Shown here piece after piece: positions 1-64,000 of a DNA stretch of 64,000 nucleotides. Position 1 is the first letter of the stretch. The number at the start of each line of letters is the position of its first letter. The stretch is taken from the NCBI RefSeq assembly GCF_021206925.1, contig NZ_JAJPRF010000011.1, forward strand, positions 1 through 64,000, in the 5' to 3' direction. This DNA comes from Rhodoflexus caldus (GTDB taxonomy: Bacteria > Bacteroidota > Bacteroidia > Cytophagales > Thermoflexibacteraceae). A model generated the notes under the pieces. The model was given only the letters and a program-made list of their open reading frames with translations. It was not told the origin of the DNA and did not search any database. The position numbers were made by a program, and so were the translations under genes.

Positions 1-440
1 ACTATGTAGGCAGTCAATTTATCAAAGACGATGACAGCCTTGATATGCACCAAGTGCTGCGCAAGTTTCAGTCTTTTATGAAAGAGCAGTACAGCAAGCG
101 CGATAAAGATTTCAAAGAGCGGGAATGGCGGCTGATATTTCTTTCCTACCTCAAACCGATTATCAACGGGCGGGGCTATGAATTTAAAGAAGTAGAAACT
201 TCGGAAGAAAAGCGGATGGATATTGTCGTTACCTACATGCAATGGCGATACATCATTGAATTGAAGCGTTGGAGCGGGGAAAAATCGCATGAAAGGGGCT
301 TAGACCAGTTGGCGAACTATTTGGAGATTCACGGGGTAAATGAAGGCTGGCTGTTGATATTTGACGACCGCAACAATCCGACATGGCGCGAAGAGCTGAT
401 TCATCACAAAGGCAAAGAGATTTTTGCGGTGTGGATATAG
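1..440 (+). CDS. C-terminal part of a PD-(D/E)XK nuclease-domain protein, 5' end outside window
   Basis: The reading frame is open from the first bases of the window, so the N-terminus lies upstream. The visible ~145 residues look like the C-terminal nuclease-like domain of bacterial AAA-type ATP-binding proteins. An aspartate in RMDIVV is followed by the pair in YIIELKRW, which matches the D...(D/E)xK core of PD-(D/E)XK folds. The tail reads LLIFDDRNNP...FAVWI, as is usual for the last strands of this fold. The ATPase half is not visible, so the assignment rests on this domain only. The first in-frame ATG inside the window (45) is unlikely to be the true start. The substrate is unknown. Confidence 0.6.
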   Translation, partial: YVGSQFIKDDDSLDMHQVLRKFQSFMKEQYSKRDKDFKEREWRLIFLSYLKPIINGRGYEFKEVETSEEKRMDIVVTYMQWRYIIELKRWSGEKSHERGLDQLANYLEIHGVNEGWLLIFDDRNNPTWREELIHHKGKEIFAVWI

Positions 441-546
441 TGTGATACAAAAACACAAGTGATTTGCGAAAAATGCTTTGTATAAATTAATGAAACACAG
501 GTATTTAAACCTGTCAGGTTTGTGTATATCCATGTAGCTGATAAAC

Positions 547-1746
547 TTACCGCTCAAAAAAGCCGATTGTACCGCCTACCCAAGTCATGCCTTTGTTGAA
601 ATCCACGCCCATCATTTTGCCTTTGCTGAGGCGTACCAAATTGGTCAGCAATTCCATTTGACCGTTTACATTGACAAACAGTAAACGCAATTCGGCTTTG
701 GCGGGGTAGTCTAAGGTTTCTATCACCGGCTCGTATGTTACCTTGCGCATCAGCACGTAGTTGCTGCGCTCACTGTCAGGAATGGCATCCACATCGGCAC
801 GGGTTACGTCAAATTTTACGCCCGCTCCTGCAAAAGAAAACAGCGGTTTGAGTACGTAATTTTCTAAATCCTCAGGAATGGCAGTCAGTTTATGCAGGAA
901 ATAGGTTTTCGGTACGTAGGGGCTGTCTAAAAACGGTAGCGTAAACTTGCTCATCTTGAAAAACCAGTTCGGATGCCCTGCCCATTGTACGTCCAACGCA
1001 TCGGTAAAACTGAAATGCAGCGGCAAATCGGTGCGCTGGCTCAACTCATCAAAAATTACGCGATTGTAGATGCGGTCAATCCAAATTTTTTTACCGTCTT
1101 GTTCGTAGTACAATTTTTTGCCGTCCTTGCGCACTGCCGTAATACACACGGGTTTTACGCCCAGAAACCGCTCCGTACAGGCAAAATCAATGCGGGTTTT
1201 CTGCTTTTCGGGCATAATTTCCAACAGGATGGTGTTTTCGGGTGCGGCATCTGCTACAATGGCTTTGCGCAACTTTCCCAAATACAGACCTTCATTTTGC
1301 TGCAATTCGGCAGGGAAAAAATGCGTCAGATTATCGGGCAGCCCGTAATGTTTTTTGAACATGCCCGCAATAAAATGCTGAAAGGCAAACAGCGAAGGAA
1401 AACCTTGTAATTCAATGAGTTGTGGTATCAATTCGCCGTTTTCGTCTTTGCCAATCGCAAAATCAATGGCGGCAAAAACGGGCATATCGGTATCGTTGGG
1501 TACGACCAAGTGCGGCGGAATGGCACGGTGCATTTCGCGGCGGTAATGCTCGCTGTTCACCTGCTGCCAAATGGCGTATCCGGCCTCTTCCAACCTTGCT
1601 TTGAGCGCAGGCGGAATAAAAATGGGCGTTTCACAGATTTTAAAAGCTACCTCAAAGCCAAACTGCGCGTTGATATCGGCAAGCATGGCATTGTAGCGGG
1701 CTTCGGTAAAGTTTTGGTTGAATGTTTGGCGATATTTGGAAAACAT
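547..1746 (-). CDS. Conserved hypothetical protein, ATP-grasp-like
   Basis: This encodes a 399-residue cytoplasmic protein with no signal peptide or membrane segment. The C-terminal third (YVLKPLFSFAGAGVKF..., then AELRLLFVNVNG and LLTNLVRLSKGKMMGVDFN) resembles the nucleotide- and metal-binding half of ATP-grasp enzymes. Here the KP and G-rich strand would correspond to the lysine/glycine loop, and the E-x-R strand to a metal-binding element. The arrangement is closest to circularly permuted ATP-grasp proteins of the glutathionylspermidine-synthase type, but that is inference from pattern only. It lies about 20 bp downstream of the MNT/HEPN remnant on the same strand and could be co-transcribed with it. 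Substrate and pathway are not recognisable. Confidence 0.6.
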   Translation of the reverse strand: MFSKYRQTFNQNFTEARYNAMLADINAQFGFEVAFKICETPIFIPPALKARLEEAGYAIWQQVNSEHYRREMHRAIPPHLVVPNDTDMPVFAAIDFAIGKDENGELIPQLIELQGFPSLFAFQHFIAGMFKKHYGLPDNLTHFFPAELQQNEGLYLGKLRKAIVADAAPENTILLEIMPEKQKTRIDFACTERFLGVKPVCITAVRKDGKKLYYEQDGKKIWIDRIYNRVIFDELSQRTDLPLHFSFTDALDVQWAGHPNWFFKMSKFTLPFLDSPYVPKTYFLHKLTAIPEDLENYVLKPLFSFAGAGVKFDVTRADVDAIPDSERSNYVLMRKVTYEPVIETLDYPAKAELRLLFVNVNGQMELLTNLVRLSKGKMMGVDFNKGMTWVGGTIGFFER

Positions 1747-1765
1747 GATGGGGTCAGGTTACTCG

Positions 1766-1948
1766 TTATTTATTTCGTTGATGATTTGCTCAATATCTTT
1801 TGCAAACGCAGGTGACGGTTGCCAAAAATGTCTTTTCGTCTGCGATGAAGGATTGAAAGGTATAGCCGTTGATGAATCTTTGTGCCCCTGCGATTGCGTC
1901 TCGGATATGCAGCAGCCTTATGTAATCGTCGGGCTTTTCTTTTTTCAT
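1766..1948 (-). pseudogene. HEPN-domain (DUF86-type) toxin remnant with internal deletion
   Basis: An ATG at 1948 opens a frame overlapping the MNT gene. It reads MKKEKPDDYIRLLHIRDAI, then AGAQRFINGYTFQSFIADEKT, the standard N-terminal helices of HEPN proteins paired with MNT antitoxins. It stops after 52 residues at 1790. In the next frame, just upstream of that stop, the sequence AFAKDIEQIINEINNE-stop ends at 1766 and looks like the usual last HEPN helix. The middle of the domain, including the catalytic R-x4-6-H motif, is missing. The simplest reading is an internal deletion that also shifted the frame, leaving an inactive toxin beside an intact antitoxin. Normal family members are roughly 110-140 residues. 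Confidence 0.7.
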
Positions 1949-2240
1949 AAATCAATATTTTATCCCGATTGACAAATTCCCTGACATATGGCGAAAGTGC
2001 GTTTACGCTCACAAAATCTACTTTTTTGCCCGTCATTTTTTCAAGCTCGTCCCACATACTGAAAAACTCCAGTCCGGTGCGTATTTGTGAATAATCTAAT
2101 CTGACCAATAAGTCAATATCAGAGTTTTCATCTGCCTCGCCGCGGGCATATGAACCAAACAGATAAACCTCTTTTACAGGCTTATCCTTAAAGTAGCTCC
2201 TAAAAGCGGGTATAAAGAATGGCTCATTGGCGAATGTCAC
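1770..2240 (-). CDS. MNT-type nucleotidyltransferase, antitoxin of a HEPN/MNT module
   Basis: The first ~95 residues form a minimal nucleotidyltransferase domain. Residues 29-43 carry the exact signature G-S-x10-D-x-D (FGSYARGEADENSDIDLLV), the metal- and nucleotide-binding core. In characterised HEPN/MNT modules the MNT partner neutralises the HEPN RNase, in some systems by AMPylating it. After about residue 93 (ILIYEKRK) the protein becomes very basic and shows no fold. That part overlaps the HEPN reading frame out of phase and is probably read-through caused by lack of a stop, so the functional protein is the N-terminal part. The cognate toxin directly downstream is broken. Confidence 0.8.
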   Translation of the reverse strand: MTFANEPFFIPAFRSYFKDKPVKEVYLFGSYARGEADENSDIDLLVRLDYSQIRTGLEFFSMWDELEKMTGKKVDFVSVNALSPYVREFVNRDKILIYEKRKARRLHKAAAYPRRNRRGTKIHQRLYLSILHRRRKDIFGNRHLRLQKILSKSSTK

Positions 2241-2267
2241 GAACCAAATTTAAGAATTGCACATAAA

Positions 2268-2300
2268 AAACCCGACAGGTTTCAGAATCCTGTCGGGTTT
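2268..2300 (-). terminator. Rho-independent terminator after the DegT gene
   Basis: Perfect 12-bp inverted repeat AAACCCGACAGG / CCTGTCGGGTTT (2268-2279, 2289-2300) with a 9-nt loop. It is flanked by A- and T-rich stretches on both sides, so it may work in both directions. The DegT gene ends 20 bp away at 2321. Confidence 0.85.
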
Positions 2301-2320
2301 TATTTTATCACGTTGATTAA

Positions 2321-3529
2321 CTACGCCGCCTGTTTGGTCAGCACGCCGCTCAGCACTTCGGTGAGCTTATTGCACAGGGCGTTGAGTTCCTCCTCTGTCC
2401 AAGTGATGCGCACCACCATAGAAATCAGGCGCTGCATAATCGCGTCGGTTGCAGGGAACTGCACCGTAGCATAGTCTTGCGGGCATTCCATGGTTTGTGC
2501 AGGGATGGTGAACAGGGTCTTCATACCGCGCAGGTGCTCCCAGTTGCGGATATAGTGGAAATGGTTGTCGTACCAATATTGAATACCTCCGATACCGTTT
2601 TCGGCAAAAGCCTTCACCACGCGGCGGGCAGTTTCCTCATCGGGCAGGAAAAACGAGAGGAACGTTGCCGAATCTCCCTCAGGGTCAGGCAGATAGCGGA
2701 AGGTAATTTCAGGGAATTGCGCCAGCGTTTCTTTCAGGCGCTTTTTGTGCTTGCGCTGTTGAGCAAGGATGTAATCAATTTTGCGAAGTTGTGCGAGTGC
2801 AACCGCTGCGTGCAGTTCGCTGGTGCGGAAGTTGGTACCCAGCACAGGGTGGCCTTCCATGCCGCGGTTATTGCCGATGTGGTCGTGGCCGTGGTCGCTG
2901 AACATGTCGGCATTCAGGTACATCTGCTTGTCGTTCGTAACTATTGCGCCGCCTTCGCCTGCGGTGATGATTTTAAAGAAGTCAAAGGAATATGCGCCCA
3001 CTTTACCGAAAGTACCCAGCATTTTTCCTTTGAAAGAAGCTCCTAATGCCTGTGCCGTATCTTCAATCAGGATGAGGTTGTGCTCGTTGCAAATCTGAAC
3101 GATTTCGTCAATTTGTGCCATTGCACCGCACATGTGCACCAATACAACGGCTTTGGTTTTAGGCGTAATGGCCGCACGGATAGCCGCAGGGCTAAGGCAC
3201 AGCGTTTCGTCAATATCTACAAACTTGGGTATTGCACCGCCCAGCAATACGCCCTCAATGGTTGCAATGTAGGTAAAGGGCGGCACCAGCACTTCATCGC
3301 CCATGCCAAGGCCGCAGGCAGCCATACAAAGCGCTACGGCGGTTGTACCGCTGGAACACATCAGTGCGTGCTCTGCGCCCGTAAATTTTGCCAGTTCCTG
3401 TTCAAAAGTTTTGGCTTTCCAGTGGCCTTTGCGTTGTTCGTCGTGGTTATAGCGGAACAGAATACCTGTCTCCAATACGTCGTTAATCTCTTTGCGCTCT
3501 TCTGCGCCAATCAGTTCTGAGCCCGGCAT
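2321..3529 (-). CDS. DegT/DnrJ/EryC1/StrS-family PLP-dependent aminotransferase
   Basis: A 402-residue aminotransferase of the type that transfers an amino group to keto-sugar nucleotides in cell-surface glycan or secondary-metabolite synthesis. Visible landmarks are the PLP-phosphate loop SSGTTAVAL (59-67), PPFTYIAT (83-90), the ring-stacking stretch LIEDTAQALGASF (154-166), and FDFFKIITAGEGG (182-194) with Lys186 as the expected Schiff-base lysine. The N-terminus MPGSELIGAEER is typical. Length is normal for the family. No sugar-biosynthesis genes adjoin it, so the substrate cannot be deduced. A strong terminator follows and the csaA gene lies about 60 bp upstream on the same strand. Confidence 0.9.
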   Translation of the reverse strand: MPGSELIGAEERKEINDVLETGILFRYNHDEQRKGHWKAKTFEQELAKFTGAEHALMCSSGTTAVALCMAACGLGMGDEVLVPPFTYIATIEGVLLGGAIPKFVDIDETLCLSPAAIRAAITPKTKAVVLVHMCGAMAQIDEIVQICNEHNLILIEDTAQALGASFKGKMLGTFGKVGAYSFDFFKIITAGEGGAIVTNDKQMYLNADMFSDHGHDHIGNNRGMEGHPVLGTNFRTSELHAAVALAQLRKIDYILAQQRKHKKRLKETLAQFPEITFRYLPDPEGDSATFLSFFLPDEETARRVVKAFAENGIGGIQYWYDNHFHYIRNWEHLRGMKTLFTIPAQTMECPQDYATVQFPATDAIMQRLISMVVRITWTEEELNALCNKLTEVLSGVLTKQAA

Positions 3530-3589
3530 GGTTTCAATGGGATTAAATACACAATTTTTGCCTGCAAAATTACAGTTTTGCGTGCAGAA

Positions 3590-3919
3590 CTACGCTATTT
3601 TCTGCCCGTTTGCGGCGGGTGCATCGGGGCGTAACAGAATCACATCGCCGCTGCCGTCCACCACACCCAGCACAAGGCATTCCGACATAAAATCCGCTAC
3701 CTGTTTGGGCGGAAAATTCACCACGGCAACTACCTGCCTGCCTATGAGTTCCTCTTTCGTGTAGCGTTTGGTAATTTGTGCCGAACTTTTGCGAATACCC
3801 AATTCGCCAAAGTCTATTTGCAGCTTGTAGGCAGGTTTTCGCGCCTTCGGAAAATCATCAGCCGCTATGATGGTGCCTACGCGCAGGTCAATTTTTTCAA
3901 AGTCTTCCCAAGTAATCAT
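3590..3919 (-). CDS. csaA: CsaA-type tRNA-binding-domain protein
   Basis: A 109-residue single-domain protein with the EMAPII/tRNA-binding OB fold. It begins WEDFEKIDLRVGTII, with the D-L-R-V-G motif, and continues with YKLQIDFGELGIRKSSAQIT, RQVVAVVNFPPK and a V/L-rich end. CsaA proteins form dimers and have been described as export-related chaperones that can bind tRNA. Length and motif order match the family throughout. Cytoplasmic, no signal peptide. It lies upstream of the aminotransferase on the same strand and divergent from dut, with about 70 bp between the two starts. Confidence 0.88.
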   Translation of the reverse strand: MITWEDFEKIDLRVGTIIAADDFPKARKPAYKLQIDFGELGIRKSSAQITKRYTKEELIGRQVVAVVNFPPKQVADFMSECLVLGVVDGSGDVILLRPDAPAANGQKIA

Positions 3920-3991
3920 CGGATATTTTTTTGATTGCAGATGAACCGCAAACCATTTTTAGCCTAATTTCGGCTCGTTTTTTCAAAGGTA

Positions 3992-4423
3992 ATGGAAGTT
4001 AAAATCATCAATCGTTCAGGGCATCCGCTGCCGCACTACCAAACCGAACTTTCGGCGGGAATGGATATTTGCGCACATTTGGAGCAGCCCGTTGTGCTGG
4101 CTCCGTTGCAACGCGCACTGATTCCCACAGGTTTATTCATGGAACTGCCCGCAGGCTTTGAGGCACAAATCCGCCCGCGCAGCGGTTTGGCATTGAAACA
4201 CGGCATCAGTATTGTCAATTCGCCCGGCACTATTGACGCCGACTATCGCGGCGAAATCAAGGTCTTGCTCATCAATTTGGGGCAGGAAGATTTTGTAGTT
4301 GAAAACGGTGCGCGCATCGCCCAAATGGTCATTTCACGCCATGAACGCATCATTTGGCAGCCCGTTGAAAGCCTTTCAGATACCGAACGCGGCGCGGGTG
4401 GCTACGGAAGCACAGGGGTTTGA
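3992..4423 (+). CDS. dut: dUTP diphosphatase
   Basis: A 143-residue trimeric-type dUTPase that hydrolyses dUTP to dUMP and pyrophosphate, keeping uracil out of DNA and supplying thymidylate synthesis. All conserved motifs are present in order: SAGMD (21-25), RPRSGLALK (61-69), [13 protein letters not shown] (76-88, with the catalytic Asp and Tyr region), a GARIAQMV strand near 106-113, and the C-terminal Gly-rich arm [10 protein letters not shown] (133-142) that closes over the active site. Start chosen at ATG 3992; the protein begins [10 protein letters not shown] as in relatives. Confidence 0.95.
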
Positions 4424-4458
4424 TAAAAGGTATTGAAACATCGGCCGGATGTTTAGCA

Positions 4459-5319
4459 TCAAACCGATGTTTCCGATACGCTCATTTTGTCATCTAACCA
4501 TTTGACTATCAGCGCCAATACCTGTTCTTTTTCTGTTTCGTTGTGCAGTTCGTGGCGCATGTTTTCCCAATAATGAGCCGTTAGCAGCTCAGGTTGCATG
4601 CGCTGCGCAAACTCGCGAGTTGCATCGGCACTGGTAATTTTATCGTCTAATCCATGCATCAGCAGCACAGGCAGCGTTATTTTATCGGCCTGACGGATAG
4701 CCAGCAGCCCCGCCTTGCTGACAACGGTAAACATACCTGCCGATATTTTACGCAGAATCATCGGGTCAGCCCCGTAAGCCTGTTGCACGGTGGTGTCCTT
4801 GCTCAGGTGCTCCAATTTCAGGTTGGCAGGGTTCATCAGTTGCGGGAAAATGAGGTAGGCAACTTTGGCAAGTATTTTCAGCGGCAGAGGCGGCTCTTGC
4901 GTCAGTCGCAGCCACGGGCTTGTTATCACTGCCCCTTTGAGGTAGTTGGGTTGGTGGCGAATCAGGTAGTTAGCTGCCAGATTGCCACCCATGCTGTGGC
5001 CATACAGAAACAGCGGCAAGCCTTCAAATTTTTCGGCAGCCAGCGCCATCATTTCGCGGATATTTTCCAACAAGTCTTCATAAGTTGGCGTATGTCCGCG
5101 CCGCCCGCCCGATTGACCATGTCCGCGGAGGTCAAAGCCCATCAGGCCGTACCCCTGTGCATTGAGATATGCGGCTACGTGTACGTAGCGCCCTATGTGC
5201 TCGGCAAAGCCATGCACCAAGCAAACGAGGGCTTTGGGCTGCTCAGGCAACCAGCAGCGCCCTTTCAGCATGACTTGGTCTTGCGTTTGCCATTCAAAAG
5301 AAAAATCGTGTGCCGTCAT
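4459..5319 (-). CDS. Alpha/beta hydrolase, monoacylglycerol-lipase-like
   Basis: A 286-residue serine hydrolase. The oxyanion loop VHGFAEH (35-41) is followed by DLRGHGQSGG (63-72), the nucleophile elbow YGHSMGG with Ser109, an acid near Asp226 (MHGLDDKITS) and His256 (NMRHELHNE). This order and the long cap between them match serine aminopeptidase-fold monoacylglycerol lipases and lysophospholipases. It has no signal peptide, so it probably acts in the cytoplasm or at the inner membrane. The start lies 11 bp after the DUF3467 gene, so the two are likely one transcript. The natural substrate is uncertain. Confidence 0.85.
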   Translation of the reverse strand: MTAHDFSFEWQTQDQVMLKGRCWLPEQPKALVCLVHGFAEHIGRYVHVAAYLNAQGYGLMGFDLRGHGQSGGRRGHTPTYEDLLENIREMMALAAEKFEGLPLFLYGHSMGGNLAANYLIRHQPNYLKGAVITSPWLRLTQEPPLPLKILAKVAYLIFPQLMNPANLKLEHLSKDTTVQQAYGADPMILRKISAGMFTVVSKAGLLAIRQADKITLPVLLMHGLDDKITSADATREFAQRMQPELLTAHYWENMRHELHNETEKEQVLALIVKWLDDKMSVSETSV

Positions 5320-5330
5320 ACAGCAAACCG

Positions 5331-5651
5331 TTAAGCCTCGCCCATAGTGCCCCCGAAGTTCATCGGGAAGCGAATAGGCTCTTCTGCCAATTTAATTTTG
5401 CCGAAAGTTTCTTCGTATTTGTCAATATTGTCTTTCAATGCCATTAATAATCTTTTGGCATGTTCGGGAGTGGTAATTACGCGCGAGCGCACTTTGGCTT
5501 TAGGCATCGCGGGCAACATGCTGATAAAATCAATGACAAATTCGGTGTGAGAATGTGCAATCATTGCTAAGTTGGTGTACACGCCGTCAGCAATTTCTTC
5601 GGGCAACTCTATGTTCAGCGGCTGGTCGCCTTCCAGTTCTTCGTGTTGCAT
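5331..5651 (-). CDS. DUF3467-family protein
   Basis: A small 106-residue acidic cytoplasmic protein. The core contains LPEEIADGVYTNLAMIAHSHTE and a following FVIDFISMLPAMPKAKVRSR stretch. Next come ITTPEHAKRLLMALKDNI and a C-terminal helix DKYEETFGKIKL. This order is characteristic of DUF3467, widely conserved in Bacteroidota and of unknown function. No catalytic motif is visible. It is the first gene of a probable two-gene transcript with the downstream hydrolase. Confidence 0.85.
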   Translation of the reverse strand: MQHEELEGDQPLNIELPEEIADGVYTNLAMIAHSHTEFVIDFISMLPAMPKAKVRSRVITTPEHAKRLLMALKDNIDKYEETFGKIKLAEEPIRFPMNFGGTMGEA

Positions 5652-5728
5652 GGTTACATGAATATTAACTTACGTTTTGCAAAATAATCGTTTTTTACAT
5701 TGTTTGAAAAAATGATGCACAAATGCAC

Positions 5729-5768
5729 AAAAAACCCGAGAAGCCTTTGAAGGCCTCGCGGGTTTTTT
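5729..5768 (-). terminator. Rho-independent terminator after rpoD
   Basis: A 19-nt near-perfect inverted repeat (5729-5747 and 5750-5768, two mismatches) with a 2-nt loop. The arm core is AAAAAACCCG / CGGGTTTTTT. It lies 28 bp beyond the sigma factor stop and in front of the DUF3467 gene. Confidence 0.8.
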
Positions 5769-5795
5769 GCTGAATTTATAATGATGTGTATTTGT

Positions 5796-6659
5796 TTATC
5801 CCAAATAAGTTTTCAGTGCTTTGCTGCGTGAGGTATGGCGTAAGCGACGGATGGCCTTTTCTTTAATTTGGCGGACGCGCTCACGAGTAAGGTCAAATTT
5901 TTCACCAATTTCTTCTAATGTCAGAGCACTTTCACCGTTCAAGCCGAAGTAAAGCGTAACCACGTCTGCTTCGCGTGGCGTAAGTGTGGAAAGTGCACGT
6001 TGTACTTCGCGGCGCAATGAGTCATCCATCAGCGTAACATCGGGGCGATGCGCATCACCGCCTTCAATTACGTCAAGCAAGGTGTTTTCTTCGTCTTGCT
6101 TAAAGGGTGCATCTACCGACACGTGTCTGCCTGAAATTTTGATGGTTTCATTCACTTCGCCAAGAGGCATATCCATTACCTCTGCCAATTCTTCGGGAGA
6201 GGGTTCGCGTTCGTATTTCTGCTCTAACTCGGAAAATGTTTTGGCAATTTTGTTAAGTGAGCCTACGCGGTTCAAAGGCAGGCGAACAATGCGCGACTGC
6301 TCGGCCAGTGCTTGCAGAATAGACTGACGAATCCACCAAACGGCATAGGAGATAAACTTGAATCCGCGAGTTTCATCAAAGCGCTGAGCGGCCTTAATTA
6401 AGCCCAGATTGCCCTCATTAATCAGGTCGCCTAATGACAAGCCTTGATTTTGGTACTGTTTGGCGACCGAAACAACGAATCGCAAATTGGCCTTAGTGAG
6501 TCTTTCAAGAGCTTGTGCATCGTTGTCTTTGATGCGTTTGGCAAGTTCTACTTCCTCGTCGGGGTTCAGCAAATCTACTTTGCCGATTTCTTGCAGATAC
6601 TTGTCCAAAGACTGACTTTCGCGATTAGTAATCTGCTTGCTAATCTTTAGCTGCCTCAT
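5796..6659 (-). CDS. rpoD: Primary RNA polymerase sigma factor, Bacteroidota RpoD/SigA type
   Basis: A 287-residue sigma-70 factor. Region 1.2 is [20 protein letters not shown], followed by region 2 with [30 protein letters not shown] and the -7-element recognition helix [22 protein letters not shown]. Region 3 carries VRLPLNRVG and region 4.2 ends in the [23 protein letters not shown]. It lacks the long N-terminal region 1.1 and non-conserved insert of proteobacterial RpoD, as is normal for Bacteroidota, whose housekeeping sigma recognises the TTTG / TAnnTTTG promoters seen elsewhere in this window. Single-gene unit with its own terminator. Confidence 0.95.
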
Positions 6660-6855
6660 GGTTGATGTTTAAGTTGTGTAAAGTAAATCTGTTAGTAGAG
6701 TTTTATCGGATAGCATCAAAATTGTAAATTATGCAAACAAAGTGCAAAACTTACCCCATTCTTACGCTTTGTACGATATTCCCGAAATTAAAGTTTCGGT
6801 TTCACTTTTCAAATAGTTGTAAGTAAAAAATTTGTGGGTAGGTAATAAGCACAAA

Positions 6856-6890
6856 AAAGCCTTGCCGTTTTACTAATGCGGCAAGGCTTT
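6856..6890 (-). terminator. Rho-independent terminator after pnp
   Basis: Perfect 12-bp inverted repeat AAAGCCTTGCCG / CGGCAAGGCTTT (6856-6867, 6879-6890), 11-nt loop, with A and T runs at the ends. It begins 27 bp beyond the pnp stop. Confidence 0.88.
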
Positions 6891-6916
6891 TATTAAGAAC
6901 CGTTCAAAATTATTGC

Positions 6917-9109
6917 TTATCGCGAGCGCTTGTTGTCGGGTTTGCGGTTTTTATCGCCGCCTCTGCGCTCGCCGCTGCCGTTGGCATATCCTTCGGGTTT
7001 GGGCAGCAATACTTTACGCGACAGGCGATATTTGCCCGTTTTCTTGTCAATTTCGGTAAGCTGAACCTGTATTTCTTCACCGATTTCCAGCACGCCGTCC
7101 ATTGATTCCAAACGTTCCCACTTAATTTCGGAAATATGCAGCAGGCCGTCTTTGCCTTTCATGAACTCAACGAAAGCACCGAAAGGCTGGATGGAGCGTA
7201 CTATGCCTGTGTAAACTTCTCCGACTTCGGGCGTTGCCACTATTGCTTTTACTTCGCGCAGCGCGATGTCAAGCGAATCTTTATTGGCCGAGAAGATGGT
7301 TACAACGCCTTCATTGCCAACTTCTTCTATGTTGATGGTCGCACCGGAAGTACGTTGCATTTCCTGAATAATTTTGCCGCCCGGGCCGATAACCGCGCCA
7401 ATCATATCTCCCGGAATGCGAAGCGTTACACAACGCGGTGCATGTGGTTTGAGGTCTTCGCGTGGTTGGCTGATGGCTTTTGCCATTTCTCCCAGAATGT
7501 GCAAGCGGCCTTTGCGTGCTTGTTCAAGCGCTTCGGCGAGGACTTCATACGACAGCCCGTCCACTTTGATATCCATCTGGCAAGCCGTGATGCCCTTAGC
7601 CGTGCCGGTTACTTTGAAGTCCATATCGCCCAAATGGTCTTCGTCGCCGAGGATATCGGAAAGGATGGCATATTTTCCGGTTTTACTGTCCGAAATCATA
7701 CCCATGGCAATGCCTGAAACAGGCGCTTTGATTTTGATACCGGCATCCATAAGTGCAAGCGAACCTGCGCATACGGTTGCCATAGATGAAGAGCCGTTTG
7801 ATTCCAGAATATCGGAAACTACGCGGATGGTATATGGGTTTTCTTCTTCGGGAGGCATTACTTTTTTAATGGCACGACTGGCCAAATTGCCGTGGCCTAC
7901 CTCGCGACGGCCGGGTGCGCGGTTGGGCTTCACCTCACCCGTAGAGAAGGCCGGAAAGTTGTAGTGCAACATGAATTTGCTCATACCGCCAATCATAGCC
8001 CCGTCAATAATTTGTTCGTCCAACTTTGTACCCAGCGTAACAGTGGTCAGCGATTGGGTTTCGCCGCGGGTAAACAGCGCCGAGCCGTGCGGCGAAGGCA
8101 GAAAGTCCACTTCGCAGGCAATCGGGCGAATTTCGTCTAACTTACGGCCATCAAGGCGTATGTTGTACTCTAATACCAAATTGCGGGCAGCCAGCCATTT
8201 AATGTTGTCCAGATAGCGCGCAGCCATCTTCTTATCAATGGTTGTGTCTTCGGGAAGGCTGTTCAAATATTCTTCTTTGATTGCCTTGAAAGCAGCGCTG
8301 CGCTCCTGTTTAGGGGCAGGGGTACGGGCTACGTTCAGGTAGGCATCGTAGTAGCGTTCAAACAGTTCTTTTTCCAGTTCAGGGTCGTGTTTTACGTGGC
8401 TGTAGGCGCGTTTTTCGGTTTTGCCGACCATTTCGGTCAGTTCGCGCTGTGCCTGCACCTGAATCTTGATGGCTTCATGTGCGGTTTTTAAAGCCTGCAA
8501 CAGGTCTTCTTCCGAACATTCATTGGCTTCGCCTTCTACCATCACAATATTGTCGTAAGAAGCCGCCACAATCAGGTCTAAGTCGGCATCTTTCAACAAA
8601 TCGGCTTTGGGATTAATCAAAAATTGCCCTTGGTGTTTGATAACGCGCACTTCGGAAATAGGCCCGTTGAAAGGGATATCCGAGACGGCAAGGGCAGCCG
8701 ACGCTGCCAGTGCGGCGTAGCTGTCGGGCATTACTTCGGGGTCGCCCGAAATTAAAATCACGTTAATTTGCGTATCGGCGAGGTAGTCTTCCGGAAACAG
8801 CGGGCGGATGGCTCTGTCCACCAATCGGCTGATGAGCACTTCATAGTCGGACAGCTTGCTTTCACGGCGCTGAAAACTGCCGGGAATTTTGCCCATAGCT
8901 GCAAATTTTTCCTGATAATCAACCGAAAGCGGGAAAAAGTCTTGGTCTTCTTTGGCTTCCGGTACGGAAACAACGGTTGCCAGCAACATCATATTGCCCG
9001 TGCGTACTACTACTGCGCCATCTGCCTGACGCGCAAGTTTACCTGTTTCAATAGTGATTTGTCTGCCGTCGGGCATGACAATCGTTTTTGTAACTGCGTT
9101 GAATTGCAT
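6917..9109 (-). CDS. pnp: Polyribonucleotide nucleotidyltransferase (PNPase)
   Basis: A 730-residue phosphorolytic 3'-to-5' exoribonuclease involved in mRNA turnover. Two RNase-PH-like domains are visible: one with [20 protein letters not shown] and [13 protein letters not shown], the second with [20 protein letters not shown] and the active-site stretch [16 protein letters not shown]. They are separated by an all-helical linker. A KH domain follows ([19 protein letters not shown], near 570) and then an S1 domain ([17 protein letters not shown], near 640). The short basic tail [18 protein letters not shown] is common in Bacteroidota. It lies downstream of rpsO on the same strand, the classical rpsO-pnp order, although about 400 bp and a terminator lie between them here. 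Confidence 0.97.
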
Positions 9110-9355
9110 TGTTTAATTTAAGTGAATTTTTTACACAAGATACAGTCTGCTTGCTGATGTTCCGCGGGGAATCTTTGGTCGGTGGGAACAGAAGAAGGTC
9201 TTGGCTGATTGATAAAGACCGTACTGTGCTTAACCGCTTCGTTACCTTATCGGATTGGCCGCTTTGAAATCCGGGGCAACATCATCTACAGAAGGTTTGC
9301 AGCTATGTTAAGTAATCAAGCAAAACAGACCGATATTTCGGGGCTCGGATTCGGC

Positions 9356-9408
9356 GTTTCGGATTTAAAAAATCAGCGAAAAACCGTGTTGTCCGCAAAA
9401 TCCCGTGG
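9356..9408. repeat. Degenerate interspersed repeat, copy A
   Basis: The stretch contains TTCGGATTTAAAAAATCAGC followed by GAAAAACCGTGTTGTCCGC and AAAATCCCGTGG. It aligns well with 50251-50300, which reads TTCGGATTTAAAAAAATCAG, then CGAAAACCGTGTCGTCTG and an ATCTGTGT end. It resembles the decayed 'AAATCAGCG...AAATCCGTGT' intergenic sequences commonly scattered in Bacteroidota genomes. Function unknown. Confidence 0.55.
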
Positions 9409-9477
9409 GCTTGTCTAAGATGCTTGCATTTGCTTAATCGTTTTTGCCGAAAACCTCGGAAACAAAATTAACTAAAA

Positions 9478-9505
9478 AAAGGGAACTTGTAAACAAGCTC
9501 CCTTT
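9478..9505 (-). terminator. Rho-independent terminator after rpsO
   Basis: Inverted repeat 9478-9490 / 9493-9505 (AAAGGGAACTTGT / ACAAGCTCCCTTT, one A-C mismatch) with a 2-nt loop and an A-rich flank that becomes the U tract on the minus-strand transcript. It starts 7 bp beyond the rpsO stop. Confidence 0.8.
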
Positions 9506-9511
9506 AATCTG

Positions 9512-9787
9512 TTATTTTCTGATATTCAGCTCGGCAATAATTGCACGATAACGCATGATATCGGTGCGCTGAAGGTAGTTCAGCAGGCTGCGACGCTTAC
9601 CTACCAGCTTGAGCAGACCTAAACGGCTGCCGTTGTCTTTTTTGTGAACTTTCAGGTGCTCGGTCAGGTGGTTGATGCGGTGCGTGAACAACGCAATTTG
9701 AGACTCTGGAGAACCTGTGTCTTTTGCAGATTTTGCAAAACCGTGCTTTGCAAAAATCTCTTCTTTGGTTTCTTTATCTAAATACAT
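9512..9787 (-). CDS. rpsO: Small ribosomal subunit protein uS15
   Basis: A 91-residue ribosomal protein S15, a primary binder of the central domain of 16S rRNA. Recognisable elements are [20 protein letters not shown], the loop [19 protein letters not shown], and [20 protein letters not shown]. The last two carry the 16S-contacting residues. Full length for the family. Single-gene transcript with its own terminator, followed downstream by pnp. Confidence 0.97.
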
Positions 9788-9897
9788 GACTTTGAAGAGT
9801 TTACGATTTAAAACCGGCCTTTACCTTGCGTTGAAAGCCTGTAATAAATCAAAGGTTTAAAAACAGGCTGCAAATATAGGCGAAAAAATCGGAAAAA

Positions 9898-10569
9898 CTA
9901 TTGTCCTTGTTTGGTGCGAGGTATAAAAATATAACGCATTCGTTTGTTGCGCAAGGGGCGATAGCCTTCTTCTATGTCAAAGAGTACGGGGTCGTGGTGG
10001 CGCGGCATGGTGAGCAGAGGGGCGGCCATATTGCGGTAGTGCCAAGCAAGAAACGCCCCGACGAGTGCTCCCAGCAGGTGCGATTCCCAAGAAACATTCA
10101 ATTGCCCCACTTGCGGGAATACGCCTTGCAACATCCCGCCGTACAGGGCACCTACGCCCAAAGCAATCATCAGCGAGGCGCGGTTGCGGCGAAATACGCC
10201 CGAAAAAAACAGGAATGAGGCCAGCGCATAAACCTGTCCGCTTACGCCGATATGATAGGAGGGTCGTGCCAGCAGCCAAACGCCAATGCCGGTGCCGAAA
10301 TAGGCCACCGTTAGCACAGAGCGGCTCTCGCGCGGATAGAACAGGAATGTAGCCGTGCAAAGAATCAGCAAAGGAAACAGATTGGAAACGAGATGCAGCC
10401 AATCGCCATGCACCAGCGGGGCAGTCAAGATGCCGACGGCACCCAACAACGAACGCGGGAAAATGCCCAAACGCGCCCAGTTGTACCCTGAAAGCCATTG
10501 CAGCAGCCCGAATAGTACAAAAGGAGCAGTCAGCAGCAGGCTCAGCAGGAAACTTCGGGAAAGGCGCAT
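9898..10569 (-). CDS. Rhomboid-family intramembrane serine protease
   Basis: A 223-residue polytopic membrane protein with about six hydrophobic segments. The rhomboid catalytic dyad is visible: Ser110 in GVSG (HIGVSGQVYALAS) and His164 in SWESHLLGALVGAF. The oxyanion asparagine is likely in HGDWLHLVSNLFP (Asn63). It probably cleaves single-pass membrane proteins within the inner membrane. The C-terminus from about residue 185 is soluble and basic. The start codon overlaps the ftsY stop (TGATG), so translation is probably coupled to ftsY. The physiological substrate is unknown. Confidence 0.88.
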   Translation of the reverse strand: MRLSRSFLLSLLLTAPFVLFGLLQWLSGYNWARLGIFPRSLLGAVGILTAPLVHGDWLHLVSNLFPLLILCTATFLFYPRESRSVLTVAYFGTGIGVWLLARPSYHIGVSGQVYALASFLFFSGVFRRNRASLMIALGVGALYGGMLQGVFPQVGQLNVSWESHLLGALVGAFLAWHYRNMAAPLLTMPRHHDPVLFDIEEGYRPLRNKRMRYIFIPRTKQGQ

Positions 10570-11528
10570 CAGTTTTGTTTTTTGAAGAACGAGTCTACAA
10601 ATTCATCGCGGTTGAAAATTTGCAGGTCTTCAATTTTTTCGCCTACGCCAATGTATTTCACCGGAATTTTAAATTGGTCGGAGATACCGATAACAACACC
10701 GCCTTTGGCAGAGCCGTCTAATTTGGTGATAGCCAGTGAGTTTACCTCGGTGGCTTTGGTGAACTCAACGGCTTGCAGAAATGCATTTTGTCCGGTGCTG
10801 CCGTCCAGTACAAGCATGACTTCATGGGGCGCATCGGGAATGAACTTCTGTTGTACGCGCTTGATTTTTGCCAACTCGTTCATCAAATTGACTTTGGTGT
10901 GCAAGCGGCCTGCCGTGTCTATGATGATAATGTCTGCGCCCATTTCCGTGCCTTTTTTAACGGCATCAAAGGCTACGGCAGAAGGGTCTGTATTCATGCC
11001 GTGGTCTATAACGGGCACGCCTACGCGCTCGCCCCAAAGTTTGATTTGGTCTACCGCTGCGGCGCGGAACGTATCGGCTGCACCGATAACCACGCTGTAA
11101 CCTTGTTTTTTGAATTGGGCAGCCAGTTTGCCAATAGTGGTGGTTTTGCCTACACCGTTTACGCCAACCACCATAAGTACGTAGGGGCGTTTGTTTTCGG
11201 GGATGCGAAAACCGTCGAGTGTGTCTTGTGGGTTTTTGGCCAGCAAGGCTTTTATTTCATCGCGGATGATGCTGTCCAACTCGGAGGTGCTGACATATTT
11301 GTCGCGCTTTACGCGCTCTTCTATGCTGCGAATAACTTTGATGGTAGTTGCTGCACCTACATCTGAGGCAATCAGAATGTTCTCCAATTCGTCAAGCACT
11401 TCTTCGTCTACCTGCGATTTGCCGGCAACGGCTTTGGTCAGCATGGAAAAGAAGCCTTTGCTGCTTTTTTCAAGTCCTTTATCGAGCGATTCTTTTTGCT
11501 CCTTAGAAAAAAATCCGAATAAACCCAT
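10569..11528 (-). CDS. ftsY: Signal recognition particle receptor FtsY
   Basis: A 319-residue SRP-GTPase that docks ribosome-nascent-chain-SRP complexes at the inner membrane for co-translational insertion. The N domain is about residues 20-105. The G domain contains the P loop GVNGVGKTT (122-130), AADTFRAAAVDQ, IIIDTAGRLH and TKLDGSAKGG, ending with GVGEKIEDLQIFNRDEFVDS. There is no long acidic A domain, only a short basic and amphipathic N-terminus (MGLFGFFSKEQKESL), as is usual in Bacteroidota. It follows the rpmB-rpmG-DUF4295 cluster, a conserved neighbourhood in the phylum, but a strong terminator separates them. Confidence 0.96.
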   Translation of the reverse strand: MGLFGFFSKEQKESLDKGLEKSSKGFFSMLTKAVAGKSQVDEEVLDELENILIASDVGAATTIKVIRSIEERVKRDKYVSTSELDSIIRDEIKALLAKNPQDTLDGFRIPENKRPYVLMVVGVNGVGKTTTIGKLAAQFKKQGYSVVIGAADTFRAAAVDQIKLWGERVGVPVIDHGMNTDPSAVAFDAVKKGTEMGADIIIIDTAGRLHTKVNLMNELAKIKRVQQKFIPDAPHEVMLVLDGSTGQNAFLQAVEFTKATEVNSLAITKLDGSAKGGVVIGISDQFKIPVKYIGVGEKIEDLQIFNRDEFVDSFFKKQN

Positions 11529-11581
11529 TGTAATGCGGTTGCGTTGAAATTAGCCCTTAAAATTGCGAAGTTTAATGATAA

Positions 11582-11614
11582 AAACCCTAAGGATTGGGAA
11601 AATCCTTAGGGTTT
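11582..11614 (-). terminator. Strong terminator between DUF4295 gene and ftsY
   Basis: Perfect 14-bp inverted repeat AAACCCTAAGGATT / AATCCTTAGGGTTT (11582-11595, 11601-11614) with a 5-nt loop. It lies 47 bp beyond the DUF4295 stop and 54 bp before the ftsY start. It suggests that ftsY has its own promoter or depends on read-through. Confidence 0.85.
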
Positions 11615-11660
11615 AAGGCAGCAACAGTTCTGTCGGCAACTGACTGACTGAATGCCGGAA

Positions 11661-11816
11661 TTACTTTGCGTTGAGGAATTCTTTTACCTGGTCTTCAGGC
11701 ATAATCTCCTCTTTAAAAATATACGCACCTGTCTTAGGCGACTTAACGGCCTTTACAACGCGGGTATATTTAACGCCGCCTTCTTTTTTCAGGGTAGCAA
11801 CTACTTTCTTAGCCAT
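11661..11816 (-). CDS. DUF4295 small basic protein encoded beside L28/L33
   Basis: A 51-residue protein. It starts MAKKVVATLKKEGGVKYTRV, continues VKAVKSPKTGAYIFKEEI and ends MPEDQVKEFLNAK. Its composition, length and position directly after rpmB and rpmG match the DUF4295 family, found at this position throughout Bacteroidota. A ribosome-associated role is often presumed from the context but is not shown by the sequence. The start at 11816 lies 5 bp after the rpmG stop, so the three genes are one transcript. Confidence 0.88.
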   Translation of the reverse strand: MAKKVVATLKKEGGVKYTRVVKAVKSPKTGAYIFKEEIMPEDQVKEFLNAK

Positions 11817-11821
11817 GACAA

Positions 11822-12004
11822 TTACTTAATTTCTCTGTGAAGGGTGTAGCGTTTCAGAATTGGGTTGTATTTTTTCAATTCCAAGCGCTCAGGAGTATTT
11901 TTACGGTTTTTGGTCGTAATGTAACGCGACATGCCGCCCATACCTGAATTTTTATGCTCGGTGCATTCCAGAATTACCTGGATGCGATTGCCTTTCTTTG
12001 CCAT
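11822..12004 (-). CDS. rpmG: Large ribosomal subunit protein bL33
   Basis: A 60-residue ribosomal protein L33: [18 protein letters not shown], then [18 protein letters not shown] and [17 protein letters not shown]. It has only one cysteine, so it lacks the four-Cys zinc ribbon and is the zinc-independent (C-minus) form. It sits between rpmB (19 bp upstream) and the DUF4295 gene (5 bp downstream). Confidence 0.95.
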
Positions 12005-12023
12005 TGTATATGTTCCGGTTTGA

Positions 12024-12278
12024 TTATTTCAACTTCACTTTAGATGACAGCGTGCCTTTGGCAGCAGCTTCTTTCAGGACATTGCCCAGACCATTTTTAG
12101 TAATGGTACGCATAGCGGAAGTAGATACTTTCAAAGTTACCCAGCGGTCTTCTTCAGGCAGGTAGAATTTCTTTTTCTGCAAGTTGGGAGCGAAAGTACG
12201 CTTCGTTTTATTGTTAGCGTGCGATACGTTATTTCCAATACGAACACGCTTGCCGGTGATATCGCAAATTTTAGACAT
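12024..12278 (-). CDS. rpmB: Large ribosomal subunit protein bL28
   Basis: An 84-residue ribosomal protein L28 starting [20 protein letters not shown]. The family signature [19 protein letters not shown] is intact. The frame extends 19 codons upstream to an ATG at 12335, but I chose the ATG at 12278 because the family begins M-S-K/R-x-C and an AAGG purine stretch lies just upstream of it. First gene of the rpmB-rpmG-DUF4295 unit. Confidence 0.95.
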
Positions 12279-12350
12279 GGTGATACCTTTTTTGAACAGG
12301 ACTGCAAAATTAGTGTAAGGGCAATAAAAAACCAACAGACTATCAAATAT

Positions 12351-13157
12351 TTAATTTGACTTTCCCATAACTGTCTCGCTAATGCCCATGCTGCTGAACC
12401 CGCCGTCATGGAAAAGGTTTTGCATGGTTACTTTGCGTGTCAGGTCTGAAAACAGGGTGATGACGTAATCGGCGCAATCGTCGGCAGTGGCATTGCCCAG
12501 CGGCGACATATCATCGGCATATTTAAGGAATGCGTCAAAGCCGCCTACGCCTGTGCCTGCGGTGGTTGGTGTCGGTGATTGGGAAATGGTATTGACGCGG
12601 ATTTTTTGCGATTTGCCAAGGCGGTAGCCGTAGCTGCGGGCGATAGATTCCAGCAAGGCTTTGGCCTGTGCCATATCGCCGTAGTCGGGGAATACGCGCT
12701 GTGCAGCGATGTAGGTAAGCCCTACGATGGAGGCATAATCGTTAAAGGCTGCCAGTTTTTCACCGGTTTGCATCATTTTGTGGAAAGAAATGGCAGAAAT
12801 ATCCAATGTTTTCATGAACCACTCGTAGTTCAAATCGCCGTATTCTTTCTTTTTGCGCACGTTGGGGCTCATGCCTATGGAGTGCAACACGAAGTCTATT
12901 TTACCGCCCAAATGCTCCATTGATTGGCGGTACAGGTTTTCCAAATCTTCTACCGAAGTAGCATCTGCCGGAATGACGATGGTTTGGCACTCTTCTGCCA
13001 ATTTATTGATTTCACCCATGCGCAGGGCAATCGGCGCGTTGGTCAGTGTGAAAGAAGCGCCTTCCTGTTTGGCACGCAGCGCCACACGCCATGCGATTGA
13101 GTTGCTGTCAAGTGCGCCCGTAATAATGCCTCTTTTGCCTTTTAACAGATTATACAT
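12351..13157 (-). CDS. fabI: Enoyl-[acyl-carrier-protein] reductase (NADH)
   Basis: A 268-residue short-chain-dehydrogenase-fold reductase catalysing the last step of each fatty-acid elongation cycle. The N-terminus YNLLKGKRGIITGALDSNSI is the FabI-type nucleotide-binding motif, in which the classical TGxxxGxG is altered. The active site is seen in GLTYIAAQRVFPDYGDMAQAKA, which holds the Y-x6-K pair. A following RVNTISQSPTPTTAGTGVGGF is the substrate loop region. Length is normal. It ends about 70 bp before rpmB on the same strand. Confidence 0.95.
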   Translation of the reverse strand: MYNLLKGKRGIITGALDSNSIAWRVALRAKQEGASFTLTNAPIALRMGEINKLAEECQTIVIPADATSVEDLENLYRQSMEHLGGKIDFVLHSIGMSPNVRKKKEYGDLNYEWFMKTLDISAISFHKMMQTGEKLAAFNDYASIVGLTYIAAQRVFPDYGDMAQAKALLESIARSYGYRLGKSQKIRVNTISQSPTPTTAGTGVGGFDAFLKYADDMSPLGNATADDCADYVITLFSDLTRKVTMQNLFHDGGFSSMGISETVMGKSN

Positions 13158-13247
13158 TGCTAAATCGTTGAATTAAAGTGGAAAAAATCGGGTGCAAATT
13201 AACAAACCTGCGTAACTACGCAAAAAAGCGGGGGGAGTTGGCGCAAT

Positions 13248-13997
13248 TTATCGGTTGCCGCGGAAGGAAAAAGTGATATGCGGATTGCGGTCAATCCATT
13301 GGCTGATACTGTCTGCCCAGATGGCGGCGGATTTTTCGGTGGGGTGTGCACCGTCTTTGCGGCGCTCGAAGGTCAATTGGCGTGAATCGAAGAATCGTTC
13401 GCGGCCTACATATTTGATTATCAGATTGTTAATTCCGGTGTCTTCTTTCCAGTTGGGCGGCCCTATCCAAATAAATTCTGCATCGCTCATTTGCCTGACT
13501 ATCTCGCGGATGTGGTCTTCTTTGGCTGCAATTTTATGGTCGTTAATCTGATTGGCACCAAGCGAAAAAATTACTAATGTAGGCCGATAACTTTTAATCA
13601 TGTTTTCCAGCTTATCGGTTTTTGCCCAACTGTCGGTAGTAGAGCCGTACCAAGGCTGATAACGGATGTCAAAGTTGCCCTGTTTGCGGAGTTTGCGCCA
13701 AGCAAGAAACAGCCCGTCGCCCATGGAGTCGCCTGTTAATAGGATGCGGTGGCGGCTGCCGTCATTTTTTTCATGGAAAACCAATTCTTTTCCTTTTTTT
13801 ACTTTGCCTTTGGCTACGATGCGCTGATTGCGACGGAGAGAGTCGCTGATATGCGCGATGCTGTCCTGAACGGCGGCCTCGCGGCGTGCTTGTTGCAGTT
13901 CGGCATTGATTTGGAACTGTGCTGCCCAGCGGAGCAATAATGCAACGGCAATCAGGGCAAAGATGCCCAAGCTGATATTGCGTTGTAATCGTTCCAT
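13248..13997 (-). CDS. Membrane-anchored SGNH/GDSL-type hydrolase
   Basis: A 249-residue protein with one N-terminal membrane helix (about residues 8-24) followed by a charged coiled stretch, then a periplasmic SGNH domain. Block I is GDSMGDG (89-95, Ser91), the Asn block is SLGANQIND (Asn149), and the last block is DGAHPTEKS with Asp215 and His218. All catalytic positions are therefore present. This arrangement resembles DUF459-type SGNH proteins that deacetylate or de-esterify cell-wall or glycan substituents. The substrate cannot be told from the sequence. Transcribed alone. Confidence 0.75.
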   Translation of the reverse strand: MERLQRNISLGIFALIAVALLLRWAAQFQINAELQQARREAAVQDSIAHISDSLRRNQRIVAKGKVKKGKELVFHEKNDGSRHRILLTGDSMGDGLFLAWRKLRKQGNFDIRYQPWYGSTTDSWAKTDKLENMIKSYRPTLVIFSLGANQINDHKIAAKEDHIREIVRQMSDAEFIWIGPPNWKEDTGINNLIIKYVGRERFFDSRQLTFERRKDGAHPTEKSAAIWADSISQWIDRNPHITFSFRGNR

Positions 13998-14203
13998 AGT
14001 GTTATATCAGGCAGCTTTTTTGTTGATAGTTTTTCTGTTACAATTTGCTTAAACACGCAAACACAGGGCAAAAGTTCCGGTTAGGGCGTTGTTCGGCAAA
14101 TAAAATAACGCTTCAATAGCGGCAATTTTCGTGTTAATAAACAATTATTGCGGTAATAAACCCCGATTTTTGCAGATATTCCTAAAAAAGTACAACATCT
14201 TCT

Positions 14204-16792
14204 ATGAAACTGCTAAATGAATTGTTAAAAACATATGTTGTTCCGGCGGTCGTTGCTTTGGTGTGCGGGCTGTCGTTGCCGGATGCTTGGGCACAAAAGC
14301 CGGGGAGCAACCCCAAGCCTGCTACAAAAAAACCGACTACAACGGTTAAGAAGCCGGCCGCTGCGCAGACCAAACCACCTGCCACGCAGCCCGCAACAGC
14401 GGTTGCCAAACGCGAGTTGGGAGCTTTGGAGCCTTATTATCAAACGCAGGTTTATCAGATTATTGAGTTTTTAGAACTGATTTTCAATGAATTAGGGGCA
14501 GAAGATACACCTTTGCAGGATAAAGAGGAAATCGTTAAAACCAGTTATCTGAAAGTATTTCGCGACAGCAAAGTTCAGATAGAAGATGACCTTGATACGC
14601 GGCGCACAACGCCTACCAACAAAGATGTACAGGCATATTTGAAAGATATTGACTTCTTTTTTAAGCGGGCAGAATTTAAGCTCACACACAAACGCACCGA
14701 GCAACTCCTCTCGGAGCAGGGCACACGCGTGGTGAAAGTTACCCTCAATCGCGAGTTGAATGCAGTACTGCTGGACGGAACGCCCATTACGCACAACCAG
14801 TTGCGCTATGTGGAAATGAACATTGACACGGTGCGTCGGGAAATGAAAATTGCCAGCATCTATACCAACCGTTTGGACGAAGCGCAGGAATTGCAGCAAT
14901 GGTGGGCGGGGCTTTCGCCTGAATGGAAAAATTTGGTAGCGCCGCAGTTTGCCAATCAGGCAGAGGTTGGGTTGGAACAACTGCGGGCTGTTACGCAAAT
15001 AGAGGCATTGGATTTGAGCAATGCGGTACGTTCGGGGCTGATTACTTCATTTGACCCGCTGTCTGAACTGACGGGGCTGCGCTCGCTGAAACTTGCACAA
15101 ACGGGCATCGCCGATTTGTGGCCGCTGCGCAACCTTGCCCGTTTGGAAAATCTGGATATTTCGGGAACGCCCGTTACTTCTTTAGACCCGCTCAAATACC
15201 TTTCGGCGCTGCAACAACTGAACCTCGCGGGAGTGCCTGTTGCCGACCTTTCGCCTATCGGCAATTTATTGCAATTGCAGCAACTCAATATTTCCAATAC
15301 GCAAGTCAGCAGTTGGGAGGCACTTGCCGACCTGAGCCGTTTGCAAACGCTTCAAGCAACCAATTTGCCTGCCACCAATCTGAACGGCATTGAAAAACTG
15401 AAAAGTTTGCAATTTTTGGATGTTTCGGACTTGAAAATCAGCAACATTGCGCCGTTGGCGGCACTGCCTGCATTAGAAAGACTCTATTTAGACAACACGC
15501 TTATCAACTCTGTGGGGGCGCTGCGCGGTAAAAGCAGTTTGCAGTTACTTTCCATCAACAATACCCGCGTCAGCAGCCTGACGGAGTTAAGCGGTATGGC
15601 TTCTTTGGAGCGCATCTATGCCGACGGGACGCCACTCAGTCGGGAAGAAATTAACCGTTTCATCGCTGCCAACCCCAAATGCTTGGTGATGAACAACAGC
15701 GATGCTATGGCGAGTTGGTGGGAAAAATTGCCGCGCCGTTGGCGCAATGTCATTATTACCTATGTGCGCATTTCGGGGTCTAATCCAAGCCGTGAGCAGT
15801 TAGCACAAATTGCCCGCCTGACCGAGATAGATATTACGGGGAAGGCCGATATCACTACTTTGGAACCGCTCAAAGCCTTGCGTGAACTGAAAAAGCTCAA
15901 ATGCAGCAGCACAAGCGTTATCGACCTCTCACCGTTGCAGTTTTTGGACGATTTGGAACACATTGAGTGTCGCAGCACGCGCATCAGCGACCTTGCACCG
16001 CTTGGCGGATTGAAACAGTTGAGTTATTTGGATATTTCGGGCACGCAGGTTTCCTCTTTGGCTGCCATTCAGAACCTGCCCGCGCTTACTACGCTGTATG
16101 CCGACAATACTTCCGTCAATCAAGAACAATTTGCTGCTTACATCAATGCCAAACCCGACCGCACGGTGGTCTTCATGTCGCGGGCATTGGAAAGTTGGTG
16201 GTCATTGCTGGCTCCGGAGTGGAAACAAGTTTTCAGACAAGCAACCGGCATTCGCGAAGAGAATCCGTCGTCGGAAGGGCTGCACCAGATTGCTAAGTTA
16301 CACATGCTTAACATTCCTTCCGGTACGCGAATAACCACGCTTACACCTGTTGAAATGCTGTTCCGTTTGCATGAATTCAATTTCAGCAATACAATGGTGC
16401 AAGACCTTTCGCCACTTGCTAAGGTACAGTCGCTGCGCATTTTGCGCCTGCCAAGCAACCCCATTCGCAGCTTGGCAGCCATTCATGGCCTGAGCAATCT
16501 GGAAGTACTGGACATCCAAAGCACGCCTATTGAGAAAATAGAAGAAGTGCTGCCGTTTGTCAATCTGAAAGAGTTGAATATTTCCGGTACGCCCATTAAA
16601 CGGCTGAAAGGCATTGAAGGGCTTCAGCAGTTGGAAAGATTGAGTTTTTACAGCACAACCATCGGCAGCATCAAGCCGTTGGAGAGTCTGCCCAATCTGA
16701 AAAAAGTGCAATGCTACCGCACTAAACTTTCGCCGCGGGAAGTGGCCAATTTCCGCCGCATCAAACCCGATTGTGAGATAGAATATTACTAA
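14204..16792 (+). CDS. Secreted leucine-rich-repeat protein with three WW-helix/LRR modules
   Basis: An 862-residue exported protein. The N-terminus has a signal peptide ending around DAWA-QK, then a Lys/Pro/Thr/Ala-rich linker (to about 65) and a helical region. The rest is made of SDS22/internalin-like 22-residue repeats (L..L...Q.I.DL.PL..L..L..LDIS.T.V). The repeats are interrupted by a helical motif that recurs three times, at Trp233-234 (QWWAGLSPEWK), Trp505-506 (SWWEKLPRRWR) and Trp665-666 (SWWSLLAPEWK). Each is followed by a conserved helix and a new LRR run. It has no type IX C-terminal domain and no anchor, so it is probably periplasmic or released. A role in protein-protein contacts is inferred from the fold; the partner is unknown. 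Confidence 0.85.
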   Translation: MKLLNELLKTYVVPAVVALVCGLSLPDAWAQKPGSNPKPATKKPTTTVKKPAAAQTKPPATQPATAVAKRELGALEPYYQTQVYQIIEFLELIFNELGAEDTPLQDKEEIVKTSYLKVFRDSKVQIEDDLDTRRTTPTNKDVQAYLKDIDFFFKRAEFKLTHKRTEQLLSEQGTRVVKVTLNRELNAVLLDGTPITHNQLRYVEMNIDTVRREMKIASIYTNRLDEAQELQQWWAGLSPEWKNLVAPQFANQAEVGLEQLRAVTQIEALDLSNAVRSGLITSFDPLSELTGLRSLKLAQTGIADLWPLRNLARLENLDISGTPVTSLDPLKYLSALQQLNLAGVPVADLSPIGNLLQLQQLNISNTQVSSWEALADLSRLQTLQATNLPATNLNGIEKLKSLQFLDVSDLKISNIAPLAALPALERLYLDNTLINSVGALRGKSSLQLLSINNTRVSSLTELSGMASLERIYADGTPLSREEINRFIAANPKCLVMNNSDAMASWWEKLPRRWRNVIITYVRISGSNPSREQLAQIARLTEIDITGKADITTLEPLKALRELKKLKCSSTSVIDLSPLQFLDDLEHIECRSTRISDLAPLGGLKQLSYLDISGTQVSSLAAIQNLPALTTLYADNTSVNQEQFAAYINAKPDRTVVFMSRALESWWSLLAPEWKQVFRQATGIREENPSSEGLHQIAKLHMLNIPSGTRITTLTPVEMLFRLHEFNFSNTMVQDLSPLAKVQSLRILRLPSNPIRSLAAIHGLSNLEVLDIQSTPIEKIEEVLPFVNLKELNISGTPIKRLKGIEGLQQLERLSFYSTTIGSIKPLESLPNLKKVQCYRTKLSPREVANFRRIKPDCEIEYY

Positions 16793-16812
16793 TTGAATCG
16801 TTTTCGCAATGG

Positions 16813-16846
16813 AAAGGAGGCTTGCTGTGCGGCCTCCTTTTTTTTG
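16813..16846 (+). terminator. Rho-independent terminator after the LRR gene
   Basis: Perfect 9-bp stem AAAGGAGGC / GCCTCCTTT (16813-16821, 16832-16840) with a 10-nt loop, continued by a T run. It lies 20 bp after the LRR stop and argues against the next gene starting as far upstream as 16793. Confidence 0.85.
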
Positions 16847-17029
16847 TTACCTGTTGAAATCTTCCTACTGAAAATAACAATTACTGCCGCTGTACTTACA
16901 CGCTCCGATAATTTAAATTCTTGCCTGTATACAACTTTTGCCTGCTTCTTCGTTTATAGAAATGTACCCCATGTTCCAACAACTCCTTTTAACTTACTGC
17001 TTTTACCCGAAGCATACGCGAGAAACAGT

Positions 17030-18982
17030 ATGATTACTTTGATGCGATATTGTTTAATAATTTGGCTAATAACTTTTACATGGGCTGCCGTTGCTGACAA
17101 TCGCATAGAACAACTGATGCAAATTGTCAGTCAGGACAGAAAAGATGCACGCCAAGTAGATGCAATGAACGAACTGGCTGAGAATGTGGCATCTACCGAG
17201 GTGGAAAAAGCATTGGACTATGCACGTAAAGCGGAAAAACTTGCCCGGCAAATCGGCTATGTGCAGGGGCAGGCCAAAGCGCTCGAGGTTTTGGGCACTA
17301 TACATGCTTTTCAGCAACAGAAACACGACGATGCGGCCGAGTATTTCACGGATGCCTATAAGATATACTACAAGGCTTATCAGGAAGGAAAATTGAATAA
17401 GTCGGTTTTGTATGACTTTATAACCAAAAAGATAATACCGGCTTTTCAACTCATCACAGGCAAAGAAGAAGACCTCCCACGCCGTGCCAAAAGAGCTGTA
17501 AAGATATACAAAACCTTACAGGGTGAGTTTACGCCTGTTCTTGCAGAAATAGCAGCCCTACGCGAACAGGAAATACGTAAGCGCGATTCTAAGCTCGATT
17601 CTGCCAAAAATGCGCTGGACAGCAAGAAAAACGAGCTTCTTTCCAAAGAAGAAGAACTCAAACGCAAGGAAGCCGAAATACAAAACAAAAATCAGCAACT
17701 GAACAGCAATAAGCAGCGGCAATTTCAGTTGGCACGCCTGAACGTGAAGTTGGGAGATAGCCTGCGTCGTTCGTCGGACAGCCTCAAAACTACAATGGAC
17801 AGCCTTGCACAGATGGCTGCGCACCTGAAAGTAACCACTGAAACGCTCATGCTGCACGAGATACGCCTGCAACAGGCCGCCGTAAAAGCGCTCGAGGAAG
17901 AAAACCGCAACCTGTTGCTGCAAGAGGAAAAGAAAAAGCAGCAACGCATTATTTACCTCTCGCTGGCAGCCTTGGGGGCAGCAGCCATTATCGGATTCCT
18001 GATTTTTCAGAACTACCGCTCGCAAAAGAAACTGAATGCCGAGCTAACCATTCAACGCAACGAGCTGGCACAAAAAAATATTGAGATTGAAATGCAGAAG
18101 GAGGAAATTCTGACGCAGAATCAAAATATTATGCAGCAGAATGCGCAGATAGAAGCCCAGCGCGATAAAATACACGCCAAGAATCAGCAAATCATTGCGG
18201 GGCTGAACTATGCCAGCCGCATTCAGTCGTTCATGCTGCCATCCATTGAGCACATTCAACAATCCATCCCTGAGTTTTTTGCCTTCTATAAGCCGCGGGA
18301 CGTAGTCAGCGGAGACTTCTACTGGTTTGGTAAGGTTGGCGAAGGTGCTGCTACGCAACTGATTGTGGCAGCTGCCGATTGTACGGGTCATGGTGTGCCG
18401 GGCGGTTTTATGAGCATGATTGGCAACAAACTGCTCGATGAAATTGTCTATATCCGAAATATCCATTCGCCGGAGCAAATACTCAACGAATTGCACAAAG
18501 GCATCATCAAATCGCTCCGGCAAAATGAAACTCGCAACAACGACGGCATGGATATAGCCATTTGTGTGGTGCATCCGGCAAAACAGAAAGTAACGCTTGC
18601 CAGTGCTAAAAATCCGGTCATTTACATCCAAAATGAATCGCTTTGCGAAATTAAAGGCGATAAATTACCGATTGGCGGCGTGGTAACAGAGCAACGGGAC
18701 TATACGCTGCATGAAATTGACATCAGCCAGCCGACGATGATTTACATGTTCTCCGATGGTTTGCAAGACCAGTTTGGCGGGCCGGAAGGCAAGAAATTCA
18801 TGCTTCGCAACCTCCGCAATAAGTTGGCTGCCATTTGCGATAAACGCATAGAAGAACAACAGGAGGCCATCGTTCAAACCATGAAAAAGTGGATGGAAGG
18901 GTATGGCACTGTTCATAAGCAATTGGACGATATGATGTTGTTAGGTTTTAGGGTAGGGGGCGCGCCAACGGCTACTGCTTGA
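17030..18982 (+). CDS. Membrane PP2C/SpoIIE-type serine phosphatase with sensory coiled-coil region
   Basis: A 650-residue protein with the start at ATG 17030 (ATG 17042 is equally possible). The frame is open back to 16793, but the terminator of the LRR gene lies inside that stretch. The order is: signal peptide or first membrane segment; TPR-like helices (ALDYARKAEKLARQIGYVQG); a long charged coiled coil; one membrane helix (IIYLSLAALGAAAIIGFLIF); a second coiled coil rich in Q and N; and a cytoplasmic SpoIIE-type phosphatase domain. The metal-binding aspartates are in RDVVSGDFYWF and AADCTGHGVPGGFMSMIGN, with FSDGLQDQFGG near the end. Such proteins dephosphorylate anti-sigma-factor antagonists or similar partners in response to an external signal. 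No such partner is encoded nearby. Confidence 0.85.
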   Translation: MITLMRYCLIIWLITFTWAAVADNRIEQLMQIVSQDRKDARQVDAMNELAENVASTEVEKALDYARKAEKLARQIGYVQGQAKALEVLGTIHAFQQQKHDDAAEYFTDAYKIYYKAYQEGKLNKSVLYDFITKKIIPAFQLITGKEEDLPRRAKRAVKIYKTLQGEFTPVLAEIAALREQEIRKRDSKLDSAKNALDSKKNELLSKEEELKRKEAEIQNKNQQLNSNKQRQFQLARLNVKLGDSLRRSSDSLKTTMDSLAQMAAHLKVTTETLMLHEIRLQQAAVKALEEENRNLLLQEEKKKQQRIIYLSLAALGAAAIIGFLIFQNYRSQKKLNAELTIQRNELAQKNIEIEMQKEEILTQNQNIMQQNAQIEAQRDKIHAKNQQIIAGLNYASRIQSFMLPSIEHIQQSIPEFFAFYKPRDVVSGDFYWFGKVGEGAATQLIVAAADCTGHGVPGGFMSMIGNKLLDEIVYIRNIHSPEQILNELHKGIIKSLRQNETRNNDGMDIAICVVHPAKQKVTLASAKNPVIYIQNESLCEIKGDKLPIGGVVTEQRDYTLHEIDISQPTMIYMFSDGLQDQFGGPEGKKFMLRNLRNKLAAICDKRIEEQQEAIVQTMKKWMEGYGTVHKQLDDMMLLGFRVGGAPTATA

Positions 18983-19198
18983 TATCACGGTGTTTGTTAT
19001 TGATTGCTTGTCATGCTGCGGAATTACTTATCGTGGCATGACTTGTTTTATGTGCAATCGGTAGTCTGCTGTTTGTCGGAAAACCGTTTTTTCAAGAAAA
19101 ACTTGAATTTGTATAATAAAATATTGTTTAGGTGCAATATTGTTTTGCTTATTGCGTTAATTTCGCAGGACAGATAAGTGCAAAAAAATATTTATAAA

Positions 19199-20620
19199 AT
19201 GCAAAATCTAAAACTTCTCTTCGGGTGTATGCTGGCTCTGCTGTTGTCTTGGCAGGCCTACGCACAGGAAACCGCGCTGTTTTCACTCTACCAGCAAAAT
19301 CGGTATTTCTACAATCCGTCTTTTGCCGGTACCGATGGCAATGTACTGCACGTTTTGTACCGCAACCAATGGTCGGGTATTCAGGGCGCACCTGAGAACA
19401 TGATGTTTACCTATCAGAATGCCATTAACAAAAACATGGGCATTGGCGGCAGGCTCTACCGCGACAATGCGGGCGTTTTAAGCCGCACCGGCGCACAGAT
19501 GAGCTATGCCTACGGGGTAGATTTCAGTCGTTTCAGCAGGCTGACATTCGGCATGTCGCTGGGGGCAATGCTCAACAACGTCCGCTGGGATAACCTCGAG
19601 GGGAATGATGCCATAGACCCTGCACTTTATCGCATTACCAACACAGCCGTGCTCGACGGTGCTTTCGGTTTCAACTTTGCTTGGCGCAACCTGAATGTCG
19701 GTTTTGCTTTCCCTCAATTGTTTAACCGCAGTTTCAGGCAAGGCATAGGCAGCGATGTTATCCGCTATGCCAACCATTCGGTAGCAACGGTTTCTTACCG
19801 AATTTTTGTGGGAGAAGGCAAATTTGCCATTACACCGTTGGTTTTATATCGCATCGGCGACAATTATCTGAAAAATGCCGGACAATTTGACCTTAACTTG
19901 AAAGCAGAGTGGAACAATCAGTTGTGGGTCGGTGTGTTGCATCGCACCAACTACGGCAATGCACTGAGTGCCGGCCTGAACATAGCCGGTTTTTCGTTTG
20001 GTTATGCCTACGAATTTTCCAACCAATTGGCAGGGGCAGCTACCAACGGCTCTCATGAGCTGATTGTGGGCTATCGCTTTGGTTCTAATGATATCCATCG
20101 CACAAGTGCATGGAATCGGATAGCACCTGCCAATACGCGCGTGTTTGAAGTAGCAAAACGCCCGGAAAATACGGAAGAAAGCATGGAGCCATCGCTGGCA
20201 GTGGCAGAAAACCCCGAACCGACCGAACAGGAAATCAAAGCCGACAAGGCAATTCCCGAAGGCTGGCAAAAGCATCAGAAGTTTATTTTGCGCGGTTTGA
20301 AGTTTAAAAAAGGGTCGGATATTATTCAGCCGGTGTCTTTCAAAGAGTTGGATAATCTGGCGGATGTGTTGCTGCAATATGTGAGCATTAAAATAGAAGT
20401 CAGCGGTCATACGGACAACACAGGCGATGCAAAAGCCAATCTGCAACTTTCGCAGGCGCGTGCCAATGCCGTGAAAGCCTATTTGGAGAAACGGGGAGTG
20501 GCTGCTGAAAGAATACGCGCCGTAGGCTACGGCGACCAACGCCCAATTGCCAGCAATGACCAAGAACTTGAAGGACGCGAACTTAATCGTCGGGTAGAAG
20601 TGGAAGTAACGGATAACTAA
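19199..20620 (+). CDS. PorP/SprF-family outer-membrane protein fused to an OmpA-like domain
   Basis: A 473-residue exported protein. The signal peptide ends near AYA-QE. Residues to about 300 form the PorP/SprF beta-barrel associated with type IX secretion and gliding; the hallmark start is LYQQNRYFYNPSFAGTDGN. An OmpA peptidoglycan-binding domain follows a linker, with VSGHTDNTGDAKANLQLSQARANAV and ELEGRELNRRVEVEV. The fusion would link the barrel to the cell wall. I chose ATG 19199; a GTG 7 codons upstream (19178) is in frame but would lengthen the signal peptide with polar residues. A terminator follows. No gldKLMN genes adjoin it. Confidence 0.88.
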   Translation: MQNLKLLFGCMLALLLSWQAYAQETALFSLYQQNRYFYNPSFAGTDGNVLHVLYRNQWSGIQGAPENMMFTYQNAINKNMGIGGRLYRDNAGVLSRTGAQMSYAYGVDFSRFSRLTFGMSLGAMLNNVRWDNLEGNDAIDPALYRITNTAVLDGAFGFNFAWRNLNVGFAFPQLFNRSFRQGIGSDVIRYANHSVATVSYRIFVGEGKFAITPLVLYRIGDNYLKNAGQFDLNLKAEWNNQLWVGVLHRTNYGNALSAGLNIAGFSFGYAYEFSNQLAGAATNGSHELIVGYRFGSNDIHRTSAWNRIAPANTRVFEVAKRPENTEESMEPSLAVAENPEPTEQEIKADKAIPEGWQKHQKFILRGLKFKKGSDIIQPVSFKELDNLADVLLQYVSIKIEVSGHTDNTGDAKANLQLSQARANAVKAYLEKRGVAAERIRAVGYGDQRPIASNDQELEGRELNRRVEVEVTDN

Positions 20621-20629
20621 ACGCTATAC

Positions 20630-20665
20630 AAAAAAGCCGCTGTAATTATTGGCAGCGGCTTTTTT
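20630..20665 (+). terminator. Rho-independent terminator after the PorP-OmpA gene
   Basis: Perfect 13-bp inverted repeat AAAAAAGCCGCTG / CAGCGGCTTTTTT (20630-20642, 20653-20665) 10 bp after the stop. Confidence 0.88.
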
Positions 20666-20850
20666 ATATAAAAATTGAACAGATGCGGTGTGTTACATAA
20701 GCACACGGCTTTTGCCGTAAAACTCAAAAATCTGCATACCCCTGTCCCTTTTGCCCGAAATCGGTGGCATACAACTTTCCACCAATAACTTGGCCTCCCA
20801 TGCAAAGTTATTTGCTTAGTATATGCGGCAACCTTGCGCGGTATGCTGAT

Positions 20851-22293
20851 TTACATGCGGCAAAGTTTGTTTACCAATTTCTCGTCAAACAAAATGTATT
20901 TGGTAGGGGAGAACAACTTACGTCCGCCGGAAGGTATGCGGGCAGCCAACGAGCGAATTTTGATGGGCTTCTCTTTTTTGGCATCGCTGGTTGCTACGCG
21001 CAGAATTTTTAGGAAAACCACGATATGCACGCACTCGTCTTTGCCTAACATTCTGATTTGGCGTTGGATGCTGTTTACCAACTGGTTGAATAGTTCCAAG
21101 TCGCCCATGAGGCAGTACTGCAAAGCCAGCAGAGATTTTATCTCGATGGTTGCGTGCTGATACTTTTTCAAACTGACAGAATTGAGCAGCGTATTCAGCC
21201 AGCGGGCGGCTTCTTCGTACTTATCGGCATAGTAGCATGAAATGGCGCGATAAGTCATGTAGTTGATGTATTGCGGCAGGTTGTCTTCATCCAGTTCAAA
21301 GTCGTCAAAAAGGGCTTCGTTTTCTTCGTGCAGTTGCCCTTCTATGCCCAAGCGGATGCTGCGCTCCAATTTGGTCATTAAGAACTGCGAAGGGAAAGTG
21401 TAGAGGGTATAGTTGGCCAACAACAGGCTGGCAGACTCATTCACATCTTCAAAATAGCGCTCGGCCTTTTTAAATACCTTGTAGTGATTGTAATATTCTA
21501 ATCGCAGGTATTCGAAAACCAGTTTCAGGTGATAGTAAATCGGGTCTAAGTTGTATTGAGCAAACTTTTTATTAACGTTGTCAATAATATCCTCAATCGG
21601 CTCGTGGTCGTCGGTGGGTTTGTCTTCTTCCACAAACAGTCGGTGGAAAATATTCATGCAGCTCTGATAAACAAACAGGCGATGCGACTCATACATATTG
21701 GCAAAGTTGCTCATTTCTTCGTTGAGCAGCACTAACTGCATTTTGTCTATTTCATCTCCTGTCAGCGTGTAAATGCCGAATTTTTTAAAATAATCGGCCA
21801 GCATATCTTCCGCTTTATCGACAGCAAGCATGTAGGCTACGTGGCGGTTGTATGCCTGAGAATACATGAAGTGGTCGGGAGAGTTGATATGGAGCTTTTT
21901 CAGGTGTTTGTAAACGACCATAAGTTCATTGGAGAGGTCATAGTCCAACAGTTCGCGCTCCAAGCGTTTCAGTGTGGCAATGGCAATGGCTCGTTTCCTT
22001 GTAAAGATGGTTTCATTGATGTTGGCTACGCGTTTCAGCAAATCGGTGCGGGGGCTTTCCATTTGCTGGAGCAAATACTCCTCAATTTTCTGGTTCAGGC
22101 GCGAGCGAAGGGTGTAATACGCATTCGTATTTACATCGAGCTCTTCCATGATTTTATTGTCGGACTGCTGCTTTTCGCGCATGGAACGCAACAGTGTTGC
22201 CGACTTTTCTGCATTGCTTTCCAACAGAGAGTTGTAAATAATTTCGTAGTCTCTGTTAGATAATTGCTTAATAATATTTTTGAGTTTTGCCAT
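20851..22293 (-). CDS. Conserved hypothetical all-helical protein
   Basis: A 480-residue soluble protein without signal peptide, membrane segment or catalytic motif. It begins MAKLKNIIKQLSNRDYEIIY and is predicted almost entirely helical, with repeated aromatic/leucine patterns such as YYADKYEEAARWLNTLL and ALQYCLMGDLELFNQLV that suggest TPR-like helical pairs in the C-terminal half. I do not recognise the family; the pattern is that of proteins conserved among Cytophagales relatives. It stands alone, with about 230 bp on one side and 260 bp on the other. Confidence 0.7.
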   Translation of the reverse strand: MAKLKNIIKQLSNRDYEIIYNSLLESNAEKSATLLRSMREKQQSDNKIMEELDVNTNAYYTLRSRLNQKIEEYLLQQMESPRTDLLKRVANINETIFTRKRAIAIATLKRLERELLDYDLSNELMVVYKHLKKLHINSPDHFMYSQAYNRHVAYMLAVDKAEDMLADYFKKFGIYTLTGDEIDKMQLVLLNEEMSNFANMYESHRLFVYQSCMNIFHRLFVEEDKPTDDHEPIEDIIDNVNKKFAQYNLDPIYYHLKLVFEYLRLEYYNHYKVFKKAERYFEDVNESASLLLANYTLYTFPSQFLMTKLERSIRLGIEGQLHEENEALFDDFELDEDNLPQYINYMTYRAISCYYADKYEEAARWLNTLLNSVSLKKYQHATIEIKSLLALQYCLMGDLELFNQLVNSIQRQIRMLGKDECVHIVVFLKILRVATSDAKKEKPIKIRSLAARIPSGGRKLFSPTKYILFDEKLVNKLCRM

Positions 22294-22554
22294 TACACTC
22301 TGAGGTTAAAAAGTACTTGCCGCAAAGGTAAGCACTCCCGCATGGTTTTAAGCAAAATCATCGGCACTTTTTTTGAGTGTTTTTGGCAAAATAGGATAAA
22401 ACCAATAAATAAAACCTGTTTTGGCTGATATGATTTTGTAAAACTGCCGAATCTCTATTTTTATTACATTACATCTGTGCAAAAGTCCATTGATAAAAAA
22501 CGAGAAAAATGGCACATAAAAAGGTAAAAGTTACTTTAAAAACATACATCAAAC

Positions 22555-23793
22555 TTACTGGCGAGTGGCGGCGGCAATAATCAGCGACAACTCTTTGTGC
22601 TTCATATGGAACTTGCGACCAATGTACTCGTTGGTTAATTCTCCTGAATAACTGTAAACACCTTTGGCAAAGCCGTGGTCTATGTAAATCATCTCTTCCA
22701 CGCCGCCCAATTCACCCATGCGGCGAAGCAATGGTGTAAAAATATTGCTGATAGCTTTGGTAGCCGTGCGCGCCACGCGGGAGGCAATATTGGGCACGCA
22801 ATAGTGAATAACGCCGTAGCGGCGGTAGGTGGGGGCATCGTGAAATGTGAGTCGCGAGGTCTCGAAGCAACCGCCATTGTCTATGCTTACGTCTATGATA
22901 ACCGAATCGGGGCGCATCTGGCTGACCATTTCTTCGGTTACAACGCAGATTGACCGCCCGTCCTGATGGCGCAGCGCACCTATGGCCACGTTAGTGGTTT
23001 TCAGGGCACGTGCCAATGTGGTGGCTTCAATGGTGGAGGTATAAATTTGCTGGTCGCCAAGAGAGTGCTTCAGGCGGCGCAGTTTGTAGAGATTATCGTC
23101 AAAAACTTTTACCGAAGCGCCCAAGCCCAATGCTGCACGGGCTGCATATTCGGCAACCGTGCCCGCACCCAAAATCAGTACTTTGGTTGGCGGAACGCCC
23201 GTGATACCGCCCAATATGATGCCCTTTCCGCCGCTGGTGTTGCTTAACAACTCTGCTGCAACCAACATAACGGTGCTGCCTGCTATTTCGCTCATGGCTC
23301 GTACTAACGGCAGCCCGCCTACCTCATCCTCTATCATTTCATAGGCAAGCGCCGTTATTTTTTTCCGATTGATGGCTTGGAGGTATTCCTGCGTAACTTT
23401 TGCAAGAGGCAGCGATGAAATCAGCGTGGCACGGGGCGACATCATCTCAATTTCTGCCAATGTGGGCATGTCTATTTTCAGCACAATATCTGCCTTAAAT
23501 ACTTCTTCGGGCGAGTAGACAATCTGTGCGCCTGCTTCGCTGTAGTCGTTGTCGGTATAGCGTGATGGCAAGCCCGCCCCGGATTCTACGTATATTTCGT
23601 GGCCATTGGCAACCAGCACCCGCACCGACTCGGGGCGCAGCACAATTCTGTTTTCCTGATAGGCTATTTCTTTGGGCAGGCCAATTACCAGACGTTTATT
23701 ACTTTCCTGCACTTTTACAAGCATCTCCTGCGGATGGAACAGGGGGTGCTCCTGTGCAAGCCGCTTCATTTCGGATTTCAGATGGTCAGTCAT
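22555..23793 (-). CDS. ald: Alanine dehydrogenase
   Basis: A 412-residue NAD-dependent alanine dehydrogenase of the long Bacteroidota form, interconverting L-alanine with pyruvate and ammonium. The N-terminal domain has IGLPKEIAYQENRIVLRPE, with the substrate lysine and arginine region, and EVFKADIVLKIDMPT. The NAD-binding Rossmann fold is seen at KVLILGAGTVAEYAARAALG, followed by VIDVSIDNGGCFETSR. About 30 extra N-terminal residues precede the usual family start. The start overlaps the end of tsaE by 8 bp, so the two are translated from one message. Confidence 0.9.
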   Translation of the reverse strand: MTDHLKSEMKRLAQEHPLFHPQEMLVKVQESNKRLVIGLPKEIAYQENRIVLRPESVRVLVANGHEIYVESGAGLPSRYTDNDYSEAGAQIVYSPEEVFKADIVLKIDMPTLAEIEMMSPRATLISSLPLAKVTQEYLQAINRKKITALAYEMIEDEVGGLPLVRAMSEIAGSTVMLVAAELLSNTSGGKGIILGGITGVPPTKVLILGAGTVAEYAARAALGLGASVKVFDDNLYKLRRLKHSLGDQQIYTSTIEATTLARALKTTNVAIGALRHQDGRSICVVTEEMVSQMRPDSVIIDVSIDNGGCFETSRLTFHDAPTYRRYGVIHYCVPNIASRVARTATKAISNIFTPLLRRMGELGGVEEMIYIDHGFAKGVYSYSGELTNEYIGRKFHMKHKELSLIIAAATRQ

Positions 23794-24253
23794 ATCGGCA
23801 AAGTTCTATTGTGCGCGAAAAATCGGTTTTAGTACTGATACTAATAAGCAAATGTTTAGGCGGAATCAGCGAAGGAATTCGGCTGCCCCATTCTATCAAA
23901 CAGGGGCTTCCTGAATAAAAATACTCCTCCGCACCAATATCTATAGCTTCTGTTTCGCTTTTGATGCGATAAAAATCAAAATGAAATATGGTGCCTGCTT
24001 CGGGCGACAGGTATTCATTGATTAATGAAAAAGTCGGGCTGGAAACGTTTTCACGCACGCCCCATGCCTTGCAAATGGCTTGAATCAGTGTTGTTTTTCC
24101 CGCACCCAGATTGCCCTCAAATAACCAAATAGTATGGTTGCCTGCAAATCGGATAATCTGATGAGCAATGTTTTCCAATTCGCCTATGTTGCGGCAAATC
24201 AGTTGCAGGGTTTGTGAACAAGGTTTAGATGCTGCAAAATCCATTTCCAACAA
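23786..24253 (-). CDS. tsaE: tRNA threonylcarbamoyladenosine biosynthesis ATPase TsaE
   Basis: A 155-residue P-loop ATPase that works with TsaB and TsaD in making t6A37 of ANN-decoding tRNAs. Motifs: Walker A EGNLGAGKTT (46-55), SSPTFSLINEY (the switch-like stretch unique to this family), FHFDFYRI and CLIEWGSRIPSLIP. A short N-terminal extension is present. First gene of the tsaE-ald pair, a common arrangement in Bacteroidota. Confidence 0.93.
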   Translation of the reverse strand: MLEMDFAASKPCSQTLQLICRNIGELENIAHQIIRFAGNHTIWLFEGNLGAGKTTLIQAICKAWGVRENVSSPTFSLINEYLSPEAGTIFHFDFYRIKSETEAIDIGAEEYFYSGSPCLIEWGSRIPSLIPPKHLLISISTKTDFSRTIELCRYD

Positions 24254-24349
24254 AGTTAAGGAAGGAAAGAAAAATAATCACTATTGTGAACAACGGAGTT
24301 TCAACAATGGTTATTTGGTTATTTTTGGACGGACGACACGCTATCAGCC

Positions 24350-25018
24350 ATGCAAAAAGCCTCTCTGGAATTTCTATCGGCGCTGAAGGCCAATAATACC
24401 CGCGAATGGTTTGCGGAAAACAAACCGCGTTATGAGCAGGCGGCTGCCGATTTTCTTGCGCTTGCTGACGGGGTGCTTCAGCAATTGGCACAATCTGAGC
24501 CCGCTTTTGCCAATCAGAAAGCCAAAGACTGTGTGTTTCGGATTTACCGCGATACCCGCTTTTCAAACGATAAAACGCCTTACAAAATACATCTGGGCGC
24601 TTATTTCTGCAAGGGTGGTAAGCAATCGCCATTGGCGGGTTATTATTTGCACATTCAGCCGGGCGAAAGTTTCATAGCCGGCGGTTGCTGGATGCCGCCC
24701 GCACCTTTGCTGCAAGCCATTCGGCAGGAGATTGACTACAACGCTGCCGAGTTTCGTGCCATTGTGGAAGCACCTGCCTTTGTCAATCGCTTTGGCAAAC
24801 TTTCGGGCGACAGTTTGAAAACCGCTCCGAAAGGCTATCCGAAAGACCATCCCGAAATTGAGTATTTGCAGAAGAAGAGTTTTGTTGCCATGCAGCCAAT
24901 AACCGACCAACAGGTACTTGCCGATGATTTTGAGGTGCAAATACTTGCAGCTTTTGCTGCCATGCAGCCACTGGTTGATTTTTTAAACCGCGCGGCAGAG
25001 GAAGCATTGCATCAGTAA
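24350..25018 (+). CDS. DUF2461-family protein
   Basis: A 222-residue cytoplasmic protein of the DUF2461 (TIGR02453) family. The signature start FLSALKANNTREWFAENKPRYE, the middle VFRIYRDTRFSNDKTPYK with IHLGAYF, the stretch GYYLHIQPGESFIAGGCW, and the end LKTAPKGYPKDHPEIEYLQKK are all present and intact. Function is not established. A plausible promoter lies just upstream (TATTTTTG at 24320-24327). Divergent from tsaE. Confidence 0.9.
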   Translation: MQKASLEFLSALKANNTREWFAENKPRYEQAAADFLALADGVLQQLAQSEPAFANQKAKDCVFRIYRDTRFSNDKTPYKIHLGAYFCKGGKQSPLAGYYLHIQPGESFIAGGCWMPPAPLLQAIRQEIDYNAAEFRAIVEAPAFVNRFGKLSGDSLKTAPKGYPKDHPEIEYLQKKSFVAMQPITDQQVLADDFEVQILAAFAAMQPLVDFLNRAAEEALHQ

Positions 25019-25221
25019 TGGATGGGTAGTTGAAGGCACGCTAAGTACTTTATCACATTAGAATGCACCTTTACAGGATTCGGATTTCGGAATGCCGATT
25101 TCGGATTTGAAGCCGAATGAAGCATTTTTCCGTAAAATCTGCTAACGTCCATGTGCCGATTTATGCGCTAAATTTGCTTACCTGCTTATCGCACAATTTG
25201 CGGTGTACCCGTATATCCACC

Positions 25222-25280
25222 GCTCGTAGCTACTCCTGCATCCGAAATTGAACCACCAGCGCAGACAGCACCGTAACCGC
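25222..25280. repeat. 59-nt segment shared with the 3' end of rnpA (copy 1, in the MFS gene end)
   Basis: On the plus strand this segment contains GCTACTCCTGCATCCGAAAT followed by TGAACCACCAGCGCAG and ACAGCACCGTAACCGC. It matches 44562-44620 at 52 of 59 positions without gaps. Here it encodes, on the minus strand, the last residues of the transporter (AVTVLSALVVQFRMQE-stop) and a few bases beyond. The second copy encodes the C-terminus of RnpA on the opposite strand. Confidence 0.85.
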
Positions 25281-26438
25281 CCCGATGAGCAAAATAGCTG
25301 CCTCGATGCCAAAAAAATCTGCTGTGATGCCTGAAATAACTGCGCCAAACGCATAGCCCAAGTCGCGCCAGAGGCGGAAAGTGCCGATGCTCTCGGCGCG
25401 TTGCTGCGGATGGGTTGCCTGCGCAATAGCGGCCAAAAAAGTAGGATACACCAATGCCGTTCCCGCTCCCAGAAAAGAGGCAAGTGCTATCAGCCAATAG
25501 AACGGCTGACTGTAAGGCAAGAAAAGAATGGCCAGCCCCTGCAAAAGCATTCCCCAAAACAGCATAGCCTTTTTGGAGTACACATCCGACATTTTGCCCG
25601 TAAAAAGCTGCCCAAGCCCCCATACGGTCGGATAGACTGCCGTAACAACGCCAATGGATTGGTCGGGGTAATGCCATTGCAACAACAATGCAGGCAGCAG
25701 CCCCCATATCATACCGTCGTTAAGGTTATTGACCAATCCCGCCTGTGTAATTGCGCTCAGGTTGCGATTGCGCCAAGTCGTTTCCCAGAAAACATGTGAA
25801 AGATTGGCGGCGGTACTTTGTGTGGCCTCATGGCGGACAAAGGCGCGGGTGTCTTTCACCCACAGCAGTGTAAAAAGCAGCCCCGTTACCGAAATGCCGA
25901 TGCCGATGTAGAACGGATAAGGTGTAATGCCGTAATTATCAGCCACATAACCGGTCAGATAGGCCACAATTCCTACGGCGAGATAGCCTGCAAATTCGTT
26001 CAGCCCCATGGCCAGCCCGCGGTCTTTTTCGCCTACGAGGTCTATTTTCATTACAACGGTGCTGCTCCATGCCAAGCCCTGACTCATGCCGAGCAACACA
26101 TTGGCAACAACTACCCAAACCCACATTTGCGCCGACATCAGCAAAAAAGGCACAGGCAGTGCCAGCACCCATCCTGCCAGCAGCAGGTTGCGCCGCCCGA
26201 ATCGGTTGGCCAAACGCCCCGTGAAGTAGTTAGTAACAGCCTTGCTGATGCCAAAGGCAGTAATAAATGACAGCATAGCCGTTTGCGATGCCACATGAAA
26301 CTGCGAGGCGGCAAACTGCGGAAAAATGGTGCGCTCCATGCCTACCATGCCTCCCACAAAAGCATTTACAAGTACCAGCAGGGCAAACTGTGTGCGGTTT
26401 TCTTTCAGGCCGAGACGAACAGAGGGCGTGGTTTGCAT
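25230..26438 (-). CDS. Major facilitator superfamily transporter
   Basis: A 402-residue protein with about twelve hydrophobic helices and the MFS loop-2 signature in TNYFTGRLANRFGRRNLLLAG. A similar motif follows helix 8 (FTGKMSDVYSKKAMLFWG). The frame is open upstream to 26609, but I chose ATG 26438 because the extra 57 residues are Cys/His/Arg-rich and would overlap asnB. The transported compound is not evident; drug or metabolite efflux is typical of this branch. The last helix, GAVTVLSALVVQF, is encoded by the sequence duplicated at the end of rnpA. Divergent from asnB across about 170 bp. Confidence 0.85.
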   Translation of the reverse strand: MQTTPSVRLGLKENRTQFALLVLVNAFVGGMVGMERTIFPQFAASQFHVASQTAMLSFITAFGISKAVTNYFTGRLANRFGRRNLLLAGWVLALPVPFLLMSAQMWVWVVVANVLLGMSQGLAWSSTVVMKIDLVGEKDRGLAMGLNEFAGYLAVGIVAYLTGYVADNYGITPYPFYIGIGISVTGLLFTLLWVKDTRAFVRHEATQSTAANLSHVFWETTWRNRNLSAITQAGLVNNLNDGMIWGLLPALLLQWHYPDQSIGVVTAVYPTVWGLGQLFTGKMSDVYSKKAMLFWGMLLQGLAILFLPYSQPFYWLIALASFLGAGTALVYPTFLAAIAQATHPQQRAESIGTFRLWRDLGYAFGAVISGITADFFGIEAAILLIGAVTVLSALVVQFRMQE

Positions 26439-26607
26439 AAAAACATGACGACTTTTACAATGCGTAAAATATTGATTACCAAACGATAAAGCATACCGAT
26501 TGAAACCGCAAAGATGGCTGTTAATCGCCAAAAGCCTTGTAACCGAAGTAACAAATCGGATAAAGCCGCAAATGTTGCAAGCTCCGTAAAATTTGTACCT
26601 TGCGCTC

Positions 26608-28521
26608 ATGTGTGGAATTACGGGAATTTACGCCTACAACGAAGTGGGGCGCTTCAGCATGATTAACCTGTTGGCTGCCAACAATGCACTGGCACATCGC
26701 GGCCCCGATGCGGGCTTGCTTTTTGACCATAACCGATGCGGGCTGGGGCACAGGCGGTTGGCGGTGATAGACCTTAGCAGTGATGCCAACCAACCTATGA
26801 CCGACCCAACGGGGCGCTATACCATCGTTTTCAACGGCGAAATTTACAACTTTCGCGCGCTGCGGGCAGCCTTAGAAGGGCGCAGCGCTAAGTTCCGTAC
26901 TCAATCCGATACGGAAGTGCTCTTGCAATGGCTCATTGCACACGGCACCGAGGGGCTGCAACACCTGCACGGTTTTTTCGCCTTTGCTCTATACGATGCC
27001 GCAGAGGAAAGCCTCTTGCTTGCCCGCGACCGCATGGGCATTAAGCCGCTGGTTTGGTATGAAGACGAAGACAAGTTTTTGTTTGCTTCGGAAATCAACG
27101 GGTTGCTGGCTTTCCGCATTCCCCGAAGGTTAGACCGCGCTTCCATTGCGCAATATTTTCAACTGCACTACATCCCCGCGCCTTATACCGCCCTGCAAAA
27201 CGTGTATAAACTGCCGCCCGGCTGCTACATGCGCCTGAAAGGACGCAACCGCGAAACAAAGCAGTGGTACGCGCTGCCCGAACGGCAAGGCACTTTCACG
27301 GGCTCTTACGAGGCTGCCTGTAAGGAACTTTTCCGCCTCATGAAACAGTCCGTTGCCGAACGCATGGTGGCAGATGTGCCGCTGGGCACTTTCCTAAGCG
27401 GCGGCATCGATTCATCGGTTGTTACGGGCTTGGCAAAACAACTCAAAGCCGATTTGCAAACCTTTTCCATCGGCTATGCCGACGAGCCTTTTTTTGATGA
27501 AACGCATTACGCCGAAATGGTCGCAAGGCACTTCGGCACGCATCACCATACGTTTAAGCTGCGCAACGACGATTTATTTGCCGCCGTTGAAAATATTTTG
27601 CCGCTCATGGGCGAACCTTTCGCCGATTCATCGGCAATTCCCTACTACATTTTGAGCCAAAAGACCCGCAAACAGGTAACGGTTGCCCTTTCGGGCGACG
27701 GGGCGGATGAACTGTTTGCAGGTTATCAGAAATACCGCGCCGAGTGGATGATTCGCAACAACGCTTGGCAGCCGCAACTGGCAAAACTTTTATCGCCGCT
27801 GCTGCAACACCTGCCCCAATCGCGAAACAGCACTTGGGCAAACCGCTTCCGTCGGATGCAGCGCTTAGCCGAAGCTGCCCGCATGAACCCGCAGGAGCGT
27901 TATTGGTTCTTAACCGCTTTCATGCCCGAAAAAACGGTTTTAGGCATGCTACAAACGATTGACAGCGAAGAAGTTATATCGGAAGTCATGCGCCGAAAGG
28001 CAGCCTTGACGCAAACCGTCACGGGCAGCGACCTGAACGAAATCCTGCTTGCCGATACGCGCTTGGTGCTGCCCAACGACATGCTGCACAAAGCCGACAG
28101 CATGAGCATGGCGCACGCATTGGAAGTCCGCGTGCCGTTTTTAGACCATCGGGTAGTAGAGTTTGCGCTTAGTCTGCCTGCCGAGTACAAAATCAACGCA
28201 CGGCTCAACAAACGCATTGTGCAAGATGCTTTCCGCTCGTTTTTGCCTGCCGCGCTCTACAACCGCCCTAAGAAAGGCTTTGAAGTGCCGCTGCTGACGG
28301 CTTTCCGCACCGAGTGGCGCAACTTGTTGGAAAACAAGTTGTTGTCAGACGATTTCATCCGAGAACAGGGCGTTTTCAAACCCGACTACATCCGCAACCT
28401 GAAAAAATCGCTGTTTGAGAGCAATTCCGTTGAGCAAAACCATGTTTGGGCAATCATGGTATTTCAAAGTTGGTGGCAGCGCTTAGGAATGAACCTTGCC
28501 GCAGAGACAGAGGAGGAATAG
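26608..28521 (+). CDS. asnB: Asparagine synthase (glutamine-hydrolysing)
   Basis: A 637-residue class II amidotransferase. The start is set at ATG 26608 because the catalytic Cys must follow Met directly (MCGITGIYAYNE); an in-frame ATG five codons earlier would bury it. The glutaminase domain (1-~220) has AHRGPD, GHRRLAVIDLS and FNGEIYNF. The synthetase domain has the PP-loop LSGGIDSSVV, ALSGDGADELFAGY and the C-terminal MAHALEVRVPFLDHRVVEFA. It converts aspartate to asparagine; homologues near surface-glycan genes amidate sugar acids, but no such genes are close here. A terminator follows at 28570-28602. Confidence 0.93.
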   Translation: MCGITGIYAYNEVGRFSMINLLAANNALAHRGPDAGLLFDHNRCGLGHRRLAVIDLSSDANQPMTDPTGRYTIVFNGEIYNFRALRAALEGRSAKFRTQSDTEVLLQWLIAHGTEGLQHLHGFFAFALYDAAEESLLLARDRMGIKPLVWYEDEDKFLFASEINGLLAFRIPRRLDRASIAQYFQLHYIPAPYTALQNVYKLPPGCYMRLKGRNRETKQWYALPERQGTFTGSYEAACKELFRLMKQSVAERMVADVPLGTFLSGGIDSSVVTGLAKQLKADLQTFSIGYADEPFFDETHYAEMVARHFGTHHHTFKLRNDDLFAAVENILPLMGEPFADSSAIPYYILSQKTRKQVTVALSGDGADELFAGYQKYRAEWMIRNNAWQPQLAKLLSPLLQHLPQSRNSTWANRFRRMQRLAEAARMNPQERYWFLTAFMPEKTVLGMLQTIDSEEVISEVMRRKAALTQTVTGSDLNEILLADTRLVLPNDMLHKADSMSMAHALEVRVPFLDHRVVEFALSLPAEYKINARLNKRIVQDAFRSFLPAALYNRPKKGFEVPLLTAFRTEWRNLLENKLLSDDFIREQGVFKPDYIRNLKKSLFESNSVEQNHVWAIMVFQSWWQRLGMNLAAETEEE

Positions 28522-28569
28522 ATAAGCAATTCAAATCGCGTTTTTTAGAACAGCCGGCAGTTGAACCAA

Positions 28570-28602
28570 AAACCCGACAGGTGTTCAAGACCGGTCGGGT
28601 TT
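28570..28602 (+). terminator. Terminator after asnB
   Basis: Inverted repeat AAACCCGACAGG / CCGGTCGGGTTT (28570-28581, 28591-28602; one mismatch) 48 bp after the asnB stop. It has the same stem as the terminator at 2268-2300. Confidence 0.75.
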
Positions 28603-28682
28603 AAACAATTGGCATTGAATGATTTGTGCCAAAAAGTGGTCGCCAATCATTCGCATCTTTCCTTTATCCTCTTTCGGCAGGT

Positions 28683-29090
28683 TTAGTGCGTAATTACGGG
28701 AGGCAACTCTGCCGCTTGCTTAACAAAACTTTCCACCATTGACAAGGCAGGCACTTGGCGAACTAATTTTTTCTCTTCGTTTACTTCAAGCATTTTAGCG
28801 TGCAGGTTTTCAGGTTTGCGATGCTTCAACTCTTTCACGCTGTCAATACCGGCGGCGTGCAGCAGTTCGGCGTATTGCGAACTTACCCCTTTGATACGGA
28901 ATAAGTCTGCCATATTTGTCCAAGTCAGGATTTTTCCCTCATCAATACCGGTGTCGGCAGCTACTTTTTCTCTGCCTTTTTTGGTGGCGCAGGCTTCCAG
29001 CAGTTGCTCTACGGTTTTGATACCTGCATTGCCGAGTTTTTCTGCAAATACAGGGCCTATGCCTTCAATTTCATCAATTTTGTAAGCCAT
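28683..29090 (-). CDS. DUF4332-type helix-hairpin-helix protein
   Basis: A 135-residue protein starting at ATG 29090 (MAYKIDEIEGIGPVFAEKLG). Upstream codons to 29156 are in frame but look non-coding. It contains two helix-hairpin-helix units: IEGIGPVFAEKLGNAGIKTVEQLLEA near the start, and FRIKGVSSQYAELLHAAGIDSVKEL in the middle. These match DUF4332-like proteins, which resemble the HhH repeats of DNA-binding proteins. Nucleic-acid binding is inference. It stands alone and converges with asnB. Confidence 0.8.
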   Translation of the reverse strand: MAYKIDEIEGIGPVFAEKLGNAGIKTVEQLLEACATKKGREKVAADTGIDEGKILTWTNMADLFRIKGVSSQYAELLHAAGIDSVKELKHRKPENLHAKMLEVNEEKKLVRQVPALSMVESFVKQAAELPPVITH

Positions 29091-29286
29091 TGGTGTGAAA
29101 GGTTTAGTGTGAATAAATGCAATTCCAAGATAATAGCTTTCCGATATACAAAGCAAATTCCGTGGGTTGATTCAAACCCGCCTTGTATGGCATCCGAATA
29201 TTTTTTTATACTTTGCGACACCGCTGAGCAATCAACCTGTAAGTAACGCACCGGCTGACTTTTATCTTCTTTGTTCTTTTGTGAAA

Positions 29287-31179
29287 ATGAAAAAAACTAC
29301 CCTTTTGTGGCTGTTCCTGTGGGTGTTTGCGGCAACAGCATGGGCACAAAATGCAGATTCGCTGTTCATTCGCGAAAACTATCAGAAATACGAGTACTAC
29401 ATTCCCATGCGCGACGGCACAAAACTGTTTACCCATGTGTATGTGCCAAAAGACGCTTCCGAGCAGAACAAATACCCGATGCTGATGCAGCGCACCTGTT
29501 ACAGCGTTGCACCTTACGGCTTAGACCAATACCCGACGCGCCTTGGCCCTTCGCCAACCCTGATGCGCGACAAGTACATCTTTGTTTATCAAGACGTGCG
29601 CGGACGCTACATGTCCGAAGGGCAATGGACAAATATGACCCCGCACATTCCTAACAAAAAAGGCAAAAACGATGTAGACGAGGCCTCCGATACTTTTGAT
29701 ACGATTGAGTGGTTGCTGAAAAACATCAAACACAACAACGGGCGTATCGGTCAGTGGGGGATTTCTTACCCGGGCTTTTATACGGTTGCAGGCGCACTCA
29801 GCAATCACCCTGCACTGAAAGCAGTTTCACCGCAAGCACCCGTCGGCGACTTCTTCTTTGACGATTTTCACCACAATGGCGCATTTACGCTGGGTTATTT
29901 CTTTACATATCCTGTTTTTGGCGTGCAGAAAACCAAGAATACGCCCGAAAGCTGGTTCCGCGAAGACGGTATCAAAACACCCTCCCGCGATGTGTACCAA
30001 TACCTGCTGGACTTAGGGCCTCTCAAAAACGCCAACGAACTCTACAAAGACAATTTTTTCTGGAAAGAAACGGTTGAGCACCCGAATTATGACGAGTTTT
30101 GGCAAAAGCGCGGCATCATTCAGCACCTCAAAGGCGTTAAGCCTGCCATGATGACCGTTGGCGGTTGGTTTGATGCCGAAGACCTCTACGGCCCGCTCAA
30201 TGTGTACAAAGCCAATGAAAAAGGCAGCCCGGGCGCTTACAATACGTTAGTGATGTCGCCTTTTGGGCACGGCCGCTGGTCAAGAGATGCCAAAGGGCCT
30301 ACGCTGCACAGCAATGTATATTTTGGCGACAATATCGCACAATTTTATCAACAGGAAATTGAGGCAAAGTTCTTCCGTCATTTCCTCAAAGAATCAGGCG
30401 ATGGTAAAACAGGGCTACCCGAAGCCTATATGTTTGATACGGGCAGCAAAAAATGGATGCAGTTTGATGCATGGCCGGCCAAAAATGCGCAGAACCTGAC
30501 ATTTTACCTGCATGAAAACGGTAAGCTGAACAGCCAAATGCCTCAGGCTGCTAACAGCTTTACCGAGTATGTGAGCGACCCTGCCAAGCCCGTACCGCAT
30601 ACGGAAAATCTGCGCAGCATGGGCGGATTTACGCCTTTTGACTACATGAGCGAAGACCAGCGCTTTGCCGGACGTCGCCCCGACGTGCTGGTATTTCAAA
30701 CCGATGAGCTGACCGAAGACATCACACTCGGCGGCGAAATTATGGCGAAGTTGAAAGTAAGCACCACAGGTTCGGATGCCGATTTCTTTGTCAAACTGAT
30801 TGATGTATATCCGGGCAACGAACCCGACCACCCCTACATGCCCGACCGCAAAATGATTCTGGGCGGCTATCAGCAAATGGTGCGCAGCGAAATTATGCGG
30901 GCGCGTTTCCGCAACAGCTTTGAAAAGCCTGAACCCATGCAGCCCAATCAGATAACGGAAGTGAATTTCCGCTTGCAGGACGTGCTGCATACCTTCAAAA
31001 AAGGGCATCGCATCATGATTCAGATTCAGAGCACGGCCTTCCCGCTGTTTGACCGCAACCCGCAGAAGTTTGTGGAGAATATCTACAAGGCAAATCCCGA
31101 AGACTTCATCAAGGCCACTCATCGCGTCTATCACCAACAAAGCGCTGCTTCGGCTATTGAGGTGCAAGTGATTAAGTAG
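29287..31179 (+). CDS. Exported CocE/NonD-family hydrolase (X-Pro dipeptidyl-peptidase S15-like)
   Basis: A 630-residue secreted serine hydrolase starting at ATG 29287 (MKKTTLLWLFLWVFAATAWA-QN, a clean signal peptide). The catalytic alpha/beta fold shows RTCYSVAPYGLD, VYQDVRGRYMSEGQW, the nucleophile in GQWGISYPGFYT (S of GxSYxG) and a likely His in SPFGHGRWSRD. The C-terminal part from about 440 is a jelly-roll domain (ITLGGEIMAKLKVSTTGSDA, then LQDVLHTFKKGHRIMIQIQS). The family cleaves peptides after X-Pro, glutaryl-7-ACA or esters. Peptide breakdown in the periplasm is the likeliest role. Confidence 0.88.
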   Translation: MKKTTLLWLFLWVFAATAWAQNADSLFIRENYQKYEYYIPMRDGTKLFTHVYVPKDASEQNKYPMLMQRTCYSVAPYGLDQYPTRLGPSPTLMRDKYIFVYQDVRGRYMSEGQWTNMTPHIPNKKGKNDVDEASDTFDTIEWLLKNIKHNNGRIGQWGISYPGFYTVAGALSNHPALKAVSPQAPVGDFFFDDFHHNGAFTLGYFFTYPVFGVQKTKNTPESWFREDGIKTPSRDVYQYLLDLGPLKNANELYKDNFFWKETVEHPNYDEFWQKRGIIQHLKGVKPAMMTVGGWFDAEDLYGPLNVYKANEKGSPGAYNTLVMSPFGHGRWSRDAKGPTLHSNVYFGDNIAQFYQQEIEAKFFRHFLKESGDGKTGLPEAYMFDTGSKKWMQFDAWPAKNAQNLTFYLHENGKLNSQMPQAANSFTEYVSDPAKPVPHTENLRSMGGFTPFDYMSEDQRFAGRRPDVLVFQTDELTEDITLGGEIMAKLKVSTTGSDADFFVKLIDVYPGNEPDHPYMPDRKMILGGYQQMVRSEIMRARFRNSFEKPEPMQPNQITEVNFRLQDVLHTFKKGHRIMIQIQSTAFPLFDRNPQKFVENIYKANPEDFIKATHRVYHQQSAASAIEVQVIK

Positions 31180-31498
31180 ACAAGTAATTACGGCGAGTTT
31201 TTTTGCACACGGATTTCAGGCGAATACGCGGTTTTATGCAGATTCCGAGCCGAATCCGTGTGTTTATGTTATGCGTTTAGATTTGCTTAATAAACGCGAA
31301 TTTTGCGCCAGAATCTTGGAAAAGTTTAATCCTGTTTTATGTGATATCTGTATGGGGACAAGGCATGCCCTGTTCCTACAAATTTACCCGCATCGGAAAA
31401 ATACAATTTGCGGAATCATATTTTTGTGCAAGTGGTGTCGTTTTGATTTTTTTCACGCAAAACGCACTGATTTTCAATTGAATAGCAAATAATTCGCG
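31180..31498. other. Intergenic region with a long inverted repeat
   Basis: No credible gene. A perfect 10-bp inverted repeat CACACGGATT / AATCCGTGTG (31206-31215, 31253-31262) encloses 37 bp rich in degenerate GATT/CCGAA motifs. It may be the terminator of the upstream peptidase gene or a decayed repeat unit. An open frame at 31271-31492 has no start context or family resemblance. Confidence 0.5.
31206..31262. repeat. Inverted repeat bounded by CACACGGATT
   Basis: Ten-base arms match perfectly; the inner 37 bp also contain partial matches (GATTTC, GATTCC, CGAATACGC, CGAATCC). It lies 27 bp after the hydrolase stop. Confidence 0.6.
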
Positions 31499-31969
31499 TT
31501 AATAAGGGATTTTCTGTGTAGACTTTTCCCACAAGTCAAACGAAATGCGGGCTTCATCGGGCAGCAGTTGCAACATGCGGATACTGCGTTGTTCCATGGG
31601 TTTTTCCAATTCTTCATAAATGAACTGGTCGCTGAAACCGATGCGGTGTGCGTCGTGGCGGTCGTTGGCGTAGTAAACGGTGGGAATCCGCGCCCAGTAA
31701 ATCGCGCCAAGGCACATGGGGCAGGGTTCGCAACTGGTGAACAGTACGCAGTCTTCCAAACTGAAACTGCCGATGCGCTCACAGGCCAGACGAATGGCAG
31801 ACACTTCGGCATGGGCGGTCGGGTCGTTGAGTTGCGTTACGCGGTTGCCCGATTCGCCGATGATTTCCCCGTTGCGAACCACTACCGCCCCAAAAGGACC
31901 GCCAAGCCCTTTGGCTACGTTTTCGCTTGCCAATTCAATGGCGCGGCGCATGAATTTTTCTATATCCAT
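31499..31969 (-). CDS. Nucleoside/guanine deaminase of the CDA fold
   Basis: A 156-residue zinc deaminase with the start at ATG 31969 (MDIEKFMRRAIELASENV). The catalytic motifs are TAHAEVSAIR (His53, Glu55) and SCEPCPMCLGAIYWAR (Cys83, Cys86). The C-terminal part, YYANDRHDAHRIGFSDQFIYEEL, has the Asp/Phe-rich signature of domain-swapped guanine deaminases of the GuaD type rather than tRNA adenosine deaminase. It most probably converts guanine to xanthine in purine salvage. Transcribed alone. Confidence 0.85.
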   Translation of the reverse strand: MDIEKFMRRAIELASENVAKGLGGPFGAVVVRNGEIIGESGNRVTQLNDPTAHAEVSAIRLACERIGSFSLEDCVLFTSCEPCPMCLGAIYWARIPTVYYANDRHDAHRIGFSDQFIYEELEKPMEQRSIRMLQLLPDEARISFDLWEKSTQKIPY

Positions 31970-32130
31970 GGAGAGTGAATTGGTGAATTTATAGCTGTTA
32001 GTTATCAAAATTAATGACTGTCTGGAATAATATACCCTAATTTTATCTCATCTAAGGATTATACTCATAGAAACCTGTAGCTTTATGTAGCTCAAAATAG
32101 TATAAAATCCTTAAAATCAAGTATTTAACT

Positions 32131-32162
32131 TTTGTTAGCATTTTTTAACATATCTATTTTTA
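32131..32162 (+). promoter_or_regulatory. Candidate promoter of the peptide-ABC cassette
   Basis: TTTG at 32131-32134, a 20-nt spacer and TATTTTTA at 32155-32162 closely match the Bacteroidota consensus (TTTG, 19-21 nt, TAnnTTTG), with one mismatch in the -7 element. The surrounding ~240 bp are very A+T-rich. A transcript would start close to the T tract that follows. Confidence 0.55.
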
Positions 32163-32176
32163 GGTTATTTAAGTCA

Positions 32177-32189
32177 TTTTTTTTTTTTT
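32177..32189 (+). repeat. Homopolymer tract of 13 T
   Basis: Thirteen consecutive T lie between the candidate promoter and the start codon of the small secreted peptide gene, inside the predicted 5' untranslated region, 25 bp before the ATG. Such tracts are prone to slippage. Confidence 0.8.
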
Positions 32190-32214
32190 GAGCTCAAGAA
32201 AATTTATCAACAAT

Positions 32215-32451
32215 ATGAGAAAAACAATTTTTGCCTTTTTATCAGCAGCTTCGCTAATGATGGCAACATGGTCTAATCAGTCTTATGCAAGACAAACAAA
32301 CCCGGGAGACGGCACTGTATTACCTGAAATCGTTGTATCTTGTGAATACAAAGGTTCACACACGTTTCAGATTAATTTTGACAATATGTCATACTCCGTT
32401 TGCTTTCAACTTTGGAAGTGTTCTTACGGATGGGACTTTAATTTCTGTTAA
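32215..32451 (+). CDS. Small secreted four-cysteine peptide
   Basis: A 78-residue precursor, start at ATG 32215 (MRKTIFAFLSAASLMMATWS). A classical signal peptide ends after SYA at about residue 25. The predicted mature part is about 53 residues, with cysteines at 43, 63, 69 and 78, the last being the C-terminal residue. The C-terminal third is unusually aromatic (CFQLWKCSYGWDFNFC). There is no lipobox and no similarity I recognise. Immediately downstream (97 bp) on the same strand are an ABC ATPase, two permeases and another membrane protein. By analogy with bacteriocin and RiPP loci the peptide may be a disulfide-bonded toxin or signal, but this is inference. The sequence is A+T-rich compared with the rest of the window. 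Confidence 0.65.
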   Translation: MRKTIFAFLSAASLMMATWSNQSYARQTNPGDGTVLPEIVVSCEYKGSHTFQINFDNMSYSVCFQLWKCSYGWDFNFC

Positions 32452-32548
32452 TCTGTTATGTTGATGTTGTAGAGAACATCCTTAATATATAGTGTTCTCT
32501 ACAATTTACGTGCGTTTATTTTGAAAATAATTTACAATTAGAGCTAAA

Positions 32549-33397
32549 ATGATAGCTATTGAAAAATTATCCCTTAGCAAAGGTAAAACTGTCATTCTAA
32601 AAAATATTGACTTATCTATTACACAAGGCGATGTTGTGCTATTAGCCGGACGAAACGGTGCAGGCAAAACCACACTGCTCAAATGTCTCTTGGGTATAGA
32701 AAAAAACTATACAGGTCGGATTGTTTTTCATACAGACAGTGGACGTTCTATCGGGTACGTGCCTGACTATCCGGCGCTATATGACCATCTGAGTGCCTAC
32801 GATAATTTAAATATCACCCGCCTGTACCATGGAAAACCATTAGCTGCTGTCAGCGAGCAATTGGCAAAAGCAGGATTAGCACAAGATGCACATACGAAAG
32901 TAAAGTATTTTTCCGCAGGGATGAAGAAAAAACTATCTATTGCTGCTGCGTTGATTTGCCGTCCTCAACTGCTCATATTAGACGAACCCACCAATGCGCT
33001 TGATCCTGAAGCGGTAATTGAACTGCGGGAGCATATCGCAAAGCTAAGCCGCGAAGAGAAAGTTACCTTCCTGATTGCCACACATTTGCTGGAAGAAATC
33101 AACAAAATTGCTACTCAATTAGTACTGCTTAAGAAAGGTGTTGTCGTTTTTAATGAACCCCGCAGTACCTACGGGCAATACAAAGTAATCAAAGGCACTG
33201 TTGCTGAGCATTTGAAAGACGGATTGAAAGATTTGCTTGCCTCACATCAGTTAAAAGCAAAATCAGACGACCATCTGACAGAAATTCTGTTGCCGCCAAC
33301 ACTCACAGACGAAGGACAACTCGGCAGCCTGCTTACCGATATAACCATACGCGATGCCTCCATAGAAGATTTATTCACTTTTAACCATGTGGGATAG
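32549..33397 (+). CDS. ABC transporter ATP-binding protein with degenerate Q-loop and signature
   Basis: A 282-residue ABC ATPase. Walker A is GRNGAGKTT (34-42), Walker B LLILDEPTNALD (141-152, Glu146) and the switch His is His179 (IATHLLEE). The Q-loop glutamine is replaced by Asp73 (IGYVPDYPALYDHL) and the signature LSGGQ is replaced by FSAGMKKKLS (121-130). Such substitutions recall lantibiotic self-immunity ATPases (LanF/BcrA group), where the Q is usually Glu. A non-conserved C-terminal domain of about 70 residues follows. The gene abuts the first permease (TAG followed directly by ATG) and belongs to the small-peptide cassette. Confidence 0.88.
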   Translation: MIAIEKLSLSKGKTVILKNIDLSITQGDVVLLAGRNGAGKTTLLKCLLGIEKNYTGRIVFHTDSGRSIGYVPDYPALYDHLSAYDNLNITRLYHGKPLAAVSEQLAKAGLAQDAHTKVKYFSAGMKKKLSIAAALICRPQLLILDEPTNALDPEAVIELREHIAKLSREEKVTFLIATHLLEEINKIATQLVLLKKGVVVFNEPRSTYGQYKVIKGTVAEHLKDGLKDLLASHQLKAKSDDHLTEILLPPTLTDEGQLGSLLTDITIRDASIEDLFTFNHVG

Positions 33398-34132
33398 ATG
33401 ATAGCGGCGCATTTGAAGAATTTTATCTACATAGAATGCCTAAAATTTTTTAGAACAAAAAACTTTGTAATTGCTGTTTTGCTGTTAGCAGTTTGTGCTT
33501 GCGTTATACTGATAGACTTTCATTTGAGAATCCATGAAAAATTTGCAAGGTATGTCTCGTTTAATAAGGATGCGGTCTTTGTTACTTACTATCTGAAAAA
33601 TCTGTCGCCCAAATTAGGAATCGTCAGCTACCTGCTCCCGACGATATTTACCCTTTTGATTTGGGAAGTAGAACACAAAGTACTGCCTGCACAGATTTTT
33701 TTCCGCTCCCTGCGCAATGCTGTCTTGCTGGTACTTGCCAAATTCAGCATAGTCATGAGCATGAGTGTGTTGTGGCTGGCGGCAGCCGGCATGGCTTACG
33801 GATGGCTGATACACAAAGCGTTTCCGGTTGATTATCCGCTAATAGAAAGCTATCGGTTAATGCTCCGATTTGGCATTCAGCAACTTTATTACAGTGGAAT
33901 GATTGCCCTGCTGTTTTTTGCCGTTTTGTCCCTGTTCAGAACAAATATGATAACAGGTTTGCTGATTATTGCTGCTTTTTATTTGATTGGTAGCTGGCTG
34001 GCTGTTTATCCGTTGGGGCAGTTGCTGCAAATGGATCTGAACCTTGCCCATTCTTACAGTTTATCCCCAGTGATAGATCTCACACTCGCAGGGCTGTTTT
34101 TCTTCATTACTGTTTACAAAGTCCGAAATTAA
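33398..34132 (+). CDS. ABC-2-type permease, first subunit
   Basis: A 244-residue integral membrane protein with about six hydrophobic segments (for example NFVIAVLLLAVCACVILI, LGIVSYLLPTIFTLLIW, MTGLLIIAAFYLIGSWL). It follows the ATPase without a gap and overlaps the second permease (TAATG). Its length and its pairing with a second, different permease resemble LanE/LanG-like subunits. The transported molecule may be the peptide encoded upstream, or a competing one. It is too divergent for a family name. Confidence 0.75.
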   Translation: MIAAHLKNFIYIECLKFFRTKNFVIAVLLLAVCACVILIDFHLRIHEKFARYVSFNKDAVFVTYYLKNLSPKLGIVSYLLPTIFTLLIWEVEHKVLPAQIFFRSLRNAVLLVLAKFSIVMSMSVLWLAAAGMAYGWLIHKAFPVDYPLIESYRLMLRFGIQQLYYSGMIALLFFAVLSLFRTNMITGLLIIAAFYLIGSWLAVYPLGQLLQMDLNLAHSYSLSPVIDLTLAGLFFFITVYKVRN

Positions 34133-34929
34133 TGACCAACTTCATACACGCAGAACTGATTAAACTCTTCAAAAACAGGTTGATTGTCTCCCTGATTGCC
34201 ATGCAAATTGTGCTGACTTTTTTTGCCACATGGCTTTTCAGTTACCTGAATCGTTCTGCAATAAGTTTTAGTCCTAAGACAGATTCACTTGCTTTTGTAG
34301 ATACCTTGCTCTGGATAGCATGGTTTTATATTTTCTTATTCTTTTCGCTTACTATTTTTATTGTTTGGCAGCAGGCTGAACACCGCAATCGCAGTCTGAT
34401 TCGCTATTACCTACTTCCTTATACTGCTGAGAGAGCGCTGTTAGGGCGTTTTTGGGTATTGTATGGTTGCCTGGCACTTGTATGGCTATTGCTTTGCAGT
34501 ATGAATTACTGGTGGGTAGAGCATCTGTTGTTTCAATGGGATACCCGCTACGATCTGTGGCTGCTGTCTTCGGAAAGAGTTGTATTCTTTTGGCGTGCCT
34601 TTTTGTGTATCCTTGTTTTACCTCTGCCGCTATATCTGTTATTCTACCAAATCAGCTTGCACTACGGCAGTTTGGCGGGTAATGCAATTATCGCACTTGC
34701 CCTGCTGATATTGAATGGCTTAGGGTCTTTTGACTGGTTCTTTTTATCTAATACGCTCAAAGCAGTGGGCATATCTTTGGATACATTGACCAGCACGGGT
34801 GAAAACTATGTCTACGACCTGAACGACCTGCTTGATATATTTTACCAAAATGCCATACTGGCTGTTTTGCTATTGTCTTTGGGTTGGTTAGGCTTACGTT
34901 ATTTTCCTGCATATGATACTCAGTCTTAG
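34132..34929 (+). CDS. ABC-2-type permease, second subunit
   Basis: A 265-residue membrane protein with about six hydrophobic segments and an extended extracytoplasmic stretch (RSAISFSPKTDSLAF) after the first helix. N-terminal MTNFIHAELIKLFKNRLIVS is typical of ABC-2 permeases, which begin with a cytoplasmic amphipathic helix. It overlaps the first permease by one base and the next gene by 17 bp, so translation of the cassette is probably coupled. It differs clearly from the first permease, implying a heteromeric channel. Confidence 0.75.
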   Translation: MTNFIHAELIKLFKNRLIVSLIAMQIVLTFFATWLFSYLNRSAISFSPKTDSLAFVDTLLWIAWFYIFLFFSLTIFIVWQQAEHRNRSLIRYYLLPYTAERALLGRFWVLYGCLALVWLLLCSMNYWWVEHLLFQWDTRYDLWLLSSERVVFFWRAFLCILVLPLPLYLLFYQISLHYGSLAGNAIIALALLILNGLGSFDWFFLSNTLKAVGISLDTLTSTGENYVYDLNDLLDIFYQNAILAVLLLSLGWLGLRYFPAYDTQS

Positions 34930-35473
34930 AAAACGCTTTTTGATAAGTGAGGGAATCCGAATTGGTTTCATGGCAGGCAGTTGTGTAGCGGTTGCAGACC
35001 TGCTGATTTATGGTTTTAGTATGTACGATGCCTATGATCTTCCGCTGTACTTTGGACTGATATTGATTCCCTATGTGCTGGTAGGGGTTTTGCTAATGGC
35101 TCTGATATCCCCCTTAGTTCGTACTCGTTTTTTACGTACTTTTGTTATCAGTTTTTCTGCCTACATAGTCGCATTTTTCATTATTGCATCCAATCTATTG
35201 TTGCTACATCATGTAATTGATACCGATTACAAAAACAGAATAGCGGCCGAAATTGCCAGACAATCGGTAGAAAAAGGGATTAAAATCAGGAAAAATGTTG
35301 TTGGTGAGCATCCGCCCTTGCACAATGAACAGAGCTTACAATCTTTGCGAACAGAAATTGTTAATCGCTATGAGTTAGTTACATTGATAGGTATCAATGT
35401 GGTGAATCTGATACCCATGCTGTTTTTTAGCCTGGCAGTGAGTTTGACAATTCGTCTGATGACGCGGTTGTAA
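34913..35473 (+). CDS. Four-helix membrane protein at the end of the peptide-ABC cassette
   Basis: A 186-residue membrane protein with hydrophobic segments near residues 15-35, 45-65, 75-98 and 155-182, and a charged soluble loop (about 105-150) between the third and fourth. The architecture is reminiscent of DUF4199 proteins, but the match is not strong enough to name it. It overlaps the second permease by 17 bp. As the last gene of the unit it could be an immunity or accessory subunit (inference). Confidence 0.6.
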   Translation: MILSLRKRFLISEGIRIGFMAGSCVAVADLLIYGFSMYDAYDLPLYFGLILIPYVLVGVLLMALISPLVRTRFLRTFVISFSAYIVAFFIIASNLLLLHHVIDTDYKNRIAAEIARQSVEKGIKIRKNVVGEHPPLHNEQSLQSLRTEIVNRYELVTLIGINVVNLIPMLFFSLAVSLTIRLMTRL

Positions 35474-35502
35474 TCGCAGTCTAAAAAGTATTCCTGAGCA
35501 GT

Positions 35503-36273
35503 CTACGTCCTAACCTTCAACCCGTCGTAGGCCAGTCGTACATTGGGCGGAAGTTCTTTGCTCACTTCGGCGTGCAGCCCGAGGTGGTGGCTGATGTGGG
35601 TCAGATAGGCCATGCGTGGCTGAATGCGCTCCACTACTGCCAACGCCTCTTCCAGATTGAAGTGCGAAATATGTGTTTCCTTGCGCAAGGCATTGATAAT
35701 CAGTATTTCAGAGCCTTCTATTTTCGCCATTTCTTCGGGGGCAATGTAGTTGGCATCGGTGATATAGGTCAGATTACCGAAGCGAAAGCCCAGCACAGGC
35801 AGTTTGTAGTGCATTACCTCAACAGGTACAATGGTCGTTTGCCCGTCGTCCATCACAAACGGATTTTTTGTAATCTCCCGCAGGGCAACGTTGGGCGTAC
35901 CCGGGTATTTAATCGGTGAGAAAACGTAGGCAAATTCCTGTTTCAATTGTTGTATAACTCTATCGGTAGCATACACGGGCATATCGCGATTGTCTTTAAA
36001 GTTGAATGAACGGATGTCGTCCATGCCTGCCGTGTGGTCTTTGTGCGCATGAGTGAACAGAATGGCATCTACATGCGTAATATTTTCGCGCAGCATCTGC
36101 TGGCGAAAATCAGGCCCTGTGTCTATGACCAGACTGTAGCCGTTGAATTTTACATGCACCGATGTGCGCAGGCGCTTATCGCGGAAGTCAAGCGAACAAC
36201 ATACCTCACAAGCGCAGGCAATAACGGGAACGCCTTGTGAAGTACCTGTTCCTAAAAACGTCAGTTCTGTCAT
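35503..36273 (-). CDS. MBL-fold metallo-hydrolase (PhnP-like)
   Basis: A 256-residue metallo-beta-lactamase-fold enzyme. It starts LTFLGTGTSQGVPVIACACEV, with the GTGTS motif and Cys-rich loop typical of PhnP-related phosphodiesterases. Metal ligands are in THAHKDH (His75, His77, Asp79, His80) and later in YITDANYI and AYLTHISHHLGLH. It probably hydrolyses a cyclic phosphate or other phosphodiester. The start overlaps the end of the upstream membrane-protein gene by 4 bp (ATGA), so the two are co-translated. Substrate uncertain; no phosphonate genes adjoin it. Confidence 0.85.
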   Translation of the reverse strand: MTELTFLGTGTSQGVPVIACACEVCCSLDFRDKRLRTSVHVKFNGYSLVIDTGPDFRQQMLRENITHVDAILFTHAHKDHTAGMDDIRSFNFKDNRDMPVYATDRVIQQLKQEFAYVFSPIKYPGTPNVALREITKNPFVMDDGQTTIVPVEVMHYKLPVLGFRFGNLTYITDANYIAPEEMAKIEGSEILIINALRKETHISHFNLEEALAVVERIQPRMAYLTHISHHLGLHAEVSKELPPNVRLAYDGLKVRT

Positions 36274-37715
36274 TGTACCTTTACGGCGCTTATGCCGAAA
36301 TATTTTGCAAAATCTTTGTTAGAAACTTTATGCTCCGGATTTTCAGTTAATTCTTCAAACATAAGCAATTCCATGTGAGTATCAATCGGCGGAAGCAGCA
36401 AAGTGTCCTGCGGATGTGCTTTTTTGTGTGCTGCAATGCGCTTGTATCGCTCTTGGTGGTCTTTGTCGTAGCGCACCGCATCGCCGTTGAGCAAAGTCAG
36501 CCATGCCACACCAATTTTTGTGTTCGGAGAGTAGAGTTTTACCATACTTGTTGCCAGTAATACTACCACCGCATACGCAGGAATTTTGCCCCATCGTAGT
36601 TGCCATTTCTGTTGAAGATAACCCACCCAGCAGGCAACATTGGCAAACCAAAAAAACAGAAACCAAAAAAAAGCGATGTTTTCAATGCGGACAAAAATGT
36701 ATATAAAACCCGTTACCCAATAGTAGGGGAACACTGCTGCGAAAATAACAGCAACTATGAGTGCTGCCATCGGTAGAGGTGGCAAGCGGAGGAAATGTGT
36801 GGCAGGTAAACGGTACATCAGGCGGGACAAAAGCGGTACGCACAACAGTGTAAAAATCCAGAGGGTGCTATTTGCTGCCCATGAAGCAAAGATGGGCAAT
36901 TGCATCAGTAAACCTGTTACTACACGCTGCCATTGGAAAGATTCGGAGTGAATATTTATCCTTGCCTGTGTACCGCCCAGCAGCCCGTAGAGCAGCAAGC
37001 CCATTCCCAAACAGGCGGCAATAGTTAGCCATTGTAAGGTTCTTTGTTGCCGCTGTGCCTGAATATCGGTTAAAAACCATGCAGTCAGCCCCATGATGCC
37101 AAAAAAAGCAAGCACACTAATGGCGACTGCCTCACTGATGCCGGGTAGTAACAGCGCAAGAATGGCGGCGATGATAGTTTCTTTTTGTGTGAGGATTTCG
37201 CCCCGCAACAGCGGCGCGGCAACCCCCAGCAGCACCCAAACGGCAATAAACGCCGTGGCATAAACCACCGCCGAGGAATACCAGTACCACAACTCAACCG
37301 CCGAGCGCACATAGGCAAAAAAAATGGCACAATAGCCCAAACTAATCGCTATTAACCACCTGAAAGTCAGTTGCTTCAACCATAAGCGATGCATAAAATA
37401 ACAACAGGCGGCAATAAAGCCCCCCATAAAAACCATCGGTACAAAGCGGAAGGCATCAAAGTTGTCAAAAGCCAGCGGATTCAGCCCTTGTAACAAAGTA
37501 GAAACGTAGCGACCGTTCCAGTGCTGCAAAAAATAGCTGTAAAATCCCCAATAGCCATGTTCTTTTATCAGCAGCGCTACCGAGTAATCGTCCCAGGGGG
37601 CGGGATGATTGAACAGCGATACGATAAAAAATGGCAACAAGCCAGCAGCAAAAACAAGTATCAAGGCAAGCGGCAATAATTGCTTTGTGATGATAGTTTC
37701 ACGCTGTTTTTTCAT
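36270..37715 (-). CDS. Polytopic membrane protein, DUF6056-like
   Basis: A 481-residue inner-membrane protein with about ten hydrophobic helices. The first periplasmic loop carries HPAPWDDYSVALLIKEHGYWGF and YFLQHWNGRYVSTLL. The acidic DD pair and WNGRY motif are typical of membrane glycosyltransferase-like DUF6056 proteins, with a GT-C-like layout. The C-terminal ~70 residues are soluble. A lipid-linked sugar donor would be expected for such a fold, but this is not proven. Co-transcribed with the MBL hydrolase (4-bp overlap). Confidence 0.7.
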   Translation of the reverse strand: MKKQRETIITKQLLPLALILVFAAGLLPFFIVSLFNHPAPWDDYSVALLIKEHGYWGFYSYFLQHWNGRYVSTLLQGLNPLAFDNFDAFRFVPMVFMGGFIAACCYFMHRLWLKQLTFRWLIAISLGYCAIFFAYVRSAVELWYWYSSAVVYATAFIAVWVLLGVAAPLLRGEILTQKETIIAAILALLLPGISEAVAISVLAFFGIMGLTAWFLTDIQAQRQQRTLQWLTIAACLGMGLLLYGLLGGTQARINIHSESFQWQRVVTGLLMQLPIFASWAANSTLWIFTLLCVPLLSRLMYRLPATHFLRLPPLPMAALIVAVIFAAVFPYYWVTGFIYIFVRIENIAFFWFLFFWFANVACWVGYLQQKWQLRWGKIPAYAVVVLLATSMVKLYSPNTKIGVAWLTLLNGDAVRYDKDHQERYKRIAAHKKAHPQDTLLLPPIDTHMELLMFEELTENPEHKVSNKDFAKYFGISAVKVQ

Positions 37716-37731
37716 GAATTCGCCGGATAAA

Positions 37732-37763
37732 TTGCACCCCTTGTGGGAAAAATTGTATTTTTG
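37732..37763 (+). promoter_or_regulatory. Promoter of the porV2-porU2 pair
   Basis: TTG at 37732-37734, a 21-nt spacer and a perfect -7 element TATTTTTG at 37756-37763. The leader to the start codon at 37784 would be about 12-15 nt. Confidence 0.65.
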
Positions 37764-37783
37764 AACAGACTCTCCCCGAAGGT

Positions 37784-38905
37784 ATGAAGACCTGTAAAGT
37801 TATCTTATTTTCGCTGTTGATGAGTGCTGCTGCCTTGCCAACTTTAGCGCAGGGCATTTCCGCACCTAAATACAGCAATGATTTTTTAAGTATTGGCGTG
37901 GGTGCGCGCGCCTTGGCAATGGGTGGTGCGCAGGCAGCAGTGGCGAACGATGTTACAGCTGCCTTTTGGAATCCTGCCGGCCTGTTGCATATCAAAAAGC
38001 CCTTTCAGGCATCGTTGATGCACTCTGAATATTTTGGCGGCGTAGCCAATTACGACTATGCAGGCATCGCCGCCAAGTTAGACGAAAGCGGCGCCATTGG
38101 TTTTTCCCTCATTCGCATGGGGATTGATAACATCCCCGACACACGCCTGCTCATTGCACCCGACGGCTCCGTGAACTATAACAACGTAGGCTCATTTGCC
38201 GATGCTTCGTATGCATTCCTGCTGTCCTATGCGCGGGAAAGTTCGCTGCTCAAAGGATTGAAGGGGGGAGCTAATCTCAAAATTATCCACCGCACGGCCG
38301 GTGCTTTTGCCAATGCGTGGGGCTTTGGGCTGGACGTGGGCGCGCAACTGCAACGGGGCAAATGGTGGTTTGGCGTTGCGGGCAGAGATATTACAAGCAC
38401 TTTCAACGTATGGAACTACAACTCGGAAAGCGTATTTGAAATTTTTTCGCAAACGGGCAACCAAATCCCGACCAATGCCATAGAATTGACCCTGCCGCGC
38501 ATTGTGGCAGATGCCGCCCGCGAAATTCCGTTGGGTGAAGATATGGGCGCAGTGCTTACGGCAGGCTTCACCTTTACTACCGATGGCAAGCGGAACACTT
38601 TGCTTCGCACCGATGTGATTTCTGCTGATATACAGGCAGGAATGGAATGGCACTACAAGCAAACGTTTTTCCTGCGCGGCGGCGTTAGCAATTTTCAGCG
38701 CCTGCAAAACTTTGATAAAAGCTACTATACGCAGATGCAGCCGAGCTTCGGGCTGGGTTTTCGCATCCTGAATTTTCAGATAGACTATGCGCTGGCAAAT
38801 GCCCTGCGTTCCGATGCAGTACTTTACTCACACGTATTCAGCCTGCGCGGCGACTTTGAAAAAGCAAAAACGGATAAACAAAAGACCAAAAAAACCAAGC
38901 GATGA
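37784..38905 (+). CDS. porV2: PorV/PorQ-family type IX secretion outer-membrane protein, PorV2-like
   Basis: A 373-residue exported beta-barrel. Signal peptide ends at TLA-QG. It has the PorV/PorQ family opening FLSIGVGARALAMGGAQAAV, then VTAAFWNPAGLLHI and HSEYFGGVANYDYAGIAAKL, as in FadL-type barrels of the type IX system. PorV carries secreted cargo to the PorU sortase on the cell surface. This copy sits directly before a very long sortase and overlaps it (38902-38905), so I read the two as the PorV2-PorU2 pair seen in Cytophagales. The name rests on context. The tail is Lys-rich. Confidence 0.75.
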   Translation: MKTCKVILFSLLMSAAALPTLAQGISAPKYSNDFLSIGVGARALAMGGAQAAVANDVTAAFWNPAGLLHIKKPFQASLMHSEYFGGVANYDYAGIAAKLDESGAIGFSLIRMGIDNIPDTRLLIAPDGSVNYNNVGSFADASYAFLLSYARESSLLKGLKGGANLKIIHRTAGAFANAWGFGLDVGAQLQRGKWWFGVAGRDITSTFNVWNYNSESVFEIFSQTGNQIPTNAIELTLPRIVADAAREIPLGEDMGAVLTAGFTFTTDGKRNTLLRTDVISADIQAGMEWHYKQTFFLRGGVSNFQRLQNFDKSYYTQMQPSFGLGFRILNFQIDYALANALRSDAVLYSHVFSLRGDFEKAKTDKQKTKKTKR

Positions 38906-41900
38906 AACGGCTTATTATGTGCTGCCTGTTATTGCTGACAGCATGGGCAGCCCACTCACAACGATTTGGCAATGAGTGGATTGACTATCAGCAAACCTAT
39001 TACAAAATCCCTGTTCGTGCAGAGGGGATTTATCGCATCCTGCCTGCCGACTTGCAAGCGGCGGGTTTATCAACTGCCACCATTGACCCCCGCAACATCC
39101 GCATGTTTTTCCGCGGAAGGGAAATTGCCATCAATGTGGTTGGTGAAAGCGACGGACGATTTGATGCGGCAGACTACATAGAGTTTTTTGGTCGGCCGGC
39201 AGGGTTAGACCTGATTTTGCCCATGTACGAAACCCCCGACCATGTAACCAACCTGTATGCGAACTTTTACGAAGGTACAGCCTACTATTTCCTGACTGTC
39301 GGCAATACTCGCGGCAAACGCATGGCCGTAGTGGCAGAGCGCAACAATAGCATCCCCGCCGAGACCTACCACATGCAGGAGATTATAGATTCCCGCAACG
39401 GTAACTTTGTGAACGGCGTGCTTTTCCCTACTACCATTATCAACAACAACGATGTCGGCGGACTTTTCTCGCATTTCAACGAAGGAAAAGGTTTGGTCGT
39501 GCTTAGTTTTCGCCCCTCCACTACTATTACCAATCGTACCTATGCCTTGCAGGACGTGGTGCAGCCACGCGGCGATTTGATAGTAAAACCCCGAGCCGTC
39601 ATACGCGTGGCCGGGCGCAACAATACCCTCCACGATGTGGATATGTTTTTAGGCACGACTGCTGCCAATCAAACTCGTGTGGCCAATGCCCGTTTCCAGA
39701 ATTATTCGGTAGTGGACTTGGTGGCCAATCTGGACTCAACTTTCCGCTTCCCTTCGCCTTCGGGCAATTTGCTGATGGGCTACCGTGTCAATCGGGTAGA
39801 GCGCGCCGATGAGGAAGTGGCTATCGGGCATTTTTACCTGACCTATCCGCAGGGCTTCAATTTGCAGGGCAGTACTTTCCGCAAGTTCAACCTGAACCCT
39901 AACACCAACGGTACTTCACGCATCGTGCTGACCAACGTACCTGCCAATACTCGCCTGTTAGACATTACCGACGAAGGCAACGTCAGCATCATGAACGGGG
40001 AAAGTGCAGGCGGCGGGCTTTCAGTAGTTGTGCCTAATACGCTGCGCGGTCGTGTGCTGTATGCAGATGCTCGCATTACGCGCCCTACGGGTATCACACG
40101 CATGAATTTCCGCCGTTTGCCGGTAGAAACCTCCGATTACCTGATTGTTTCCCATCCGATTGTGCGCCGTCCTTCGGGCAATATCCCCGACCCGGCACAG
40201 GCATATGCCAACTACCGCGCATCGGCCAAAGGGGGCAACTATCGCCCTTTGTTGGTCAATGTGGACGAACTTTTTGACCAGTTTACCGAAGGTGAACCCA
40301 ACCCGTTGGCCATTCGCCGCTTTGCTGATTATGCATTGGCAAATGGCAACCCCAAGTTTTTGTTCCTGTTGGGCAAAGGCTTACAGATTTCAGCTTTTCA
40401 CTACATGAACCCGGGTTCCATAGCTGCATGGACACAGATTCCGCCCTATGGCAGCCCCGGTTCGGACAATGAAATTACGGCAGGGCTGGCAGGTTTTCCC
40501 AAGCACGTACCTGCAATTCCTACCGGCCGACTGCCGGCATTTGACCCTTCGCATGTGGTGAATTACCTCAATAAGGTGATTGAGTATGAGGAATTTGCAT
40601 TTGACGATTTATGGAAAAAGAACGTGCTGCACCTCAGCGGCGGTTTTACGGCCTCGGAAAATGCCCTGTTCCGCGCTTATGTGGACGGCTTTGCGGAAGT
40701 AGCGCAAGGCGACTTTCTGGGGGCTAAGGTAGAAACCACTTCCAAGAAAACCACCGACTTTGTAGAGTTTATCAACATCCGCGACCAAGTAAACCGCGGG
40801 CTGGGGCTGATTACCTTCTATGGCCACGCCGCACTGGATTTTACCGATATTGATATCGGGCGGGTTTCCAACACTACGCTGGGCTATAACAACCGCCGCC
40901 GCTATCCGATGGTAATTGTGAACGGCTGCGGCTCGGGTGATGTTTTTCAATACAACATTTCATTGGCCGAAGACTGGCTGAATACTGCCCAACGCGGTGC
41001 GGTGATTTGGCTGGCACATGGACACTTAGGCTTTGCCGGGCCACTGCGTTCCTACACGCAAATTTTCTACGAAAACGTATTGGGCAAGCGCGAAAATATC
41101 AATCTGCCCATCGGCAAAGCCATGCAGAACTTCCTGACAGACTACCTGCAACGCTCACCGACCGATTTCAGCATTGCCAATGCACAGCAGTTTATTCTGG
41201 CGGGAGACCCTGCCCTGCATCTGTTCAGAGCACCGCAACCCGACTATGCCATCAGCAACGACAAAGTATTTATCAACGGATTCAACAATGCGCGGGTGAT
41301 TACGGCACAGGCAGACTCTTTCCGCATAGGTATGGTGGTTTCCAATTTCGGCATTACCGACCGCAACGAGCTGACCGTATCCATCCGCCGAACTTACTCC
41401 GATGGCTCGGTAGATATCCTGCCTGTGCGTGCCTTCAATCCGGTGCGCTATCAGGATACACTGTACTTCACCGTAGTCAATCCACGCAATTCGCAAAATC
41501 GCATTTTCGGCATGAATCGCTTTGAAATTACGGTAGATGCAGAAAACCGCGTGGCCGAACTGCGGGAAGACAATAATACCGCCATTTTCAATTTCTTCTT
41601 CCTGCGCGGTACGATGATTCCGCTTGCACCCAAGGAGTTCAGCATTGTCAGCCGACAGCCTGTGCCGTTTATTGCACAGAACTCCGACCCGTTCTCGGCA
41701 GAGCGCCGCTATCGTTTCCAGTTAGACACTTCTTACCTGTTCAACAGCAGCATCAGGCGCGATACCACCGTTTTCGGTTACATTACGGCACAATGGACAA
41801 CGGGGCTGCCCAACGTACCCGACAGTACGGTTTTCTACTGGCGCGTGCGCTATGCCGACCCGCGTGCCGATGAGGACACCACATGGGCGGAGTCCTCTTT

Positions 41901-43935
41901 TGTGTTCATTCGCAACAGCCCCGACGGTTGGTCGCAAAGCCGCCATCCGCAGTTCCGCAAAAATGAACAGCGTGCCATGCAGTTAGATTTGCAACGCCGC
42001 AAATGGAACTTTCAAGACCAAACACTCACCTTTACGGGAACGGCTTTTGGTAATGCCAATGCCAATGCGCTCAACTTTGCGCTCAATGTAAACGGACAAC
42101 CCCTGATTACCAACAGTTGCGCCCTGAATCAGCCCAGCCGTTTCTGCGTGCCGGGCGTGAGCATAGACCGTCTGCTCATTACTGCCATTGACGGACAAAC
42201 GGGACAGTTCTACCGACCAGATGCCGGCATGGATGCCTGCGGCTCGTCTTTGTTGGTGGCAGCCATTGACCAGTGCGAACTGGTTCGTGGCGATATATTG
42301 CAACAAACCTTTAATCGAGTCAAAGACGGCGACTATGTGATTGTGATGAACTCCCGCACCGTAGGTTTCAGCGGTTGGGGACAAGGCAACCTGAACGCCA
42401 TGGGCAGCATCGGTGTAAATGTGGCAACTTTCCGCACCCGCTACCCAAGCGGTGCACCCATGATTATCATCGGCAGAAAAGGAAGCCCGCAAGGCACGGC
42501 AATAGAGGCTTTTTCGGGTAACAACACCGGACAGGCTACCATTAACCATACCTTGCGCTTTACGCCCAACAACGGCACGATAACCTCCACACTGATAGGC
42601 CCTGCGGCAGAGTGGGGCAGCCTGTTCCGCCTGATTAACAATGCTGAAAATCCACAGCGCGAAAGCTGGCGATTGGATGTGTTCGGTATTGATTTTCAAG
42701 GAAATGAGCGTCAGGTGTTCAGCGATGTACGCCCCGATAACTTCTCCCTCCGCGACCTGAATCCGGCACAAATACCTTACCTGAGGCTGCGCCTGCAAGT
42801 AGTGGACAGTTTGAACCGCACACCCTATCAGTTGCAGCGCTGGCAGGTTATTTACAAAGAAGTCCCCGAAGGCATTTTGCTCTACGATACGCTTACTTAT
42901 CGGGAAAATACCACGCTCAACATCATAGAGGGCGATACGGCAAAAATCGGATTCTATTTCCTCAACATATCGGGCAACGATTTTGCGGACAGCCTGACGG
43001 TAGAATATCGCATTGAAAATACGCAGACAGGAGTTGCCTCCACGCGTCGTATGCGCATTGTTGCGCCCAAGCGCAATGAACAAACCTACTTCCGCGTGCC
43101 GATTAATTCGCTGGAATTTTTGGGTGAAAACCGCATGACCGTAACCGTCAATCCGCGCATACAGCCCGAGCAGGTCTATGAAAACAACGTGTTGCAGGTG
43201 CGCTTCCGAACCAAACCCGACGATATCAACCCCGTGCTGGATGTGGCCATAGACGGGCGGCAGATTATGGACGGGGAAATTGTTTCGCCCGAGCCGTTTA
43301 TTATCATCACGTTGAAAGATGAAAACAAACGACTCATCAAACGCGACACCAGCGGATGGGATATCCGCATAGGGTTAAATACACCCAACGCCGAGATGCG
43401 CCGGATTAACTTTAACGACCCCAACCTGAATTGGCGGGTGGATGCTTCGGGCAGATTCATTATTGAATATCGTTCTAACAAACTGCCCAACGGCAGCTAT
43501 CTGCTCACCGTACAGGCACGGGATGTTACGGGCAATCCTTCGGGCAGAGAACCTTACCGCATCACTTTCCGCGTCATCAACGAAACAACGGTAACAAATT
43601 TCTATCCTTATCCGAATCCGTTTTCTACCAATGTGCGCTTCGTATTCACCCTCACGGGCGAAATTCCCGAAGATATCCGCATTCAGATTATGACCGTTTC
43701 GGGCAAGGTAGTCAAAACTATTTTCAAGGATGACTTAGGGCCGCTGCAAATCGGCAATAATATCAGCCAGTATGCATGGGACGGTACCGACGAGTTCGGC
43801 GACCAGTTGGCACGTGGTGTGTACCTGTACAAGGTAGATGTGCGCAAAGCAGGCGGAGAGGATTTTGACCGCCGCCCGACTGCTGCCGACGACATGTTTA
43901 GGCAGGGCTACGGGAAATTGTACCTGATGAAGTAG
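38902..43935 (+). CDS. porU2: Type IX secretion C25-family sortase, PorU2-like
   Basis: A 1677-residue exported protein, longer than classical PorU (about 1150-1300). Signal peptide to about AAHS-QR. The gingipain-type (C25) catalytic domain lies around residues 430-770, with His642 in ITFYGHAALDF and Cys676 in VIVNGCGSGDVFQ. These are expected to form the transpeptidase pair that removes type IX signals and attaches cargo to lipopolysaccharide. Beta-sandwich and Ig-like segments follow. The last ~90 residues (NFYPYPNPFSTNVRF..., VSGKVVKTI, WDGTDEFGDQLARGVYLYKV) form a FlgD-like/type IX C-terminal domain. Overlaps porV2 by 4 bp. Its own substrates are not in the window, apart from the broken protease near 55 kb. 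Confidence 0.82.
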   Translation: MKRLIMCCLLLLTAWAAHSQRFGNEWIDYQQTYYKIPVRAEGIYRILPADLQAAGLSTATIDPRNIRMFFRGREIAINVVGESDGRFDAADYIEFFGRPAGLDLILPMYETPDHVTNLYANFYEGTAYYFLTVGNTRGKRMAVVAERNNSIPAETYHMQEIIDSRNGNFVNGVLFPTTIINNNDVGGLFSHFNEGKGLVVLSFRPSTTITNRTYALQDVVQPRGDLIVKPRAVIRVAGRNNTLHDVDMFLGTTAANQTRVANARFQNYSVVDLVANLDSTFRFPSPSGNLLMGYRVNRVERADEEVAIGHFYLTYPQGFNLQGSTFRKFNLNPNTNGTSRIVLTNVPANTRLLDITDEGNVSIMNGESAGGGLSVVVPNTLRGRVLYADARITRPTGITRMNFRRLPVETSDYLIVSHPIVRRPSGNIPDPAQAYANYRASAKGGNYRPLLVNVDELFDQFTEGEPNPLAIRRFADYALANGNPKFLFLLGKGLQISAFHYMNPGSIAAWTQIPPYGSPGSDNEITAGLAGFPKHVPAIPTGRLPAFDPSHVVNYLNKVIEYEEFAFDDLWKKNVLHLSGGFTASENALFRAYVDGFAEVAQGDFLGAKVETTSKKTTDFVEFINIRDQVNRGLGLITFYGHAALDFTDIDIGRVSNTTLGYNNRRRYPMVIVNGCGSGDVFQYNISLAEDWLNTAQRGAVIWLAHGHLGFAGPLRSYTQIFYENVLGKRENINLPIGKAMQNFLTDYLQRSPTDFSIANAQQFILAGDPALHLFRAPQPDYAISNDKVFINGFNNARVITAQADSFRIGMVVSNFGITDRNELTVSIRRTYSDGSVDILPVRAFNPVRYQDTLYFTVVNPRNSQNRIFGMNRFEITVDAENRVAELREDNNTAIFNFFFLRGTMIPLAPKEFSIVSRQPVPFIAQNSDPFSAERRYRFQLDTSYLFNSSIRRDTTVFGYITAQWTTGLPNVPDSTVFYWRVRYADPRADEDTTWAESSFVFIRNSPDGWSQSRHPQFRKNEQRAMQLDLQRRKWNFQDQTLTFTGTAFGNANANALNFALNVNGQPLITNSCALNQPSRFCVPGVSIDRLLITAIDGQTGQFYRPDAGMDACGSSLLVAAIDQCELVRGDILQQTFNRVKDGDYVIVMNSRTVGFSGWGQGNLNAMGSIGVNVATFRTRYPSGAPMIIIGRKGSPQGTAIEAFSGNNTGQATINHTLRFTPNNGTITSTLIGPAAEWGSLFRLINNAENPQRESWRLDVFGIDFQGNERQVFSDVRPDNFSLRDLNPAQIPYLRLRLQVVDSLNRTPYQLQRWQVIYKEVPEGILLYDTLTYRENTTLNIIEGDTAKIGFYFLNISGNDFADSLTVEYRIENTQTGVASTRRMRIVAPKRNEQTYFRVPINSLEFLGENRMTVTVNPRIQPEQVYENNVLQVRFRTKPDDINPVLDVAIDGRQIMDGEIVSPEPFIIITLKDENKRLIKRDTSGWDIRIGLNTPNAEMRRINFNDPNLNWRVDASGRFIIEYRSNKLPNGSYLLTVQARDVTGNPSGREPYRITFRVINETTVTNFYPYPNPFSTNVRFVFTLTGEIPEDIRIQIMTVSGKVVKTIFKDDLGPLQIGNNISQYAWDGTDEFGDQLARGVYLYKVDVRKAGGEDFDRRPTAADDMFRQGYGKLYLMK

Positions 43936-43951
43936 GTTTTTTGAAATAACA

Positions 43952-43983
43952 TTTGGCCATAAAAGAAAGCCGTGCTAAATTTG
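43952..43983 (+). promoter_or_regulatory. Promoter of rpmH-rnpA
   Basis: TTTG at 43952-43955, exactly 20 nt, then TAAATTTG at 43976-43983: a perfect Bacteroidota -33/-7 pair. The rpmH start codon is 22 bp further on. Confidence 0.8.
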
Positions 43984-44005
43984 CAGCCTTAAAAAGCGAA
44001 TAGTC

Positions 44006-44164
44006 ATGAAAAGAACTTACCAGCCTTCCAATCGTAAAAGGCGCAATAAGCACGGCTTCCGCGAGCGCATGTCCACTCACAATGGCCGCCGTGTATTGGC
44101 AGCCCGCCGTGCAAAAGGTCGTAAAAAACTGACTGTTTCTGATGAGCCTCGTCATAAAGGTTAA
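44006..44164 (+). CDS. rpmH: Large ribosomal subunit protein bL34
   Basis: A 52-residue, very basic ribosomal protein L34. It has the invariant start [20 protein letters not shown], continuing [20 protein letters not shown] and ending [12 protein letters not shown]. Start ATG 44006. It precedes rnpA, the nearly universal order. The usual companions dnaA or yidC are absent here. Confidence 0.97.
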
Positions 44165-44196
44165 TCCGAAACCCCAAAAAATGAGCGTGTAAGGTT

Positions 44197-44616
44197 TTGA
44201 AAACCAATGGTTTACCAAAGCGCGAACGGCTTAAAAGCAAAAAAATGATACAGGAGCTTTTTGCGAAAGGCTCCTCTCTTTTTTTGTATCCGTTCAAAAT
44301 TGCCTACCTCATGCCGTCATCTGCCGCTGATGTCGGCAAACTTCCACAGATATTGGTTTCCGTATCGCGCAGAAATTTCCGCCGCGCCCACGACCGCAAC
44401 CTGATTAAACGCCGCTGTCGCGAAATCTATCGGGTTTACAAATCTGAATTACTTGCTCGGAAACGCCAACTTCCTGCTTATTTGGGCATTATCTACGTGG
44501 GAAAGAAGCACGAAACTTTCGCTTTCATGCAACAGCAACTGCGTGAAGTACTTGACCGTTTGCCCGCAGCTACCCCTGCATCCGAAATTGAACCACCGAC
44601 ACAGACAGCACCTTAA
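44197..44616 (+). CDS. rnpA: Ribonuclease P protein component
   Basis: A 139-residue basic protein subunit of RNase P, which processes tRNA 5' ends. The motif PKRERLKSKKMIQELFAKGS and the RNA-binding block SVSRRNFRRAHDRNLIKRRCREIYR are intact. The start is a TTG at 44197 (reads M-KTNGLPKRERLKSK); no in-frame ATG gives a better N-terminus. The last 18 residues (LPAATPASEIEPPTQTAP) are Pro/Thr/Ala-rich. They are encoded by a 59-nt stretch that is nearly identical to the antisense of the MFS gene end at 25222-25280. About 30 bp separate it from rpmH. Confidence 0.93.
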   Translation: MKTNGLPKRERLKSKKMIQELFAKGSSLFLYPFKIAYLMPSSAADVGKLPQILVSVSRRNFRRAHDRNLIKRRCREIYRVYKSELLARKRQLPAYLGIIYVGKKHETFAFMQQQLREVLDRLPAATPASEIEPPTQTAP

Positions 44617-44620
44617 CCGC
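44562..44620. repeat. 59-nt segment shared with the MFS gene end (copy 2, in the end of rnpA)
   Basis: Reads GCTACCCCTGCATCCGAAAT followed by TGAACCACCGACACAG and ACAGCACCTTAACCGC. It has 52 of 59 identities with 25222-25280. Read on the opposite strand it would give AVKVLSVSVVQFRMQG-stop, paralleling the transporter's AVTVLSALVVQFRMQE-stop, including the same TAG. Confidence 0.85.
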
Positions 44621-44638
44621 TTTCCCCCTATACCGTGC

Positions 44639-45415
44639 TTACCATTTGGCAGCGGGCAGCGGCAGCCTGAATGTCTCCGACAGAAAACCTGCGATTTTGC
44701 CTGCTTTGTGCCGTTTTAAACGGACGGGGAGTTCCAAGTCTAAACCCAGCAGAAAATGACGGCGCGATTGGTAGCCTGCACGGCGGTTTTGGTCGGGGTT
44801 GCCATAGACCATCCCTGTGGCACCGTATCCGACCGCAACCCTTATCCACCGATAATCGGCAGGCAGAAAAGGCAGCGGCAAGGAAAGCCAATAGCTCTGC
44901 CCGTTGTAGTCTTTGATGAGTTGCTCGGCAAAGTTGCGGCCGAGCTTTTCGGTACGCAGGGCAGCATAGGGGCCGGGCGCAAACCAGAATTTGGGGTGGA
45001 TGAACTGCTTGCCTGCCACCTGTTCTTGTGAGGCGAACAGTGCCGCACCCGCTGCATTTGCCATTAGGTCGTAGGCACTTGCCCCGTGCGTGGTTGCCAA
45101 GCTGTCCAACAGTTCAATTGGTGAAAGGGCGGCAAAACCAAGAAGGGCGGCATAGCGATGGGCTTTTTCGGGAGCTACTCCCGCCCAAAGCAAGAGACGG
45201 TGGGCTATTCGGCTCATCTGGTAGGCAGCAAATGCGTGCCCTGCTTTGTCCATTTGTTGCCAGTCGCGGCTGTCATCAAACCAGTGGGGGCGGCTGCGCG
45301 GTGCGGCGGCATACCAAAGCCTATCTAACAGGTAATAAATAAGGGCTGCAAGTGCCAAAGCACCACAGCCCAAAAATGCTCTGCGGGAGAACGTGTTATT
45401 CCTCATCGTCTTCAT
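44639..45415 (-). CDS. DUF2279 (YfiM-like) membrane-associated protein
   Basis: A 258-residue protein with an N-terminal membrane segment (ALALAALIYYLLDRLWY) after a basic start. It contains the DUF2279 signature DWQQMDKAGHAFAAYQMSRI and SPIELLDSLATTHGASAYDLMANAAGA. The C-terminal half (PADYRWIRVAVGYGATGM, FLLGLDLELP) looks like a small beta-rich outer-membrane or periplasmic domain. It overlaps the upstream AAA+ ATPase gene by 20 bp, so it is in the same transcript; an ATG at 45406 is an alternative start. Function unknown. Confidence 0.8.
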   Translation of the reverse strand: MKTMRNNTFSRRAFLGCGALALAALIYYLLDRLWYAAAPRSRPHWFDDSRDWQQMDKAGHAFAAYQMSRIAHRLLLWAGVAPEKAHRYAALLGFAALSPIELLDSLATTHGASAYDLMANAAGAALFASQEQVAGKQFIHPKFWFAPGPYAALRTEKLGRNFAEQLIKDYNGQSYWLSLPLPFLPADYRWIRVAVGYGATGMVYGNPDQNRRAGYQSRRHFLLGLDLELPVRLKRHKAGKIAGFLSETFRLPLPAAKW

Positions 45416-46898
45416 CGGCTCCGAGGCTGAACATGCCGCTCAGGATATCTTTGAACTGGATGCCGCGTTCCAAGTTTTTGCGACTTACGACCGAATACTC
45501 TGCCAGCCCGTGCAGTGCAAATTCCATCATGAAATATTGCTCGTTACTGCTCAGGTTGGGCAGTTTGGCCTTGACCAAATCGCGGAGGCCGGGCACTCTG
45601 TCCAGCATGGCGCGGTAGTCGTGGTCGGAGGCATCGTTGAGCAAGTCTAAATGTTCGCCATTGCCGAACCAGTCTTGTATGGCCTTGTATGCACCGTTGG
45701 TCTTTTTCTTTTCCTTTTCGGGGTCGGGGAAAAACTGTTTAAAGAAAGTGCGTATCGTTTTGCCGACCAATGCTTGCGCCACAGATGCCGCGCCTTCCTG
45801 CTCACCTTCATATACTAATTCAACCTTGCCCGAAATGGACGGGATAATTGCCCAAAAATCGCTGACACGCACATGGGTTGCGGTTTCGCCGTTGAGCAGT
45901 GTGCGCCGCTCGGCTGCGCTGACGAGGTTTTCATAGGCAGAAATGGTCAAACGTGCCGAAACACCGCTTTTAGCGTCCACATATTCGCTGTTGCGGGCTT
46001 CCATGGCTACCTGCTCAATCATGTCTTTTGCGAGGTCAAATACCTCTACTTTTTCCTGCTCAGGCTTAATGTAGGCTTCTTGTTGAGTGATTTTTCGCCC
46101 TGTGGCAATATCTTTCGGATAGTGTGTAATAATTTGACTGTCAATGCGGTCTTTCAATGGTGTTACAATGCTGCCGCGATTGGTGTAGTCTTCGGGGTTA
46201 GCCGTAAATACAAACTGAATATCTAACGGCAGGCGCAGTTTGAAGCCCCGAATCTGAATATCGCCTTCCTGCAAGATATTGAAGAGCGCAACCTGAATAC
46301 GTGCCTGTAAATCAGGAAGTTCGTTGATAACAAAAATGCCGCGATGCGAACGTGGAATGAGCCCGAAATGAATCACGCGCTCGTCGGAATAGGGCAGTTT
46401 CAAGGTAGCCGCCTTAATGGGGTCGGTATCGCCGATGAGGTCAGCTACCGACACATCGGGGGTTGCCAGTTTTTCGGTGTAGCGCTCCGAGCGATGCAGC
46501 CATTCAATCTGCGTATGGTCGCCGTGGGTAGCTACTTCGTCCTTGCCGAAGCGCGAAAGCGGCTGCAGTGGGTCATCGTTCAGTTCGCTGCCTTTAATAA
46601 CAGGGATGTACTCATCCAGCAGATTGACCATCAGTCGGGCAATGCGGGTTTTTGCCTGCCCGCGCAGGCCCAACAGGTTAATATTGTGCATAGAAAGGAT
46701 GGCACGTTCCACTTCGGGCAGCACGGTAAACTCATAGCCGTGGATGCCGGCGAACACAGGCTCGCCTTTGCGCAGGCGCTGAATCAGGTTGTCGCGCAGT
46801 TCCTGCTTTACCGAACGGCTGGTATAGCCTGCCGCTTTTAGTTCGCCTAAGGTCTTGATTTTCAGTAGTTGGTCGGGAGACAGCTGGGAATAGTTCAT
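45396..46898 (-). CDS. MoxR/magnesium-chelatase ChlI-like AAA+ ATPase
   Basis: A 500-residue AAA+ ATPase without signal peptide. The atypical Walker A is GLRGQAKTR (77-85), as in sporadic MoxR-type proteins. Walker B-like GIFVINELPDLQARIQVALFNI, sensor FVFTANPEDYTNRGSIVTPLKDR and IDSQIITHYPKD follow. The C-terminal ~180 residues are helical and do not carry a von Willebrand domain. Proteins of this kind are chaperone-like remodelling ATPases, usually paired with a VWA-domain protein. None is encoded within the following gene, which is the DUF2279 protein. Its partner is therefore unknown. Confidence 0.82.
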   Translation of the reverse strand: MNYSQLSPDQLLKIKTLGELKAAGYTSRSVKQELRDNLIQRLRKGEPVFAGIHGYEFTVLPEVERAILSMHNINLLGLRGQAKTRIARLMVNLLDEYIPVIKGSELNDDPLQPLSRFGKDEVATHGDHTQIEWLHRSERYTEKLATPDVSVADLIGDTDPIKAATLKLPYSDERVIHFGLIPRSHRGIFVINELPDLQARIQVALFNILQEGDIQIRGFKLRLPLDIQFVFTANPEDYTNRGSIVTPLKDRIDSQIITHYPKDIATGRKITQQEAYIKPEQEKVEVFDLAKDMIEQVAMEARNSEYVDAKSGVSARLTISAYENLVSAAERRTLLNGETATHVRVSDFWAIIPSISGKVELVYEGEQEGAASVAQALVGKTIRTFFKQFFPDPEKEKKKTNGAYKAIQDWFGNGEHLDLLNDASDHDYRAMLDRVPGLRDLVKAKLPNLSSNEQYFMMEFALHGLAEYSVVSRKNLERGIQFKDILSGMFSLGADEDDEE

Positions 46899-47020
46899 GC
46901 AGTTAGGTCAGAAATATGCTATTTGGAAGTATTAACTTTTTTTAGCCCTATAAAGTTAGCCAATGGCCGCTAAAATTCGTAAATTTAAAGGTAGTACTTT
47001 ACCAATAAACTCTTACCACT

Positions 47021-47779
47021 ATGGCGCGCCTTTATTGTCATACCGGTCTTATCTTACTCTTGTTATTGGTAATTGCATTGCCTTTTTCGGCAGCGGCACA
47101 ACAAAAGAAAAAGCGCAAAAAGCAAAGCAGGGTTGCGGCCAATTTCACTACCTCGCGCTACTCGCACACATCTGCGGGGGCGGTTTCTCTTGAAGACGAC
47201 CCGATAAAAAAATCGGGACGCATCATGAAACCCGGTGCTACGCGGCGTGCCGGAGGTGCATCAATGCCCTGCCCCGACCTCAAACCCGATGTGCGGATTA
47301 GCAGCAGCAAAAACACTGCATTCATCACTTATCAGGGAGCCCCCAACCTGACCTACGAACCGCCGTCGCAGGAAACAGTGCCGGAGTTAGTCATGCCGCC
47401 CAAAAAGGATACTACACCCACAACCGTAAGCACAGGAAAACCGCCTAAGCCAATGCTGCGCCCGTTGTATTTCGTATTTGATGAGGATGAACTCACCAAA
47501 GAAGACATGGAAACCATCCGCAACGCGGCTGCTTATGTACAATATGGCTACAAAATCGTTATTGAAGGCCATACAGACAGTTTCGGTAGCGATTTTTACA
47601 ACGAACGTTTGTCAAGAAAGCGCGCCGAGCGTATCAAAGACATCATGCTGAAAACCACAGGTATCAGCGAGGAAATGGTGAGCGTACAGGCATGGGGTGA
47701 AAGCCGACCTGCCGTACCCAATAACTCACCCGACAGCCGCCAATTGAACCGTCGGGTGGAAATTAAGGTGGTGGATTAA
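47021..47779 (+). CDS. OmpA-family peptidoglycan-binding outer-membrane protein
   Basis: A 252-residue exported protein. The signal peptide ends at AAA-QQ and is followed by a Lys/Arg-rich patch (KKKRKKQSR). Residues to about 130 are low-complexity and Pro/Thr-rich. The C-terminal OmpA domain is complete: FVFDEDELTKEDMETI, VIEGHTDSFGSDFYNERLSRKRA and SPDSRQLNRRVEIKV. The latter two hold the Asp and Arg that bind diaminopimelate. It probably tethers the outer membrane or an associated protein to peptidoglycan. It converges with the gldN remnant, 16 bp away. Confidence 0.9.
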   Translation: MARLYCHTGLILLLLLVIALPFSAAAQQKKKRKKQSRVAANFTTSRYSHTSAGAVSLEDDPIKKSGRIMKPGATRRAGGASMPCPDLKPDVRISSSKNTAFITYQGAPNLTYEPPSQETVPELVMPPKKDTTPTTVSTGKPPKPMLRPLYFVFDEDELTKEDMETIRNAAAYVQYGYKIVIEGHTDSFGSDFYNERLSRKRAERIKDIMLKTTGISEEMVSVQAWGESRPAVPNNSPDSRQLNRRVEIKVVD

Positions 47780-47795
47780 TAAACGGTCGGGCAGG

Positions 47796-48383
47796 TTAGT
47801 TTTCCCAGAAATAACCTTCATAGTCCACCAATCCGTGTTCGGCGCGCAGGGAAGCATGGAGCGCAGATTCCTCGTTCCGCGATGATATATCGGCGATGGT
47901 TTCATCATCGCCGTTGGTGTATTTGTAGAGGTGTCCGCGAAACAGGCGCAGTTCAAAGGCTTCTGCCATATTGCGGTGTTCCCGCGGATTTTGGTTGTTG
48001 AACCAAATGGCACTCGGGTTATCTCTGAACACATTTTCAACGATTTCTTTGAAAGAAAAAGTTGCAATAGGTTTATCTACTCCGATGGTGGTTCTTTCGG
48101 CAGGCAAAATCATAGTAATAGATTGGATATCGCGATACATGCGTGAACGGGTTTTGTCAAAAATGATGTCTTCTTTGAGTTCCAGCAAGTATAAATCTTT
48201 ACCCGGCAGGTAGTAGGCAGGGGCAGCGGGCGTAGCAACTTCCGTGTCTTCGCCCCACGGGTCGTCTTGGCCAAACAGGAGTTCTTCTTCGGTAGGTGCC
48301 GACGTGCTGATGGTCAGCCGATTGTTGAACTCTTCAAGGCTGAGGCGTTCGTTGAGACGGTCGTCGGTAAACGGACGCAACAT
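47796..48383 (-). pseudogene. gldN: GldN/PorN, C-terminal fragment after an in-frame stop
   Basis: 195 codons in the same frame as the N-terminal fragment upstream. They continue GldN: FTDDRLNERLSLEEFNNRL, the hallmark YLLELKEDIIFDKTRSRMY with RDIQSITMILPAE, then AIWFNNQNPREHRNMAEAFE. GldN is the periplasmic ring partner of GldK in the type IX motor. A Met at 48383, two codons after the stop, could allow re-initiation, but the product would lack a signal peptide and could not reach the periplasm. The gene stands alone, away from any gldKLM genes, so it may be a second, decaying copy. Confidence 0.8.
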
Positions 48384-48389
48384 GCCCGA

Positions 48390-48629
48390 TTACACGGCAT
48401 CAATTAGCAGACGCGTAATTTCAAAACCGCGCGCATTGAGCGGCTGATTTTGCTTTTCGCGCAGGTCTATGATGTACCACAAGGTTTTTCTGAAAAACTG
48501 ATTGTCGTTTTTAATCGGGCGAATAGAGTTTGTATTGTAGCCGAATTCCATTCGTTCCTGTGCCGAAGCCGAAAAGTTCGGCAAATACACAAAAGCAATA
48601 ACTGCGATGATGCAAAATAACTTTTTCAT
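48390..48629 (-). pseudogene. gldN: GldN/PorN, N-terminal fragment ending at a premature TAA
   Basis: 79 codons with a good signal peptide (MKKLFCIIAVIAFVYLPNFS, cleavage after ASA-Q). They are followed by the conserved GldN opening SIRPIKNDNQFFRKTLWYII, DLREKQNQPLNARGFEI and TRLLIDAV, then TAA at 48392-48390. The next codons read S-G-M-L-R-P-F in the same frame, exactly where relatives read IDAVKxG-x-L-x-P. A single AAA-to-TAA change explains it. It could be a true nonsense mutation or a base-calling error. Confidence 0.82.
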
Positions 48630-48782
48630 GGGTTCTTTCCGATTTTAAGTAATGAAAGGATGGCATCCGTTGCGCACCGAATTCCATTGTTTAATACCTA
48701 AGGTTTCTTTTATGTTCCTGTTTTTTTCTAAAAAAATTTGGTGTCAGCAGCCGATGGTTCAGAACATTCGGGAAGTTTTGTA

Positions 48783-48802
48783 GTTACAACAATAGTTGTT
48801 AC
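48783..48802. promoter_or_regulatory. Imperfect palindrome upstream of the pirin gene
   Basis: GTTACAACAATAGTTGTTAC is a 20-bp near-palindrome (8-nt arms with one mismatch around AATA). It is overlapped by the direct repeat GTTACAAC at 48783 and 48798. It lies 20 bp before the pirin start and would cover a promoter. It has the size and symmetry of a MarR-type operator. Confidence 0.5.
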
Positions 48803-48821
48803 AACTTATATTGTTTCATTC

Positions 48822-49673
48822 ATGCGAACCATCAAGAAAATACATCAGGCGGCCTATCACCCGATTGCCGATTTAATAACCTACTCACCACTGCCGGGCC
48901 GCGAACTGCAACACATAGACCCTTTTTTGTTCCTCAACCATCACGGTTATCAGGTGTATCCACCCAACAACCACGGGCTGCCGTTTGGCCCACATCCGCA
49001 CCGCGGCATGGAAACGGTAACTTTTATTGTATCGGGCGATATTATGCACCGCGATTCACAGGGTTTCCAAAGTGTCATTAAAGCAGGCGGCATACAGTGG
49101 ATGACGGCAGGCAGCGGGCTGATTCATGCCGAAACCTCATCGGAAGAGTTTTTACGCACAGGCGGCGAGTTGGAGATTCTGCAATTGTGGCTCAATTTGC
49201 CTGCAAGACTGAAAATGACTAAGCCGAACTACATCGGCTTGCAAAAAGAAGATATACCTACCGTGGAGGTGAACGAAAATGTACTCATCAACCTGATTGC
49301 AGGCAACCACGAAGGGCATCAGGGAGCCGTTCGGCCGCTGACCGATGTTTTCCTGAGCACAGTAGCAATGCAACCCGGCGCAGTGTGGGATACGACAGTA
49401 GCAGCCGAGCGCAGTATCTTCCTTTATACCATTCACGGCAATATTGAGGTGAACAGTCAAGCCGTGCGCCATCGGGAACTGGTAGAGTTTGCCCACAAAG
49501 GCAGCGAACTGCACATCACTACCGATACGGAAACACTGTTGATTTTTGGCCATGCAATGCCTTTCCACGAGCCGATTGTAGCGCAGGGGCCGTTTGTAAT
49601 GAACTCCGTAGCAGAAATCCGTCAGGCATATATGGACTACCAAATGGGTAAGTTTGGTGTTTGGCGGGGATAG
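48822..49673 (+). CDS. Pirin-family protein
   Basis: A 283-residue bicupin starting at ATG 48822 (MRTIKKIHQAAYHPIADLIT). The in-frame extension upstream runs through the palindrome and promoter region and is not coding. The N-terminal cupin has FLNHHGYQVYPPNNHGLPFG and PHPHRGMETVTFIVSGDIMHRDS, with the His and Glu metal ligands, plus MTAGSGLIHAETS. A C-terminal cupin has FLYTIHGNIEVN and a long tail. Pirins are iron proteins; some have quercetinase or redox-sensor activity. The role here is unknown. Possibly regulated through the palindrome upstream. Confidence 0.9.
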   Translation: MRTIKKIHQAAYHPIADLITYSPLPGRELQHIDPFLFLNHHGYQVYPPNNHGLPFGPHPHRGMETVTFIVSGDIMHRDSQGFQSVIKAGGIQWMTAGSGLIHAETSSEEFLRTGGELEILQLWLNLPARLKMTKPNYIGLQKEDIPTVEVNENVLINLIAGNHEGHQGAVRPLTDVFLSTVAMQPGAVWDTTVAAERSIFLYTIHGNIEVNSQAVRHRELVEFAHKGSELHITTDTETLLIFGHAMPFHEPIVAQGPFVMNSVAEIRQAYMDYQMGKFGVWRG

Positions 49674-49717
49674 TAAGCGCTGTTGTCAATGCCAATCAGG
49701 CAACTATGTCTGGTTGG

Positions 49718-50032
49718 CTAACCTTTCATTGTAGAAATTTTATCCAATGAAACCGTCCCGAAGCGGCGGTACACTTGGTAGGCAATAGCAAGCGCCAGCG
49801 CAGACTCAGCGGCCGCGATGGCAATAATAAAAAGTGTAAAAATTTGTCCCTCAACAGCCTGCGGTTCATTCTGCCAAGCGGCAACAAGATTGATATTGGC
49901 AGCGTTCAGCATCAGTTCCAGCCCCATCAGCACACCGATAATATTGCGTTTGGTAATCGCAACAGCCATCCCGATACAGAAAATCAAGGCTGAAAGAATC
50001 CAGTAATGGAGCGGTGTAAGGGTTTGCCACAT
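49718..50032 (-). CDS. nuoK: NADH-quinone oxidoreductase subunit K, isolated from other nuo genes
   Basis: A 104-residue, three-helix membrane subunit of complex I. The family features HYWILSALIFCIGMAVAITKRN, IIGVLMGLELMLNAANIN (with the buried Glu) and FIIAIAAAESALALAIAY (with the second Glu) are complete, so the protein looks functional. No other nuo gene is within 14 kb upstream or downstream, which is unusual because nuoK normally lies between nuoJ and nuoL. It converges with pirin. Confidence 0.92.
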   Translation of the reverse strand: MWQTLTPLHYWILSALIFCIGMAVAITKRNIIGVLMGLELMLNAANINLVAAWQNEPQAVEGQIFTLFIIAIAAAESALALAIAYQVYRRFGTVSLDKISTMKG

Positions 50033-50084
50033 AATGTTTCAATACAAGTAAGTTAGCAATTTAAAATGACCTTTCAAATTTACC

Positions 50085-50190
50085 GCAAAGCCCGCTGAGT
50101 ATTACGCGAAGAGCCGCTGAGTGTTTTTATGATGAATTTTTTCTTTGTGTACACTGCGGTTAAACCTTTGTGCACTCCGCGGTAAAAAAG
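50085..50190. repeat. Cluster of short direct repeats
   Basis: CCCGCTGAGTATT and AGCCGCTGAGTGTT lie 20 bp apart near 50091 and 50111. TTTGTGTACACTGCGGTTAA and TTTGTGCACTCCGCGGTAAA follow at about 50145 and 50167. The pattern is that of the 'CTTTGCG..CTTTGCGGTTAA' intergenic repeats of Bacteroidota. Confidence 0.55.
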
Positions 50191-50250
50191 AACGCGTTAA
50201 TTTGCTCACTTGCTTAGGCAAGCAAAAATACGCTGACATTTAGGAATTCG

Positions 50251-50300
50251 GATTTAAAAAAATCAGCGAAAACCGTGTCGTCTGTAACAATCTGTGTATC
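50251..50300. repeat. Degenerate interspersed repeat, copy B
   Basis: Contains TTCGGATTTAAAAAAATCAG followed by CGAAAACCGTGTCGTCTG. Similar to 9356-9408, with a 1-nt indel and a few substitutions. Confidence 0.55.
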
Positions 50301-50335
50301 GTTGTCAAATTAGCCAACTTTCTACTAAAATTTCG

Positions 50336-52567
50336 TCAAATATTTAACCAATAGGTCAGCTTAGCAACCAATGCCCGATTTTTTACGAGCAGTGTATCGG
50401 CAAAGTAGTTATCGGTATATACCAGAAAGAAGTCGGAAACGGGTTTAAACCGCCATTGCAGGCGCGTGTTGATGTTGATGTTGTTAATCTGGCTGTTGTA
50501 CTGAAAAAACGCGGTCAGGAAGAGCGCGCGACTGAATGTTACGTCAAATCGGGGGCCGAGCAGCCACAAGTCGGCACTGTTGTATGGCGCAGGAAAGCGC
50601 AGCCTGTTATAGGTAAAATCCAGCGACAGCAGTGCATATGGCTGAATGCGATAGTTCAAATCGCCTGAAAATCCCATGCGGTTGCCATTGAAAAACTGCC
50701 CCATATAGGTTTGCAGGTTGTAGTAAAAGTTGTTGCGTGTATCGCCCGAATAGTTGGCGCTCAGGCTGTAATAGGTGTAAGCCGTGCCCGTTGGCAGTCG
50801 CTCGCCGCCTGTATTGGTGGGGTCAAAAGGGCGGAAAAGCAGGGTATAATCGCGTGAAAGTGCCACATCAAATTCGGCTGTACTGCGAAAGCGCACCGTA
50901 TTACCCAACGAAATATTATGGTCAGTCAGGCCATTTTCCGCATTCCAGGTAACATCTGTAACGGCAAAAAAGCCGTAGCGGTTAATGGTTTTGGAATTGG
51001 GGAAAAAGTTGCGCACAATGCGCGGTGCAATGCGTCGGAAATTATTGCGCGGCACAAAGCCCACAGGGGCGGTGTAGTTTTTCCCAACTACCTGATGCGT
51101 CCACTCCACCGTGAGTGTGGGCTTGCTGTAAACTAAGTTAGCACCATGTACGAAGGCTTCGGGAAGGCTTTCTTCCGCTATGCTTTTATGGAAGAAAAAC
51201 TTACCTGTCCATTCGTTGCTTTTGGAAGCGAGGTTGTAGTCAATTCCTGCCAGCCGATGGAAACGCATGGGGCGCTTCGTCGGGTCGGGTTCGGTGATGG
51301 GCGCAAAGGTTTCTTTATTGACAAAGATGCCGCCGATATTGGAGCGGCTGAATACCTTGCGTTGCAACGCAGCCACCGAATAGTTATAGCCCGGCAGACC
51401 GATGGCATCATCGGGAGCGGCCTGCATGGTCATTAGGCCGGTGCGCCAGTTGCTGTTCAGCTTGCCGCTCAGGCGCGCACCGAAGTGGATGGTGTTCTGG
51501 ATGTTTTGCCCGGTGCGCTGGTCTATGGCAACCCCAATCCGCCGCGAAAAGAAAGGCCGCAAGCGATTCATGCCAAAATCGGCAAATAAATCTGCGTTTT
51601 CCAGAAAAAATTGCCGTCTTTCGGGGAAGAAAATTTCAAAGCGGTCTAAATTAGTAACTTGCCTGTCCACCTCTACCTGTGAAAAATCAGGGTTGACGGT
51701 CAGGTCTAAGTTAAGCGCAGGTGTAACCGCCACTTTGGCATCCATGCCGACGCTGCGCTGATAATGGGTATCGGTTCCGGCAAGATGTTGCTTGGAAATG
51801 CCGCCCGCCGCATAGGGAATAACCACCAGATTGGAGCCGGGCTTTTTCAGTGGCTTGTCCCAGAGCAGTTCGGCAGTGTAGGCCAGCGAATACAACTGAA
51901 AATTGCGCGGAATCGGCACCCATGTAGAGCGTTCATTATATTTGCTGTCTATGCGATAAAAATTGACAAACCATTTGTCCGCATTCTCTTTGAATCGCAG
52001 GGTTTTAAAGGGAATGGCAATCTCCACGGTCCAGCCTCCCGGATGTATTTTTGTTTCGGCATACCATTTATTGTCCCACGAAAGGGCAAAATCGGCCGAA
52101 CTGCTGCCCCCATTAGCAATCAGACCTTCGCGCTGCACCCCAAACGGGCTGATACCAAAGAAAAAGCCGTTGGTACGGTCGCAAAACGGGTCAATAACAA
52201 CCGTAAAACCGTCGTAGGCAGGCCCGCGAAAGTCGCGCCGCAGCGAGGAAATTAAGTAATTGCCTTTCAAATCGTTGTAGCAGGTTGCCCCTACATAGAC
52301 AAACTGCTCGTCGTAGGTCATCCGCACTTCGGTTTTGGCATCCGAATACGAACTGTCAAAAGGAAAATACTGAAAAAAGTTGCCGACTTTTTCAGCTACG
52401 TCCCATTCGGGTTCGTCTAGCACACCGTCGAGGGTAATTTTGGTATTTGCCTTTTGAATACGGATAGACATCGCCTCTTTGTGGGCAGCCGAGGACTGCG
52501 CCTGCGCACCGTTGAAACTACACAAAAGAATGCCCGCGAAAAGGGCAACAGTAAAAATACAGCGCAA
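50336..52567 (-). CDS. DUF5916 outer-membrane protein with N-terminal CBM9-like domain
   Basis: A 743-residue exported protein. The signal peptide ends at AQA-QS. Residues ~35-215 form a family-9 carbohydrate-binding-like domain (ITLDGVLDEPEWDVAEKVGN, YVGATCYNDLK, WTVEIAIPFKTLRF). The remainder matches DUF5916: VNPDFSQVEVDRQVTNLDRF, FPERRQFFLENADLF and MNRLRPFFSRRIG, followed by many aromatic-rich amphipathic strands typical of a beta-barrel ending in a C-terminal aromatic strand. It probably sits in the outer membrane. Members often lie near peptidase genes; the role is unknown. Confidence 0.88.
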   Translation of the reverse strand: MRCIFTVALFAGILLCSFNGAQAQSSAAHKEAMSIRIQKANTKITLDGVLDEPEWDVAEKVGNFFQYFPFDSSYSDAKTEVRMTYDEQFVYVGATCYNDLKGNYLISSLRRDFRGPAYDGFTVVIDPFCDRTNGFFFGISPFGVQREGLIANGGSSSADFALSWDNKWYAETKIHPGGWTVEIAIPFKTLRFKENADKWFVNFYRIDSKYNERSTWVPIPRNFQLYSLAYTAELLWDKPLKKPGSNLVVIPYAAGGISKQHLAGTDTHYQRSVGMDAKVAVTPALNLDLTVNPDFSQVEVDRQVTNLDRFEIFFPERRQFFLENADLFADFGMNRLRPFFSRRIGVAIDQRTGQNIQNTIHFGARLSGKLNSNWRTGLMTMQAAPDDAIGLPGYNYSVAALQRKVFSRSNIGGIFVNKETFAPITEPDPTKRPMRFHRLAGIDYNLASKSNEWTGKFFFHKSIAEESLPEAFVHGANLVYSKPTLTVEWTHQVVGKNYTAPVGFVPRNNFRRIAPRIVRNFFPNSKTINRYGFFAVTDVTWNAENGLTDHNISLGNTVRFRSTAEFDVALSRDYTLLFRPFDPTNTGGERLPTGTAYTYYSLSANYSGDTRNNFYYNLQTYMGQFFNGNRMGFSGDLNYRIQPYALLSLDFTYNRLRFPAPYNSADLWLLGPRFDVTFSRALFLTAFFQYNSQINNININTRLQWRFKPVSDFFLVYTDNYFADTLLVKNRALVAKLTYWLNI

Positions 52568-52697
52568 TAAGGTACAGCGTTAAAGTAAAACGGAATTAAA
52601 AATCGGGCTGATATGTCGGGCTTTCCCTATAATGCAAAAGTACGGTGTATTGTTTTTATGCGTTATTTTGAGCCGTTTATTTTTTTGATGAATCTTT

Positions 52698-53651
52698 ATG
52701 GAAATCAATCAGATACCCGATAACATTTTGGCGCAGGTCAGGAAACTGGAAGAAAAGTATGAGGTCATGGGACAAGATTTGTCATCCTATCTGGACGGCC
52801 TGCTCTATGCCAATTATCTCACCTACTGGGACTACATCCATCTGGATACCTTGCTCAGCCTGCAAAATCCGAAAACGGACTTCCCCGATGAAATGATATT
52901 TATTTCCTACCATCAGATTACGGAGCTGTATTTTAAACTTTGCCTGCACGAAATGCGCCAACTGGCCACTGCATCATCGCCCGATGCTGCTATGTTTGTT
53001 GATAAAGTTAGGCGAATTTCGCGATATTTTAAACAATTAGTCAGTTCTTTTACCGTAATGGTAGAAGGAATGGAGCAGGCGCAGTTTCTCAAATTCCGCA
53101 TGTCGTTGCTGCCTTCCAGTGGCTTTCAGTCTGCACAATACCGCATGATAGAAATTTGTGCAACCGATTTTAAAAATCTGGTAGCAAAAGATTTTCGCCC
53201 GCAAATAGACACGCATACAACCATTGAGGAAATGTATGAAAACGTGTATTGGAAAAAGGGCGCAACAGAGCTGGCCACCGGCAAACAAACCCTGACACTC
53301 AAGCAATTTGAGGCTAAATATTCCGAGCAACTCATCGGGCTGGCACATCGTTACCGCGACTGCAACCTCTGGCGGCTCTACCGTACCCATTTTGCCGACC
53401 ATGAAGCGGCTAAAGAAGCCCTCCGCGAATTAGACGCATTGGTGAATATTGACTGGCCGCTGGCACACCTGAGTTCTGCCATGCGCTACCTGAAACGCGA
53501 ACCTGCCGACATTGCAGCCACAGGTGGCACAAATTGGCAAGAATATTTACCACCCCGCTTTCAGAAAAGAATTTTCTATCCTGAATTGTGGACAACAGAA
53601 GAAAAAAATGAATGGGGCAAAAGCTGGGTGATACAAAAGTTGAAGGGATAA
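52698..53651 (+). CDS. Tryptophan 2,3-dioxygenase
   Basis: A 317-residue heme dioxygenase opening the indole ring of tryptophan to N-formylkynurenine, the first step of the kynurenine route. The family motifs are intact: TYWDYIHLDTLLSLQNPK, FISYHQITELYFKLCLHE, KFRMSLLPSSGFQSAQYR (substrate-binding loop) and WPLAHLSSAMRYL (region of the axial His). It is all-helical and somewhat longer than proteobacterial forms, as is usual in Bacteroidota. No other kynurenine genes adjoin it. A terminator follows at 53673-53705. Confidence 0.9.
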   Translation: MEINQIPDNILAQVRKLEEKYEVMGQDLSSYLDGLLYANYLTYWDYIHLDTLLSLQNPKTDFPDEMIFISYHQITELYFKLCLHEMRQLATASSPDAAMFVDKVRRISRYFKQLVSSFTVMVEGMEQAQFLKFRMSLLPSSGFQSAQYRMIEICATDFKNLVAKDFRPQIDTHTTIEEMYENVYWKKGATELATGKQTLTLKQFEAKYSEQLIGLAHRYRDCNLWRLYRTHFADHEAAKEALRELDALVNIDWPLAHLSSAMRYLKREPADIAATGGTNWQEYLPPRFQKRIFYPELWTTEEKNEWGKSWVIQKLKG

Positions 53652-53672
53652 TATTATTTGGCTATATGGACA

Positions 53673-53705
53673 CCTCTCTGTGCTGATTTACTGCACAGAG
53701 AGGTG
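53673..53705 (+). terminator. Rho-independent terminator after the tryptophan dioxygenase gene
   Basis: Perfect 12-bp inverted repeat ACCTCTCTGTGC / GCACAGAGAGGT (53673-53684, 53694-53705), 9-nt loop, followed by GTTTTTTT. Confidence 0.92.
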
Positions 53706-53936
53706 TTTTTTTATGGTGAAAACAAAGAAATAAAAATGCGTTGCAGGGATATCTGCATATACTGTCAATTTTAAGTGAAATTAACAGTGTAAAAATTTGC
53801 AAGTGGCAGTCGGCAGGGCTTGTTTTACCTCGGTAAATCGTCTTTTATCGGTGAAGCTGTTGCATATGTGATTTCATTAGTAACAGCCGCCTCTCAAAAG
53901 GCTGATAAACCATAAACCTAAAATCTATTACAACTT

Positions 53937-54623
53937 ATGAAACCCATCCGATTATCAATTGCGCTTTTAACTGCATGGATGCTTGCAATGGCACTGGGCA
54001 GTTGCAACAAATCAAACCCTGATCCGGTGCCTCCTGCCTGTCCACCCGACCCGAAACCCGTAGTTAAAACCGAAGGCCCTGTGCGATTTGAGTTTGGCGT
54101 AACCGACCTTGACGGAAATCCTAAAAACTGCTTCCGAAAAGGTGAACCTTTCCGCGTGTATCTCTATATCATTAATCAGGGAGAAACGCGGTTATGGTGG
54201 AATAATGCTGCACCTGAGTCTTATCTGACTCCTGAATTATTTATTGTAGATCAAGACGCCCCCCCCATTATCAAATGGAGTAATAGCGCCCAATGCAGAG
54301 GTCCATATGGACATGTAATAGCTGCTTTTGATTCATTGATTTTTGATACGCCGCGCTCCTTTGAGCTTCCATATTTACAATCTTTAGCACCTGTTCCATA
54401 TTTGGAATATCTCAAAAGGCGAAGATGTAGAGTCCCTGAGTGGAGAGTAATTGAAGGAAACTTAGAGAAGTTACCTGTGGGGCGCTATCGCATCAGACTG
54501 CGCATAGCATTATTACTGGGCGAACCTAAGCCTGGTTACTCACCTATACCCTCAGGTGATGAAAAACTACTGCCCCTCCAATCCTATGCCTTTGAAGGTG
54601 AGTTGCCGCTGGTGGTGCAATGA
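53937..54623 (+). CDS. Lipoprotein of unknown function
   Basis: A 228-residue lipoprotein. The signal peptide ends with the lipobox ALGSC (Cys23), and the short Pro-rich linker NKSNPDPVPPACPPDPKP suggests a surface or periplasmic tether. The mature part has beta-rich segments (VRFEFGVTDLDGNP, EPFRVYLYIINQGETRLWW) that look Ig-like, and it ends QSYAFEGELPLVVQ. It is separated from the protease by a perfect hairpin and is A+T-rich relative to the neighbours. I do not recognise a family. Confidence 0.75.
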   Translation: MKPIRLSIALLTAWMLAMALGSCNKSNPDPVPPACPPDPKPVVKTEGPVRFEFGVTDLDGNPKNCFRKGEPFRVYLYIINQGETRLWWNNAAPESYLTPELFIVDQDAPPIIKWSNSAQCRGPYGHVIAAFDSLIFDTPRSFELPYLQSLAPVPYLEYLKRRRCRVPEWRVIEGNLEKLPVGRYRIRLRIALLLGEPKPGYSPIPSGDEKLLPLQSYAFEGELPLVVQ

Positions 54624-54638
54624 GTTATATTTATTTTT

Positions 54639-54668
54639 CTCATGGAGCATTTGCGTATGCTCCATGAG
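54639..54668 (+). terminator. Hairpin between the lipoprotein and the protease gene
   Basis: Perfect 12-bp inverted repeat CTCATGGAGCAT / ATGCTCCATGAG (54639-54650, 54657-54668), 6-nt loop, followed by a weakly T-rich stretch. Confidence 0.7.
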
Positions 54669-54697
54669 TTATTGATTCACACAAACAAATAATCACA

Positions 54698-56269
54698 ATG
54701 AACAAAAAACAATTCTTTCTCTTGATTTTATTCTTTCTGACATTCAATGTAAATGCCCAGTACCATATACATTATTTCGGTAAGCCCATGCGAAAGGCTC
54801 CTGACAAGACCGATGTACCAACTTTTAACATGGCGTTTTTTGATGCAAAAAATATACTTGCTTCGGAAGAAGCAAATAATCGGCAAAAGTCAAAGCCAAC
54901 TTATCAATTTGGTAAGACCTTTGACGTATCAATAGACTTGCTCAAACAGCCGCAATGGAAACAAGAAGCTAAGGGAAGGGTTTTCCGCTATAGAATCAAA
55001 GCTGAGGGAGCAAAGTCAATTAGCTTTGCTTATAAGAAATTTTTCCTGGCTGAAAATGCATGGCTGAAAATATACACACCTGACAGCAGTATGGTGATGG
55101 GTCCGATTGCGGGTGGAATATTTAAGACACCTGATTCATTTGCTACCGATCTATTAATCGGAGATGAAAGTATTATTGAACTTTTTGAACCGGAGGGAGC
55201 CATTGGAACATCTGTCGTTCAGATAGAAAAAGTTACTTTAGGCTACCGCGATTATTTTGCTGCTGAACAGGAAGCAGCTATTAGCAATGGCCGAACAGAA
55301 ACAGCATTAGCCTGTCAGCGCAATGTCATTTGCGAAAGCAACTATACGAATGAATCTAATGCGGTAGCGTTATGCTTTTTTGGCGAAGATGGCTACACAG
55401 GACAACTGATTAATAACTCAGGAGTAATCTCTAACGCTAATTCACAAAGACCGTATTTCATAACTGCATTTCATAGTATTGAGCTCGCACCTGCTTTGAT
55501 TGCATCTTCTACTGTTTTCAGATTTAAGTACCGAAGTTCGCAATGCAATAATAATATAATACCGCCCCAAAGTTCATGGTTTGTGTGGTCTATGGGAGCA
55601 GATGTAAGGGCAATTCATGAAGCTACCGATGTCGCACTTTTGGAACTCAGAACAGGTTCTTTAGGCGTATTTGGGTTCAATCAGATGCTTGCCAATAATG
55701 GAATCTGGTACTTGGGATGGTCGCGTTACAACTGTGGTCTGAATACATCTGCCGCGCCGGTAGCATGTCTTCATCACCCAAGAGGGGATTTGATGAAAAT
55801 TTCGCTTTCCAGACTGCCTGTTACTACAAATCTTCCACCTACTTTTCAAATAGACCCTCCCTATAATCCTGTCAATTTTAATTTCGTAACCTTTAATAGT
55901 GGTAGCCCACAAACTATTGGTGCAGGCACTCAGCCTGGCTCTTCTGGTTCAGGCTTATTAGACCAAAATAAAAGACTTATAGGTGTATTAACAGGAGGAG
56001 CACCTGTGAACCCTTCTTGTAATAACCCAGACTACTCTTATTATGGTCGTTTTGATTTAGCCTGGGAAGGTGGTGGTACGCCAAATACACGCCTTAAGGA
56101 CTGGTTAGATCCGGGTAATTTGAATGTTATGACTCTTAACTCATCACCTGCTAACTCTACTACAACTGCCGGAAGTCCAAACTTTCCTGTAACTAATTTG
56201 ATAAGTGTTTCAGGAGCAGGTATGTCTGTATGTCAAAGCGGCTTAGGTTTAGGAGTTATATATGTATGA
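54698..56269 (+). CDS. Secreted trypsin-like serine protease, catalytic part (frameshifted from its C-terminus)
   Basis: 523 codons. The signal peptide ends at NA-QY. A propeptide-like region to about 200 precedes a chymotrypsin/lysyl-endopeptidase-type domain: CQRNVICESNYTNESNAV, His259 in YFITAFHSIEL, Asp311 in HEATDVALLEL and Ser416 in TQPGSSGSGLLD. Cysteines are placed as in lysyl endopeptidases. The frame ends abruptly in GLGLGVIYV-TGA at 56269. The next frame (56262-56804) continues with a beta domain and a type IX signal. Without that signal the enzyme could not be exported across the outer membrane, so this is one gene broken by a frameshift or an assembly error. Confidence 0.8.
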   Translation: MNKKQFFLLILFFLTFNVNAQYHIHYFGKPMRKAPDKTDVPTFNMAFFDAKNILASEEANNRQKSKPTYQFGKTFDVSIDLLKQPQWKQEAKGRVFRYRIKAEGAKSISFAYKKFFLAENAWLKIYTPDSSMVMGPIAGGIFKTPDSFATDLLIGDESIIELFEPEGAIGTSVVQIEKVTLGYRDYFAAEQEAAISNGRTETALACQRNVICESNYTNESNAVALCFFGEDGYTGQLINNSGVISNANSQRPYFITAFHSIELAPALIASSTVFRFKYRSSQCNNNIIPPQSSWFVWSMGADVRAIHEATDVALLELRTGSLGVFGFNQMLANNGIWYLGWSRYNCGLNTSAAPVACLHHPRGDLMKISLSRLPVTTNLPPTFQIDPPYNPVNFNFVTFNSGSPQTIGAGTQPGSSGSGLLDQNKRLIGVLTGGAPVNPSCNNPDYSYYGRFDLAWEGGGTPNTRLKDWLDPGNLNVMTLNSSPANSTTTAGSPNFPVTNLISVSGAGMSVCQSGLGLGVIYV

Positions 56270-56804
56270 TGGAGCATCCACTACTAGCATACCTAATTTA
56301 GCCAGAATTGAACAGGCTCAGTGGTCGTCAACATCGAGTAATGTACAGGTTGTTGCAAACCCATCTAATGGTCTTACTGCAACAGTATTTGCAAATACTT
56401 TTACAGGACAATGGGTTACCCTCATGGTAAGAGTTAGAAATTGTGCAGGATGGAGTGGCTGGCAATCGTTTCAGGTATTTGTCTGCAATGGCTTTAGTGG
56501 TTGGCGGTTTAGCTATGGCCCTAATCCGGGGGACGATATACTAACTATTAAAGCTGTACCCGATGAAACAAGAACAAATACGGCAGATTTGAACGGAAAA
56601 CAACAAGTTCCACCAGCCTTTACTGCTATACTTTTTAACAATAGAGCAGAGGAAGTACTAAGAGGAGAATCGGACAACAATGGTCAACTAACTCTATCTG
56701 TCAGTAAATTACCAAGAGGGGTTTATTTCTTGCACATATTAGGGACTTCAGGAGAGCTATTAGAGAAGAAACAAATCCAGATAGGTGCTCCTTTGAGTTA
56801 TTAA
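56262..56804 (+). CDS. C-terminal part of the frameshifted protease, with type IX secretion domain
   Basis: 180 codons beginning at an ATG that overlaps the end of the catalytic part by 8 bp in the +1 frame. They have no signal peptide of their own. The first part is a beta-sandwich (VQVVANPSNGLTATVFA, WVTLMVRVRNCAGWSGW) ending in a Cys. The last ~95 residues are a type IX C-terminal domain: YGPNPGDDILTIKAV, ILFNNRAEEVLRGES, LSVSKLPRGVYFLHILG, EKKQIQI. A one-base length change near the TATATATG stretch at 56258-56265 would restore a single ORF of about 700 codons. Confidence 0.8.
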   Translation: MYDGASTTSIPNLARIEQAQWSSTSSNVQVVANPSNGLTATVFANTFTGQWVTLMVRVRNCAGWSGWQSFQVFVCNGFSGWRFSYGPNPGDDILTIKAVPDETRTNTADLNGKQQVPPAFTAILFNNRAEEVLRGESDNNGQLTLSVSKLPRGVYFLHILGTSGELLEKKQIQIGAPLSY

Positions 56805-56822
56805 TTTTTAAAAATCTTTGAA

Positions 56823-56857
56823 AAGATACGGTTTGTTCATACAACAAACCGTATCTT
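56823..56857 (+). terminator. Terminator after the protease gene
   Basis: Perfect 15-bp inverted repeat AAGATACGGTTTGTT / AACAAACCGTATCTT (56823-56837, 56843-56857) with a 5-nt loop, 18 bp after the stop. Confidence 0.88.
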
Positions 56858-56887
56858 CCATTCAACTACCAAATAATTACGAACCAA

Positions 56888-57109
56888 ATGCTTTCCAAGA
56901 TAGATACCGCTCTGCTGGCTTATCTTCATGAACTCATTATCAAAGGACGCGCCGGCATGCCATCGGAAATAGCAAAACGCCTGGGCATAGGCGAGCGAAC
57001 ACTGTACCGCTACCTGAAACGACTCAAAGACATGGGGGCGCCGCTGTCCTTCTGTCGCCGTCGCAGGCGCTATGTTTACACAAGCGAATGGCAATTACCT
57101 GCCCCATAA
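56888..57109 (+). CDS. Small helix-turn-helix protein
   Basis: A 73-residue DNA-binding-type protein. It is a single winged-helix-like HTH (GMPSEIAKRLGIGERTLYRY as helices 2-3, then LKRLKDMGAPLSFCRRRRRY as the wing), close to HTH_11-type domains. The C-terminus YVYTSEWQLPAP is complete before a TAA. It is probably a regulator or phage-like remnant of one. It begins 31 bp after the protease terminator and ends 56 bp before kdsB, so it could share the kdsB transcript; regulation of kdsB itself is speculation. Confidence 0.75.
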   Translation: MLSKIDTALLAYLHELIIKGRAGMPSEIAKRLGIGERTLYRYLKRLKDMGAPLSFCRRRRRYVYTSEWQLPAP

Positions 57110-57164
57110 AGGAGATACATATCCCGAAAGGCTTTTGTATCTTTCAGGCGAAATACTGTTGTTT

Positions 57165-57920
57165 ATGAATCAGATTCTGGGAATTATCCCTGCCCGCTAT
57201 GCTTCTACACGCTTTCCGGGCAAAGTGCTGGCCGATATTGCCGGAAAAACCATGTTGCGCCGCGTATATGAACAGGTTAGCGGTTGTAGCTCGCTGGCCA
57301 AAGTGGTGGTTGCTACCGACCATGAATTAGTGGCAGAAGAAGTGCAACGCTTTGGCGGCGAAGTAGTTTTTACGCACGAAGACCATCCCAGTGGCACCGA
57401 TCGCTGTTTTGAGGCGCTGCAAAAAACGGCAGGACATTTTTCACATGTCATCAATATTCAGGGCGACGAACCTTTCATCAAGCCCTCGCAAATAGACTTA
57501 GTGGCTGAGGCACTGCAACGCGAAGGTGCAGATATTGCCACGCTGATTATCAAAGTAGATACAACCGAACAACTCACCGACCCGGGCGAGGCCAAAGTAG
57601 TACTCAAAGCTAATGGTGAGGCTATTTATTTCAGCCGTCAGGCCATTCCGCACCTGCGCGGCATTCCGTTGGAGAACTGGCTGCAACACCACACTTTTTA
57701 CCGCCATGTAGGTATTTACGGCTATCGCAGCGAGGTGCTGGAAGCCATTACGCGCCTTGCGCCTTCACCTTTGGAGGAATGTGAAAAATTAGAGCAACTG
57801 CGTTGGCTGGAACACGGCTATCGTATCCAGACAGCCCTCACCAACGAAGACAGTTTCTGCGTGGAAACTCCCGAAGACCTTGTAAGAGCTGTTGAAATGG
57901 CGGAACTCTCCGGTATATAA
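57165..57920 (+). CDS. kdsB: 3-deoxy-manno-octulosonate cytidylyltransferase
   Basis: A 251-residue enzyme that activates Kdo as CMP-Kdo for lipopolysaccharide core assembly. Start at ATG 57165 (MNQILGIIPARYASTRFPGK, the nucleotide-binding loop). Upstream in-frame codons back to 57072 overlap the HTH gene and are not conserved. Other signatures: VVVATDHELVAEE, HPSGTDRCFEAL, INIQGDEPFIKPSQI and ECEKLEQLRWLEHGYRI. All are intact and length is normal. It indicates a Kdo-containing outer membrane. Confidence 0.95.
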   Translation: MNQILGIIPARYASTRFPGKVLADIAGKTMLRRVYEQVSGCSSLAKVVVATDHELVAEEVQRFGGEVVFTHEDHPSGTDRCFEALQKTAGHFSHVINIQGDEPFIKPSQIDLVAEALQREGADIATLIIKVDTTEQLTDPGEAKVVLKANGEAIYFSRQAIPHLRGIPLENWLQHHTFYRHVGIYGYRSEVLEAITRLAPSPLEECEKLEQLRWLEHGYRIQTALTNEDSFCVETPEDLVRAVEMAELSGI

Positions 57921-58279
57921 GCAGCAGACAGGGTAAGTTGCCCTGAGGAATTTTACCCTGCACCTGCAATTGCTTTGAATTACGTGAACTATTTAAGTTC
58001 TATTGGAAAAGTTATATTTTTACTTAACCTATGTTAGGGTCTGCGGCGTTCCGTCCGACCGCTATGGGGGATTTGCACAAAAACGCAGGTGGTTTGCGCA
58101 GGTGTTTTGTGTAAGTTTTTGAAAAACAAATGTTTGCGTATAAATATCCCTGACGGCAGATGAAAGTATCGTCAAAAAAATGATTACATTCTAATTCGCT
58201 TAAAAAAATCGGAAAACCTCACGGCAAAGCGTTTGAGTGCTTCACCGCGAGGTTTTCGCAAGACTGCAAGCGGCAGTTC
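57921..58279. other. Intergenic region between kdsB and the cytochrome operon
   Basis: No gene seen. It holds a weak hairpin (CAGGGTAA / TTACCCTG, 57929-57936 and 57953-57960) after kdsB, a G+C-mixed stretch without open frames, and the operon terminator at 58213-58256. Confidence 0.5.
58213..58256 (-). terminator. Terminator of the minus-strand cytochrome operon
   Basis: Stem AAAACCTCACGG / CCGCGAGGTTTT (58213-58224, 58245-58256; one mismatch), 20-nt loop, 24 bp beyond the last gene of the operon. Confidence 0.65.
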
Positions 58280-58429
58280 CTACTCTGCCAGCGCGTACAA
58301 AACGGTCAGAATGCCCGCTATGAAAGCGGCAGTAGCCAGCAGGAACACGCGCACACTGTTAATGAACATGCCCATTGCCCATTTTTGGTCGTCGGTATAG
58401 GGCTTACTGAACACATTTTCGGTTTTCAT
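58280..58429 (-). CDS. 49-residue single-helix membrane protein
   Basis: A very short gene starting at ATG 58429. The protein is MKTENVFSKPYTDDQKWAMG, then one hydrophobic helix VRVFLLATAAFIAGILTVLY and the end ALAE. It lies 18 bp after the DUF6787 gene. Its size, single helix and place at the end of a respiratory-complex operon suggest a small accessory subunit, comparable in kind to CydX, although no sequence similarity to CydX is evident. Confidence 0.7.
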   Translation of the reverse strand: MKTENVFSKPYTDDQKWAMGMFINSVRVFLLATAAFIAGILTVLYALAE

Positions 58430-58447
58430 GGCTCAATGCATTTAAAG

Positions 58448-58750
58448 TTACTTGTGAGCAGGTTTGTGTAAAAGTTTGTGCCACAGGGCTTTTTCCTTGT
58501 TCCAAAAGAATCGGAATTGCCCAAGCAGCGTTCCGTAAACGAGTAATAACAGCTGGTATGAAGGAAACAGGAGGAGCAGGTACGTAACAGTTTTTATCCA
58601 CACGGGGGTGGCTTCCGTATAGCCCAACAGTTGGAAGACGAACTTCCGCACCCACACTACCGAGCTGCCGGCAAGTGTGAAGGTCAGCAAAACGGCAAGC
58701 AGTTGGGCATTGCTTGTAATTTGCCATTTGTTTTTCAATCGCTCAAACAT
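58448..58750 (-). CDS. DUF6787-like two-helix membrane protein
   Basis: A 100-residue protein with a basic N-terminus (MFERLKNKWQITSNAQLLAV), two hydrophobic segments (about 15-36 and 55-78) and a basic tail (KALWHKLLHKPAHK). The F-x-R-L-K-x-K-W opening resembles DUF6787 proteins of Bacteroidota, of unknown function. It follows the cytochrome c gene by 11 bp and is part of the same operon. Confidence 0.65.
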   Translation of the reverse strand: MFERLKNKWQITSNAQLLAVLLTFTLAGSSVVWVRKFVFQLLGYTEATPVWIKTVTYLLLLFPSYQLLLLVYGTLLGQFRFFWNKEKALWHKLLHKPAHK

Positions 58751-58761
58751 AGGCTTGTAGG

Positions 58762-60105
58762 TTAGTTGATGTGCAAAATGTATTCGGAAAGCGCTTGCAG
58801 TTCATCATCGGAAAGTTGGGCAAAGCCGGGCATTTGGGGCGCATCGCTGCGCTTTTTGCCGGGGGCTTTAATCCACTTTTTGAGTCCTTCGGGGTCATTT
58901 TTGTAAATGCTGACCATTTCGGTAACGGGCGGACCAACCACTTTAACATCTTGCGCATGGCAGGCACTGCAATTTTTCTGAAAGACGGCTTCGCCTGCGC
59001 TGCCGCCCGCGTCGGCAAGCAGTTCGCCGCTCGGGTTGTTTTGCATGGCTTGGGCGTGTTGCGCTATCAGTTCGCGGTAAGCAGCGGTTTTCTCTGCCAT
59101 CAGTTCGCGGTGCGGCTCTATGGCATTGGCGCGGTAGATGTGTCTGCCGCTACCCATTACCAATACGGTTACCAGCATCAGGGAAGCCACCTTGCCGAAG
59201 TGCCTGTCCAAATGAACGGGGTTGGGCGAAGTCATATCTTGCCACATCCAATACAGTGCAGGAGCTACTAAGGCTACACCTGCCAGCAGCGTAACTACCA
59301 GCGTAGGGCTGATGCCTTTGGAAGGCAGCGTGCTAATCAGAATCGGACCGACCAATGCCACCTGAACCGCCAGCGCACCGAACGCCAGCCCGTAGAACAT
59401 TTTGCGCACTTGGTAGCGGTTCAAATCGGGCAATTTTTCCTCAAATTCATACGATTGCCGACCGAAATACCAAAACAGGAACAGCCCCGTAACCGCCAGC
59501 GTGCCGACGATGAAGAACAGATAGCGCGGCAGCACGTTAGGCAACATCAACGCTTCCAAAAAGCCCTTCACCGTTCCCCATTTTTCGGGGAAAAGCATCA
59601 GGTTTACGTTGGTCAGAAAAATGAACGGAATGAACAGGAAAATCAGTGCCGATACGCCGATAATGGCTAAATGCAATTCTTTTTGCTGTGCCAACTTTTC
59701 CCAAGAATATTTGTGGGCATAGGTCAGCAGGAAAGCCACCGTAACCAACGGAATAATCATAATCCACGCAAGCCCCGTGAGGGCATTGGCAGAGTAGAAA
59801 TAGATGGTGTACAGCGTGTTGATAGCCAGCAGCGGGGCAACGCCCAACACTACGGCAAGGCTTTTGTTCACCGTAACGGTTTTGGCAATTTCGTGTGCCA
59901 GCGCGTCGTAGCCTTTGTTGCGCAAGCCTTTCCACTCAAACCAGAGGGTGAGCAGCACGCCGCCGACCATCAAATCCACGAAAATGATGTGCAGCAGGAA
60001 CGACACCACCAGCACGCCCACCAAAAACCATTCGGGCATGGGCAGAGGCAAGTCCAAATCTTTCGGAACGGGAACTTGCGCTAATATGAACAGCAAGGTT
60101 TTCAT
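58762..60105 (-). CDS. Membrane protein with C-terminal cytochrome c domain, cytochrome-bd-superfamily-like second subunit
   Basis: 447 residues with about nine membrane helices (1-~330) and a periplasmic cytochrome c domain. The heme-attachment site is CSACH (379-383); Met425 in APQMPGF is the likely distal ligand. The membrane part begins PMPEWFLVGVLVVSFLLHII and carries His residues in the helices. It is encoded 14 bp after the 500-residue subunit, and together they look like a heterodimer in which both subunits end in a cytochrome c domain. This recalls the cytochrome-c-fused branches described for the cytochrome bd oxygen-reductase superfamily. Oxygen reduction is inferred, not shown. 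Confidence 0.7.
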   Translation of the reverse strand: MKTLLFILAQVPVPKDLDLPLPMPEWFLVGVLVVSFLLHIIFVDLMVGGVLLTLWFEWKGLRNKGYDALAHEIAKTVTVNKSLAVVLGVAPLLAINTLYTIYFYSANALTGLAWIMIIPLVTVAFLLTYAHKYSWEKLAQQKELHLAIIGVSALIFLFIPFIFLTNVNLMLFPEKWGTVKGFLEALMLPNVLPRYLFFIVGTLAVTGLFLFWYFGRQSYEFEEKLPDLNRYQVRKMFYGLAFGALAVQVALVGPILISTLPSKGISPTLVVTLLAGVALVAPALYWMWQDMTSPNPVHLDRHFGKVASLMLVTVLVMGSGRHIYRANAIEPHRELMAEKTAAYRELIAQHAQAMQNNPSGELLADAGGSAGEAVFQKNCSACHAQDVKVVGPPVTEMVSIYKNDPEGLKKWIKAPGKKRSDAPQMPGFAQLSDDELQALSEYILHIN

Positions 60106-60119
60106 GGCTCTTCAAAAAA

Positions 60120-61622
60120 TTATTGTTTCAAATTGGCTTCCGTGTTGCTTTTTTCGGCAAGTTGCTTGTCGTTGCGCTCACTTTCTTTGCGGGCAAGTAT
60201 GCGTTCGGAAAGTTGTTTAATCTCTTCGGGGGTTGTTTGCACGGGCGTTCCGGCAGTTTGTGCGCCCTCTATGCTTTCAGGATAGACCTGCAACTGCGCA
60301 ATGTATGACACCAATGCGTCCAACTCTTTTTCATTGCCGGGGAAGGGCGGCATGTAGTAGCGGGCATTGTGCATGTTTTTGATGTAGTTTTTCATTGCTC
60401 CTTGCGGGAACGGCTGCCCCTTGCCGCCGTACATGCGGTCAAACACCGAAACGATAGAGTTAATGCCGCTTGTGGTGTGGCAGCGGCTGCACGCTACCAT
60501 GAACACATCTTTACCCGCTTCTACTTTGTTGGCTTCGGTAACTTCGCGGTGCTTCACGTAGGTGGCAAATTTGAGCACGCCTTCTTTTTGCAAGAGCGGG
60601 TATTCATCTACCCGTATGCCGTTGGAATACATGTAGTTACCGATAACGTAGGGTTTGCGGATAAATTCGCGGATGCGCTCAAAGATGCCCGCAAAGCCCA
60701 GCATCACTATCACGGGGACTACGTAGGCGTAGGCAGGGACTTGCTGCGGCTTCCAACGGCTTGCCAGTGCCACGATGAAGGAAACGCCCAACGCACCGAA
60801 TATGAACTTGGTCAGCAGGTTGTACCAATCCTGAAAGTCCTGCGTACCGACCGCAACCGCCATGTTGCCAATCATCAGCGTAGGGATGACTTTGTAGTAC
60901 CACAGCGAAGCAGCCAACGAAAACGGCATCCAGAACAGCATCCAGCCGCCCAAGAATCGCAAGGCTTTGTAGCGGATTTCTTCGCCTTTTTTGGTGAAAA
61001 CAATGGTCAGGAAAAGCCCCATTGCGCCTGCCATTACCATTGCCAGCGGCGTGCGGAAGGCAAGTTGCGGCAAATAAATCGGGTTAGTGAAGCCGTGCAC
61101 CAGCGAACGTTCGGTCAGCCAGTTGCCCGTATCCATCATAAAGCCCAAAATGCCCACAATAATTGCCATGGTAAACCATGAGGCAACACTCAGACCTACG
61201 CCCAAGAGAATGTGCTTGCCTTTGCTGCGGAAACTTGCATTGGATTTTTTCCATGTGAGGAAATAAATCAGAATCAGTACGACTTCGGTAACGAATACAA
61301 TCCATTCGGTAAACCATGCGAAGAAAAACACGCGAATCAGACTGCCGATGGAATAAGGATTGATAAGCGAAGAAGACAGCCAGATGCCCACGCCCGTCAT
61401 TGCGCCAATGGTAGTGGTGATAACAAAGCCTACAAACATAATTTTGTAAGCCAGTTTGTCCCAGCGCTCATCCTGTGTTTTGAAGCCAAGCCATTCCATA
61501 AAAGTTACCATAGGAATGAAACCGACTGCCAGCGCGTGGTTAATCAGCACGTGCAAAATAGCGATGATGGCTATCAGCACGCGATTGTTTAAAAAGTCAA
61601 GGTGAAATATAGGAAAGTCCAT
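60120..61622 (-). CDS. CydA-like membrane subunit fused to cytochrome c
   Basis: 500 residues. About nine membrane helices include an N-terminal helix with IAILHVLINHALAVGF (His24, His29), placed like the heme-ligand His of CydA. GVGIWLSSSLINPYSIG and FTEWIVFVTEVVLILIYFLT hold conserved acidic and aromatic residues. The soluble part has one cytochrome c site CSRCH (378-382) with Met424 in ARYYMPPFPG as candidate distal ligand, and a charged coiled C-terminus. First gene of a four-gene operon (61622 to 58280). It is annotated in relatives as cytochrome ubiquinol oxidase subunit I or as a c-type cytochrome. Cytochrome c rather than quinol may be the electron donor or relay. Confidence 0.7.
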   Translation of the reverse strand: MDFPIFHLDFLNNRVLIAIIAILHVLINHALAVGFIPMVTFMEWLGFKTQDERWDKLAYKIMFVGFVITTTIGAMTGVGIWLSSSLINPYSIGSLIRVFFFAWFTEWIVFVTEVVLILIYFLTWKKSNASFRSKGKHILLGVGLSVASWFTMAIIVGILGFMMDTGNWLTERSLVHGFTNPIYLPQLAFRTPLAMVMAGAMGLFLTIVFTKKGEEIRYKALRFLGGWMLFWMPFSLAASLWYYKVIPTLMIGNMAVAVGTQDFQDWYNLLTKFIFGALGVSFIVALASRWKPQQVPAYAYVVPVIVMLGFAGIFERIREFIRKPYVIGNYMYSNGIRVDEYPLLQKEGVLKFATYVKHREVTEANKVEAGKDVFMVACSRCHTTSGINSIVSVFDRMYGGKGQPFPQGAMKNYIKNMHNARYYMPPFPGNEKELDALVSYIAQLQVYPESIEGAQTAGTPVQTTPEEIKQLSERILARKESERNDKQLAEKSNTEANLKQ

Positions 61623-61732
61623 ACGGCTTGTGCATTTTTAGACCTATGCAAAAGTAGCGGCAGGGGGCAGGCAAGTAAAGTCATATTTTACGGTGAAAAT
61701 GGTACTTTTTACGGTTTGTAGGTCGCAAAGCC

Positions 61733-61740
61733 TATCTTTG
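61733..61740 (+). promoter_or_regulatory. -7 element upstream of the symporter gene
   Basis: TATCTTTG matches the Bacteroidota -7 consensus TAnnTTTG and lies 26 bp before the symporter start. A clear -33 TTTG at the right distance is not present, so only this half is offered. Confidence 0.45.
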
Positions 61741-61765
61741 CCCGAAACACCCCCTTTGTAAGCAC

Positions 61766-63130
61766 ATGTTAGAAAAATTTGAAGCCATCTGCGTGGCATT
61801 CAGCGACTTTGCATGGGGCTACCACTTGGTGGCTTTGCTGGTTGGCGGCGGTATTTTCTTTGCCGTCTATTCGGGGTTTAAGCCCTATCTTTACTTGGGA
61901 CATGCCGTTAATATCCTGCGCGGCAAATACGACGATAAGGATTCCCCCGGCGACATCAGCCACTTTGCAGCCCTTTCCAGTGCCATTGCCGCTACGGTAG
62001 GCATGGGTAACATCAGCGGTGTAGCGGTTGCCATTGCCACAGGCGGACCCGGGGCGTTGTTTTGGATGTGGGTAAGCGCATTTTTCGGCATGGCTATCAA
62101 GTTTTTTGACTGTACGCTTGCCATTATGTACCGCGGCAAAGACAGCGAAGGCAACATCCAAGGCGGACCGATGTACATCATCACCGAAGGTTTGGGGCAG
62201 CGGTGGAAACCTTTGGCGATTTTCTTTGCATCGGCGGGCATGATTGGTATGTTCCCCGCTTTTCAGGCAAACCAACTCACGCAAATCATCCGCGAAGTGG
62301 TGCTGTTGCCCAACGGCTGGGCTTCGGCAGACCCTTTTACCTCTAACCTCATCACGGGCATTGTCATTACGGTATTGGTGTCCTTTGTCATTTTTGGCGG
62401 TTTGCAGCGCATTGCCGATGTGGCTTCCAAACTTGTGCCTACAATGGTGGTGCTGTACGTGGCTTCTGTGCTGTTTGTGATTCTAAGCAACATAGAAAAC
62501 GTTCCCGCTTCTTTTGCGCTGATTTTCAGGGATGCCTTTTCGGGGGATGCCGTGCTGGGCGGTGCTTTGGGCGCGCTCATCCTGACGGGCGTGAAGCGGG
62601 CGGCATTTTCCAACGAAGCGGGCATCGGGACAGCACCGCTGGCACACGGGGCAGCCAAAACCACCGAACCCGTCCGCGAAGGGTTGGTTGCCATGTTCGG
62701 CCCTGCGATAGATACCCTGCTGATTTGCACCATGACCGCGCTTTCCATCATCGTAACGGGCGTTTGGCAAAACCCGAAAAGCAACGGCGTAGCCATGACG
62801 CTGGAAGCCTTTCAGTCAGCCATGCCGGGCTTTGGGCAGTACGTACTGATTGCCTGCGCTGCCATCTTCGCACTGACAACGCTGTTTACTTATTCCTATT
62901 TCGGCGGCAAGTGTTTCGGCTATTTGTTTGGCGCCAAGCGGCAACATTGGTACAACTACATCTACGTGGGCAGCATCATCATGGGCGCGGTGGCTTCGCT
63001 TACGGCAATGGTCGGGCTGATTGACGGCGCATATGCACTGATGGCACTGCCCAACATGTTTGCTGCGCTTATGTTAGCCCCCAAAGTAAAGGCAGCCATG
63101 AACGACTATTTTCAACGGATGGGGAAATGA
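61766..63130 (+). CDS. Sodium:alanine symporter (AGCS family)
   Basis: A 454-residue transporter with about eleven hydrophobic helices. The AGCS family signature is visible in ATVGMGNISGVAVAIATGGP with the following ALFWMWVSAFFGMAIKFFDCT. Later elements are AAFSNEAGIGTAPLAHGAA, GLVAMFGPAIDTLLICTMTAL and FTYSYFGGKCFGYLFG. It takes up alanine or glycine with Na+. Its stop overlaps the start of the lycopene cyclase gene (ATGA, 63127-63130), so the two are translated from one message. Confidence 0.93.
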   Translation: MLEKFEAICVAFSDFAWGYHLVALLVGGGIFFAVYSGFKPYLYLGHAVNILRGKYDDKDSPGDISHFAALSSAIAATVGMGNISGVAVAIATGGPGALFWMWVSAFFGMAIKFFDCTLAIMYRGKDSEGNIQGGPMYIITEGLGQRWKPLAIFFASAGMIGMFPAFQANQLTQIIREVVLLPNGWASADPFTSNLITGIVITVLVSFVIFGGLQRIADVASKLVPTMVVLYVASVLFVILSNIENVPASFALIFRDAFSGDAVLGGALGALILTGVKRAAFSNEAGIGTAPLAHGAAKTTEPVREGLVAMFGPAIDTLLICTMTALSIIVTGVWQNPKSNGVAMTLEAFQSAMPGFGQYVLIACAAIFALTTLFTYSYFGGKCFGYLFGAKRQHWYNYIYVGSIIMGAVASLTAMVGLIDGAYALMALPNMFAALMLAPKVKAAMNDYFQRMGK

Positions 63131-64000
63131 CAAACCACTACGATTACATCATCGCCGGCGGTGGGTTGGCAGGTTTGAGCCTTGCCTATGCCATTGCGCA
63201 AAGTCCTGATTTGCAGGATAAAAAGGTGCTGATTATAGACCGCGAAGCCAAAAAAAGCAACGACCGCACATGGAGCTTTTGGGCTGCCGCACCGACGATG
63301 TTTGACCACATTGCCCATCGCACATGGAAAAAAATCAACTTTGTTTCCGATACGCTTAACCGACAATTTGACCTGACCCGCTACCGCTATTCCACCATTC
63401 GCGGCATTGATTTTTACAGGGAAGTAAACCGCGTATTGCAACAGGCAGCCAATATTTCTTTCACATACGGCGAAATTACCGAAGTAGGGCAGGAGGGTGA
63501 GCAGGTGTACGCAACCGTCAACGGGCAGCGGTTCACGGGCAACTACCTCTTTGATTCGCTGTTCAGGGCGGAGCTATTCAGCCCCTACCACGCTGATTAT
63601 CACTATATCCGGCAACATTTCAAGGGCTATGTCATCCGCACGCCGCAGCCTTTTTTTGATGACAACGCCATCACGATGTTTGACTTCCGAACGGAACAGA
63701 AAGACGGCGTGTATTTTTTCTACATTCTGCCCTATGCCAACAATTTGGCGTTGGTAGAGTACACGGGCTTTTCACGCGATTTGCTTCCCGAAGCCGAGTA
63801 TGACCAAGAGTTGCGGGACTACATCCACAATCGGCTGCAACTGACTGATTATGAGATAGAAGAAACAGAATTTGCCGTTATCCCGATGACTGATTACCGC
63901 TTTGAGAGCCGCAAGGGACGCATCGTGCGCATAGGTGTACAAGGCGGTATGTCCAAACCTTCCACGGGCTATGCCTTCATCAGGATTCAGCGGCAAGTAG
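63127..64000 (+). CDS. crtY: Lycopene beta-cyclase, 3' end outside window
   Basis: An open frame from ATG 63127 runs through the window end (291 codons visible). The protein begins YDYIIAGGGLAGLSLAYAIA, the FAD/NAD-binding Rossmann motif of lycopene cyclases. It continues RTWSFWAAAPTMFD, FDSLFRAELF, IRQHFKGYVIRTPQPFFDD, MFDFRTEQKDGVYFFYILPY and a GGMSKPSTGYAF stretch, all characteristic of CrtY. The enzyme closes the ends of lycopene to beta-ionone rings at the membrane. The C-terminal ~90 residues are missing. Co-translated with the upstream symporter. Confidence 0.92.
   Translation, partial: MTNHYDYIIAGGGLAGLSLAYAIAQSPDLQDKKVLIIDREAKKSNDRTWSFWAAAPTMFDHIAHRTWKKINFVSDTLNRQFDLTRYRYSTIRGIDFYREVNRVLQQAANISFTYGEITEVGQEGEQVYATVNGQRFTGNYLFDSLFRAELFSPYHADYHYIRQHFKGYVIRTPQPFFDDNAITMFDFRTEQKDGVYFFYILPYANNLALVEYTGFSRDLLPEAEYDQELRDYIHNRLQLTDYEIEETEFAVIPMTDYRFESRKGRIVRIGVQGGMSKPSTGYAFIRIQRQV

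What the first reader, a model, noticed from the sequence alone, without database searches (positions are those of the whole stretch)
32131..35473. A+T-rich cassette: small secreted four-cysteine peptide with a two-permease ABC transporter and an extra membrane protein
A promoter-like pair, a T tract, a 78-residue precursor (signal peptide, Cys43/63/69/78, the last at the very C-terminus) and four tightly packed membrane/ATPase genes lie on one strand, with overlaps or zero gaps between the last four. The layout ATPase + two unlike permeases is that of lantibiotic-type self-immunity transporters (LanFEG), but the peptide has a Sec signal and no known leader, and no modification enzyme is near. 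It could be a disulfide-bonded antimicrobial or signalling peptide with its own exporter or immunity pump. The composition differs from the flanks, which suggests acquisition.
Basis: partly seen in the sequence, partly recalled or inferred. Interest (0 to 1): 0.8.

Follow-up and report, generated by a model that had tools for sequence, protein, structure and literature searches.

The report
Patchy two-permease transporter beside orphan peptide
A rare four-gene membrane transporter, built like pumps that protect bacteria from antimicrobial peptides, sits next to a gene for a small secreted peptide with no known relatives, but the few related copies give no sign that the two belong together.

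Summary
In detail: a 78-codon secreted four-cysteine peptide gene, then an ATPase, two unlike six-helix permeases and a DUF4199-like membrane protein, A+T-rich, on one strand. The last four genes are a real, rare module: a homologous set lies at another place in another genus of the family, without a peptide gene. No credible relative of the peptide was found in the genomes, plasmids, phages and viral contigs searched, and a 97-base gap with a 14-pair stem separates it from the ATPase. In one same-genus species the flanking genes are neighbours with no cassette. In the closest species transposon ends sit at two contig breaks here; peptide, ATPase, permease A and the start of permease B are missing, and the DUF4199-like gene is broken. 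Best reading: a dispensable, patchily distributed ABC-2 efflux or immunity-type transporter of LanFEG/CprABC-like layout (not a demonstrable LanFEG member) beside an orphan peptide gene that may or may not concern it. The peptide looks like a true folded product: its single-sequence model is a confident three-stranded sheet that could bring the four cysteines into two pairs. Peptide immunity stays possible but unproven. Interest modest.

The parts
32131..32162 (+). promoter-like pair TTTG - N20 - TATTTTTA upstream of the peptide gene
   Evidence: sequence and spacing; Bacteroidota consensus recalled; not tested
32177..32189 (+). run of 13 T between promoter-like pair and peptide start; the alignment to the sister genome G003 ends within it (32182)
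32215..32451 (+). 78-codon orphan gene: Sec-type signal peptide, 53-residue acidic mature part, four Cys, last residue Cys
   Evidence: model (mean pLDDT 85.2, pTM 0.49, strands at mature 18-30, 33-44, 47-52)
32466..32505 (+). 14-pair stem-loop between peptide and ATPase genes, terminator-like in place but without a clean T run
   Evidence: not listed by the terminator scan
32549..33397 (+). ABC ATPase; Walker A, signature, Walker B and H motif present; D73 at the Q-loop position
   Evidence: Pfam ABC_tran 5.1e-29; NCBIfam best TIGR03740 156 bits, cut-off 309.75
33398..34132 (+). permease A, six hydrophobic segments, no family match
   Evidence: homologue in G004 at 6.2e-10
34132..34929 (+). 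permease B, six hydrophobic segments, weak ABC2_membrane_4
   Evidence: E 0.0022, 18.5 bits, cut-off 27; homologues G003 and G004
34913..35473 (+). DUF4199-like protein, four hydrophobic segments
   Evidence: (E 0.0013, 19.6 bits, cut-off 32.3); homologues in G003 and G004

Best explanation
The functional unit is a four-gene ABC-2 transporter (ATPase, permeases A and B as a heteromeric pore, DUF4199-like accessory) that most likely pushes a membrane-active or lipophilic compound off or out of the inner membrane at the cost of ATP, in the manner of LanFEG/CprABC immunity and resistance pumps. It probably came into this lineage as a block between the deaminase and metallo-hydrolase genes, is dispensable, and is being lost in the sister species. 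The small four-cysteine peptide gene just upstream is a separate, lineage-restricted secreted product; it already has a Sec signal, so it needs no inner-membrane exporter, and its link to the pump is unproven. Shown: gene content, one homologous module without peptide in another genus, flanking genes adjacent without cassette in G001, the remnant in the sister. Inferred: substrate, direction of transport, acquisition rather than loss in G001, deletion by the transposon, the role of the accessory protein.
For: Homologous DUF4199-like/ATPase/permease A/permease B set in G004, another genus, beside argC and a MerR-like gene (names read from sequence), with no peptide ORF before it. A DUF4199 match is found independently in both sets (19.6 and 19.5 bits, both under the cut-off). 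In G001 the two flanking genes are neighbours, with 217 bases between the aligned stretches and no cassette. G003 keeps permease B from about residue 40 on (87% identity) and a DUF4199-like gene with an in-frame stop and a frameshift. dN/dS in G000-G003 is 0.26 for permease B and 0.35 for the DUF4199-like gene against 0.06 and 0.05 for the two flanking genes compared, so they are constrained but much more weakly. Peptide orphan. Gap and stem.
Against: Only one peptide-free homologous cassette is known, and its ATPase and DUF4199-like genes are frameshifted as assembled (decay or assembly error), so it may have lost a peptide gene. In G003 the peptide is missing together with ATPase and permease A, which does not separate them. 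Small peptides evolve fast and can escape searches at 28% permease identity. No substrate is known. The permease B model is poor (pLDDT 44.5), so the fold is not confirmed.
Confidence: 0.52

Rival explanations
1. Peptide and pump are one system: the Sec-exported, disulfide-bonded peptide is a bacteriocin or toxin-like product released to the periplasm and beyond, and the ABC-2 pump clears it from the producer's inner membrane (self-immunity, as LanFEG does).
For: Adjacency and same strand; LanF-like ATPase is the best NCBIfam match; a confident single-sequence three-strand model, whose strand registers would set Cys43 near Cys69 and Cys63 near Cys78 (pairing inferred, not measured); the permeases are absent from 10 of the 12 other family genomes, and the missing stretch of G003 takes peptide and pump together.
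Against: Homologous module without peptide; 97-base gap with stem; mature peptide is acidic (3 K+R, 5 D+E), unlike cationic membrane-active peptides; no credible peptide relative in what was searched.
Confidence: 0.25
2. The pump is a general exporter of a lipid, antibiotic or other small compound, and the peptide gene is a chance neighbour with an unrelated role such as a secreted inhibitor or signalling peptide.
For: The ATPase scores 156 to 119 bits with lantibiotic, modulin, daunorubicin, PQQ-linked and haem exporter families alike, and its best PDB sequence matches are lipid transporters of the ABCA kind; the peptide is not found with the other pump copies.
Against: The two-permease plus separate ATPase layout and the best NCBIfam match point to the peptide-immunity branch, though far under cut-off.
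Confidence: 0.18
3. The 78-codon frame is not a gene but a chance ORF in an A+T-rich stretch.
For: No homologue, so no conservation test possible; 60 of 5000 simulated stretches give an ORF as long.
Against: Signal-peptide-like start, A-rich leader, promoter-like pair, low chance rate, and a mature part that folds with mean pLDDT 85 from one sequence (no shuffled control was folded).
Confidence: 0.05

Closest known systems
LanFEG lantibiotic self-immunity ABC transporters (NisFEG)
   Same: one ATPase gene and two unlike six-helix permease genes in a row; ATPase matches TIGR03740 best; description of NisFEG from passages of PMC5786555
   Different: score half the TIGR03740 cut-off; permeases match no NCBIfam family; no lantibiotic biosynthesis genes among the flanking proteins scanned; Gram-negative Cytophagales; extra DUF4199-like gene
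CprABC-type peptide resistance transporters
   Same: ATPase plus six-helix permeases outside a biosynthetic cluster, closely related to LanFEG (passages of PMC5786555)
   Different: no two-component system among the flanking proteins scanned; extra DUF4199-like gene
Pmt phenol-soluble-modulin exporter
   Same: PmtC is the second-best NCBIfam match of the ATPase (138.7 bits)
   Different: cut-off 375 not reached; Pmt has two ATPases (PmtA and PmtC models; otherwise recalled); the peptide here has a Sec-type signal
DUF4199 (PF13858)
   Same: both cassette copies tested hold a protein with a weak DUF4199 match
   Different: both below the gathering score of 32.3; one paper in the held library mentions DUF4199 (listing only)

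Membership tests
LanFEG | LanF-type ATPase at or above the curated TIGR03740 cut-off | tested here: not met
   156 bits, cut-off 309.75
LanFEG | two permeases of about six transmembrane helices each | tested here: met
   six hydrophobic segments each by a hydropathy script; fold not confirmed
LanFEG | permeases match LanE/LanG families | tested here: not met
   no NCBIfam match at E <= 1 for either permease; permease B weak ABC2_membrane_4 only
LanFEG | E in place of Q at the Q-loop (recalled; the term does not occur in the main text of PMC5786555) | tested here: not met
   D73 in the window; N at the same place in G004
LanFEG | located in a lantibiotic cluster with modification enzymes | tested here: not met
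   none among 12 flanking proteins scanned with Pfam, 2 of them without any match; the rest of the window was not scanned
CprABC-type resistance operon | adjacent two-component system | tested here: not met
   direct neighbours are a deaminase and a metallo-hydrolase; no kinase or regulator among the 12 flanking proteins scanned
DUF4199 (PF13858) | score at or above the gathering score | tested here: not met
   19.6 bits, cut-off 32.3; homologue in G004 19.5
Sec-secreted disulfide-bonded bacteriocin | two disulfides and killing activity with cognate immunity | not testable with these tools
   four Cys and a signal-peptide-like start only
Sec-secreted disulfide-bonded bacteriocin | peptide conserved beside homologous immunity genes | tested here: inconclusive
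   G004 cassette has none before it; in G003 the stretch is missing; only these two other copies were found, and both are damaged as assembled

The most novel reading that the evidence does not exclude
A Cytophagales self-immunity system of a new kind: a Sec-secreted, non-lanthionine, disulfide-stapled three-strand peptide with its own LanFEG-like pump and a DUF4199-like partner, gained and lost as one cassette.
Probability: 0.13. Interest if true: 0.62.

Novelty: new variant of a known kind. Interest (0 to 1): 0.27.

Why it matters
If the pump guards against the neighbouring peptide, it would be a peptide-immunity transporter for a ribosomally made, unmodified, Sec-exported peptide in Bacteroidota, where few such systems are described (recalled; one search listed 6 papers for one set of words, and none of the titles names one). 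Even without the peptide, the repeated link of DUF4199-like proteins to an ABC-2 transporter gives a handle on a domain of unknown function.

Tried and rejected
Peptide relatives: one search covered 59 genomes, the own one included; 14 of the other 58 have a hit at E <= 1, best 0.068; these were not inspected one by one. One search covered 395 phylum genomes, the own one included; two others have a hit, E 0.0040 and 0.0047. Both were inspected: one covers 28 residues inside a frame of 1184 residues, the other overlaps a 326-aa ORF on the same strand in another frame and holds a stop; both rejected. Plasmids, phages and viral contigs: no relative. The degenerate motif pattern for LPEIVVSC occurs once in 13 family genomes, in the window itself.

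Permeases: permease B in 3 of 59 genomes (own, G003, and a weak hit with a stop in G031 that was not inspected); the scan of genome contigs gave 28 pattern matches and 1 relative, the G003 contig; its profile hit 8 other genomes of 395, the best of which, inspected, looks like a TatC (name read from sequence), the other 7 not inspected. Permease A: 1 of 12 family genomes, 2 of 390 with the own; its profile hit one other of 395, 58 positions with four stops, rejected. Plasmids: none for either; viral contigs: none for permease A.

PADLOC and PHROGs gave nothing for the peptide, the permeases and the DUF4199-like protein (the ATPase was not given). Rfam gave two sub-threshold matches. Foldseek and VIA-align with the peptide model gave no significant match (best E 0.67 in PDB, 0.21 in BFVD, best Z 3.6); the strongest rows by Z are mostly ribosomal-protein sheets, taken as common geometry. 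The permease B model was too poor to search. In one search a third flanking gene was out of register (15 codons) and was dropped, so the dN/dS control is two genes. The paper search was badly worded and useless.
Full report
WHAT IS THERE. The five frames are at the places named. The peptide gene 32215-32451 encodes 78 residues with Cys at 43, 63, 69 and 78. The ATPase, permease A, permease B and a fourth membrane protein follow one another with spacings of 0, -1 and -17 bases. Between peptide and ATPase lie 97 bases that hold a 14-pair stem, which the terminator scan does not list. The genes are A+T-rich: GC3 is 0.34 to 0.47 against a mean of 0.547 over 37 long ORFs of the window, three of the five included in that mean. 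Another stretch, 53937-56269, is as A+T-rich, so low GC alone does not single out this block.

THE PROTEINS. The ATPase is an ordinary ABC ATPase (Pfam ABC_tran 5.1e-29). Its best NCBIfam match is TIGR03740, the lantibiotic protection ATPase, with 156 bits against a cut-off of 309.75; PmtC and DrrA follow. At the Q-loop position it has D73 where the ABCA proteins shown have Q. Permease A matches nothing in Pfam or NCBIfam. Permease B matches ABC2_membrane_4 weakly. Both have six hydrophobic segments. The fourth protein has four and a weak DUF4199 match (19.6 bits, cut-off 32.3). The peptide matches nothing in Pfam, NCBIfam, PADLOC, PHROGs or PDB sequences.

RELATED LOCI. Permease A was found in 1 of the 12 other same-genus and same-family genomes and in 2 of 390 genomes of the order, the own genome included; the other genome is G004, another genus of the family. 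There the contig holds, on one strand, a DUF4199-like gene, the ATPase, permease A and permease B, beside argC and a MerR-like gene (names read from sequence), with the ATPase and the DUF4199-like gene frameshifted as assembled. Protein identities to the window are 45% over 156 residues (ATPase), 28% (permease A) and 27% (permease B); the DUF4199-like protein aligns over 101 residues at 22%, and scores against DUF4199 on its own with 19.5 bits. A scan for short frames with a signal-like start and two or more Cys gave three rows in that contig, two distinct frames, both downstream of the module and antisense to the MerR-like gene and argC; none precedes the module. The contig ends about 900 bases before the module. 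So the unit seen twice is the four-gene set, in two gene orders, and not the peptide.

THE SITE. In G001 (same genus) the deaminase and metallo-hydrolase genes that flank the cassette are adjacent, with 217 bases between the aligned parts and no cassette. G002 has no deaminase at E <= 1e-30 and other genes beside the hydrolase. G003, the closest (flanking DNA 87-94% identical), is a MAG titled uncultured Cytophagales. Two of its contigs end at this site: the alignment of one stops at window position 32182, inside the T run, that of the other starts at 34274, inside permease B. Both contig ends carry the same 15-base sequence, in inverted orientation with respect to the window, and the pieces beyond read like the start and end of a transposase of the IS5 kind (the kind is recalled, no family search of it succeeded). 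Searches of G003 for the peptide (E <= 1), permease A (E <= 1) and the whole cassette as DNA (E <= 0.001) found nothing else of it. The simplest reading is a transposon with an adjacent deletion that took peptide, ATPase, permease A and about the first 40 residues of permease B. The gap is not closed, so unassembled sequence remains possible. The rest of permease B is open and 87% identical; the DUF4199-like gene has an in-frame stop and a frameshift near its end. dN/dS is 0.26 (215 codons) and 0.35 (168 codons) for these two against 0.06 and 0.05 for the two flanking genes. The cassette is therefore older than the split of the two species (inference from its shared site), was constrained, and is dispensable.

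THE PEPTIDE. It was sought in 59 genomes of the own and near groups, 395 genomes across the phylum (both counts include the own genome), plasmids, phages and viral contigs: no credible relative. Of the weak hits only the two were inspected. Yet it is unlikely to be noise: a frame this long arose in 60 of 5000 simulated stretches, and it starts like a signal peptide. A model from the single mature sequence has mean pLDDT 85.2 and pTM 0.49, with pLDDT of 90 or more for 33 of 53 residues and strands at 18-30, 33-44 and 47-52. With tight turns these registers would put mature Cys18 near Cys44 and Cys38 near Cys53 (Cys43-Cys69 and Cys63-Cys78 of the precursor); this is my inference from strand limits, not a measured distance, and no shuffled control was folded. 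The mature part is acidic (3 K+R, 5 D+E) and rich in aromatic residues (10 of 53).

HOW IT PROBABLY WORKS. An ATPase with two unlike permeases of the ABC-2 kind would form one pore and move an amphipathic or lipophilic compound from the inner membrane. LanFEG and CprABC transporters act so against lantibiotics (passages of PMC5786555). In a Gram-negative cell a peptide with its own Sec signal needs no such pump to cross the inner membrane, so an exporter role for this peptide is unlikely; an immunity role is possible. Because the module exists without the peptide in G004, I rate the pump as an independent efflux or immunity-type unit (0.52) above a peptide-immunity pair (0.25).

NOVELTY. The transporter kind is known. 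The combination with a DUF4199-like protein and the very narrow distribution are new to me; one paper in the held library mentions DUF4199 (listing only). I call it a new variant of a known kind with modest interest.

Noticed in passing
window 32177-32189: Run of 13 T, the only A or T run of 9 or more in the window, between the promoter-like pair and the peptide start; it could vary in length and tune expression.
   Followed up: partly
L030/L059 1-170 and L025/L060 1-140 (G003): Both contig ends at the cassette site carry ends of an IS5-like transposon (kind recalled), marking an eroded remnant of the cassette.
   Followed up: partly
window 38902-43935: 1677-residue protein with a gingipain-type Peptidase_C25 domain and a C-terminal FlgD_ig match, preceded at 37784 by a 373-aa protein without Pfam match: resembles the PorU/PorV pair of the type IX secretion system (recalled).
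   Followed up: partly
window 53937-56269: Second A+T-rich stretch (GC3 0.39 and 0.32): a 228-aa protein without family and a 523-aa protein with a sub-threshold trypsin-like domain.
   Followed up: partly
L033 4628-5182: A full DUF4199 gene (43.3 bits, above cut-off) lies divergently next to the G004 cassette, beside the cassette's own weak DUF4199-like gene.
   Followed up: partly
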